Origin: Scatophagus argus
Taxonomy: Eukaryota > Chordata > Actinopteri > Scatophagidae
Direction of reading: 5' to 3'
Length of the DNA: 64,000 nucleotides
NCBI RefSeq assembly: GCF_020382885.2
Contig: NC_058499.1
Coordinates: 20,693,872-20,757,871, forward strand
Of the stretch, positions 1 through 64,000 are shown piece after piece. Each line of letters starts with the position of its first letter. The stretch's first letter is position 1. The position numbers and the translations under genes were made by a program. Below the pieces are notes generated by a model, which was given only the letters and a program-made list of their open reading frames with translations, was not told where the DNA came from and made no database searches.

Positions 1-1041
1 GTTCATTGTGTCTGTGTGTGTGTTTGGTAATGGGCAACTAGTGTGCAGTGGGTTTATCTGACTGCTTTGTGTTGAAAACAGCTACCTGCTTCTGGAAATA
101 GGATTAATAAGAAAACTGTCATCTGTAGAACCAAAACAGTGAGCTAAAAGGCTTCAACCCCTCCTTGTGAACCCCACAGAGCCATGGTGCCCTGTAAGGA
201 GGAAAGGGATGAAGGCCACCTACAGACAAGTGGAACTAACGTTCCCCTGTTTCATATTGCATACACAAAACTAGGCTCACTTCCTAACAGATGAATGTGT
301 GAATTTATGCATTCAAGTTGCAGTTTATATCCATGTCTGTCCAGACACATATATGTGTGGAAGACTTTGAATGAATTTAACAAAATGTAATAACGATTTG
401 AAATGTACATTGTACCTTGTTTTTATAGTTTTACAGAGCAGTCAACGTCTTTGGAAACAGGGCTGTATTATAAATCTCTCTTTGCATTGCACTTGCTTTA
501 CATTCTGCTCTCTCACTTTAACCTCAGGCCCCAGTGTTTCTCTCTCTGAAATATACAGAAGGCACTGTTTGTCAGTGTATCACTGTGATTACGGTAGACA
601 TGATGTGTTTAGGGCTCATATTGGTAAATGCCTTCGTCATCACTGTGATGAGTAACATCATGCTCATCCTGGTTTGAAGTGCTGGTAACTTCTCAGCTGT
701 CCCTTGCTTGGAAAACAAGTTTGACTGCAAAGGGCATTCTTTATAGATTTTATAGAAGTCGATACATGCAATGTCTCGATGATTTTCCTCACTGTTGCTC
801 TGTCCAGTCTTTGCTGTGCCTCAGTGACCTTGTGTGCCACAGTAGTCAATCAGGTGTAGACTTGCACTATCAAGTATGTCTGTGTGAGGATGACCCCAAA
901 ACTATTTCGTGTTGCATGATGCTTTGAATGGCAGTATGCGATAAAGCTTCACATGACGCCTGAGGTCAGCTGAGCAGAGTTTTACTTTATTCATAAAGGA
1001 GAGAAAAGAGGGGGGTAGAACAGGAGAGGATAGGACAGGCG

Positions 1042-1142
1042 GTGATAGACAGTAACTAAGTACCTTTACTCAAGGACTGCAGTTCAAGTACACTTGAAGT
1101 AGTTGCACTGCACTTGAGTATTTCTGTTAAATGCTGCTTTAT
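1042..1142. repeat. Fragment of the AAGTACTTTTACTC-type teleost repeat
   Basis: The sequence alternates between AAGTAC and GTACTT words (taagtacctttactcaag, caagtacacttgaagtag, cacttgagtatttctg). This is the hallmark of an abundant fish non-autonomous repeat with internal inverted symmetry. A longer copy lies at 15860-16312. Only one end is present here. Confidence 0.55.
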
Positions 1143-1300
1143 AATGGGTGGCATGGTGGTGCAGTGGATGTCATGTCTGCTCTTGTGTGTCAGCCCTGTG
1201 ATTGGTGTGCAGCACCTCTCGCCAGTAGTGAGCTGGGATAGGTTCCAGCTCCCCTGCAACCCTACCAGATAACCGGTATAGAAAATGAATGGGTGCTACT
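1143..1300 (+). repeat. Fragment of the teleost 'gataggttccagctcccc' dispersed repeat
   Basis: It starts with a ggtggcatggtggtgcagtg stretch and ends with gctgggataggttccagctc followed by a gataaccggtatagaaaatg-type tail. These are the two ends of a very common fish interspersed repeat. The middle of the usual unit is missing, so this is an internally deleted or decayed copy. Family assignment is from memory of the consensus. Confidence 0.6.
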
Positions 1301-1582
1301 CTATAGTTTCACTCAGAACAATTTCACTTTAAATACTGTTATTTCTATTTGATTGCTTAAGGTCAATCATTAATTTTAGGATGATAATTTTACACACTAG
1401 GGTAGGGTAGGCAGGTATTTGAAATATTAAGGGGTACATATGAAGATCAAAGTACCTTAATAAAATAACAGAAAATTGGAAGAGTATTAATTGGAATCAT
1501 TCAGTGCATTTTTCTTTTCAATTATTTTGCTTTATCCTAATTTTATTTGACTAAATTGTCATTTGCATTTGAAGTACTGGTC

Positions 1583-4224
1583 TCAGATTGAAGCGACAGT
1601 CTCCTCTGATGTGCAACTTGTGTCACTCTGTGTCCTCCTCCAAATTTTGATGCGTCTCTTCCACCATGGCTTTTGGTTCTGCTTTCCAGCCATAGACTCC
1701 TAAAGCAACAAAAGATTTATTTTACTCTTCTTCTAGAGTTAACGAGCCATGGAAAAATAGTTCAGGAAATAAGAAAACAAGCATGTTTGCTCAAACAATA
1801 AAAGCATGTTTGCTCAAACACACACAAAGAGGTGACAAGATTTAGCAGTTAGTTCTTCCAAAAGTAAAAAACAGAAAAGCCAACACAACAACATCAACAA
1901 CAATGTCAACAACAGCTAATAATGGTACCAATCCTAAGATCTAACTCGCAGCAAGTTATTAAATGAACTTATTTCCCAAATTGCTGAACTCTGGTTCAGC
2001 AGAGGCTGCAGTAACTACTGCATTTTCCCCTGCATGCAATACTACAATACTGTGTTTGGCCGCTCGTGGAGCATAGTACTATATTATACAGAATGCAGAT
2101 ATTTAACCAATAAATTCTTATCTGAACGTAGTTAAGATATCAAACAAGAGTATTTCCGTGGAATTCTGGACCAACCATTTCATCCAAGGCAGTAAAGTCC
2201 ATCAAGAGAGTTTACCTGAAGCTGGGTGTTCTCTTCTGTCAGACGCTTGACCTCCTCTTCCAATGAGTTGGTCTTCTTTCTCCACTCTTCGTCTTTTTGC
2301 AGCCACATCTTCTCCAGCTCGTACCTTCTCTCCATGTCTTGTACTGTTCTCTGCCAGCTCTCCTCCTTTTCACTCAGCTCCCTCCTGTAGCTCTCTTCCA
2401 GAGCCTTACACTTACTTTCCCACTTTTTCTCACTCTGATAGAGCTCTGGCTGGTTCTGCTTCCACAGGGTCATGATGTTTCTGCACTCATCTATCTTGTC
2501 AATCAAGTTGGAGTCCAAGCTTCTCTTTTCTTTTAACTCCTCCTCCAGCTGGCTCACTCTCCTCTGCCATCTCTCCTCAGATTCCCAAGGTTTTGAGGCT
2601 GCATTCTCCTTTCTGATCCTGATCATCTCTCTCCAGTGACCCTCCATGGCAGAAAGCCTTGCAAGAGTGTCCTCTTTCTGAATATGGAGACTTTGTTCAA
2701 GAGAGGTGATTTTTCTCTCCACCTGTCTTCTGCCTTCAAACAGCTCTAACTTGGATTCTCTCACCTCCTCTTCCATCCGTTGGCTGTGTGACTCAGCAAC
2801 TAAGCAGCTGATCTTAAAACGTCTTATTTCTCCCAGCTGGTGTTTGCTGAGGTCTTGCCAGATTTTCTTTTCCTTTTGAAAGTTCTCCTCCATGTTCTTT
2901 ATCCTGGCCTCCACCTCTTCCCTCTCCTTCTTGGCCTGGATGTTAAGGTTCGTCAGGTCCTCTAGAGCTTTAGAGATGTTCTGTTCCTTCAGTGTCAGCC
3001 TGGCATTCTCCTCTCTCAGGGTGACATTTTCACGGGTCAGTCTCTCAATCGTATCATGAGCTGAGAGAAGAGCTTTATGAAGAGGGTGCACAAGTGATTT
3101 GGGAGACTTTGCAAGGTGTCCTCCCTTACTGAGACCCTGTTCTGCTTTTGCACCATCCTTGCTAGGTGCTGTTGGAAATATTGGTGCACACCACAAGCCG
3201 AAAAATGGTCGAGCACATTGGCTCCGGAAAGACTGCAGTTTGGAAAGATAAAAAAATATATAGTCAGCATGAATGTAATCCTACTGTGGAAGAGAAAATA
3301 TTCTCAGATAACTTGTCTAATTAATGAATACTCATGAAGTCTTTAGCTGAAACACAGACACAACGGGGAGATAATATATGATTGAAAGTGTAAAAGATGT
3401 GGTTTTTCTTTTAGTGCAAGCTGAAGCACTCTGAGGTGGGCCAAGGATGCTGTAAGCTTGATTTGTATACTCCACATATTTATAGAAATTTTAAATCTTA
3501 CAAAAAAAATGAAGAAATGTTTACACAAATATTTTTCATATTCAAATGTAACTAAAGTAATGCTGTTTTCTTCATGAACACCTAAATTTATAACAGCATA
3601 GCACAGTGAAACTGCTAAGGATACTTCATTAGCGAACAGGTAGTTTAAAAAAGTTGGAATAACTGGTCTAAGTGTTTGACCGTTTAGTGCACATCAATAC
3701 ACATTCCTTTAGCATCAAGCACTGCTCGATTAGGTGTACTGCAAAAAAAGTTTTGTGAGGTTTCACTTGCAAATATTTGTTCTAAAAAGCAACTTGATCT
3801 CATAGTTTTGCATTTTGACCAAAAGCTTCTAGATTTATATCAGATGCTGGATATCCTACATGCATATGTGCTCATGATGTCGGAGCTCTCATGGAAAATT
3901 AAACTTTTTCAGAAGGGGATTAGCACTAGCGTGACATAGCTGCTGCTGAAATTTGAACCTACAGAGAAATAATGTAGATACACAGAAATAATAATCTCCT
4001 TTGTTAAAATATCTTAAACTATATTTGTTAATCTTTACATAAACTATCCAGCAATGAAACACTTGACCAGAGAATTCTTACCTCTTGCATTCTTCTCTCG
4101 CTTTTTTTCATGTCTGAACAAATGTATCGTACATGATCTATCAATACGCCATTGTTCACTGGTGATTGAGAGAAATGTGTGTCACTTCTCATGTGTTTGA
4201 GAACAGAGAGAATTTGGAGGAACT
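1583..4224 (-). CDS. Unidentified coiled-coil protein gene, 3' part
   Basis: Three exons can be read: 4082-4224, a large exon 2216-3232 and a terminal exon 1583-1699 ending in TGA. All junctions are GT-AG, and the last two introns are phase 0. The first visible exon starts in phase 1, so an upstream exon is required but was not found. The protein has a short N-terminal stretch, then a roughly 300-residue run of heptad-like charged helix rich in E, K, R and Q with regularly spaced tryptophans (EERWQRR, EESWQRT, EKMWLQK). It ends in a short basic, aromatic tail (KPWWKRRIKIWRR) and a serine/threonine-rich end. No enzyme motif or membrane segment is visible. The tail could bind acidic lipid or nucleic acid, or act as a nuclear signal, but this is guesswork. 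I do not recognise the family. It is not CCDC102A, the coiled-coil gene near POLR2C in mammals. Confidence 0.65.
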
Positions 4225-6229
4225 CTGCTTTATGAAACAATGTGCTATAGAATCCTGCATTCAGAATCCACGACTCAAAGGAAGGAAACTGAGTGTTCCA
4301 TTGAACTCCGTGTCATCATAGCAGAGGAATGTAACACATTAACTTTTACATTTGGTGTACGTGTATAGATTTGAAGTATTTGCTTAGCACCTTACCTAGA
4401 GATTTCCATATGAGGCCATGTTTTAGTTTCACCCAAATAAAATATATATATATATGGATCATTAGTCCACAGCATCCATAACATCTTACATACTGTATGT
4501 TTATGCAATGGTCTTATTTTCAATAATTTATGTTATGTTTGGAGCAATGGTACCTGTGTTACAGGACTATAATGACACATGACAAATAAATTTCATTCAG
4601 TTTTCTTTTTTGTGGCATTGCAGCTTTGAAATGAAATACACACAGTCACAGTAGTTAGGAATCGAATCATCACAGTTATGATAGTTTTTCATCCTATAGT
4701 GTTATGTTGCTTAAACGTCCTACAGGGTGGATTTGGTTTGGTTAACAGAGGTTAAAATGAAGGTCACAACAACATGTTGTCAATAAATAAAAGACACATA
4801 ATACATCATGCACGTAATCATTATTGTTAGTATGCTCAGGCAGCAGGAAATTACCATTAGTCACTGGTAATTAGTCAAATTAATCACCTTTAGTCGTAAC
4901 TGGTAAGTTTCGCCACAGGAATCCAGCAGTCCTCCTGCAGCTAACGATGACACATATGGCTGTCCAGCACGACTACAGCCACTGCTCCGCTAGAGAAGCT
5001 CTGTACTTTGCTGAGGGGTCCAGCCTTGAATTTTTGTGGTACTTGGTCATCTTGTAACTTTTTAGACTCTCCCTACATTTGTGGTGTCCCTGAGCACATC
5101 CAGAGAGTCATGTATCGACATTACACAAACACCACAATGAAACTACACATCAAACTGAGCCAGTTACATGGGCAAAATTGTCATCAAGGAGAAAACAGAC
5201 CCCATGTCTGGGTTGTATGGTCTCTTTTCCAGTAATGGAGTAGATTTTGTTTCTGTGGCTACCCCATTAATGTGCCATATAAACATCAGTTTTTGGTTCA
5301 ACTGTGTGCTTTGTGTGCTGCCTCCACAGGTCACGACTGTGTTGACAATATTTTATCAGTGACGTGCCAGCAACATGCAATTCTATCTCTCTTTTGGTGA
5401 GATAAGAGAATGAAAATCTCAACAGTGGTTTGTAGTCCTCTATGCAAATTATGTGCTGTGCATGTATAATTACTGTGTTCGAACAATCCATGTAAGCAAC
5501 AGGCGACATACTGATATTCAGTAAACGGTTAATCCAACGGTTAATACGGACTTACAAAACATCTCAAAACACTTTTGCTGTCATTAAGCAAAGGTGCTGA
5601 GATGAGACAAATCACTCTGCATTCAAGGTCTTATGTGTTCTGTAACAGAGAGTTAATTAAAAACACACAATTAAAAAAGCAATGTTATCTTTCAGTGGTT
5701 TTCATTACATTCTATAAAATCACGAATCATGAGCATAAACCCGAGCTTTTCTAACTGTCATTAAAACTTGTGTGAACTTATGTCATACAGTCACACTTGG
5801 ACTCAAGTGGTTAAACTATGAGGTACAATCCTTCCCTGTATTTCCTGATTGGACTGTATCCATGAAACTTACAGTAAACTCAGGTTAACCAGGGCCCCTT
5901 AACCACATGTTGACAGAACAATGTGTCAGCAGCAACCTTATCGTCTGTGCTGCTGACTAACATCATTATAACAGGAATGAACCATGGCTGAGATTGCTGC
6001 AGCATTCAACAAGTTTTAGATGTAAAAAATCTGACTTGAAACCCCCTCCAACTCACACACATACACACACACACACACACAATCAGTTGTTTATTGCATG
6101 AACATTAGTCATTAGTTTAGTTTGAAAGTCAAATAGGTCCATTAATGAGTCTACACAGCATAAACAGCATATATTGCCGAAATGGGTAGAAGTTGTGGAT
6201 TATAAGACCAAAAAGTTTTCCTGACATCA
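4225..6229. other. Intergenic gap between the coiled-coil gene and the dgat1-like gene
   Basis: This 2-kb stretch should hold the missing 5' exon(s) of the coiled-coil gene, but no candidate is convincing. It also includes the short 3' UTR of the dgat1-like gene, with a minus-strand AATAAA at 6090-6095 and a (CA)n run at about 6059-6082. Nothing else was recognised. Confidence 0.5.
6090..6095 (-). terminator. Polyadenylation signal of the dgat1-like gene
   Basis: TTTATT on the plus strand reads AATAAA on the minus strand. It lies about 135 bp after the stop codon read at 6230-6232. Confidence 0.5.
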
Positions 6230-9200
6230 TCACGGACAGATAAAAGCAGCCTCCACTGACCTTTGGATCTCTACTGTATACAGTACAATAGGACAGAATT
6301 TCTTTCAGACACTTCCCCTTGATTAGTGAGCCTGCAGGAGAACTGTGCTGGGAAGACGGTGTTCTGATGTCAGTGGTGAGGATGATGATTGATGATGAAG
6401 ATGAAGGACGCTGATGTAGTGGTCATGAAAGTAGGTGGTCACAGCCAGAGGAGGGCCCAGCAGCAGGCATAGCCACACTAAACCATTGCCATAGTTTCCT
6501 TGGAAATGGTTTCCAAGGAATACTGCAACCAGAAGCTAGAAGGAGAAGACACAGTGTTAGCTGTGGAAGGAATAGACCAAGACTCAGACCTTACCCACAT
6601 GTATACAGATATTTTTCTAAATGGATATTTATAAATAAAAATTATGCACACACAACCTTCTTTTACAAAATACTGTATCTCTGTCCACATAAGAGTGTGA
6701 ACGTAATTCCAAACCTTCAAACAAGGATTTCGGGCCAATAGGTGACGATAAAGTCTACAACAAGTGAAACCAGAGAAGAACATTCTGAGCCTGCGTAGTG
6801 AGTTTATTCTGTTTAAACAAAATGATCCCAAACTGTAGAAAACCTCTAAGCTGTGGATCAGTTGTAAGTGCCAAATAACTTACATTCGTAGTCCAGCATT
6901 GTTGTTGTTTTAAGCATATGCTCTTTACACGAAACAACAATGCATGCACAAAATGAGACGATGAGGTCATTGTTTCCCCAAAGGCCCTGTTCAACATGTT
7001 CACATGGACAGGCATTTAAAAGAATCATTTTTATTGACCTAAAACACTGTTTGTGTGTAAACCAGAGGCCAAAACACCTTAGTGGGGAGGGCCAGGAAGG
7101 AGGCAAGTAAAGATGATTTATTTCTTCCTTTCACATGACAAGGTGTGTTCGTCATGATCATAAAATAAGAGCTTTAAGGTTAAAATGACTCCTACCACTG
7201 AGAACTTATGGCAACTTACAGTAAATCTTCCTCTTAGGCCAAGTGTATTATCTACTCACACCCATGGTCTGATGGAGTATTATTTCTCTGGTCATGTTGT
7301 GCTCTCTGCAAATGCTTCTTCACTTCTCATAAATATGGAAAGGTCAGCTCTGACTAGCACGCCATAGTTAGGGTGTTCTTACCATGCAGGAGTTGGAAAA
7401 TTACAGTCGTAGTGACAGGAAATCCTTGTAACTGTTTAAATACATTTGTTCCAAGTTTTGTCCTCAGAACTGAAGGTACCTCTTCACTAGAGCAAAATAT
7501 CTGTGGGCTTTTATGTGAATGCTGTGTGATAACTTAGCAGTGAGCCAATGGAGCACGCATGTGGAGCCCCTCCAGCCACAAAGCTTAATTTAGAGTCAGG
7601 AAACTTTTGAAAGAAAAATTATTAACATTTGCAATGAGAAAATGTACTGGTTTTTACTGTTTAAGTGTTTCCTTGTATTACTGCAAGTGACGTTAGTTAG
7701 TTACAAAGTTGCAGTCTGAACAACTGAACAATGAGCTGAAACTCACTATGAAGCTCGGTCAAGCTGCAAGGAACTGCAGAGTCAGGTGATACTTCTCTGT
7801 ACGATGTCTCGTGATACTTTGTTATTATAACAATATAAAATTTAAAAAGTAAAAACGAAAAAATATCTACTATACTACTTACCTGTCTTTTTTCCCCTGG
7901 TGACAAAACAAAAGTCAAATTAAGTAAGGGGTGTGTTTGATTTTTTTTATTCACCTGTTCAGTAAATGTAACAGTCTGCTAAAGTTGGAGCCAAAGCTAT
8001 TTAGAGGGGCAGCAACATTGTTAGTGTGTAACCAGAGTCCCTCAGTGCCTGAGGCCCCATCCAGGTTACTGTCCCCCCAACCACCACTGATGCGAAATCC
8101 TCACCTCAAGTACCATCATGATGAAGATCCACAGTCGACAGCTATGCAGGGGCAGAGCAATCATACACTGAGGACAAAAACATCACAGCAGCTCATTATT
8201 GCAGTTTGTTTGAACTCTCCAATCTCTCAAGTCTAATATCCATAGGGGAAAAGTTCACTAGTGGTCCAAGCTGACCAAATAGACAAAACTTACTTCATGA
8301 TCTAATTAGTGTTGAGTAGCAATAAACAGCTTCTTGCTCATTTGACCCTCTACAAATGAACAGGATATTCACTATTGAGATTCTATACCAAAAACAAAAT
8401 GCAGATATTAGTGCTTATCTTAAAAACTAGATTTTTAAACCAGATTTCCAGTATCTTATGTTGTCCTCTATCAAACAAATCAAATCACAGTAAGGAGTAA
8501 AATTTGCTTTACACAGCATGAGACTGTACCTCACAAAGAACAGCTGACATCAGGAAGACCAGCAACTCCGCACATGATTGGGCAACATTTTTTTCCACCA
8601 GCCGTGTGTATACATGTCTTCAAAGGAGTGAAAACACGTAGCAAAGACATATAAGAGAGAAAGTAAAATGTAAGGAAAATTATTTGCTATTCATGTCACC
8701 TTGTGTGAAGGTTGAAGCCTTAGGTCTTAGATCCGTCAGACTAAAATACCTCTGACACCATTTCTGATAGGGAATATTCCAGTTCTTCCAGAAAGTGATC
8801 AGACTTGTCGCATTCCTGGGAAATGACATAATGAACCACAATGGGTTAATGCTGAATGTGCAACAACAAAAGGTGCAGAAAGTATTTTGTGCAACTGACC
8901 ACCAGTCTCCATAAAAATGACGATCACCGAAGCATAGCAGCTCCGCCCAGAAATTCAGGTAGGAGTGAGTCAAGAAGAAGAAGAGGAGCCAGAGGAAATG
9001 GGTTGGTGCCTTACATGAAAATTTGTGTTAGTAAAACCAATATTATGTACCACTGTGCTATCCACATCATCACCACTGTCTGGGGCCACCGTCTTCACAG
9101 AGATGACCTCTGTTTACATCATGATACACTGATATTTTACTTTGACTCAGTGCTTTACTTCTGCCAAATCCAAACTCATGTATCGAAAGGCAGTAGTAGA

Positions 9201-12200
9201 ATATAATATAATGCAGAAATACCATTCAAAAATCACTCACCACCAGTCCCACCAGGTGCTCCACTCTCGTAGTGATGTTCATACTCTATAAGAATGAAAT
9301 AAAAGTGAACTCCAGAGGTCTGGAATCTGTGTTTGTCCTAATATTTACAATTAAGAGAGATTATGTTTCACTCACAGAGAAAGAGTTTTCTGATCTCTGG
9401 AAGATGGGCTCAATCCACTGAGAGAGAGAGAGAGAAAAAGACTCATGGTGTAGTAATGGCATTCAGTCTAAACACATTCAGAAACAGTCTACAGCCATGC
9501 TAGCAGCTCTTTGAGGCTGCACTTCAGTACAGTGGTGCTTCGAGCTAAATACTACTATTAGCATGCTTACATGCTCACACTAATGATGATAACATGTTGA
9601 TGCATAGAGCGTACAATCTTAACCATGATGACCACATTAGTTCAGGATGTTATCATGCTGATATTTGCTAATTAGCATAACAACGTGAGGCACAGTTAGT
9701 CCAATTGACAGAATGGCATCCCTTCAGCCATCCTATACAACAATGACTCATGAAATTATTAGAAACGGCATTTCAACTCAAAAGAGCAGATACATCATAA
9801 CACTATACTATCAAACTGATATACTATTACAGTTGGCTCAATGCTAAAACCATAGCATATATACAATATCACTAATTTGAACATGTACAGTGGAGGGTGT
9901 GCAATATTTTCAGATAACCTCACAGATCAGTGTTTGAAGCAGACTACATGTTTCAGCCATTAAACAGCAGCTACTTATTACTGACTTCCTTTAGTTTTTA
10001 GACGTATTAAAGAAACATTTGTCACATGATTGACAAACATGGTGGCATCGCAGAAATTTTATAACACATGTAGTACAGTTAATTTTATGATATTATGCAC
10101 TGCATTCAATTCACTGATTATTTCTCACAGAATGTACAGAACATATGTGTATTCAGAACATCAGAACATGCTATGTGCACCAATAAGTCAGACACAAGAT
10201 GTTATGATGCACTACAATATTGTGTACTACTACATGTCAGTACATTGACACTACATTAAACAGTGTAAGTTCCCAGGTAAGTACACAGTATCATGTACAA
10301 AAGTTTCTGTACCTGCTGCACAATTCCAACCATGATTTGGATAACAATCACCTAAAGGTAGAAAATGCCACATTTAACAAGCTGCAATGTTTCCATCTGT
10401 AAGACCTACAGTATATCTGCACATCAGCTCTATCTGACAAGGAGAATATCCTGTCCATACCAAATAAGTAGAACTTCTTTAAACTGTTTTAACCTTATCT
10501 TACTAAAATACAACACATGTGGTTATAAGAATGTCCTTTTCATGATAGCATTTACTAACATAAATGAATGAGAATATGTAAGAAAATCTCTATTTTGTAT
10601 AGACTTCATCCTCTAACAATTGTCACTCTCTCCAGTTCTGCTGTGGCAGTGTCTTAGGAAGCTGACAGGGTAAAGAAACACTCCTCCTTGGAGTGGAGCC
10701 CGCGCCACTCTCTCAGTATGCTCAGGGCTCTTGGCGTAACCGAAGGGATTCCCAACCCAAGTAGAAACAATCCACAGTCTCCCATAGTATCTCCCATAGC
10801 CCCTTGTTTGAGCAGGTGGCTCTTGACAGCGGCAATGTCGGGATGCAGGGAATGTGTACTTTATATCGGGAAAAACTGGAGACAGCAGCCAGCCATCTGC
10901 TAATAAAGAGCCTTTTCCCTGACTACCAGTTTGCCCTCCTCTCCACTGAGTGTAATGCAACTGTTCAAGCACATGTTTTTCCCTGAGCATCATGTGGGGG
11001 AAACATGAGAAGACATAATGTGTGCACAAGCATAATGTGTCAGTGGTGAAGCCGCCTCTGTCCTTCACACACAACGAAAAGATTTTTTCGTCTGTTGTAA
11101 GCAGATAAGCCGATCCGCTGATCAGTACGTGTCCGTTCCCCCTGGGAGAGTAACGTCACGAGTTACGTCACACATCTCAGTGTTCACAGACCCTACTGGG
11201 AGGGGGGGAGGAGTCAGTCCCAAGTCCCAAGTTGTAGGGGAGAAATGGCCACGGCCTCCGTCTCTAAACAGAGACTGCCTGAAAGACTTCGCTCCACTGT
11301 TGAAGGGCAAAGACATGGTGGTGAGGATAGACAACAAAACGGCAGCAGCATACATAAATCGCCAGGGCAGTGTTCATTCGGCTCAGCTGCGTGTAGAGGC
11401 CAGGAGCATATTGCTGCGCTCTATCCTGGCCATCCCGGGAAAGTTGAGGCTTGCCCCCCGATGTGGTGCACACAATTCAGAGTGCCAAAGCTGCTTCCAC
11501 TATCGCCTCTAAGGCAAAGCGGTCTGTTTTTCAGCGCGGCGTGCAGAGATGGGCACGGATCCCACATCATGCCCTCATCCTCTTGCGCTAATTTTTTTTC
11601 TGTCTTTGTCTTTGATAAAATATATACTGTAGCAATTTCATCCTGTCATGAGGGCTAAGATGAGACAGGGAAAACATCGCATGGTGCCTGTCCGGTGTGT
11701 GTGCTGTCTCATTATGTGGCACCACAGCAGGTTTCAGACAGACACAGTCACAGAAATTGTTTGTGCGTTACAGAGAGCAGGGAAAACCTCTCACTAAACA
11801 GCATCTCCCAGTGGCTGTGTGAAGCTATCACACGAGCTTGGACCTCTGCTGAGGTCCCTTTTTACTGTGTGTGGTCATACATTAATACATGTATTTCATT
11901 CACACACCTGCACACCATGTGTTAGACCGGCTGAGAAACCATGAGCTGCTTTTGTGTTATTCTCATTTTTATCCTCTGTGTGCTTATAGGGCTAGTAGAT
12001 TGGTGTGTGCTGGTGTTTGGGACCCTGGTAATCCAGTAGGGCATAGATCACATCCAGCTTCACCCCTTATCCCAATAGTGACAGCTCTTAGAGGACGAAG
12101 CCCAAAAAAATGAAATACGAATGAAAAAATTAAAAATGCTGAAGAAAGCTGAAGAAAAAGCTGGCTTAGCTTTTGGGGGCACATTTCAGGTCACACAGGG

Positions 12201-14114
12201 TTTATATACTGTGACTGTGTACCTGAGGCAGGCCCAGTGCACAGCACAGCAGCACAAAAGATAATCTTCACAACTGCGTATGTGTGCAAGGGATGAACCC
12301 AATAGCGACAGCTCTTAGAGGGCTACGCCAGACTTATAGGATTTGTAACCAACATTATTTTGCTTTAATAACTGAATGAAATCAAATCACGATACATAAA
12401 ACAAAGTACAAAGTAGGTTTATTGTATTTGGGTGTTATCCAGCACCAAGTGGATGGACAGTTGACCTGACAAAACTAAATACAAAATGGACTGACATTAA
12501 GTTTTTATGTGTGAGGGCAATTGAGGGCTCTTTCTTTTTTGAGATGACAAAAAGCCAGCTGTTGGGAACACATTTGATTGGTTTTCATTTAATTATGATG
12601 CAGCAAATGCATGCCTAAAAATCAAATACAACAGCAACATTTCACTTTATTTCTTTCCTTTGTTTTAACTTTTGCCTCTCAGGTCAAACAATTAGTCACA
12701 TTGCTGTAATACGGGATATGATATATTTCTCTAAAAATGGTTTGTGTATCAAACCCTCAGTGATAATGGTGCCGCTGTTTAGCTCACCATTTCAAGCAGC
12801 CTGTGCAGGAGCTTATTGATGCGGACCTTGGGAGTACATGGGAAGTCTCTCTGGTAGCACAGAGTGGGGGCAAGGAGGAAATAATATAAATCTGAGAAAT
12901 CAAAGAGAGTCACAGAGGACAAAATGTAACATCAGTGTAATCAGTTAATGTAAAGAATTTAATATGTGTGAGTATCAACCCATGAATGACAAGCAGTTTC
13001 ACCTCGGAAAGTAAGATGCTCGGTGTGGGCTTTTCCCCCAACAGAAACATTCTTGTCTGTCTCTGAAAACACGCACATATAAAAAGCAGCAGTTGTTGGA
13101 TTACTCTCTGCTTTGGTTATGAAATGAAATCAGTGCCACCTCTGGAAAAATACCTTTGTCAGTTAAATGAGCCTGTCGATACCAGCGATTAGTGTCCTGG
13201 TAAGAATAAAGCTTCATTGCCAGAGCAGTGTAGAACCAGAGAGAGAAGAAAGCTCCACCTGGTGGACATAATTTAAATATATATACATATACATAATATC
13301 AATCAAAATATAATATATCATACAAAATAACTGTTTCTGCAGGCATATTGTGAGATTCTTCTGTCCCCATCATTTTGCTACAGAAATTGATCTAACATAT
13401 TGAACTTTATTCTAAAGTCTGCCTGTGCTGTTATGTTTCCTATAATGTCAGATATGTCAGACTAAACTATGGGGGAAGTATATCTGCAAAATGATGCATC
13501 AGAATGCTTCCAATTCACAGAATGGTGTGGATGCATATTTTGATAATGTGCTAAAACAAGCAGATAAGAAAAGGAATAACTGAGCTGATTTTCATCAGTT
13601 TTGACAATATTAAAGGTAGATGTAATGATGATACATATACTTATAGTTGTTACCTGTTGATATTGTAGGCTCATGTACAATGACTGCAGTGGGAAATAGC
13701 AGGAGCAGCCCCAGATTTGTGAGATGTAAACGATGAGTGTTGATGGAGGACAGCATTCCCTGACAGGAATAAATGGAATAAAAGTGTTTAATTGACAGTT
13801 ATTTAAAATTGACAAATCGCTTGATAAGATATTATTGGAGCTGATATGTCTTCAGAGGGTCTTTATTTAACACTATCATGGTGTTGATGTATTTTCTAAA
13901 TTAGAACCACATTGATCACAATTTGCAGAGAAAAACAAAATGCACCAGTCTCACCTTTTCCTGAGACCTCTCAAGGAACAAAGCAGTAATGGCAAACATG
14001 TTGGCAGCTGGAAGAGATACAGATATTTTGTTAATTCACAACCGGTCTGCAGTTACAGTCCCACCCTAGAGTTCATGTTATGCTCTGTTAGTAGATTTGG
14101 GATGTACACCTATT

Positions 14115-14145
<31 letters not shown>

Positions 14146-16504
14146 TACATAATGTCTTTTGTGCCTCCAGAAGCGATGTCACTTGAGTCAACATCGGTTG
14201 GGTCTGAAGACTTAAAGTTTGACCAGATGTTTGAGGACCGCTTCTCATCTCTGCAGGGGGTTGGAGGCTCAAGGCTACATTAGTCATAACCTCTGATCAA
14301 ACTGGCAGTGATCATGCATAGTGGCAGCACAGTGGGTAAGGTAGGCATCAAATTTTGACAAGAAAAAGCAATGTATGAAAAAAAAATATATATCTTTGGC
14401 TTGTGCTGCAACAATTTTGACTTTCTTAAACTGTGCAGTGTGAGCCAGTCAATGTTAAAGTGGTGGAGAACTCATGAGGTTAATGTAAAGTAGTTCTATT
14501 TTTGTTCTCTGACTGTTCTTAATTTTGTTGCAGTTCTATCTAAAAGAGTTTCTCACCCAGTATGAGGTTGACAGATGGCCAGTTGCAGTTGTCCTCAATG
14601 AGATGCTCCAAGACCTTTTTGACATCTATCAAAAAACCGTGTCTGTTAAGAAGAGGAAAACAAAGGACAAATGTCTGTTTAAAATAATTTATATGGGACA
14701 GTTTCAATTATATGGTTTGGAAAAATCCCACAGACTTGCTAAGCAGATAGATTTAACCCAGTGTATGGACTCCCAGCCACATTCTGTTTGCTTCAGTTTC
14801 CTTTGACAAGGCTTATTTAAATAAAGTTTCCTTGTACACTTATTCCTCGTGTCTGCATACTTGGTCCTCCATTTTATGACTCTTAAAAATGTTGGGCACA
14901 CATTTTAATTTCAGTTCTAATGGATTTGTTCTCAGCTCCATTAGAAGCTAACATAACAACGAAACGATAAGTAAAATCTAATTAATGCAAATTATGGATA
15001 TAATTGGATACATAAAACACATGGATATAATTTGCATTAATCACAACTCGGTATAAGGAAAAATTTACAGTAGATGTAAGGTTTGCATGTGTGCATCAAT
15101 TCATACTTACTGTATAAAATTTTCCAAGAACAGGTGAGCATGAGTCAGTACCTGAAAATCAGAACGACATGCATGCACACAGTAAAACACCAATCAGGTA
15201 ATAAGTTATAAGTCAGAGATAATCTTCAATTTAAAGTACATGTTTCATAACAGAAACTGTTAAAATGATCTAAATCAAGCAGGAAGCGATGAGAGAACTG
15301 ACCAGGAGGATAATGATCCAGTTGAGGATGCCTCTGTATCCAGTGAAGCTGCTGTTGGAGCTCAGCAAAGAGTCCTGGACACGATGACAACTGGGCGAAG
15401 ACACTTGTTTTAGTCACCTTTAACCAGCTTTGTGAATCACCCATAGCAGACTCTATGCTCACAGTGCTGACGTCTGTGCTGGTGTTATTGGTGTTAACAT
15501 GTTCTCACACTTGCCAAAAAAAAAAAAAAACAACAAACAAAAAACAACTCTCCATCCCATTCCTATTATTTCAAGAGTAGTTTTTGTTCACTCTCAGAAA
15601 ACAACAGGTTTGCACATTTGATGGAGTTTCCTGAGAGTAAAACACAATCTGCACAGAATGTAACACTGCTGCTGGGGTCACTGGTTTCAGATAGAATTGG
15701 AAAACCTTAGTATCACTCTGTACCACAGCTTCACTGAGTCCTGATGTCTAATAGTATTTTTATCAGTCAAAAAGAATCAAACACACAGAATCCTACAGTA
15801 GGATGCACATCTCTGGATTCATTAGATTTGTGAAACTACTTCTGATAACTAGAAATCTTTCTGTAATTTCAAGTACTTCTAGTATTACTTAAGTACAAAT
15901 TTGAGGCACCTGTACTTGATGGCCCTTTAACATAACTTCATATTCCTACTCTTAACTATATTTGTTCATATTAGTTACTTTACAAATTTGGTTTTTATAT
16001 AAATCATGTAACAAATTTGTGTTATACAGTTTTAACATCTAGACAGATTATAAAATGCTTAGAATTTGTTTTACCTTGATCAACTTCCCCTTTAAAATGC
16101 TACTTTCATTTTAATGCATCAATAATAGTCCAGTAATATAATGTATAACTGAAATGACTTTGAATTTTTGGACATTTAGTTAGCAATGATTACATAATTT
16201 TGCATACGTCTCATTTTTATGCAGGACTTTTAATTGAGTATTTGACAGCTTAAGTTTGCTATTTTAACTTCAAAGATTTAAATACTTCCTCCATTATTCA
16301 AGTCTTGCAACTGCTATTTAACAGCCATGAACAAGTGACTGAAGCAGCAGAGGAAGCCTACCAGAGCAGAGATGCGTAGGGATGTTCTTGTTCACTTGGT
16401 GAATCAGTGGCAGAAATGGGAACACTGTCATACAGGCTAGCACTGTCTTCTTCAGCCGAGGAAGAGGAGCAGACAGACGAGAACCTCTTCCTCATCACGG
16501 CCAT
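6230..16504 (-). CDS. Divergent DGAT1-like membrane-bound O-acyltransferase
   Basis: DGAT1 makes triacylglycerol from diacylglycerol and acyl-CoA in the ER membrane. Seventeen exons (minus): 16362-16504, 15303-15390, 15111-15151, 14557-14642, 13955-14007, 13654-13759, 13154-13258, 13003-13062, 12788-12891, 10313-10351, 9376-9417, 9241-9285, 8900-9009, 8750-8815, 8530-8617, 8105-8167, 6230-6535. Every phase is consistent, giving about 514 residues (human 488), with the intron positions I recall for human DGAT1. Diagnostic pieces are [46 protein letters not shown] (the FYxDWWN acyl-CoA motif), [13 protein letters not shown] and FQGNYGN. Much else has drifted: exon 10 reads [13 protein letters not shown] where human has LFFTQLQVGLIQQ. 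In exon 15 the residue aligned to the catalytic histidine (SAFFHE in human) is cysteine (SAVLCE). The frame is open throughout, so this is either a paralogue with changed activity or a recently relaxed gene. The C-terminal tail after exon 17 is poorly conserved and its exact end is uncertain. Confidence 0.85.
9535..9740. repeat. Teleost 'gctaaatgctaacat...gctaattagca' repeat
   Basis: A 200-bp run rich in GCTA, CATG and TTAG words (tagcatgcttacatgctcac, gatatttgctaattagcat) matches a widespread fish dispersed repeat. It sits in intron 10 of the dgat1-like gene. The copy is diverged, suggesting an old insertion. Confidence 0.6.
10610..12345. mobile_element. DIRS-like (tyrosine-recombinase) retroelement relic
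   Basis: A fossil element in intron 9 of the dgat1-like gene. The recognisable part is an RNase H-type segment at about 11300-11400, with a [12 protein letters not shown]-like signature as in DIRS-type elements. Two related copies of an 'aatag.gacagctcttagagg' block near 12070 and 12303 look like terminal or internal repeat pieces. The element is clearly broken, with several lesions and no full-length frame. It is probably old, given its decay. A Gypsy-type source cannot be excluded without a search, and the boundaries are approximate. Confidence 0.5.
14140..14290 (+). repeat. Dispersed block, also found at about 52.17 kb
   Basis: The block shares gtcttttgtgc, gatgtcacttgagtcaac and a following gaagac...aaagtttgacc stretch with 52166-52247. 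It lies in intron 4 of the dgat1-like gene. Both copies keep an open plus-strand frame reading MSLEST.V..ED.KF.Q. It may be a non-coding repeat or a fragment of a transposon protein; the family is not recognised. Confidence 0.5.
15860..16312. repeat. AAGTACTTTTACTT-type teleost repeat
   Basis: The repeat begins with tttcaagtacttctagtattac and ends near aaatacttcctccattattc. The middle has the characteristic stretches tagttactttacaaatttgg, aatgcatcaataatagtcca and tatgcaggacttttaattgag. This order fits the common roughly 450-bp fish repeat, and the element is nearly full length but diverged. It lies in intron 1 of the dgat1-like gene. Confidence 0.65.
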
Positions 16505-16996
16505 CTTTGAGTTTAAGAGCTCGTCCACCGGAGTTAAGTTCAGAGATGGTGCAATTCACTTTAAGAAAAAACAAAAATGGGCTCATCACTATCATTTACT
16601 TTGATCTGAAATGTCACAATGTGGTTATGATTTCTTTTATATCTAAAGAAAATTTTAGGTTTCCCAAACACCTGGTGCCTTGGCAGGATAAAGAAGAAGA
16701 AATATATCCATGAAAGAGACAAACACAAACAAAATGCTGTTTCAAACAGACACTATTTACTTGGCTTTTGATTAACCTAAGTAACCTGGATATGTGCCTT
16801 ACATGTAGCACCTGTAGCCTCCAGCAGACTACAGAGAACTGGGCGGTTGTATTTTATTACATTTCCTGTTATCTTTTTTTTTAATATATATATTTGATGT
16901 CTTATCTGTGTTGAAACAGGGGCCTGTGGTGTGTAGGACTGAGAGTAGAGCAGTACATCATTTACATGCAAACTGCATTTCATAAGCCCAGATATT

Positions 16997-17110
16997 TAAG
17001 GCAAGGGGTTCCCAAACTTTTTCACATAAAGGACCCCAAAACTGACTGAGATGAGATCACAGATGCCCATTTCATAAAATCTTGTCCCAGTCTTCCATCT
17101 GACAAGAACT
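16997..17110 (+). repeat. Fragment of the 'ggggttcccaaactttttcac' dispersed repeat
   Basis: The stretch aaggggttcccaaacttttt followed by aaggaccccaaaactgac and then cagatgcccatttcataaaa matches a common fish repeat. Only a short piece is present. Confidence 0.45.
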
Positions 17111-17689
17111 TTGCTTTTAGATGTTTTGTTACAGGGAGTCAATAAAACTCGTGATCAAAATAGTCATACATTGGAACGCCCTTAAAGACCCCATCAGTTT
17201 GAAATCCATTGTAGGCCACCTTCTGCTCTATAACATCGAGAATTTTAACTAAATTGCTGTAGTAACTTACCAGCTCAACTCTGTCCCTCCAGAGGAAGGC
17301 TACGTATTTTCCAATACATGATTCCAGACTTTATCTGTGCGCCAAGTCCCATTGAGTTAATTATGAACGCGGGATATGCTACGAAATAATATGCAATTAA
17401 TTTAATTAGATACCACCCTTTGGTTTTGCTATGTCGGTTATTCCGGCGAGCTTCTTCCTGCAGTCAAATACACTACGGTGGGAGGTATATTATGACATCA
17501 TAATTATGAAAGTTGGACTTCATATTGATATTTTTATTGCTGCTTGGAAGAATACATACGCCGAATTAAATAACTGCTCTAATTGATTCAGGACTCATAT
17601 GCTTTTAATATTGCATGTTAGATTTGCTGCTAAAGCATGAAACTTTAAAATAGCCAGAGATCTGAATGCAGCTCGGCCTGACCTTGTCC

Positions 17690-17800
17690 AGGGACTGAAA
17701 CGGTTTACCTTGTCATCCGCCGCAAAAACACAGCATCCTCTGTGGCAGGTCGACGGCGATGAAACCTACATCCCACAACATGCACAGCTTATCAGCCTGC
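17690..17800 (-). promoter_or_regulatory. Candidate promoter / non-coding first exon of the dgat1-like gene
   Basis: The CG-containing stretch holds ACCTACATCCCACAACATGC at 17764-17783. This resembles the ZNF143/THAP11 motif ACTACANTTCCCAGNATGC common in housekeeping promoters. On the minus strand it is followed by CGGCGGATGACAAG then GTAAACC, a plausible donor of a 5' UTR exon about 1.2 kb upstream of the start codon. This is inference only; no transcript evidence is available. Confidence 0.35.
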
Positions 17801-18946
17801 TGTCCACATATATGTGGATACAATCGTGTATTTTTTGACCCTGGATTCCATTTGGGAATGTAATACTCTCATAGTCGCTCTAGAAGCCCGCTGGAATCAA
17901 GATTTCGCCTTTTCTCATAATTCAAAATAAAAGTCTCCTGGAAGAAAAAAATCGCTGTTGTGCAGCCACATCGTTTTTACTGTATTATTTTTCATCCATT
18001 TGTGTGAATGCACTTTTTATTTAGATCTTATTTTTTATATAATAGTGTAGCGATGTATTTGAACCAATGGCCATGTATTGATTTATTCTTAATGTGATTT
18101 TAGTGAAATAAGGATTAAAAAACAGACTTGACATTGGACGGACACTACTGCTGAAGAATAACAGACAACCTAAAAACGTACTGGCTCTAAGTGAATCCAA
18201 TTTGGATCGTGATTGGCTTTCTTAGTGAGACAATTTTAAGAGATTAAAAAAACCCTCCCTGTCTGCCGTCTAATCCTTTGAACAAAACGGTAAGACCTTG
18301 TAGGTCATTTATCTCACCGCATTGTTCCCCGGTGTCCGGGATCCGAGATCCGAGAGTGATGATGCAGCGGTTGTTTCTGTAAGTTTAGAACATCGCGTTA
18401 GGCAACAGTTTCAGCTCGTTTGAACCCACAGAGGTCTGTAACGTGTGCTTTTACTTTGAAGCTACAGTACCTTCCGTCTGATTTTACTCTCTCTCTCTCT
18501 GACTTCACAGAGCTCACAATGGGATGCTGGCACTCTGTAGTTATGATACATGATGAATGATAGAACATATCTGTGTTAATTAGCATAAAATACACACAAA
18601 TACCAATTATACCAATGGGTTATTTCATGTAAATCTACAGGCATAACAGTAAACTTTATTTATTCACTGTTGTATTGGTTTCTCTAATCTTTTTTTGTCT
18701 GTCTTTGCAAGGGAGACCTTTTTAAATGATTTTATTAAGATGGTAGGTATTTATTTTGTTGAACTAGTCTGTATTTTTCACCATTTTCCATGTGTTTCAG
18801 CTTTTGCATTTATACAATCAGAAAACTAAAAACTTAACCAAAAGTAAATTCAAAGCTAAAGCAAATTAAAGAAAAATTAAAAAAAAAAAGCAAAAACAAA
18901 ACAAAAAACCAAAAAATAAAAGAAACACCAAGTTCCCTGAAACAGA

Positions 18947-18952
18947 TTTATT
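18947..18952 (-). terminator. Probable polr2c polyadenylation signal
   Basis: A minus-strand AATAAA about 470 bp past the polr2c stop codon, next to an A-rich (plus-strand) stretch. Confidence 0.4.
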
Positions 18953-19419
18953 TTAAAAAAGTCACATTAACAAAATAATGATTGAATAGTTTAAGTGTTA
19001 CACTGCCACCAAACAAAACTAAATGTGTATCATTGTGAGATATTGTGGCTTATGTTATGTTATCAGATCACTGCTGAAGTTGAAATTATTTCAAGAATAC
19101 ATGTCCAGACAAATGAAAATCAGTTCCACATCATTTGTAATTTTGTCCATGTGGATCTCATAAGACTAATGAGCGGTGATTTTTAATGATGAAACGTTTA
19201 GTTTTTACCATTCTTAGCTCAAGAGTACTCTTACTGGTTCAAATTTCCCACAGCTCACTGATTGGCCTTTGATAACAGACACATACAGATCCAAGGTCAG
19301 CATCCAGAGAGAATCCAACAATAACTGTGTCATGTGACCTGAACAGTGATCCTTGATGAGCTTGCTGTTAATTGCAAAGCTGTGTGAATGCAGGTCCTCC
19401 TCTGTTAGGCAGGTGGCCC

Positions 19420-22070
<2,651 letters not shown>

Positions 22071-22722
22071 ACATCCGGGTTATTGAAGACTGGAAATTCC
22101 TTTTCAGAATAAAAGTGCACACTGTCGTTATAATTATTATTATTATTGGTAGAAGCAGTAGAATATAAGAATTTAACCTCAGTAGAAACACATTTTGGTT
22201 CTATTTTCACAATATCTTTTTCAGCACCAAGCCAAAAAAACCCCTGGAGTTGTGCTTGACTGAGATCACCTATAGCGAATGACTAATTTCATTTTAAGCA
22301 AAAAAACAAACAAACAAAACAACAACAACAACAACAACAAAACAAGCAAACAAACAAAAAACCGAAAAGAAAACAAGCAACATGTTTAATATACAATAAT
22401 AACCACTTTATTGAAGTCCATCAACAAAATTGCAGCTCTTTTACACAAAGGGAAAAATAATCTGAGCAGGACAGTGAAATCTTGGACAGTGCAAAATAAA
22501 CAGTCACTGGTTCTGCAGGTGAAGACAGGTCATAAGTGAAGAGACACTTATGACCTGTGACAAATGATAACTTTCTCTTGCTGAATTAAAGCCATAATCC
22601 AATAATTTCAGACTCATACAGTTTAACAGAAATAAGGAGGAGGGAGGAGAAAAAAAAGGAAATTGATCTTCAGCTCATGACACAAGTCAGACGGTCAGGA
22701 TCAGTGTGAGTGGTGTTTTACA
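22071..22722. other. coq9 3' UTR and spacer before the polr2c promoter
   Basis: The stretch contains an A/C-rich simple run (caaa/caac repeats, about 22299-22376), an (att)n run near 22130, the coq9 polyadenylation signal at 22407-22412 and the coq9 3' UTR up to the stop codon at 22723. No gene was seen. Confidence 0.55.
22407..22412 (-). terminator. coq9 polyadenylation signal
   Basis: A minus-strand AATAAA about 310 bp past the coq9 stop codon, in a sensible 3' UTR position. Confidence 0.5.
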
Positions 22723-25700
22723 TCATCGTCTCTGGTTCATTCCTGTCAGGTTCTTCAGCTGTAAACGCAAGACAAACATCAGCAACATATCTATCAACAC
22801 ATTTAAATGTCTTTATCCAAATGTAGTCAACGTATAAATCAGTGTGAATAATTGTAGTTGATTCAATTATTTAGATTGCCATGAGAAAAAGTTAAAAAAT
22901 TAAGGGCACAGATTACTGGATGGCACGTGCACATCTAAAAAACGGGGAAAGATCAGAAGAATGCATATGGATGATAAACACGAAGCAAGACTTACTGTAA
23001 CAGCAGCTCCCATGAGCCCCTGCGCCACGGCTTCACCAGTCGACTGCACCTACACAACAAAGAGGAACAAACAACAAATGACTGAACAATTAGGTCCAAT
23101 GTGATTTAAATACACGCTGATCTTATGTTTCACTCCCTTTGTTCTGAAGTAATTTTATAGAAGTTTACTCAACATTTTACTTACTTATTCCTACATAAGA
23201 ATCAAAAGGAATCTGAAACAACTCCTCTGTGACTACATTTCATTTCTTCATCATTTTTTATGCAACGCTAGATTTGGTGCACTCTACCTGTTTTGCTGTA
23301 GTGGCCATGTTGACGGCATCCTGAATGCGATTGTCAAGGAAGTTCCAGGTGTCCTGAAAGTCTGGAGACGTATCCTGAAGCATCACCAGCTCTGTGGTGT
23401 TATAGATGCCTGTCAGCACTGCCCGTTTGGTGTACCAGTTCATCTACAAAAAAAAATGCAATGAAATTTTAAACACAATGTGCCCTACATTGAAATGCAC
23501 ACAGCAACAATTTAACACGTACAGAAGAATACACTGAGGAAAAAAAGGGCGACAGCAAAACAATGAAGTGAAGAGAAAATAAAGTGACAGAGAAGAATTA
23601 AATTTCAATTCAAACAATCATCATTTGAAAACACAGGGCTGAGTGATAAGAAAACTGTGCTTCAGTGGGCGCTCAAAGCAGCTGCAGCTAATGACACTGG
23701 CTCTGCTGGAAGTTTAACTCCCAGTTAGATTAAATTCATCACGATTTTACTCTGGTTACTTGCAGCCTAATATAAGCTGAGTACAGATTCAGAACGATGA
23801 ATGGAGCTACGATAAGACAAGGGGCAGTCGTGGATCAGCGGTTAGGGTGTCGGACCCGTAACCGGTGGATCGCTGGTTCGATTCCCCGTCCCGGTGTCCA
23901 TGGCTGAGGTACCCTTGAGCAAGGTACCTAACCCCCACTGCTCCCCGGGCGCTGCACGCGGTCGCCCACTGCCCCGGGTTTGCTGTGTGTGTGTGCACGT
24001 CACTTGGGTGGGTTAAATGCAGAGAACAAATTTCGTTGGAGTGAGTTCCCTCCAATGACAAAATATGTCACTTTCATCTTTCACTTTCATCTTTCACTTT
24101 CACATACAGATATACATATTTGTGGGACAGCTGCCAGCTAATCACTAGTCAGTTTCTATGGCCATGGTGTAAGCAGCGACAGAGTCAGGTGTGGGTTGGG
24201 GCAGTAACCTGGGAAGTGGCAGGTCTGATATTGCGTGGGTTGTGATGAAAGGGGGACAGGAAGGTATGAGAAGTAGAAGAAGAGGATCGAGGGTGATAAG
24301 ATCCACTCACGTCTGTGGATCGGTCTCCGGCGTAGTACCAGATGTCGTCCACCAGGGTGGAGAGGTGCTTCAGGCTGTCTGGGATGTTGTGAGGAAGGAG
24401 CAGGATGCTCATTGCCTGAAAACACACACACACACAAGGTCATGGATCATATATAGTTTCTGCTTCCGTCCTGACCTCTGTCAGTGAAGTCGATACACAA
24501 ATGAAAGGAGACACAGAGGCGGACTGTTCCTTGTGTTCATGGTGCACACTGTACCTGTGGCCATGATTCGATATACGGGATGTACATCCTCAGTCTGGTC
24601 TCTACAGCGTCTCTTAGGAAGTCAGCAGTCTTCTTTGGTCTGCAAAATAAAATTGGAAAACTGCAGTTTTCCGTTTGCAGCTCTAAAGGTAACAGGCATT
24701 TTGCAGCTTACGAAAAGCATTAGGCTGAAGGTCAGCGTGTGTGTGTCCATACTCAGCCTGGCCCAGCTGGACCTGCTTGTCTTGTTCAGCCAGGATCTCA
24801 GTCAGCTGCGAGTTGCACTGGGTGATGAAGTGTAGGACCAAGTCTCCAGCTCCGTTGTTGAACATACCAGTGGAAGCAGAGGACAGGCCCAGTGTCTGGT
24901 ACCAAAACATCAACAGTTACAACAACACACAGGTGTTCAAGAGTAGACTTCAAACCTTCCTTTTTGGTAAAGCTTATAGTTAGAGCTGGCTTGGTCTGGC
25001 CCCTAGTTATGCTGCTATAAGCTTAGACTGCTGGAGATCTCCCATGATGCACTGAGCTTCTCTCTCCTCCTTTAACGATCCTTCCACACATATTCATGTC
25101 CTATCAATGCATGTCGCTAACTTGACTTTTTCCCTGGAGTCTTTGTGCTTTCTCGTCTTGCAGGTTCCCATGAATCGTGTCTGGAGCTCCTGCTGTGGTC
25201 CTGCTTGATACCAATAACTTTTATTACCACCTGTTACATTTCTGCATTATTATTATTAATAATATTATTATTATTAATATTGCTACTATCATCCTCATTA
25301 TTGTTAATATTGTCTTTCCGATACTCTGTTGTTATGCATCTCAGTCTATGTACCCCCGACTCTCTCTCTCTCACAACCCAAGCAGTCATGGTTTCTGCCT
25401 TCTAAAAGGAAGTTTTTCCTTGCCACTCCGTGCTTGCTCATGGGGGTTTTGTTGGGTCTCTCTAAAAATTTAATTAAAGAGTTTGGTCTAAACCTGCTCT
25501 AACTGGAAAGTGTCATGAGACAACTTTTGTTGTGATTTGGTGCTATATAAATAAATTGAACTGAATTGAACTGAATTGACTTAAACATTAATCAAGAGAA
25601 TAGTCATCACACACTATCTGAAATCTCCATTCACAACTATGCTTCTTATTTGGGTTCTATTGTTAGTGAATTTTTCGATTAGTGCTTTTCGAAACGTTTT

Positions 25701-28170
25701 TATCAGAGACCAGTAAAGAGGGAAACGACTTGCAACAAAAGGTCCCCACCTGGACTCAAACCTGGGATAGTGCAGTTCACGGTCAGCATCTTAAGCTCCC
25801 TGGCCAGGGTGTTGTACATCCTTCAATTTTAATAGCTTTCATTCACATATTCCCTCTTGCATGGTGAATTTACTTCACTTTAGAAGATGTGAATCTGATG
25901 TGGCCTGACAAGTTTATGTCACATAGGGTGAGACAGAACAAATAAAATCTGTAAAAGAGGAGGAGGAGGTTGTGAAGGCTGTCGTACGGTGTAACACAGA
26001 ACGCCAACCTGTTTGCTCTGACTGTTAGTTGTGTTTACTACGTTTAAGCTACTCTACTTTTCATTTCAACAGCAGCTCACCTCAGCACCAGCAGCAATGG
26101 CTTCCGCTGACCAGCCATGCAGTGGCACGAACTCCAAAGCAGCCGTCAGGATTCGAACTTGAAGCTGCTCCTCAGTTTCGTATTCCTCGCCCTGCTCTCC
26201 ACCCTGGTCCTGGTAACTTTCCATAGACACACAAAAAGCCATGTTTCAGCATGCATGCAGCACAGAGAGAGAACATGAGTTAAGCTTAAGAACAGCAAAT
26301 CTCCAGATGCATCAGAGGGAAACAGTGTGAAGTTCAGTTCCTAGAAACCCTGTAGGATGAGGTCAATTGGCAAGACCGCCTTAGTAACACTGACAAAACC
26401 TGTGCCCTCTCACAAAATAAAAGTTTCCCACAATAGCCATTGTACAGGCTGATGTGCAATGATAAAAATAACATGGAATTAATTTAACTCATCATCCAGT
26501 TTGCAGCAATGGGGGCAGGTGCAAAACACAACCATGCAAACGTGAGTCTGCATGGAATTCTTTATTTATATTTCTGTGCTGTTTTGCATATTTGTACTCA
26601 CAATAACATGAGTATTTTATATTGAGTCTTGGTACTTTATTGCAGGTCAGTGCTGTGTAGCTCTGTATTGTGTTTACTGCCTGCCTCTGTATTGTCCAAC
26701 CTGGTGTTTGGCCTGGAAGCTTCCTCAGATGTTGGGTCTTCCTGGGAAGCTTCTGCTGTGTCTTGTTTGGCAGAATGTGCCTGGTAGTGCTCATGGTAGG
26801 TTGTGGATGAGGAGGAGGGGGGTTTGTCAGACTTGAAGTCGTCTTGAAGCCTGGGTGCTGCACGGTGGAAGCTTCGTGTCAGACGGCTGCACTGGAGGTT
26901 TGTTGCTGCTGGTGCAGCCACCACTGCAAGGAGACATATATTCATTTATTTGGTTGGAGGAAAATGTTCAATTCCTTAATTAAATATCACAAATATATAT
27001 TAAAACTCAAGCTCAACATCCATTGCCAAAAATACTGGAATTCTGCACTTTGATATAACTCATCTTATCTTCATCTTATCATCATCATCTTAACTCACAA
27101 ATGCCTCATTTAACAACCAATGTTCTAATTTAAGACAGCACATTCACCTTTCTATTGGCACTTTGCACCGCTCTTGTTCGGTTGTCTCCTTCCTACTGCC
27201 GTTTGCAGTATGTTTTACAAAATGCCAAACCACAATCCAAGATGAATATAATCAGTACCACAGGCATCACTGAAGATACTGCATGTTTTTGCTTTAGCTT
27301 TCTTTCAGTTCTTACTTTACTGTGTCAGCAACTGATGCAAGTTTAAACTGTTGTACCTTGTGGGAACATATTTAGATGTTGCCTCATGCTCTTTCTCCTC
27401 TTCTTAAACAATCCTTCACTGTAACCTTCATAAACTTTCAGCACACAACGGTGGCACAAAGCAGCAGACTGAGATTCAATCTCTCCTCCCTATAACATGG
27501 ATGAATGATTTGTGTATTGCAGACACCTTGTACGAGAGAAAACATCCACACACACACGCTACAACCTGCATACGTTTTTGGTCATATACCTCCTTTAGGC
27601 ATTTGGAATATGTAATATTATATTCAGGAGGAGATTATGCATAATAGGAAACAGTGGCAGTGGTGTTGTATGTAGTATAATACGACTACACCGTCTGTAT
27701 CTTTCATCAAAATCATTCAGAAACAAACAAGACCCTCTATGTTACGTGGCCAATTAAGGAGAAAAATACTTTGACAGCTTGCATAACCAGAGAGAAGACG
27801 CCCTCCAGTTGCAGAAACTTGTGTATGCAGTGTATGCTGAACTATTGGGGTCTGCAAAACCGCTGCACTATGTCAACCAACAGTTATCCGCCGTATGGTT
27901 GTGTTTTTAAAGCCACAGCCAACATAATGTTGTCCCAATTCTGTCCTCTACGATCACCTTCTGTGACAAGTGACTTTGGCAAGTATAGCTAACGCCAGCA
28001 CTGGCTCGTTTCACCTCATCCAACAGATAACAGCAATACTGGACATTAGAGGACCAATATCTCAGGCTGTCCATTATTAACATGAGGCAACAACACCGCA
28101 ATCGTGTCTTACCGCTGCCCAGCCCCCGAAGTGCCCTTCCAGCACGTACACCTCTCAGCAGCGCCGCCAT
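22723..28170 (-). CDS. coq9: Coenzyme Q biosynthesis protein COQ9, mitochondrial
   Basis: COQ9 is a lipid-binding partner of COQ7 in the mitochondrial complex that makes ubiquinone. Nine exons on the minus strand: 28113-28170, 26701-26923, 26081-26216, 24753-24895, 24555-24639, 24311-24415, 23288-23443, 22996-23049 and 22723-22758. The total is 996 nt, or 331 residues (human 318). The N-terminus ([20 protein letters not shown]) is arginine-rich and without acids, as in a mitochondrial presequence. A low-complexity S/T/Q/E linker follows, and then the conserved TetR-like fold: [59 protein letters not shown]. The end LTGMNQRR matches human. The donor chosen for exon 2 (CAG/GTTGGA) is weak and was picked because it preserves phase and alignment. 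Introns contain a SINE (intron 6) and two other repeats (intron 3). Confidence 0.95.
23819..24103 (+). mobile_element. tRNA-derived SINE with (CACTTT)n-type tail
   Basis: The left part has a tRNA-like head with an A-box-like TGGATCAGCGGTTAGGG near 23831 and a B box GGTTCGATTCC at 23875-23885. It is followed by the teleost SINE core ccttgagcaaggtacctaac. The right end is a repeated ttcactttcatc/tttcac tail (24066-24103). It lies in intron 6 of coq9, antisense to the gene. The intact pol III boxes suggest a moderately young copy. Confidence 0.85.
24905..25585 (+). repeat. Abundant teleost repeat ending in (TTGAACTGAA)n
   Basis: The order of landmarks matches a familiar fish repeat of about 0.6-0.7 kb: cccctagttatgctgctata, catgatgcactgagcttctc, gtctttgtgctttctcgtct, aggaagtttttccttgccac, gatttggtgctatataaata and the tail attgaactgaattgaac. 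An (ATT)n expansion at about 25241-25290 interrupts it. It sits in coq9 intron 3, with its left edge roughly 10 bp from the exon 4 acceptor. No coding region is visible. Confidence 0.75.
25690..25815 (-). repeat. Old tRNA-SINE-like fragment
   Basis: The stretch cgacttgcaacaaaaggtcc, then ctggactcaaacctgggata, then cagcatcttaagctccctgg resembles the antisense of a tRNA-derived fish repeat (decayed B-box region). It is short and diverged. Confidence 0.35.
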
Positions 28171-28740
28171 ATCTGAATTAGGAGGATTTTTTTTAGACAC
28201 AGCTGCGTCACTTTTGCGCGACTCAGTTGTGAAACACATACTATTCAAGCTAGCAAGAATAGGACCTATAATCAGCGATTCTGTCTTCAACGTAAAGTTA
28301 ATTAAGCGTTCAATAGGAATACATGAAAAAGAAAAAACAAATGAGGCGAATGTGCTTTTTTGTGTCTGAATTATTAAATTTATTTTAATGTGGCCCTAAA
28401 AATATAGCCAGCCAAATTTTCACCTGAAAAGTCAATACGCTACAATCGCTGATTAGAACAAATAATGATCATTTTATTTTGAAATTTCAAACAAGGAAAC
28501 GCATTTGTACTTTGTGTAACTTGACATTGAAACCTTCCATCTAGATAGTAGACTGTGAGTACCTTCGACTGAATTGTTTTTATTTCTGTAATCTGATCAC
28601 CAAAATAAGAACAATCCTACAGACACGTGAGTATGTATTTATTATTAGATTGACATGTACCGGACTCTTCCGGTCTAAACAACATGTTTATGAACTTGAT
28701 AAGCACCAGAGTTTTCTGCGTCACGTTGTTTGCTTTAGGT
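28171..28740. promoter_or_regulatory. Bidirectional promoter region of coq9 and ciapin1
   Basis: The coq9 start codon lies at the left edge. On the right there is an E-box CACGTG at 28624-28629 and an ETS-type CTTCCGGT at 28667-28674. These are followed by a candidate ciapin1 5' UTR exon ending at 28738 (GCTTTAG, then GTAATG). A GCCGCCATAT (YY1-like) overlaps the coq9 start. Divergent genes this close usually share a promoter; the exact start sites are inferred. Confidence 0.5.
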
Positions 28741-29235
28741 AATGCTAACCTATGTTTTTCACCTGTGTCAATAAACAGACTAATCCGTTAACTTCTATTC
28801 AGTTGGGTTTAAACCGTTCACATTTAAAGACTAACGACAAAACGAAACAAATAACCACATTTCTTGGCCATGTAATAATATAACAGAGAAATGTCCTTGG
28901 CCAAAAGGACTAGTAAGAACCTTCTAGATCAGTCCACCGTTTTCACATATGAGTAACGTTAATGAAAGTATTTTAACTCTATTAGTTATTACAGTGGGCT
29001 AGCTAGGGACAGCTGTCTGCACTGTTCTTGGGAGACCGACAGTCTGACTGGCTGTTTTTACGGTAATGTTGTGAGTCTAACCAAGCTAAGAGGGGTTGTT
29101 AGAAATCTACCAAGAGAGCTCATTCCTATTCTAATAGATTTATGATGGCGTCTTCATTTTCAGATGACAGGCAGGCAGGCAGAGAAGCCATTTTTCTGAC
29201 ATCTTAAATGATTCCGTACTTTTCTCCAGGAAGTC

Positions 29236-31832
29236 ATGGCAGACCTTGGCATCAAATCAGGAGACAAGGTGCTGCTGGTTTGGACTCAGCCCTCAGAACC
29301 AGCAGCCCTGAAACAGTATGCAGAGGAACTGGGTGCCATTGTTGGTGCAGAGGGCAAAGTATCAGTGGAGAATATGGAAAGATTATTGCTATGTGAGTGA
29401 CTTTTTTTTTATATACAACTCTATTTATTAGACTGAATGAATTAGACAAAATTTGGCACCATTGCACATTAGAGTCTGATTTTCCTGTCATCAAAAATGT
29501 AATTCTGGCAGAAGTGGATTCTATACAGAGTGTGACAGTTGTTGAAGGCATGAATCAAAAAGCCAGGACTAAAACGATCCTGTCTCCTCCTCTCCTCAGC
29601 CTCCCACTCAGCGTCCACTTTTGACTGTGTCCTCTCTTGCCTTCTGGCTGACAGCTTCTCCGTCCACAGTTCAGAGACTTTAGCAGAAATAGTCAGAGTG
29701 CTCAAACCTGGTGGGAAGCTAGTTCTGGATGAAGCAGTTACAGGTGAGAGAGAGAAGTGCTCTTCTTAACTCTTTCAAACTGATGTTTAAAGGCTGAAAA
29801 TGAGGTCCTTTTCAAAAGAAAATAAACAGTATGCACCTTTATGTTAGAACTTGAAGCCATAAAAGGAAAGAGTTTTTTTATTTTGTGTCTCCCAGCATTC
29901 ATTCACCTCATGGTACTAAAAACAGATCATTATGTGTAACATGGACATAATTCATTCAAAAAGTGAAATGAACATAAACTTTCATCATTTCATAGTTATA
30001 ATGTATTTCCTGTGTCAAGGTCATGGTGTTGAGCTGATAAGGTTGTGACTCTGATTGTCTTACACCGTGACAGACAGATTTCTTTTGTGTTCCAGGAGTT
30101 GAAATGCAGACTGTGAGGACTACTGAGAAGTTGATGTCGGTTCTAAAGTTGTCAGGCTTCACAGCGATAACTGAGGTGAGTGGGTGGGCTCATTCATGAA
30201 GAACATAAAAACCTAAAATATGCCTCTGTTCACTTAAGTTTTCTGCAATTACAGTTGCTCTGTAATACTTTGTTCACAAGAGGGAGGTGTCACACAGTAA
30301 AACATGTATGACTATCTTGTATGATTTGTGTGACTATCTGCACCAGTTCAATCCTTTTTGACTTCCTTGCTTCCTCCTCATTAAGGTCAGTAAAGCCGAC
30401 CTGAGTCCCGAGGTGTTGAACTCCCTCGCAACGACCACTGGTTACCAAGGAAACAGTCTGTCTAGAGTCCGCATGTGTGCCTCCAAACCCAACTTTGAGG
30501 TGGGCTCATCTAGCCAGATTAAACTGTCATTTGGGAAAAAGACGCCAAAGCCTGGTAGGTTTATAAGATCAGTTTTTCTTTTTCTGTGCGCCTTTTTTGT
30601 CCATATCTGCTAAATCTATAATGTGTCTCATAATCATACAAACATAACCAGTCATGTATCTCACTCTTTGTTCAGTGCAGGTTACATGAAATGATGCATG
30701 TGTGTGTTAATTACTTGAAATTTAAATGCTTATTTGTATTGACGATGTGGAGCTTTGTACGCAGACAAACAGAGTATCAATTTGTAAACAAATCTGCAAC
30801 ACTTTTTTTAAAACTCAAGTCTGGTATTCAATTAGTTAGTGTCCATTATCAGCATCAGTACGTGTGAACGTGTGTGGGTTTATTCACCAGTGATAACATG
30901 CATAGTCACTGATTTCCATACTGTGAAAATTGATGTGAAGCTAACATCTGCAAACATCTGTGGTTTCAGCAGAGAAACCTGCTCTGGACCCCAACACTGT
31001 CAAAATGTGGACGCTGTCAGCCAATGACATGAATGATGATGATGTGGTGAGTTACGGATTTTGATTTTTTTTCTCTCCTGTTGTAGAAACTCATTAAATA
31101 CAGCTTGGCCAGCTCTTGACCGCAGCATATCACTTCACAGCTAACGGGCCTGTACATGTTCAGCACCACATCATGCACACATCTTTCCATACTCTGCACT
31201 TCCTGGATGTACAGTCTCTCTGTTATCCCATCTGTTCACCTTCTCTGTAGGACCTGGTGGACTCTGATGCTCTGCTGGATGAAGAGGACTTGAAGAAACC
31301 AGATCCAGCTTCTCTTAAAGCACCCAGCTGTGGAGAGGGAGCTGGCAAGAAGAAAAAAGCCTGCAAGAACTGGTGAGTTCAAAGGTTTTTAAAGCACAGA
31401 CAAAAGCACATTGTGGGTGTGTTGGAATGCAGTGCTAATATAAAGAGATGGGCTTTCAAAAAAATCACTTATTGTACGTTTACACAATATTTAATAGAAC
31501 TTAAACCTTAAATGATCAAGTATGTTGTATGTTTGTGTAGCACATGTGGTCTTGCTGAAGAGCTGGAGCGGGAAAGTGAAGGAAAACAAAAGAGTAATTT
31601 GCCAAAATCAGCCTGTGGAAGTGTGAGTATATTCTCACTTTGCTTTCTCATGTTTTTTTCCTGTTGTACAAACCTGTTGACAGGTTGAAGAAATAATGTT
31701 TTCCATTTCTATCTGTGCCAGTGTTACCTTGGTGATGCTTTCCGATGTGCCAGCTGTCCATACCTGGGGATGCCAGCATTCAAACCGGGAGAGAAGATTT
31801 TGCTGGACAACGAGACGCTGACAGACGCTTGA
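29236..31832 (+). CDS. ciapin1: Anamorsin, cytosolic Fe-S cluster assembly factor
   Basis: Anamorsin receives electrons from NDOR1 at an early step of cytosolic iron-sulfur assembly and restrains cell death. Eight coding exons: 29236-29392, 29600-29743, 30096-30175, 30386-30554, 30970-31046, 31251-31372, 31541-31622 and 31722-31832. The total is 942 nt, or 313 residues (human 312). The N-terminal methyltransferase-like domain ([31 protein letters not shown]) lacks catalytic function in this family. The linker with [15 protein letters not shown] leads into the two cysteine motifs: C-x10-C-x2-C-x-C (the human first gap is 8) and C-x2-C-x7-C-x2-C ([15 protein letters not shown]). The end is [17 protein letters not shown]. 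The acceptor at 29231 leaves only 5 nt before the start codon, so there is an upstream non-coding exon. The 3' end of exon 4 has a near-identical copy at 33.7 kb inside a transposon. Confidence 0.97.
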
Positions 31833-32460
31833 AACACTGGATTTCACACATCACATCGCTCATGATTCAAAACATTACATTCCTTCTTTTTTTTTTTTCT
31901 TCCATCCACAGTTCCCTCCACAAAAACACACAGTGGAAAGCTGCTTTTTCAGTGGCGTCACTGCAGATGTGATGGGAGTTTTCTGTCTGTTCAGCGAAAT
32001 GGCATCTGTGTGACAGCTTTGAAATTGCAACATGCATCATCTTGTTTCTGATTATGCCTTCATGTAGCAACAACAGCAAGTTGTGTACACTTTAGAGTTT
32101 AATTTGAGATTTTTTGCAATGCAGCTATGACAACGAGCAAGCACGAGATTTCAGTGAAATTCAAAAAAAACTGCACTGTCATTGTAGTTTCAATCCTGCT
32201 GTTAATTATGCAAATGACGGTGTGAGAAATACCTGCAGGGCTTCTAGCACTGAAAGCTCGAGACACAGTGAAATGCATTCGTTCTTTTCATGCAAGGTTC
32301 TATTTACATCTGACGTGAAGTAAAAACTACATGATGTTCACCAGCAAAGCACATGAAGGTCCATACAAACTGTCCAATTCAAGGTTATTTATATATATAT
32401 ATATCTAAGGGCAGTTTGGTATAAGTCATGTTGTTGCCTCTTTGTGTTTCATTTTAAAAC

Positions 32461-32472
32461 AATAAAATAAAG
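32461..32472 (+). terminator. ciapin1 polyadenylation signal
   Basis: AATAAAATAAAG about 630 bp past the ciapin1 stop codon contains two overlapping consensus signals. Confidence 0.6.
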
Positions 32473-32498
32473 CCATCCTAACGTTTAGAAGTATCCCA

Positions 32499-32504
32499 TT
32501 TATT
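32499..32504 (-). terminator. Distal prmt7 polyadenylation signal (candidate)
   Basis: A minus-strand AATAAA facing the ciapin1 signal about 30 bp away. A nearer minus-strand signal at 32992-32997 is an alternative. If the distal one is used, the two mRNAs overlap at their 3' ends. Confidence 0.4.
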
Positions 32505-33281
32505 TTGCTGGCTGTGGCTGACGCACACCTGATGGGTTCATTCACACAGAGTGTACTTCAGCACATTAATGGCACCAAAAACAACACTGAGCGGCTGTGG
32601 GTGAACACACATGCAGTATTAACAGTCTTTGAAATACTACTGGATCAAAAGAGCTCAGCAGGGACGTCCCTACCCTGCTGGTCCCCACAGTCGGTTCCTT
32701 CAACGAGACACAAACTTCTGTCATGCTAATGTGACAAGAAAGATACAAAGAACTGCTCAACCAATATAAAACTTTATAAAATTTTTCCATAACAATGCAT
32801 TTGGCTTTGCCAGGTGGGTGACTTTCACAAGACTTTCCTCGCCTCTGGTACACAACAAGCTTCAGATTTCTGGTTGTGTTCACCCTCACAAGTTACTAAG
32901 ACACACACCAGTTTGCATCCCTACCTGCACCGAATTGACTGATTATCCAGCAGCCAGTCAGTGACTTCGACCTTGGATGTGATGGATTTGATTTATTATT
33001 TGTTGTAGAATTGGTAAAAACTTCACTAGTTGCTTGTGCTAGTGCTTTCTCCATTGACATGAATTAGTATAAGGTTAGCATCGGTAACATTCTGACTTGT
33101 GGTGGACAGTTTTCATATCCCACACTCTTAAAACACTGAATACTGCTAAGTTTCAGCCAGAACAATAAACCCATAACGGCTGAACCACACGTTAAAAAAG
33201 CACCCACGAGGGCCACAAAGCAAACAGTGACAGTGAGGTAAAAAGCATGAAGCGTCAGTTCTCCTGTCAGATTGCTGCACG

Positions 33282-36200
33282 TCACGGGGACAGGACGCTG
33301 AAGTCCATCTTAATGTCTCCTGAGCTGGGCTCAAAGGTGAAGCTGTAAGACACTGCGGCTCTGCCATCACCTGAGCTCTCCCACGGTGAGCTGAGAAAAT
33401 ACACTCCCTGTTTCCTGTGGCGAGTCCACTCACACTCACCCTGCAGGAAGACAACACAGCCAATGTGTTAGGAAATGCAGCAGCAACAATCCTGCTGTGC
33501 ACGTCACTGAACTCCAACCAACTCATGCTCTTTGTTTGACAATTAACTCAGGAGCAACTTGTCACTTAAAAAGATCAAGATCAATCTGAGCTCAACTTCT
33601 ACATATCATATATTCATATATATATATATATATATATATAGATATATATATATATATATATGCCGATCAGCCACAACATTAACACCACTGACAGGTGAAC
33701 CCAACTTTGAGGTGGGCTCATCTAGCCAGATTAAACTGTCATTTGGGAAAAAGACGCCCAACCCTGGTAGGTTTATAAGATCAGTTTTTCTTTTCTTGTA
33801 CGCCTTTTTTGTCCATATCTGCATCAGATAGCATCAATCATACCTTTACAATGCAATGTTCCACAGGTAAATGTTGGGTTCTAGCAATCATGTGTATGTG
33901 CTTTGAATGACGCCACCCACCTAAACACTGCAGACCAAATATACAACCCCCCATGGCAACGGCTCTTTCCGCCAGCAGCAGCCTCCTCCAGCTGGACAGA
34001 GTACCCCGTTACATTTCAAAAACAGCTCAGGAATGTCTTAAGGACCACAACAATGGCCTGACACCAGGAGGCCCCACTCTCAATGCACTGGACCCAAACG
34101 ATCCAACATTCTGATGCTGGTAACCACAAAATAGCCCCAGAGGTCCTGTGTCCCTTCCCCTGACAGGTCCGAGCTGTTTTGGAAGCACAAGGGGGACCTA
34201 CGTAATGTTAAGCAGATGGTTTTAATGTTGCGGGTGATCGATGTAGATTTTTCTTTGGGTTTTGGACTGTTAGTCGGACAAAATGAACAATAACTAATCA
34301 AGACAATGACTGGCAGATTACCTTATAATGAAAATAACTGTTCGTTGGAGTCCTAACTGTGAGGCTGATCAGACACAATGAGATGAGTGCAACAGACAGA
34401 ACCAAAATATAGCAGGCAGGAAAATGTCAGGGATTAAAGATGATCAGTATGTTAAAGCAGAGGCTAAAGGTGAAGGCTGTGATACCTGCTCACTGACTGG
34501 TCCAGTCAGACCTGCACTGACAGTGATGTCATCGGTTAGCTGATACTCCATCCACAACACAACACCATGGCAACGACCAGTCCTGAAACAGATATTTAGA
34601 CAGACTGTGAACAAGGCTTCTCATGTCAAACACACAATGAGGAGCTACCTGCAGCTGTTTAGTCTCAGGAAGGAAACAAGGCCGGTCCAAGGCCTGAAAC
34701 AAATCTCTGTATACTGAAACAGCACTAGGACCTGAGTAGAGGAGGTCTGGGCTCTGCTTCTAAGCAAATGCGAGAGTCGGCAAAGAAAACCCCTGCCAAT
34801 TTTATCTCAAATCAAGTTTTTGAAAAGATCCAGCCCAGTACCATAGTCTATAAAAGCTGCTGTTTCCTTTACACTCCAAATACTGACTGATGAAGAGTAT
34901 GGCTAAAAGGGACAATCTTTTGGCTACAAGCTAATAGCACCAGGCTACATTATTTACTCTGAAAATTCTAGGTTCTGAGCAAGACTTATCCAGTATTTAT
35001 GAAACAGGAGATACTATACTGGTACTATACTAACACTGATTTTGGTCATTTCCCCAGACTCAGTGGGCTTCACACTGACTTACTGTAATTGTTAAGGACA
35101 GTGGTGTATACATGAATTATCATTTCTGGATAAGAGGAGGATCAGTTTACACTGAAATAAATATGTAGTCACTCACAGACTACTTTCTTGTCTTTTCCAT
35201 TTCTTTCTTTTTTTTTTAATCAGTACTTTATACCTGAGAACAAATACAAATCGTTTTTCTAATTTGGAAGACAGAGGAAAGCTCAGTACCTTATGAAAGG
35301 TAGTGAGCCCTGACTGCTGATTGGCTCGTGAGGGAGACACTGTGTGAAGTCAAAGGTCATGACGGCTGTGGACTGGGTCAAAGCACGGCACGGGTACTCC
35401 CAGAGAGGGTGGGGCTCCGCCTCACGGGACTCGCGGAAATCCAGAGATTGCTGAAGGGACAAGTGTGGCAATTTATTTTTTAAATAAGTATTTTACTTTT
35501 TTAAAAAACATATTCACAGGTTTAAAGTCAGGACAGACCTAACTTAAATACACAAAAAACTGACATCACTACAGAGTCAGTTTTCTGATTAAGAGGATTT
35601 CTCCTTCATTCTGGACATATCATATTACCTGGAGGTTAAGCTAGAAGCAAACAGAATTTTTTTTTTACCTGGACCATTTCATCCATGGGTGTGACATCAA
35701 AGCCCTCACATGTCCCACACGGTGCTCGTATCCTCCACAAATCCTAACAAACGTGGAAAACACAAACTGAACCTTTAATAATTATCATTCATTTAAAAAA
35801 TGCAAATGTGACCATTTCAAACTTTGCATGAGGATCTTAACAAAACTACATTGTCGTCCATAGAAAACTTCAATCTCCTAAAAAAATAAATAAATAAAAT
35901 AAAACAAAAAAAAAAACCTGAATGAAATCTTTCTGGAAACCTACAAAAAGGACAGCGGATGTTCCTTCCTTTATGCTTTCTTTTTAAATGTTTGAGGAAA
36001 TGTTGTCATATGTGTCACCTGGAACTCGACAGCCATCATGTGAAGCGTGGCAGAGCAGGGCAGGATGGTGGCGTTGGGCCGGAGGAGGCCTACCAGAGCT
36101 GTCCGACAGTACCAGAAGAACAGGGAGTGCCAGGGCAACAGACTGGTGCTGAAGTACGGTTCACCCATCAGGACTGAGATCTGTGACAGATGTGCTTCAC

Positions 36201-38251
36201 ATTCACTCCACTGAGATAAACATTTTTTTTATTATTTATTACTTTTTTTTTTTACATATATATATATATATATATTAACAAACATCCTCTCAACTTCTCT
36301 CCCTGAACAACCCTGAGCAGCTGACATGTTCCCAGTACAGCATTTAACAAATACAATTACACACTTTGACAGCCAGCATGTACAGCCAGCATGCCTTAAA
36401 AACAAATTTAATGACCTGTGAGACGCTAAAACGCTCCATAAAGCGGAGAGGAACAGCATAGTTTGTGATAATTCTCAGTGGGTTTGTCACTACAGTGTAG
36501 CAGCTTTTTGTCCATATTTTCATTGTATTTGATGGATTTTAACATACATTCTTTTTTTTTTTTTTACACAATTTTTTCAAGAGTTTAAAATGTGCACTCT
36601 ACTTCTTGATTGTTACAGCTTATTGCTTTATTATAAACACATCGTTCATACTGTAAATTACAGGTTCTAAGTTGCCATCCCCTAACGATACCATCGACAC
36701 TGTGGCAGAATGCACAGCACCAAAGTCTTGATCCAACAGTACCTGTTGCTCTCCCAGGTCATTACTGGTCAGCTGTTCAGGCCTGATCTCCAGCAGCTCC
36801 ACACCTCCTTTCACTGAGTTGGCTTCCAACAGCTGCAGAGAAAAATGTGTAGCATCGGCACCTCTTGGTCTTTTGTATTTTTGTGCTGATATGTCTAAAA
36901 ATACCAGTCATATCACATATGACAGTTCTCTAAGATTAAGTATCATACATAATTCTCATTCACCTGCTCAATAACCTGTTTAGACATTCTGGAGTTTTCC
37001 AAACTGTAGACCTAAGCAAAGACCAAGAGAATAAAAAGACAAGTCAATAAGAGAGCCTGAAGGGATGTAAAGGTACAGTATGTGCCCACATGGTTGAAGT
37101 AGAGTACCTTTTTGGCTCCAAGCATGTGAGCAAACACGGGAAGCAGACTTCCATCACTGATGCTAAGACACACGCTGTCCTCCTGCAGAACCTGGAGTTA
37201 ACGCAGCAGGTAATTAGAGAACAAACTTGTCCGTTAGTTCACTGACAGGTCTGACTCCGACTGGCCATCACTTACACTTCGCAGCGCGCTGACGTAGCTC
37301 TCTGTGCGCCGTCTGTCGTTGAGCTCACCAAAGCGCGGCCGATTCCAAACCAGGTGAGCCTGACAGGTACAACATGGCCGAGAGGGAGGATCGTCAGTCT
37401 GTGGGTCCTGTTGGCTGAGGACATCAGCATACAGAACATTTAGAGCATTCAGGCGTTGTGATACTGAAATTAGCACACAACTATTAAAAATCTGCATTTG
37501 TGGTATCAAGGTTGACTTTTATTCATCTCCCAAAAATTCATACTCTGTTCTCAGGTTATTTTAATTAGGTATTTTCACGTGCTCAGCATGTATTCAAAGT
37601 AAGATTTCCTCCTCTTCCTCGGGTAGGACTTCCATTCAGTCTGAATCTGAATGATTTTACTGAGCTTTTGTCCAGTGGCACCACAAGGTCACTGGGTTTA
37701 CAAAACAAGTGTTGGTTTATGTTCAGTGTTTCAGGAGATAACGTTCAAACAGCAATTCTAAGGTAAAGCAGAAACTTATACAGTATGTTGTCTCTGAGCT
37801 GTTACCTGCGGGACTGCAGGCTGTACCACAGACTGTAGTCATCATGGCAGACAGTCAGACTTAGCTCGTCTCCTTCTGTTACCCTGCTCTCCATCGGCAG
37901 GAAGTACACGCTCTGCATCCAATGGTCCCGCCACTGAAACACACAACAGTGATAAGCAGGGACTGATAGGAGCCTAACTCGGGACGACATAACTCTGTGT
38001 CCCATAACTCACCGGCGCCATCTTTGGCTGTGGGTACGTCCAGCTGGGAGCCATGGTGCACACAATGCTTCCACTGGGATCCATGTCAAGGTCCCACCAG
38101 GAAAGGACGACCTGTGCACGACCATTTGACTCAGCCGTAAACTTGGAGGAGTGGGACTGGAACGCACTGCTTACCGGCCTACTGAAATCCACACTGAAAG
38201 GGAAGGATGAAGTGCAGAGGGAGGAGAAAGAAAGATGTGAAAAAAGATATG

Positions 38252-38297
<46 letters not shown>

Positions 38298-41200
38298 ACA
38301 TGTTTATCAGTTTCATACCTGAACATGGTGCAGAGAGGACCCAGCGGGGTGAAGCTGTGAGGAGACACCTGGCTTAGCTGGATGTCACACACGGAATGAG
38401 CTCCAGCACAACGGCCCACATCGGGCGGCGGGATCAAACGGGCCCCCTCCACCTCCACCGGCTGCAGCTGAGCCCAGCTCCACAGCAGCTCTGACTCCAC
38501 CAGCTGGGCGTAGACGGTGGCCCGGTGAGGGACCGCCTCACAAACCTCCTGCAGGGTGGAGAGATGCAAGGAGATCTGACCACCAAATGTCTGCATTTTA
38601 TTTTAGACTACCCGTATTTTCCGCACTATAAGGCGCACCTAAAAGCCTTAAATTTTCTCAAAAGCCGACAGTGCGCCTTATAATCCGATGCGCCTTATCT
38701 ATGGATCAATATTGGTCAATCGTGGCTACCGTAGTCAGGGGGCGTGGCCGAAGTAACAGATTTAAGCGCACTGTGGATAAAACGAGAACACGTACGGTGA
38801 ATGTTCGCACCACAGGGAATGAGAAGTCGTCCTTCACTGTAGTTCTCGCTTGCCAGGCTAATGTGGGAAAGAAACTACCACCCATGGTTATTTTCAAGAG
38901 GAAGACCTTGCCAAAAGACTTTCCAGCCGGCGTCATTATCAAGGCTAACTCGAAGGGATGGATGGACGAAGAAGAGATGAGTGAGTGGCTGAGAGAAATT
39001 TACGACGTTAACGACGTTAACGAGCCGGGCATGTTGGATGCCGTATTCGCCCAGCTGTTCAATTCGGACACTGAAGAAGAAGAATTCGAGGGATTCGTGG
39101 ATGAGGAATGAACTGATAAAGTGAGCTTTACGTGTTTCTTTTGTGTGTTCACAACTGAACAAGGTTGGTCATATTGTGAATATGGACATTAACGTTTGAG
39201 CAAGTTGAGTTATTGTTAAATGGTTATTGCTTTGCACTATTTCGAGAGTTACTATATTGTTATTGCACTTACGTCTGAGTTACCGTAACGGTATCAGACT
39301 CTTTTACGTGTTTACTGAATCGAGGAAAAGTTCCCGTCCACTACGTGATAAAAATGTTGCACTACCTGTTATACCGTGCTGTTGTTAAAAGATAAACTGT
39401 GTCGCGAAAATACTACGTCGCTGACATTACATCGGGAAAAATAATAACACAGCTGTTTATTCATTTTGGGAGTGAACGGAGTTGTCAGAACGCTGGTTTG
39501 TATTCTATTAATAAAGTTTGACTGACTTATCTGACTGTTTTGTTGACATTCCCTTTAGCGCAGCTCCATCTAGTGGACGCAAAACGCAACCCGAACCACT
39601 GCTGTAGCTTCTATCCTATGCGCCTTATAATGCGGTGCGCCTTATATATGAAAACAGTTTTAAAATAGGCCATTCATTGAAGGTGCGCCTTATAATCCGG
39701 TGCGCCTTATAGTGCGGAAAATACGGTAACTGAAGTTATCTGACTTTATCTGACTTTTCTTTGGTTGACTCTTTTGAATTCTAAAAGTTCATGACCAGAA
39801 TAAAAACTACAGATTAATATAACTCCATGCATCATACAAACACATTCAAATATCAACGAATGCACACACACACACCTGGACCAGATTTTGGTGAGCATGT
39901 TCATAGCTGGGCAGGGCTCCTTCACCTATCAGCTCTGTATCAAACAGTTCTGTGATCAGAATGTTGGCCTTCATTTGCATATCTCCATCTGTATTAAATC
40001 ACACACACACACAACACATATCTCATCAACACCGACATGCTAGCAACACCATGCTCTTGTCTGCACGCTCTTGTCTCTCAGGACAATAGTTCACATTACA
40101 GATGCTGCAAGTCTCCATCAGTCAACTGATAGAAACAAAAGGACATTGATATACATACAGTGATACAGTGCTACTGTGTGTGTGTGTGTGTGTGTTTCTC
40201 TCTGACCTGGTCCCACAGTGACATCAGTTGAGTGTTTGTTAATAATCTTGATCTTGTCGGAGAATCCGTTCTTCTTCACGATGCACTGCGCTGCCTCAGC
40301 CATGGGCTTAAAAACCTGCAGGCACAAAGGAAACCAAGACGACACCTGAAGCTGCATCTCTTCTGGTTTTTGAAATGGTTCTGAAGGTGTTTAGAGTATG
40401 AGTAAGTCTAACAGTGATAGGGACAATAAAGTCAGTTTGAGCTCGTCTCAACCAGAAAACATCAGAACATCAGAGCACTCACTCACATAAGAGCTTAGCG
40501 CTAGCACAGCACTAAATATTTCTATGAACAGTTCTTTGTCAAAATCAACAGGACGACTCATACAGAAACAGCTGTTTGTCTCTCTCTCAGCACTGTTCGT
40601 GGGTCTGATACAACAGCGGCACTCACTGTCATGGAGATGCAGCCTCCAATGGCACATTAAAATTATCTGACATGACTTCACTCCAAAGATAAGGTGCGAA
40701 GAAGATCGCTCAGATACAAACGGGGAGAATTCTGTATCATCAGACTCCTGGTAGGGACCTGTCCCTACCATCCATATGCAAACCTACATCTTGGTGGAGT
40801 GGGGTTCCAGGTATAACACAGGAGAAACAGGCCTTAGACCTTCAACCAGACAGAACTACAACTACAGTCACAACTACAGTTTACTGTCTGAAACACAGTG
40901 ATAATATGTGGACTTATTGGTCCTGGTAATGTACAGTCCTCATACAGTAGAGACAGGAAGGGCTTTTGTACCTCCACAGCATAGCAGAAGTCTGCGCCGG
41001 CAGTCAAAGCCATCATGGACAGTAGGCCTGTTCCTGTTCCGATGTCCAGGACGATGACCTTCTCGCCACGAGCCTTTACTCTGGCCACAGCTGCACGGAT
41101 GCCCTGGTAGTACTTTTCATTCTGGAGGCAGAGAGAACATCAGCTGTGTCATTGTATGAGAGGAGCAAAGAACGATCAGCAGAGAAATTTAATAAGGTAA

Positions 41201-42006
41201 GTTTGGTGCCGTTTTCTCATTTTCAGCTCAATCTACTTATAAATAAACTAATTAAAAGATACCATGTGAAAACACACACTAAACAATGAGTACACAAAAG
41301 GCATCCTATCACAGAACAGTCTGATACAGACCTAAATAATAACTATATTATTTAATCAGAATAAAACTTTTACTTTGAAATAGCTTCATCATCACCTAAA
41401 ACTCTGCTACTTCACAAATGTGGCTCATCTTCTCAACACTCACCCTGTCATGGTCATGGAGCATGTCTGCGTAACAGGACCTGGAAGATAAACATGCTGA
41501 ACTGATCAACGGGACAACAGATTCAAGTGTTGGTATTCTTTTCAGAAATGTCTGATCGTGTCAGAAAATGGCTAACGCTGTCATTGTCAGAGCTTTTCAA
41601 CTCAGATATTAACAGAGCCCAAATGATAACAGAGTTATCTTCTGATGCCACCGCGGCACAGACCCCGAACGTCAAAATAAAGTTGGTTTGCTTGTTGACA
41701 AACGAAAACACTCAGTGAAAAGATTTTTTTTCATTGATTTAAATCTCAACTCAGTATACATCAGCACAACAGAAAGCAGTTTTTTAATGAAATGACTTCA
41801 TGTTTTCACAGGGGCCAAAATGACTTTCTACTTTTTATGTCCGCCGAGAAGAAGACCACATTTAAACGCGTGCAGCTTCTCCCCATGCTGTGATGCTAAG
41901 CTCGGAGCTACCTGGCTATCTCTTGATGGTAGTCGTACTCCTCACTCTCCTCCACCCAGTCTAAAGCTCCTGTGGTCGGGTTGGCTCTTCCACAGAACGT
42001 CTTCAT
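33282..42006 (-). CDS. prmt7: Protein arginine N-methyltransferase 7
   Basis: PRMT7 is the type III enzyme that makes monomethylarginine on histones and RNA-binding proteins. Seventeen coding exons (minus): 41912-42006, 41444-41480, 40972-41121, 40207-40315, 39876-39988, 38319-38548, 38013-38193, 37806-37933, 37276-37414, 37108-37191, 36964-37011, 36743-36832, 36019-36180, 35669-35743, 35290-35450, 34486-34582 and 33282-33440. The total is 2058 nt, or 685 residues (human 692). Start [23 protein letters not shown]-binding motif I is [15 protein letters not shown], and the double-glutamate loop is [17 protein letters not shown] second, degenerate methyltransferase repeat forms the C-terminal half, as the family requires. 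All phases fit. Intron 5 carries a pogo-like element and intron 16 the mariner-type element with the ciapin1 insert; neither touches an exon. Confidence 0.96.
33617..33660. repeat. (TA)n microsatellite
   Basis: A TA dinucleotide run with one GA interruption directly abuts the left end of the mariner-type element. Since these elements insert at TA, the tract may have been the target or may have grown from it. Confidence 0.8.
33659..34245 (+). mobile_element. Tc1/mariner-type element carrying a captured ciapin1 exon end
   Basis: The left terminal repeat (gccgatcagccacaacatta, from about 33661) pairs with the right one (taatgttgcgggtgatcgat at 34223-34242), with TA at each edge. The right portion, 33885-34220, matches the C-terminal half of a Tc1/mariner transposase gene as I recall it (ggttctagcaatcatgtgta, ccatggcaacggctc, gagctgttttggaagcacaa) but is decayed and not coding. 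Between the left repeat and this portion, where the 5' half of the transposase gene should be, lies 33698-33822. That is a 125-bp copy of ciapin1 30486-30610 (69 bp of exon 4 plus 56 bp of intron) with 5 mismatches by hand count. The segment 33823-33884 is of uncertain origin. The element lies in prmt7 intron 16, antisense to prmt7. Confidence 0.8.
36256..36276. repeat. (TA)n microsatellite
   Basis: A short TA run in prmt7 intron 12, next to a T-rich stretch. Confidence 0.7.
38251..38297. repeat. (TA)n(GA)n compound microsatellite
   Basis: A TA run followed directly by a GA run, about 20 bp beyond the donor of prmt7 exon 6. Length change here could affect splicing, but nothing shows that it does. 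Confidence 0.8.
38611..39726 (+). mobile_element. Internally deleted pogo-like (Tigger/DDE_1) DNA transposon
   Basis: The ends are inverted repeats (left ccgtattttccgcactataa, right the reverse complement ending ggaaaatacgg), flanked by TA as expected for pogo elements. Subterminal copies of a gcgccttataatccg-type word recur at both ends. An open frame at 38671-39111 (146 residues) keeps the middle of a pogo transposase: [55 protein letters not shown]. It then jumps to an acidic C-terminal end ([19 protein letters not shown]). The N-terminal DNA-binding domain and most of the catalytic core are gone, so it could move only with a helper. It lies in prmt7 intron 5, antisense to the gene. Good terminal repeats and an open frame suggest a fairly recent insertion. 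Confidence 0.85.
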
Positions 42007-42170
42007 CTCTGCCACAACTGCTACAATACTCCGATAACATGTAAGATTAAATACAGGCTGTACAAAAATGGAATATTCCACACAACTCAAACAGTGAAAT
42101 GGGTTACAAATGCAGCGTTGCCCCTACGGTAGCGGCCATCTTTCCCAGCGACGTCACAAACTATTTAGGT
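42007..42170 (-). promoter_or_regulatory. prmt7 proximal promoter
   Basis: A YY1-type GCGGCCATCTTT at 42132-42143 and a palindromic CRE-type GACGTCAC at 42150-42157 lie about 130-150 bp upstream of the prmt7 start codon, in a locally CG-richer stretch. This combination is typical of TATA-less constitutive promoters. The transcription start is inferred to be near 42130. Confidence 0.55.
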
Positions 42171-44234
42171 CACGTGACTAGCAATAAAACCCAATTCACT
42201 TTCTTTTCATTCCAACAACGGTACAAAATTGTACAAAAACTACATATATGCTTTTGACTTAATGTTAATCTTAAAATAATAGAAGTACAATCGCTGACAG
42301 GATTTAGAAAAAATATTTGTAACATGCACTTAACAGCAACAACAATAACAATAATAATAATGAGAAGAAGAAATGGCAGAAGAAGAAAGTTTATTTTACA
42401 AAACATTTATTTAAGCATTTATAAGACAGGATCTACAATGTGCTTCAGAGGTTGGCATTGAACCAGAGCAGGAGATATCTTTTGAAATAACAGCAGAAAG
42501 CACTTCACAAAAGGAATTAGCAGAAAAATAACATATAAATACAATAAATACATAAAAAATCAGATTAAAAACACCCTTTACAAACAATATTAGAAGATAA
42601 AATGGGACAAAATAACAAATACACAAAGGCAAGTTAATGATGGTGATTTGAAAGTAATTAGCAGCCAAAGTTCCTCAGCCTTAAATCTTAAGTCCAGACT
42701 GTAGTGTGATGATGATTTAATAAAACTGTTAATACAGTTATTATTTATATAAGTCACATACCGTAAGTTGTAATTGATGCACTGTTACATGCTGTACAGA
42801 TATTCAGATGTTTCAGGGACTGCATATTTTTAGTTTTGTTGCGTGACTATTGTTTGGCTTTCATTGAATATAACATTAGGTTTTGTTTTGATTTTACTTC
42901 AAACCATGAACTCCTCCTAGGCAATAAACATAACATCATATGCACAAATCGACCCATTAATACAATATCCAATGGCTATTTTCTTCTGCAGGAACAACAG
43001 GGTCAGACCTTGAATATCTCACCACATTTTTATGGCTATCTGGTAAAGTCTTTCAGTTATTTGTTAGAATTCAGAAATGTGTCAAAAGTTCCTGATTAAT
43101 TATCTCCAATAGGCTCGACCCTTACTTCCAGTGAAGGGAAATCTTAATGCTTCAGCATACCAAGACATTTTGGACAATGCTATGCTTCCAACTTTGTGGC
43201 AACAGTTTGGGGGAGGCCATTTTCTATTCCAGCATGACTGTGTCCCAGTGCACAAAGCAAAGTCCATAAAGACATGGCTGGATGAGTTTGGTGTGGAAGA
43301 ACTTGACTGGCCCACACAGAGTCCTGACCTCAACCCCATCCAACACCTTTGGGATGAACTGGAAAAGAGATTGTGATTCAGGCCTTTTGGTCCAACATCA
43401 GTGTCTGACTTCACAAATGCTCTACTGCATGAATGGGCAAAAATTCCCACAGAAACACTTACACGTTATAGCTGCAAAGCTGTCTATGTTTTTGTAATGC
43501 AATGTCATTAAAATCTCAGCTGGTGTAATGGTCAGGTATCCCAATTTGTCTTTTGTCTATATAGTGTAACTGTCAGTGAAATCTGTCATATAACCTGGTC
43601 AACAGCTTCATCATCCCTTTGAGATCATCATGCACGAGTTGGTACACACAGAGCAGTGTGCAGATTACTGATGTCATCTTCAACGATTTCTGAGTCAAAG
43701 TTTTCAGCGTATGTTGGTTAAAGCTCCATACTGCAAGCTTTAATGTCAAAGTCTGGTTAAATCTGTAGCATAAATCACACGATGGAAAGCTGCGATAGAG
43801 TAGAAGATATTGCTTTACAGTTCATATTTTTGAGCCACAGTGGCTGATTGATTCAGAACTTTACCAGACAAATGAGATTCGGCTTAAGGTGAACCTGGAC
43901 CAGCAAGTCACCAGCTCAAATCCCTGGTATGTTCACCCTATGGGTGAAGGGAAAGAAAATGTGTCCCTCTCTCTTTGCTCAACAGATAGCAGCTCCCACT
44001 ATGCATGTTGTAACACCGTGAATGTGAAGAAAAAACCAAGGAACTTCAATTGTTGCTCTCTGGATAAATAATGAATGACAGAATTGTACACAGGTTGGCC
44101 ATTCACCTGTATGGTCCTGCATATTTCAGTGTAATGATGAGCTGTGGACATGCAGCTTCACAATCCTTCTGAGAACCAGAGCCACCCTGATTTTAATGTG
44201 ACAACGGGAGTTCAGGCCTTGGCCTCCGTCACTG
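42171..44234. other. Intergenic region between prmt7 and exoc3l1
   Basis: Prmt7 upstream sequence, an (aat)n-type run near 42335-42362, a Tc1-like remnant (43100-43568) and the likely exoc3l1 3' UTR next to 44235. No other gene is supported. No clear AATAAA for exoc3l1 was seen within 400 bp of its stop codon. Confidence 0.5.
43100..43568 (+). mobile_element. Tc1-like transposon, 3' remnant
   Basis: An open frame at 43131-43376 reads as the C-terminal part of a Tc1 transposase: KGNLNASAYQDILDNAMLP, then FLFQHDCVPVHKAKSI and the final catalytic region VEELDWPTQSPDLNPIQHLW with the DE signature (HLWDELEKRL). It hits a stop and then continues in the same frame (FRPFGPTSVSDFTNALLHEW). The end tttgtctatatagtgta near 43552-43568 is the right terminal repeat. 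The N-terminal half and left repeat are missing, so the copy is 5'-truncated and inactive. Confidence 0.85.
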
Positions 44235-47200
44235 TTATGCACACTTGGCAGTGGGCAGACAGAAGGCCATGGTGGAGGGAGGCACCAGGATGTCAGTGAA
44301 GATGGGTCGGTATCCTGCAGGCAGAGGGGGGGCGCACTGCTCCAGCAAGTCCAACACAGCCCCCCTGATGTCCCTGGACACATCACCACGGATATCCAGC
44401 AGTACAGACACATGCTCTTCACTGAGGAAATAACATGCGTGGTATCAAATCATTTTGCTATAAGGATCTAACTTGATGTTAATGCATACTATATATGGTG
44501 ATTTAACAACCACTTTACAGTCAGCAGGGAGGTCAGATTACCTGATGTCAGGGTATTTGGCAGCAAGTCCAGAAACTTCCAGAATGAGCATACCAGGGTC
44601 TTTCAGCCGGACAAAGTCAGCCAGGACGGGTAGCAAGGCCAACGGATTGACTTCAGGTACCGACCCTTCACCCTCCTGTATAGATGCACACATCAATACA
44701 TTTGAATGAAGCTGTAGGAGAACAGTTTGTAGAAATGTTTTGATTTTGAACATTTTCACACCAAACATATTTTAAACCTCTGTGTATTCAGTGCTCAGTC
44801 TAGTATTTTATTTACTTTACTCAAATAACTTTTAAGCTGCAATGGGATGCTAAAATACAGCCCTCTGCTTTTACAGCAGTATAAACAATGATTTACTAGT
44901 GTGTGCTAATGTATGTAATCTTGTCAGAAGTGTGCCGCAAAATCAGTCAGGTTCAGGACTCTCACAGACAACTATTTTAGGACTGATTACATGTACGTAA
45001 TCTTTAGAACACTGAGGTACTTCAAAGTGTTTTAAGTCCATAAATGAACTTCTCGAGAGTCAGGTTCTCCTCACCAGGCCGTGGAAGATTTCTCTGAACT
45101 GCTGGTCGTCCTGAACTATCTGCTGGGCGAGCTGCCTCCTCTCCTCGGCACTGCGACACACCAACCTCTTCTGCATCAGAGCACGGACATACTCCACCAC
45201 CATCAGCCACTGGGCTTCCTCCTGCAGACGCTGTAGACACCGAAATAACATTCAGCAGCCATGTTGGCCACACATACAAAGTTCAGAGAACTGAAAGACA
45301 AGAAGTCAAGCAGCTCCAGTGTTTCACTGCACAATGTGTTTTAGAGAGATAAAAGGCAGGGGGCTAGTGTAGTGTGTTTCAGCCTACATGATAACCTTTA
45401 ATATGTCACTTGGCCGAGCCAGTGAACCAGAATTCTCAGTTTAACATCCAAAAGACAGAATAACGAACTAAGTCTGCACAGTAGGGACAGAAACAAAGCA
45501 AAGCTGTGACCTGTCGGCAGGGTGGTCGAACACGGCTGTACAGCTCCAGGTGACGCTCCAGGACGCTGCATAGTTTAGGGGTGGGGTCTCCCTGGACCAG
45601 CCAGGGTCGGGTCAGCAGGCCTGGGAGGAAAGGCTGAAGATCCAGCAGCAGCTGATCCATCACCAGGCGACACGCCCGTCTCACCGCCCGATCCAGAGCT
45701 GCCAGAGGGTTGGGGGGAGTCCGAGAGAACTGCCCCGCTGACCGGGACGACTGCTGCTGCTGCAGGCTCTCTGTGGACTTTCTGCATTTCAAACACACGA
45801 GACACAGTGGATTCCATTTACATCCGTATTTGTTATTTTTTACTGGCCTTATTTTAGTTAATTCTTATAATCTGTTGTGCTGGGAGAACCACTGGGAAGA
45901 CAGCACCATCTTGATCAGCAGGCCATTACAGCTGTTGTGTTAAAAATACTGAACTGTCAGCCAGTGCACATTTGCTCATTTATTTTTCACTGTGAACCAA
46001 CTGATTAGATGGAGTAATCATCATAGGGAGCAGGGTGGAGGGAAGTAGACAGCTGCTCCCAGTGTTTCACAGCTGCATGTGATGAGGCAGTGAACAGGGC
46101 AATGCAGCAATGTAAAAGATAAGCCATAACAAGTGCTGCATTCACATTTTTTTCACAGGAGTATTATCAGCAAAATGTAATTTAGAATGGAAAATACATT
46201 GTTGAATGGCCCTTTCAGTGTGTTTTACTATTATATACTGTTTATCTGATTCTTGACATCTTAATCTCTGCACCGTTCACTGGAATCACAAAGTCTCCCA
46301 TTCATTTGTGAAGGGCTCAGTATGATTGGAGATGTTTGGTGGCAAATTGCCAAAGAAAAACAGAATATCTGGTGTGTTAAGAATAGACAAGAAACTGATA
46401 ATCTCTTTTTCTGGTTCTGTTTACATTTACAGTATGAACTGACTATTTTTGAGCAACAACACAATTACCACAACTATTACACAATGCTTGCCAACCTGTT
46501 CTAGGTCCCCAAAGTGTCCAAAACCATTTTAGCAGGTTTCAAAAAGGACCCAAAAGGAAGACACTGAGAGGGCAGGTTAAAATTAATAAATAAAATGGTA
46601 GCTTTAGCAACATAAAATTGAAATTGGACTACTCTGGCTGCCAATAAAAACACAGGAAGCATAAAAATAGAGGAAAATACAGAACTAACAAAAGAACAAA
46701 CTGGTGAGTAACAGGGAAACCAGGCAGGAACAAGAAAGGAATCCACAAGCAGCAAACAGCAAACTTTTAGTGGTTCCGGAGGGACAGTACATGGACGAAC
46801 TACTCAGGAGGATGCAATTAACAAAGCAGGAACTGACAAAAAATTCAATTTAATTTCAAAATTAAAATAACTAAACTAAAACCCCTAATGCTGTCATAAC
46901 ATGAGTCTAAACACATTAGTGAAACAAAGTGCTGAAAGCTTAATCAGTGGTCATTCACCACCTTTTTGCCATTGTCTCACTTGAGGATGATGCAGTTGCT
47001 GATGGAGGCCAGCAGATAGTGGAGGTAGAACTTGTTTTTGTTGTTGCTCGGATCCCTGCGATGCTCCTTCCCTGATTCCACCAGAGCTTCTCGAAACCTA
47101 CGATGTGAAGGAACGGAGGTGGAAGTGAAGTAGAAGTGTATGAGCCTGTTTCATGCATACTGAAAATAAAGTGGCTTGACAAGCGGTCCAGAGCAAAACT

Positions 47201-50200
47201 TGCATGAAGGCACACCTGTTGAGCAGGTTCTCCATCTCGTACAGTCCCATCTGTATGGTCTGATCTCGTAAGGATTCTCCGATCATCAGAGCCACTCGGG
47301 CATTCTCCTCCAGCATCTACCACAGTCCCACAAACAGAATGAATACACTCCAATCTTTAGGTGTGATGATGCTGAGAATGTGACTAAAGTACACCAAGTA
47401 TGTTAAGAAGTGGAAAATTTAATGTGAGATGACTCAGCTGCGTTCTGGGTGTTACCACTGGTCATGCTCCCCGTGTATATGTACACGTGTTGTTGTATTT
47501 ACTGTGTTTTGTTATGGCATCTGTATGGTTTACCTGTGTGATGATGGTGGGCAGGCTGGTGTGGTAGAAACCTTCATGGTCTGTGTCAGGCTCTTGGTCC
47601 CTCTGCCAGTCTTGCAGCTCCACTTGCAGAGCTTTGTGCATCCACTCTGATACACTCTTCTATAACAACAGGAACAACATGGACACACACATTCACTGTT
47701 CTCAGTACTCCAACATGGGTACCATCATATTCCTCTACATGTCGCTCATATGGTTCCTACAGAGTTTCAACTTCAATATTCCCAGCTTTTCCAGATATGC
47801 ATTCATATTATTTTCATTAGTAGTCAACATGTACCATGACCATGTGTAATGTCTTTCTTATTCACTTTTCCAAACCCGAGTGCTGAACTATGTAGGGACT
47901 CTGTTTTCAAGGACTCAGCTAATTTTGTGGACGACTCACCCGAACACTCTGTACGTATTTGTTCTGCAGCTGTTCCAGTCCCTCAGTGGAGATAAGAGGT
48001 CCTAGTTCTTCTTTCTCCTTCTCAGCCACCAGCTCTGGATGACCCATCATGTCTGGGCTGCCAAATCAAGACTGTCAGACTCTGAGCTTTTCACAGTTAA
48101 CTCTGTCCAACACTGGCATCCATATAAAGCTCAAAATTGTGACATTTGTGTAAATATAATTAACAAAATCATCATAATGCCTCATTAATGGACCTTATAC
48201 TACAACACAAGTTGACAGGATTCTTTGTGGATCTTTATAGTCAAACAAGACTGCTTGTTACAGTCTGTCATAGACTGCATATATGTTGTTATGTTACATA
48301 TGTTCACTTCAGTTCAACAAAGAAGTTCAACCAAAAGTTGATCCTTTGGTTTTGTCTGTTAGAGATGGAACCAAAATTTTCTGTGGAAACTCTCAACACA
48401 TGACAAAAACAAATTGTTTGAGTTCAGATATTTATTGCACTTTAATAAGTAGACAAGTTTAGTTTTCCTTCAAACACAAAAATATCACAAAAAGGTGGTT
48501 CAACCTCAATTTGATTATTAAGAAAAAAAATGGTACTTGGGCTGTGGTGTCATACTTTGACTGATTTGGGGAAAAATGTATTTGTGATTAGGTCATTTAG
48601 TTCCACATGTGCTGTTAAGGTATTTATAAAATTCCACTGTGGACATGAATGGGTTTAAGCAATGAAGGAGGAAATATGGGGGGCAAAGTGTGTATGAAGG
48701 TAATCATCTGGATTTGAAATGAAACATAAAGTCAGAGTCTGATCCTCATGAGCCAAAGTGATGTTCAGGTTCATGGTGAACTACTGGATCAGCTCTCACA
48801 CAAATTAGCCTAGATGAGTTCCATGTCCTCCACACTCCAATGTGAGCGAACAGATTACCTCAGATACAGACTTCCTTTGTCCTTAATGTAAATTTAGCTA
48901 CACATTACATAAAGCAGCCACACACTGACAGTAGCACACAGAGCTTACCTGTTGTAGATGTGTAGCACCCAGTTGAGCACAGCAAAGATTTCCCCACTCT
49001 CCAGGTCCCAGCTGCTAACCTAGGCCACAAGCATCACTTACATGTGTATACTGAGGTTGTCAGCAGTTTGAAAACAGTTGTCATGCAAAAGATGAACATG
49101 TTGCAGCATTGGCTGATTTCTCTCCCATCGCTGACCTGTGCCAAGTGAGCATGTAAACATTTGTGGCTGGCCCTCAGGTAGGCTCCTGTTAGATGGTAGT
49201 GTGACGGGACACAGTGCTCCAGCAGGTGGCGTACGGTGGCCAGGTCAGCCATGATACTGTGCTGGAGAGCAGAGAGGTGGCCTGCCAAACCTGGCCCTCG
49301 TGTGTGCAGGTAGGAAACGCTGCGAAACCGTGCAGAAACCGCCTCATCTAGTACCTAGAGCAAAGAGGGCAGACTGTAACATACAATTACAAATTCAAAA
49401 AAAGGAGAAAGTTGGTGAAAGTGTTGTGGTTTTTAGCAGCTGGTGCTGACCTGGAAGAAGCATGCTCTCCAGCAGCGAGGTCGTCCTGGGGGCAGGGGCC
49501 TGGCGTTGCCTCTGCTCCCCCCTCTCTCCTCCAGTAAAGCTCGGTCCAGGGCCTCCTCCCGCTCCACTATCCTCACAGCTGATACAAACGGTGTGGGGTT
49601 TTGTCGCGCCAGGGCCAGAGCACTGCTCACCACCGCCCACAGCTCCTTACCTGATGTGAAGAGACCATCAGCGGACAGACAAAGTAAACAACTGTTGCAG
49701 TAGGTGAACAGTGGAACAGTGAACAGAGCTGGGGACTAACTATTTCCATGTAATAAAATCTAAAAATGAAGATAACTGTTATCTGTTACACTTATTGAGC
49801 CCCTTATTAAATTACAGTTACTAATCAAAATGTTGGTGATTACAACAGAGTTACATCCAAATGAAAGAAACTTATATGTAGAATGTAACATTATTCTGTT
49901 GCTTGGTGTATTTTCACTGCTCAGAAAGGCCTTCTTTTTCATATTTACTAACAGTTAAAGCTGTTGGGATGAAGTTGAGTGCAGCACCATCAAGGATAGA
50001 ATGTTTTACAAAGAACTGTAAGTGTTTAGACCATTAGACTCCATTCACTGGGTAATATGAGCCCAGGTTTTCAGTGATGATTTTGATTGGTTCCCTTGCT
50101 TGAACTTGCCCATAATGAACAACAGTATTAAATGATTAAAGCTCTGATTTAAATCAAGGAATGTCCAAACCAAAGCAAACATTTAGTGACAGCTCTTAGT

Positions 50201-51897
50201 ACTTGATAGGTTTCACTACTATAGAAAAATGCTGGTCTGTTTCCTGAGAAATTCTGCTGTGCTTTTGAATTAATAAAGCAGATTTTACTGAGAAAACTTG
50301 GAAGTTGTCTAGCCCCAAGATATCCTTACCAAGGGCGTCCACCAGCTTTCCCACACCAGAAAAATACTTGGCCACCAGCTCTTGGTCCTCTGTGCTAAGG
50401 GCACTTCCTGCTGTCCCAGCAGCCCCGTGGAGCTGCCAGAGGATGTCATCCTGCCAGTGCTCCAGATCCATCAGCCGGGCGTGGGCCTCCAGGAGACGCC
50501 GGGACTCCACCAGACGCTCAGTCTCCAACACCATGCTTCGAACTGCAAAGGCCAAGTCAGGGAAGGACACATTAATTCCTCAAGCTGTCAACAATTCATG
50601 CAATAACCTCTTACTACTTCTTGGCACTGTTACAGATTGAAGTTGCATATTTTAGTTTTTGTACTATGAAAGTTGTGGAAGCAGAAATGATGAAAATCCT
50701 TGGTATATTCTATAAAGATACCATTAGTGATACACAAGATGGGTGAAGGAAATCAGAAGTAGAAATCATAGAGATAACAGACTTTGTTTCAACTGTACAT
50801 TAGTAATAACTACATTAATACAAAACATTAAATTGCGAATTAATAGATTTAATTAATTTAGAACCAAAATGACTCGTTAACTTAATTCACCACATTCTTA
50901 TCAAGAGTAGTCTAATTTCTGATCAAAGTTGTCCTGAGGAGGAATTGTCACATGTGCAGTCAGATGTGAGTTGCTTGTAATATAATATATAATATATAAT
51001 AACATTTACAGAGTACAGAGGGTGGACAAGGAACAGGAGCATCTGGAGGTTTAACATCTATGGTATAACCTGATACATTCACAGACTTATATCTACTCCA
51101 TGTACACTGTGGGTCATAGTAGGAGTTAAGTTATAATCACTCACTCATTGGTAGGATTAAGACAAATGCAGCTATGGTAAAATGAAAGGTGAACTAGCTT
51201 TTAGCTACTGACATTGCCAAAACTATTATAAACTAAAATAAATCATCAAAAAAGAATTGCAATCGTTTCTTTTCCCCTAAAGAACATATTTTCATCTGTG
51301 TACAACTAACTACATTTTTTTGTAAATTAAAAGGGAAACTGGATTCATTATGAATGAAAGATTTCAGGCCTGTGTGTTCACAAAATGGCATCGCACCAGA
51401 GTAAAGTCGTGGCAGGTTGCTGACGGCAGCGAGGAGCTGACAGTGGTTGACTGACACTTCTCTCAGCCTCTCCAGAGCCTTCACCCCCTCTGTGTTTCTA
51501 TTAGACTCTAAACCTGCTTTCTTCAAGGCATGTGACACCTCTTTCAGCTCAGCCCTGGCCTCCCGGAGCTGCTCCAGACCCCAACCTACCCCTTCCAGGT
51601 AGGACTGGACCATGGACTGGAAGGAAAGCAGCAGCACAGAGGTTAGTCCTACTGATCGCTAAACTGAGCTCATATTGTATCATAGTGTGTATGCGTGTGT
51701 GTTTTGACGTGTGCCTATGATGTCACCTTGAGCCTGGTGTGTATGGAGGCGGTCCTCTGACTCTCTCTCTTCCTGTATTGGCTCAGACGCTCCAGATGTT
51801 CAGGTCGACAGAAAACACCTGACGCCCACTTCAGGGCAGCACCGCGGGCCAAACACTCGGCCCTCTCCACCTCTGGCCATACCTCCACCACTGGCAT
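44235..51897 (-). CDS. exoc3l1: Exocyst complex component 3-like protein 1
   Basis: EXOC3L1 belongs to the Sec6/EXOC3 family of rod-like tethering proteins linked to vesicle exocytosis. Fourteen coding exons (minus): 51727-51897, 51397-51616, 50330-50542, 49451-49650, 49136-49354, 48949-49019, 47940-48057, 47534-47659, 47216-47316, 46981-47097, 45511-45781, 45075-45230, 44542-44675 and 44235-44421. The total is 2304 nt, or 767 residues (human 746). The N-terminus ERAECLARGAALKWASGVF and the following MVQSYLEGV are near-identical to human EXOC3L1. The C-terminus keeps LMQKRLVCRSAEERRQ, LKDPGMLILEVSGLAAKYPD and EEHVSVLLDIRGDVSRD. It has the family-wide all-helical character and no membrane segment. 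The start codon is 5 nt after an acceptor, so there must be an upstream non-coding exon. All phases fit and no intron carries a large transposon. Confidence 0.95.
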
Positions 51898-52165
51898 CGT
51901 GTCTGATGGAAAAACAGAAGGAGCACAAGGGTCAAATAACGTCTTGAAGCAGTTGTGAGGGGTTTACAGAAATGAAAAAAAAAAACCAAACAAAAAAAAA
52001 CAAGCAAAAACAACATTTGTTTTGAAAATATATGTTCTCAAATGTTTTTGTTATGCTGTTTTGTATGTAGACATCTTTAAAACGGAATGTCTTCTCAAAG
52101 TTCATGAACATGTGGAGTCTGCCCTGAAGACATAAATAAAACTTTAAGTTGTAGCAATTTCATGC

Positions 52166-52425
<260 letters not shown>

Positions 52426-55018
52426 AGCCCAACATATTATCTGCTGCTGGCACAACACACCTAAATGTCTGACTAAACTACCAGTGATTGGTACATTGAT
52501 ACATGATGAGTATGATTAGCTTGTTGGAAAGCATTTCTCTATCTGTGGTGAACTATTTTAATGTGAATCCTCCTCCTTTAAACTTTTTCTCGTGCCCTAT
52601 GTTTTTGATTTGCGTGTCTTTTTCAATTTAGCATTACTAGGTCTACTACTAGGAGTCAACAGTCTCAGAAACTTTTAAATCAGTTTATTTAGTATTTTTA
52701 GTATTATTTTCAGTTTGTTGCCAACACACACAGAAGACACGTTTTTTTTTTTTAAAAAAAGGCTGTAACAGCATCACATAGTATGTGCTTTATTAGAGTC
52801 TAAGCTCTTAGAACCAGAGACCACACTCAGACTCTACCAATGATCCCTTCATACTGTGAAGGCCACTCTAGCATCTCTGCATTGTTTTACAACAGAGGTG
52901 AGTTACTTCACCTGAAACCTCACTAACACCAAAAAATGCATACACTTTTAGTAAATAAACCATGAACTTATATTTATTGAGTGTGGCTGCAGGTTAGGAC
53001 GCCTTCTCTTAAAATGATCGCTAGACAAAATACACTTCAGCCTGTGGGTGGTTTACCACTACAGCTAAACCATTTCCTGAGGCAAAACTGCATTTTATTA
53101 GATCAAAACTGGACAGACTTGGTCTAAAGTGGATGAGTACTTTAAAATAACACAGTTTTAAAATCTCAAATCATATAACCAGAAAGTGGAAGCTGACTTT
53201 TGCAATGGGGGCACATTCTTCCTTTTGACAGAAAACCTAAAACTGGCCCAATTATCTACCAAATGAGGTTCAACTTCCTCACCAGTGTCATTATTTCTGT
53301 CTCCGCAGCAACTCTGTCTCCAAGAAATATTTGCAGAAACAAAATCCATTATGCTTTGCTAAGCTTTGTTCCCAGATGGGAAGTTTTCCATCAAAAGTTA
53401 TTCTGTATTGCATTATTTAATTTCCCATTTACCAGCTCAAGAATAGTATGCCCTGATTTTGGTATAGCACTCAATATTGTCCCCAAATGTCCTTGCAGCT
53501 CTCCCACACTTTCACTGTTCACTGTTGAACTACCAACCACAGCCATCATAAAAAGAGACAGTTCTGAGAACGGGATATGCTGTACCAGTCTGAGTGAAAC
53601 ATTTCTCTGCACCATAAAGGAGAGGATCTTTTCTTACAGCGCAGAGAAGCGAGGCTCTGTTGTCAGTCGAACAGTCAGGTGAGCAGGATATCGTTTCTCA
53701 TCTGTTAGTCAGCAAGACGGGCTTACTGCAGCCATTAGAGTCATGTCACAATGCTTCCATTTGAATTACACTTCTAAATTGGTCTTAACTGAATAATGTA
53801 CCGGTTAGTGACTCAGCACAGAGTAATGTGCTGAACTTGGTCACCGGCATTGAACAGACTTTCTGTGACCTTAGGGTTTAAAGTTTAGTTTGTTGTGTTA
53901 GGTTCAGGCTTTTTCAGTGAGATGATGAGGCATGTGTAGTCATGTGCATGTGTGTGTGTGTGTGTGTGTAGATGTTTGGACCTCTCAGTTACACAAACAG
54001 GGCTGTCTCTGTCTCAGAGGAGATCATGGGACACTCTGCTATCCTAATCCATACTAAATCTGAGTGCTGAAATGTCATCATCAGCAACTCTGCAAAACAA
54101 TAAACCATAGAGCTCACATTCAGGAAGGCTGGTGCTGCAACAGCACAGTCAAAAACACAACCGCACGGAGGACAATACAGCAGCTGCTCACTCATTAGCA
54201 CACTGTAATGCTGCTGCAACGGTTGGTTGGTATGGAAACCAGCAGCCTGTCTGGTGAGGATGAAACATGATGGAGAATTACAACAATGGAAAAAAAAAAC
54301 AAATAACAAACAGGTGTTGACTGCCTTTTAAGGGGCATTCTGCCGTTTTTGCACATTAATGTCAATTTGTGATTCACAGGGTACCGTGAAGATGTAGGAT
54401 CCATGTTTATTTAGAGTTTGACCCATATTAGGAAGAAAGAGTCAGGATATCTGATATCAGGATATGCCTGCTGCACCAAGTTTTACTATTTTTGGGAATC
54501 TGTCTCTCAGAAATCCTCTAACCTTATGGAAGTGCATGACTAAAATGCTAGACTGTCACTTTAAATTAGGGTGTTTAGTATGCACAGTTTTCTTTGTTTT
54601 GTCAGAGTACTAAATGTAATTGAAACTGCTGACTTTCAAAGTTTATGCTTGACCTTGGAACCAGCAGCTGAGAGAATCTCACCATAAGGCTCATTTATTA
54701 GTTGTTGTGAAACTTGTAATCTTAATGCATGATCATCACCAGCAGCTGGATTTCACCCATTGTTATTGGAAAATAATAGTAGAAATATTATTATTCCTTT
54801 CTATGAAGCATGTCTTTACAGTAAAAAAAAATTTGAGTGGCCAAGTGCTCAGGTTCATTCATTTATCGCACCAACCAGCAACACTGCGGTCAGGCACAGC
54901 TTTGTTTTGTCTCTAGCTATACAGAGACTTTAGATGGAGTGGGTGTTGGCTGTTTAGCAATGTTGTCAACAGGCAAACAGTGTGTGTGCGTGTGTGTTCA
55001 GTATGTGTGTCCTGTTAC

Positions 55019-55225
55019 CTTCTGGTTTGTCACCACCATTCTTCTGATCCCCTGCTGACATTGAAGTTCAGTTTTCAGCTGCCCGTCCACCCGGCGAGAC
55101 TCCTTTTCCCCGAGGGCTGGCACTGAGGGTGCCCTGGGTGCAGTGCTGGCAGAGGAGGGTGACGAGAGAGACAGAGGAGAAGGAGAAGGAGAAGAAAGGG
55201 TGGAGGAGAGAGGGCACATATCCAT
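55019..55225 (-). CDS. Candidate first coding exon of unknown gene (or exoc3l1 5' exon)
   Basis: On the minus strand a GC-rich stretch gives ATG at 55225 and an open frame of 69 codons ending exactly at a good donor (CCAGAAG, then GTAACA). The peptide has a serine/proline-rich start (MDMCPLSSTLSSPSPSP) and a charged, helical end (ESRRVDGQLKTELQCQQGIR). It lies about 3.1 kb upstream of the exoc3l1 start exon. Joined directly to that exon (acceptor at 51902) it would be out of frame, so it would be either an upstream open frame in a 5' UTR or would need a further exon. The family is not recognised. Confidence 0.3.
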
Positions 55226-58200
55226 TCTACTGACGGTTTTCCTCTTTTCACTCACACACACTCTCTCCCAGACACATCCTCTGCTGAGAGGCCGGCAGGA
55301 AAGGGAGGGAGCCGGGGGGAGGGGGGGATAATGCATGAGGGTGGGGAGGGTGAGGGGAGAAAGGGGCAGGGTGTAGGGAGATATGCTGCATTCAGGGGCC
55401 TATTGAGAAGATGGAATAAATACTTTCAGCAAATAATGTTCACCTTTTCTTTCCTATTCAAAAGCTTTCAGCCACACTGTCTTCATCGAAAGGGAAAAGC
55501 TGTCATGGTGTCTTGATTGTGATATATGATAAGTTCGAAATTAAAGTTATTTTTCTGCTCAAGTAATTGTGATTTTCTTTCTTGACCCACAGCATGGAGA
55601 GAAAGAGAGATGGCAAGGGAAGGGTATCAGAAAAACAATCCAGACGGTGGCAGAAGGGCTGAGGGGTAGGATATGGCAGAGGGTAAGTGGGCCTGGTGTT
55701 CCACAAAACCTCCTGGGAGTCTCAGAGTCTCCTTGACTCATAAAGGCAAACCAATTACACACAGTTACAGGAAGAAACAATGCATAATGGATAAGTCATT
55801 AGCCTACAACCCAACGTAAAAGAGGAGGACACAAAGGAGCCAAGAACTAATGGAGACTATGAGTGTTATTCTTTCACTGGATGGCACCAGACATCCGTCA
55901 TGATTCTCATAACTGCATTAGGGAGTCATTAACCTCCTTTTAACAGCAGGTAGGTAAACACTGTGGCTCTATTGTTGGTGCTGAACAAAATGTGTTGAAT
56001 TTTTCCACTGAAATAAAAACAGACTGTGTCACTGACCCTCTCTGATCCTCTGCAGCTGTTTGACCAGAGCCAGCTACTACCACTGAGGGAAGTTTGTTTA
56101 TTAAGTCCTCTGACCCCGCCGCCCTGTTTACGCCTCTAAGTTTCCCGGACCTCTTCAAAACACACACACACACACAGAAGTGTGCCAAGTGGCCCTGTGG
56201 TTGGAGCCAGCACAAACATGCTATCTGAAGGGAACATAAGTCCATCATTCTTCAGTACTGCACTTCACATTTCCTCATGCAATTTTAAAATACGTTTGTG
56301 GGTACGTCAGTTTTTAAGTTCTTATGGTGAACTTGTTAGCATCCAGCAAGTATGAAACATTAGCATCTATTTGTAGTCTCGTTTCTGGTCTCCTGATAAA
56401 TAAATTCATCCTACATTTCAATTTGTTTTGATCTCCATCAATGCCGTACAAATATTTATAGTATTTGGCTCTTTGGCTTCTAAATGCTCCAAAATGTTTT
56501 CCAACTAGCTACTAGTTTTTTCTGCTATTGGATGCCAGGAAGGTAGCTTGGGTATTGAGAGCTTTTTTTTTTTTTTTTTTTTTTTTTGACTGACAACAGC
56601 TGAAATAATCTAAATCTTAAATAATCTGAGAGGTGCAAGATAAACTTGTCATAAAAGTCATAAAACCAAAATAATGAGCTGAAAGATGCCAAAATGTTCC
56701 ACCGTTGAGGGGAATTGCAGACATGGGTGATATTTCTCAGTGACTTTGGCTATGAGCTACACATTTCGCTTTACACAGTAATTTGGCCTCATTGTTATCA
56801 TGTAATTCTGAGCATAGCTCATTTAAATAAAAAGGAAATACATCTCATATTGAAAGACTAAAATAAGTTAGAAATCTGCAATAACAGACTCTCTGAAAGT
56901 CTCCCTTTCTGTCACCTCAAAAATTCAGTTTTCAGAATTCTTTTCAGGAAAAACAAAAATAACATTCCTCTTTTCTGACTTCCTCTGATAATTTTTACAC
57001 AGTCCCTTATTTTCACTACTAAGAGCATTAGAGCACAGGATGAAGAACTTTGCTGTTGAACAAAGGAATCAAACCAAAATGTCCACATGGTACGGTGTCT
57101 ACCAAACCCTCATTCTGTCAAGGTGGCTGCCTCTTTGTTTGTCACACTAACAAGGCCATCCTCCTCAGTATCATCTCTTCTATCTTTGCCACACAGGAAC
57201 AATTTCCTCCAGGGCCATGTAAGGAATAGAGCAAAGGCTGACACACCAGGATGTTGTGCAGAATGTATTCCTGTCAGGGAGGGACCATATTGCTAAGGAC
57301 AACAAGGCCACTGACCTGCTGTTCTTCAGTCTTGTCACACTGCAGTCAAGGTTCTGTCCCTGTGTGCTCAGTCGCTCCCTCTGCTGTAGATCTAACAACA
57401 ATCTGCTCTGCATCCACAGCTATCCTGAAATCAGTTCAAGATTAAGTTTAGCATCCAGATAAATTGCAGTAACGTGGTAACATTGTACCATTGAAGTGGC
57501 AGCTCGTTGACTAGCAAATGGTCACATTGATATGAAATTTACTGTTGATGATGCCCTGATGACCTTTCCTTCAGTTGTGGGAATATGTTTTCAAGCCTTT
57601 ATTTGCATTAACCTCATGTACTGAATTTAAATTACTGCCCCCAAACCTGTCAAAGGCTCACTGTCCACCACCTAGCATTTAAAAAGCCTGAAACAGCCAG
57701 TGTTTCAAGCTCAATAATGTTGTATGTGCACTGAAAGCTGAATGAAGCGCTCCCCTCCCCTTGTTGTTGTCATCACCTTGAGCTCCATAACACCCAGCAC
57801 TGCCTCCACCCAGAAGAGCTATGGAACGAACAGGAAGTCTAATTTGAGACCACTTCCTGTATGACATTCCTGACCTGAGCTGCCTTCCTGCTAGACTCTG
57901 TAAGATCTATGGTTCCACCAGTGAATGTAAATGTATATAAAGGGGTATACAGAGATTAAAGGAAAGCTTTAAAAATTCATTAAATCTGCTTTGTCTGTGA
58001 CATCAAATAACACTTACTTTGACATGTTTTCTACTGGAAAGAAAATTCAGAGATCTATGTGTTAAAGTATGATACTGATGAGTAACTATAAATTAGTCAT
58101 ATAAGCCTTTTAAGAACAAAAAATCCCTGAGTGAATTGGTCTCTCTTACTCCAATGCTTTAAGCTGTTTTTGAAAGCACTTTTAATCCATTTATTTTATT

Positions 58201-59059
58201 GTTACCTTCAGTGTAGTGCACAGAATGAGTGTTCACATGAATAACATTTATAAAGTGACAGACTGATAGGTGGAAATACATGAGAAAACAAAACAAAACA
58301 AAAAAAAACATCACACAGAACAGACTTGGGTGGGATTATGGGGTTATAGGTACACAAGGTAGACACTTTCTCTCTTGTTTCTGAATATTATTATTTTCAA
58401 TATACATTTGCTATTTTGTTTTCTATTATATGTACAGCCAGTATTACTTTATTTGCTGTGGTTTAGGCTGTAGATTTTTCTGAAGGAAACAAAAAGCACC
58501 ATTCAAAAAAACAAAACAAAACAAACAAAAAACTCCCTTATCCTTCAATAATTATTATTGTATCAGTACAAATGTATTTATCCTTCCAGTTTAAACAATA
58601 CAAAAATACAATATGAATCTAAATATGAGTAAATTATTTCAAAAAAAAAAAAAAAAAAAACTACAAGAGAAGTTTCACCTTAGCAACTGAAAGTGACCAA
58701 ATAATATTGCCCACAAAGGCTGAAGCAGCTGGTTGCCACAGAAAAACAAGTCAAAATAAAACCTGATATCCACAAAACCACGATAAAGAAAACTAAAAAT
58801 ATTCAAATGGAAACTGTAACTTTGCAAATAAAAGTGAAAACCAACAGTAATGATTGGATTCAGATTAAAAGAAATAAACAAAAGCATGAAAACCAAATAC
58901 CTCCCAAAGATAAATCAACATGAGATCAACATAATGTTTCATTGTGCCAAGTGTTAATGATCTGGCAGTTTGATTTCAGCGGTGAAACAAACTGTATAAA
59001 GAAGCTCATCTCCTGCAGCTGTGAGATCGACAATCTAAACCTTGATGTCAGTGATGTAA

Positions 59060-62000
59060 TTACAGTATGCTCTCCCTCAAGTTTCCACTGCTGGATGTGT
59101 TTGACTGCTGACTCTCTGTTTGGCTTGCTGATGTTCGGTTCCATGAATGAAAGTCCAGAAGAGCTTGGTTGAGTTTCTCCATCCAGTCCAATCTTTCCTG
59201 TTTGGTGTCAGCTGAAAACCAACACCTGAACAAGAACAATGTCCATCAGTGTATGTATTGTAACCTTAGGATCACTGTAAGAACTGTTAGAGTGGCCAGA
59301 CTTATCTGTATTATGTCTTTTGACATCTGTCATCTAAGAACACATCCAGTAACACACAATGTAAAATGTGGTTTAAAAGAGTGTAAAGGCTATAAAGTCT
59401 CAATAGTAATTATACTGTTTCAAGTTACACACCCCAACCACCGAAGTCACAGAGGGCGTTTCCCATAAACTGCTAAAAGTAAAACACCCTGTGTGACGTC
59501 ACAAGTTGGCTGCAGCCAAAAGAGCAACATGTTTCACTCTTACTGTAAACAAAAGTGGGAATTATATTTTAACAGGTTTAAATAATAAATGTGCTTGTCT
59601 GTCGATGATCAAAAGCCATCAAACAATTTGTGTCTTAAGAGAAAGGAGTTCTGGGATTCGTGGGAAGCATGTTGATCATTAGAAACAAAGATCTGCTTTG
59701 AAGCTAGACTTCACATTTTTCAGGCCGTTTGTGTTTGTGTGTGAGCTTACTTGGCCAAGGCTTCCTGGCTGTCATCCTGCTTCTGCGGGATGTTGCTCAC
59801 CAGCTCAAAGGTGAATGGTCGAGCACAGGAGTCCCTCTTGACAGGTCTGACAGACTGACTCGGGGAGCTGGACAGAGAAATGCTGCCCTCTGCCTCCTGG
59901 GAGGTCAAAACAGAAGTCAATTGTTTAAAAGTAACTTGGAGACTCAGTCTGCAAGTCTGCCTGTTGGTCTATCCATACCTTGGTTTCTTTGTCATTGGGA
60001 TGGTTCCAGTAGTACATGTTGCATCCCTCCAGAACAAAGTATCGGCGATGCCACACTCCATATCCACTGATCAACTCAAACATTGTCTGAGAAGAGAGCA
60101 ACAAAAAGAGGTAAGAGTGAATTTAATGTCTAAAACTGTTTAACATTAAAGGTAAAAGTCTGTTTTGATTGGCGAAAGTCTGTTACATGTTGACCTCAGC
60201 ACAAACAGGAGCTGTAAACCTGTTTCTTCTCAGTGCGGTTTAAAATACTAACTAAAAGTTGTATTAAAGAAATGATGATAAAATGGAGTTCTCGTCAAAG
60301 ACAGTATGACACTAAGCTGCTTGTTAGGACGGACATGCACTGTAACCACAGAGTCTCAGAAAATAAGAAACATCCCATTACTGACCAGGAAGCCCTGGTG
60401 CTGCACATTGGAGTGACTTTCACTGTCCAGTCGCAGGTAGATGTTGCCCTCTAGAGGAGAGAGAAAAGGCACCTGCAGTTCAGGGAGGAAAAGCAAGGGG
60501 ACATGTGGTTAAACTGGCACAATCTACAAGACACAAACAAAAAAATAAAAAATGTGGAAAAATGTGTGAAAAAAAAAAATTTCAACATGCACTTCACCCA
60601 TTTTTGTAAAGAAACTTAACCTTTCTGGTTGTGACTTTAGAGACACAGTGTATATTAGGTGTCATTATGAGAAGGTCTCACTGTGGTGCAGCAATTGGAG
60701 TGAATCATTTTCATTCTCTCAGCCAATCATTCTTGTACATTTAGATGGTTAAAGATTAATGAATAAAATGACATAGTGACTTGTCACTCTCCTGACATTT
60801 TCCTCCCAGTAATGTCACTTTGATGAAACCAGATGAAAAGAGCTTGAACAAATAAAAAGGAAATTCATTCACCTCAAAGAAAAAATTGTTAAGACTGAGG
60901 CAGCAGTTAATTTGCATGACTGAAATCATGAGTCAGAAGTTAGGTTAGCAGTGAGGGGTGAAAGTCTGACAGTGTTGTGAAGAGTGAAACCTTTTCCTGA
61001 AATTCATCTCCCAGCAGTCTCCTGATTTTGCCTTCAAGTTTCATCTGAGTGGAAGAAGCAAGACAGAGAGGGGGGAGGGAGGGAGGCACACAGGGAGAGG
61101 CAGACAAGTTACATCACCAGTGACCCCACCCATGTGTAGAAATTTCTATCAGAATAATAAAAAGACAAGTTGCATTGTGGTGCCTGAGGTACTGTGCTTT
61201 CTCTCTGGTCAGCCAGAACTGGAGGTAAAACATCAAGTGCACAGAGAGGTGCAAAACCTGGTGACAGTGGATGTGTTACTTGGGCCATGCTTTTCTCATC
61301 TGATTGTTATCATTTAGTCAACACCAACAAAATAAAAGGACAAACTTACCAGGATTGTCGAGAAAATCAGACATACAAAGACTGCTTCCATTTTAGTCAA
61401 ATAATGACCACAAATTGTATGTTCATTCATCAAGGGTGCCCAAACTGCACAGATTGACATGTCTAGGGCCCTGTTTTATATCACCCTGTAGGATGATTCT
61501 GTTGCTGTTTTCACAAAAAACTGTCCAGTGCACATTTCAGCAGCATACACAATCTTCTGGCCCAAGTAAGACATTCATCTTAAATTCCTGAAGACATGAA
61601 AAACAGCGTGAGCAGGCTTTCCCAAAAGTATCATGACAGGTCGTTACCTTATCCAGAGGGAACTTGCTCTGTCCCAGTGAGGCCAAGGTGATCTTATGGG
61701 AACCCACCAAACAAAAGTTACTGGAGCGACGAGTGTTGAGAGCAGGAAGAGCAGCAGCTGAGGGACAAAGAGGCGCAGAATGAAAGGTCCAAACAAACAT
61801 GAATGGTCTGTCAGCAATGTACTGTAGATACAACATTTTCTAAATTGACAAAGGACCATTCTAGAGTTGCTGCATTAAGGAGGGGCAATGAAGTCTCCTT
61901 GTATTATAACAAATATGAACCAATACAAAACTCTACTTACATGTCAGACTGTTGCTGGATCTCTGCTGAAAACAAAAGAAAAGGTTTAGGAGAAGCTTTT

Positions 62001-63931
62001 GTGACAAGCGAAAGCAGAACACACACTGTTAAGAACAGGCCATCAAATAAAAACTGGATACTCACTGTGATAGTATTCAGAAGCTTTCTTGGTGTGACCT
62101 GAATATAAAGCACACCATAAACGATTTGGACTGACGCTGATAAATACACACACGGCTCATTATTTGACCCACTCACTTACCCGTGACTTGGTGGTGGTCC
62201 GGTCCATGCTGCAGTTATTACCTGAAGTGTGGGACTAGATGGCACAAAGATTGGTATGTTAAAAATCTAAACCTGTTCGACCAGTCCTGTGCTTTTTTTT
62301 TAAAAGCTTTGGACAATTTACAAAACAAAATAAATAAATAAAACAAAAAGAAAAAAAAAGATAATTAAAACAACTAACAGATATATTGGTAGAAAGTGAT
62401 GGGACGGCCACCAATCAAATTTTCTACCATTAGAATGACAGCCATTAGTACACAACAGGCATTCATATGGAAGAACAGTCTTCATGCCAAATGATTTGAC
62501 CTCAGGTTGTGCTATCATGGATCTACTGGGCCCTTTGAAAGACGATTCTATTCTCTAATCCTGACCTAATGTACCTGTGAACTTATATCCATATTCTATA
62601 TAAGAATATAAGATTACAGTCAGTTATATGAAATGCACCATATGTATTAAGGAACAAAGAAGTCATGAATACCTTGTGAATGTGAATTTACAATGGGGGA
62701 AAAAATACTTCCTTAACATGTGACCCCAAACACGCTGCTATTCTATTATCTATTACTTCAGTTAATATTATTACAATCAATGAATGACAAAGAACAAATG
62801 CAAAGGAAAATGTCTCACCAGGCTGTAGACTTCCACATCAATTTCAAAGGATGAGCGAATATCCTTCCTGACATATCAAGGAGACAAAGCAAGCAATGCA
62901 TTACTCTGCTATGTACCACTGACCTCGTGACATGACAATGGCAAGACATGACTCAAGGTGGGGGGAAAAAGGCATTTTATGTACTTATGTCAATTCAGAA
63001 AAACAAAGAAAGAAAATGTAAATGCAACAGAGCTGGAAGGAGAGCATAAGACATGTCAAATGGATTAACCACAAACCAACTAATGAACTGCAACTTACAA
63101 AGTGACAGAAGTAGGGAAGGAGATGGTGTCTCCATTCTGAGCATCAGCAGCTGTGGCCAGTGGAGTAGCCACGATGTTGCAGGGCCCGTAGCGGATCAGG
63201 ACGAAGAAATAGTGACTTGGTCGACCTAAAAGCATCCACAAACAAATCAATGCTTTCTACCTGGATGTCACAGAAACACATTTGTGTCAGTTAAGTTAAA
63301 ATGCGGCATCAGTAATGTTAAATTGTTGTGCTACCTGTTCGGCTGTGTGAAGAGCAGACAAATTCAACCTTGAGAGGCAGCTGGATGTTTGAGATGCTGA
63401 CAGTTCCTCTGCAGGGCTGCTGGGAAATATGGTCCCTGTCTTCCCCTGCTGCCTCTTCTGACTCCGAGCTCCTCTCCTCCCTCAGTCTGATCACCTCTGC
63501 CAGCAGTGCAGAACGTTTCTCACCTGGAACAGACAAATAAATCACAAGGATAATAAACAACACAGAGAGATAAACAATGAAGAAAGAATTGTCATTATTG
63601 CTTTGAATGCAATTAATCAGGCTTAGGAGCAAGCTGTGTAAGAATAAAATGTATGTGAAATGTAGAAAGCGTTAAAGGAATGCAGTTGCTGTTGAGGCCA
63701 CAAGTTCAATAAAAACAGAATAGTGTGAACCGTGCTTTCTGTCTGCGGTACACAAAGAGGGAACTGTTCAACTAAAAACCCTGACATGTACGTACAGGAG
63801 ACCAGCAGCAGCTTCTCGGCTTCAGCCTCTTCCAGCGAGCCTCGTCCGTGCTCCTCATCAGTACAGCAACTCAGAGCCTGCAGGGTCTGGTTGATCACAG
63901 TCTGCAGCTTCCCCGCTTCTTCATTAAGAGC
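59060..63931 (-). CDS. Anillin-family protein, C-terminal part (continues past right edge)
   Basis: Anillin scaffolds RhoA, septins and actomyosin at the cleavage furrow. Exons on the minus strand: 63796-63931, 63335-63523, 63099-63225, 62819-62867, 62181-62221, 62066-62098, 61941-61965, 61648-61757, 60991-61044, 60386-60472, 59979-60086, 59751-59896 and 59060-59225. Phases fit throughout. They encode the Anillin homology domain ([97 protein letters not shown]). The PH domain follows ([19 protein letters not shown], then [20 protein letters not shown]), ending in a polar tail. The N-terminal actin- and myosin-binding half would lie beyond 64000. The middle of the PH domain differs strongly from human ANLN, so this may be the second teleost paralogue rather than anln itself. 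Confidence 0.88.
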
Positions 63932-64000
63932 CTGCACAAACACAGCACAAAATCAATGTAGATTACTAAACATTTGTTCTGGATTTAATTCAAATCAAAG

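Follow-up and report, generated by a model that had tools for sequence, protein, structure and literature searches.

A single-copy capture of ciapin1 exon 4 and intron 4 sequence in an old Tc1-type element of Scatophagus argus, probably by repair of a break inside the dead element

Pack-TIRs, terminal inverted repeat (TIR) elements that hold a piece of foreign DNA, were described by Tan et al. 2021 (PMC8277862), who counted 370 of them in 100 animal genomes, with 115 TcMariner cases and 8 from zebrafish. According to the sections of that paper drawn on here, 160 of the 281 unique Pack-TIRs lie within 15 kb of their donor, mostly under 5 kb, and 190 of the 281 show an overlap, of median 2 bp, at one or more breakpoints. 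The median breakpoint separation is 4.6% of the element, the median divergence of element copies from their consensus is 18.3%, breakpoints are skewed toward the middle of the element, and multicopy cases number four only. For most single-copy cases the authors infer gap filling that is independent of transposition. Pack-MULEs, as treated in the same paper, and gene-capturing Helitrons also hold host gene DNA within a transposon; these belong to other superfamilies, while at the locus described here the donor lies in cis and there is no amplification. A further relative is found in the human class 2 templated sequence insertions (PMC5110952), for which the authors, in the part of the paper used here, favour an RNA template.

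The window, which is the whole stretch of 64,000 nucleotides of Scatophagus argus DNA that was analyzed, contains ciapin1 on the + strand and prmt7 on the - strand, arranged tail to tail (Table 1). The coding exons of ciapin1 lie between about 29236 and 31832, and the joined protein, with Pfam domains CIAPIN1 and Anamorsin_N, has 99% identity with Scatophagus argus anamorsin; Morone saxatilis follows at 89% among the matches listed. Differences between our translation and the printed anamorsin were seen at predicted exon joins alone. Reverse-strand translations identify prmt7, whose joined last two exons match PRMT7 4c4a with an E value of 7e-21. A PDB sequence search for CIAPIN1 and an Rfam search over 29000-45000 each gave 0 matches.

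Table 1. Features of the ciapin1 capture and its surroundings (window positions)
Feature	Position	Strand	Remark
Donor segment in ciapin1 (coding exon 4, 69 bp; intron 4, 56 bp)	30486..30610	+	coding, conserved in fish anamorsins
Last two coding exons of prmt7 (about 34583-34490 and 33440-33290) and the last intron, which holds the element	33290..34583	-	exon limits approximate
(AT)n microsatellite at the left end of the element	33603..33661	.	element sits at the end of the tract
Old non-autonomous Tc1-type element with inverted-repeat ends	33661..34243	+	TA at 33659-33660 and 34244-34245
Left junction, AA common to element and donor	33698..33699	.	
Copy of the end of ciapin1 exon 4 and the start of intron 4	33698..33822	+	123 bp beyond the common AA
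Right junction, ATCAG	33823..33827	.	poor fit to donor and to family (family: GTGA)
Remaining element: 26 bp of 5' region, then decayed 3' transposase part and right end	33828..34243	+	

Within the element, 125 bp repeat a segment of ciapin1 located 3212 bp away, on the same strand, without gaps and with 120 of 125 positions identical; the mismatched donor positions are 30547, 30550, 30583, 30584 and 30588. The preliminary description had reported this equal-length repeat with 5 mismatches and had read it as a DNA-level copy of ciapin1 exon 4/intron 4 in a Tc1/mariner element, with a nearby donor in the same orientation; we recovered the same alignment and agree with that reading. The splice donor of ciapin1 coding exon 4 has its GT at 30555, corresponding to a copied GT at 33767, and the copied segment is thus part exon and part intron. 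The presence of the intron identifies the piece as a copy of DNA origin. Among the 120 listed anamorsins the copied segment was located by pattern in 60, 36 of which read KKTPKP like the donor, while KKTPNP, with the N of the copy, occurs in 2 of the 60. Since the donor keeps the common reading as well as its gene flanks, the copy in the element is the derived one and ciapin1 is its source.

Searching the complete 570.7 Mb assembly with the 125-bp piece returned two matches from two scored candidates, one being the piece and the other the donor, and because the search skips very common words this uniqueness is strong, though short of absolute. The donor extended by 100 bp on each side likewise matched only itself and the insert in a genome search skipping very common words. 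At the settings used, the piece is the sole direct repeat of at least 60 bp in the window besides microsatellite. An assembly artefact or a chance match is almost certainly not the explanation: the donor match has an E value of 2.8e-51, the five differences are spread out and the flanks differ, unlike in a collapsed or doubled assembly, and element sequence resumes on both sides of the piece. Separately, a long (GA)n microsatellite occupies 52245-52424 of the window.

The host element belongs to Tc1/mariner, as it has a TA target duplication, inverted-repeat ends (33664-33687 and 34217-34240 are complementary over 24 bp at 87.5%) and a Tc1-type transposase remnant. Its 3' part aligns with fish Tc1 transposases in interrupted segments. 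When the genome was searched with the element, 40 of 1063 candidates were scored and at least 72 matches obtained, indicating a large family. We fetched 38 family loci and aligned 26, excluding 12 that were partial or rearranged, and obtained a majority consensus of 541 bp, which was later realigned. The ciapin1 piece was present in 0 of the 26 aligned copies, all of which read through the breakpoint without it. At the breakpoint 25 of the 26 fit the family within 4 mismatches and one (L018) has 5, owing to one extra base. The possibility that the transposon consensus itself contains the segment is contradicted by these empty copies and by the genome search, which returned the segment elsewhere at the donor alone. 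No related locus turned up when viral_contigs and genome_contigs were scanned for the element; one scan gave 21 pattern matches and no relative.

An older internal deletion joint of the element lies at 33853/33854. This joint, ACAATG-CAATGTTC in the family, was found within 3 mismatches in 23 of the 26 copies and with 4-5 mismatches at the same distance in two others (L015 and L023); in one of the 26 (L040) it was not found. Its presence in most copies means that absence of the 5' half of the transposase characterises the family and that the piece is a nearly clean insertion. It had been proposed that the piece stands where this 5' half should be, a view that we abandon because the family consensus already lacks that half. 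A 700-bp replacement, suggested by alignment to a full-length Tc1 consensus, was rejected for the same reason, the internal deletion of the family being older. In that full-length consensus, the sequence just past the left breakpoint is matched by the 31 bases right of the piece at 21 of 31 positions (P 0.00015 for a position near the breakpoint, 0.0005 for any position in that consensus). Many family copies hold about 70 bases more than the host element near 34065, so that the host element either suffered a further deletion of its own or represents a shorter subfamily. A different Tc1-type transposase remnant with an internal stop was observed on the + strand of the window at 43119-43460; it has about 38-40% identity, over 115-118 residues, to relatives among the matches listed.

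The insertion point of the piece lies 39 bp in from the element's left end, and about 4 bp of element sequence were changed or lost. As the family consensus resumes on both sides with only this difference, the gap amounts to less than 1% of the 541-bp consensus. An overlap of AA(CCC) had been noted at the junction, of which we retain the AA (2 bp) and drop the CCC, the family reading GGTGAA-GTGAATAAC at this place. The AA overlap by itself is a 1-in-16 coincidence and counts against the repair explanation preferred below. The ATCAG at the right junction could represent filler or decay. Together with adjacent bases it can form a hairpin, TATCTG-CAT-CAGATA (chance 0.027 in a simple simulation), which could reflect snap-back during synthesis and on which we do not rely. 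Another family copy, L030, has an extra 65-70 bp (608-682) about 10 bp from the same site, mostly GATA-type repeat and with no gene piece; two unrelated additions so near each other may hint at a weak spot in the element.

Neither a flanking duplication of at least 5 bp nor poly(A) was found at the junctions of the piece. This bears on an RNA route, in which unspliced ciapin1 RNA would have been reverse-transcribed either through target priming of the LINE type or to patch a break (classes 1 and 2 of PMC5110952). Class 2 insertions, as described in the part of PMC5110952 used here, come likewise with overlaps, small deletions and extra bases, and the present case resembles them as a repair patch with an overlap, a small loss, extra bases and no target-site duplication; it is unlike them in that its site lies inside a transposon and its donor is a close neighbour. 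A neighbouring donor, however, fits a DNA template better, and the intron is present. Together with the lack of a duplication and of poly(A), this makes an RNA route very improbable.

The relative ages of the element and the piece can be estimated from their divergence. Against the family consensus the host copy has 54 differences in 456 positions (11.8%), near the median of the 26 family copies (11.9%, range 7.4 to 21.5%), and is thus typical; since these copies were chosen by their likeness to it, the host copy would, if anything, look younger. Between piece and donor there are 5 differences in 125 positions (4.0%), a value that includes the donor's own change. Fisher's test of 54/456 against 5/125 gives p 0.0075, and p 0.016 once the five junction bases are left out. 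Parts of the host copy compared alone with the piece give differences that are not significant, both for the 3' 182 bp (16/182, Fisher p 0.11) and for the left 38 aligned bases (4/38, Fisher p 0.22). Had the piece and the element been of equal age, the expected number of differences in the piece would be 14 if the donor were frozen (P 0.004), 20 if the donor intron evolved neutrally (P 0.00002), or 11 to 16 at the rate of the 3' 182 bp (P 0.03 to 0.0009). An unusually fresh left arm, apparent on the full-length Tc1 consensus (1/39 vs 85/382, p 0.0015), was rejected, the family consensus giving the 4/38 above.

Given the divergence of 11.8% for the host copy and 4.0% for the piece, capture probably took place well after transposition. 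The evidence that it also followed the death of the element, as it probably did judging from these sequence comparisons, is good and not conclusive; family structure could inflate the apparent age of the host copy, which counts against the preferred explanation.

We consider it likely that the piece arose when a break within the dead element in the prmt7 intron was repaired from a template, by transposition-independent gap filling yielding a single-copy Pack-TIR. The sequences demonstrate the copy and its DNA origin, its uniqueness in the assembly, a family that lacks it, and the small loss; that a break happened, that synthesis filled it and in what order things took place are what we infer. 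Long ago, a non-autonomous Tc1-type element would have entered a TA in or beside the (AT)n tract of the last prmt7 intron and then decayed in place. At 39 bp from its left end a double-strand break may later have occurred or a fork stalled, followed by repair synthesis, perhaps primed by AA, with a template switch to ciapin1 3.2 kb off on this chromosome and copying of about 123 bp. Rejoining to the element would have left about 4 bp lost or altered and the five unexplained bases.

A near donor in the same orientation and a breakpoint near one end (39 bp) also suit abortive gap repair, in which an active transposase would have excised the element and the gap would have been partly refilled from ciapin1; such repair is known for P elements, as cited in the sections of PMC8277862 used here. 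However, the piece shows less divergence than its host element, and the large internal deletion is characteristic of the family. According to those sections, this route should cost more sequence than the roughly 4 bp changed or lost here. We therefore regard excision as an unlikely trigger. The preliminary description had favoured gap repair after excision; break repair with a short overlap and a nearby template very probably stands, while the excision trigger likely falls, though this is unproven, with the younger-looking piece and the loss of about 4 bp.

Capture could also have occurred elsewhere or during transposition, the finished chimera then moving beside its donor in a FoSTeST-like manner or as a mobilised Pack-TIR. 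Both TA and inverted-repeat ends are indeed still visible. The genome search nevertheless returned no second chimeric copy, and we see no sign of the mobilisation after capture that had been considered earlier. The chance that a random donor lies within 3.2 kb is about 1e-5, and with local hopping set aside a chimera would have about the same chance of landing within that distance of its donor. This course of events is very improbable.

Templated repair within the dead element, by comparison, fits the pattern of PMC8277862, as far as the sections used here describe it, in the copy itself, its uniqueness, the empty family, the small gap, the age difference and the near donor. The piece falls within the 100-5000 bp that define a Pack-TIR there and lies in one TIR element that extends well beyond the 10 bp called for at each end, with 39 bp on the left and more than 400 bp, including the right end, on the right. 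It has one donor, with 96% identity (at least 90% in the definition, scored here by BLAST and there by BLAT) and a length ratio of 100% (80-120%). The 100-bp flanks of the donor are transposon-free, as judged by genome uniqueness alone, in a search skipping very common words, and crossing of the exon 4/intron 4 boundary sets the piece apart from a retro-copy. With only itself and the donor in the genome (2 of 2 candidates), the chimera is not a multicopy Pack-TIR. It is like the single-copy Pack-TIRs in its TcMariner host, its foreign piece of more than 100 bp, its unique equal-length donor of more than 90% identity at less than 5 kb, the 2-bp overlap, the tiny gap and the old element. Unlike in the Pack-TIRs as described in those sections, the breakpoint lies near one end of the element and not in the middle, which counts against the preferred explanation, and the host family is itself internally deleted; neither difference makes it a separate kind.

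Capture had been thought unusual for Tc1/mariner, an opinion that the 115 TcMariner Pack-TIRs cited above contradict. The capture is real and well supported, and as a single-copy Pack-TIR, new from a percomorph fish, it is ordinary for its kind; the phenomenon, superfamily, distance and mechanism have been described before. The literature matches listed include no publication on this locus, which is weak evidence of absence. The locus gives the animal Pack-TIRs a clean case from a fish and leaves the picture unchanged.

The piece is antisense to prmt7 and sense to ciapin1, so that the prmt7 pre-mRNA would carry about 125 bases complementary to the splice donor of ciapin1 exon 4. There is a very slight chance that a putative pairing of the two pre-mRNAs damps ciapin1 splicing; if this were true, break repair would have created a regulatory link between tail-to-tail neighbours. 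A large family with a single chimera allows the empty state, the breakpoints and the relative ages to be read in one genome. As the source of the ciapin1 capture, the locus favours repair inside dead elements over transposition.
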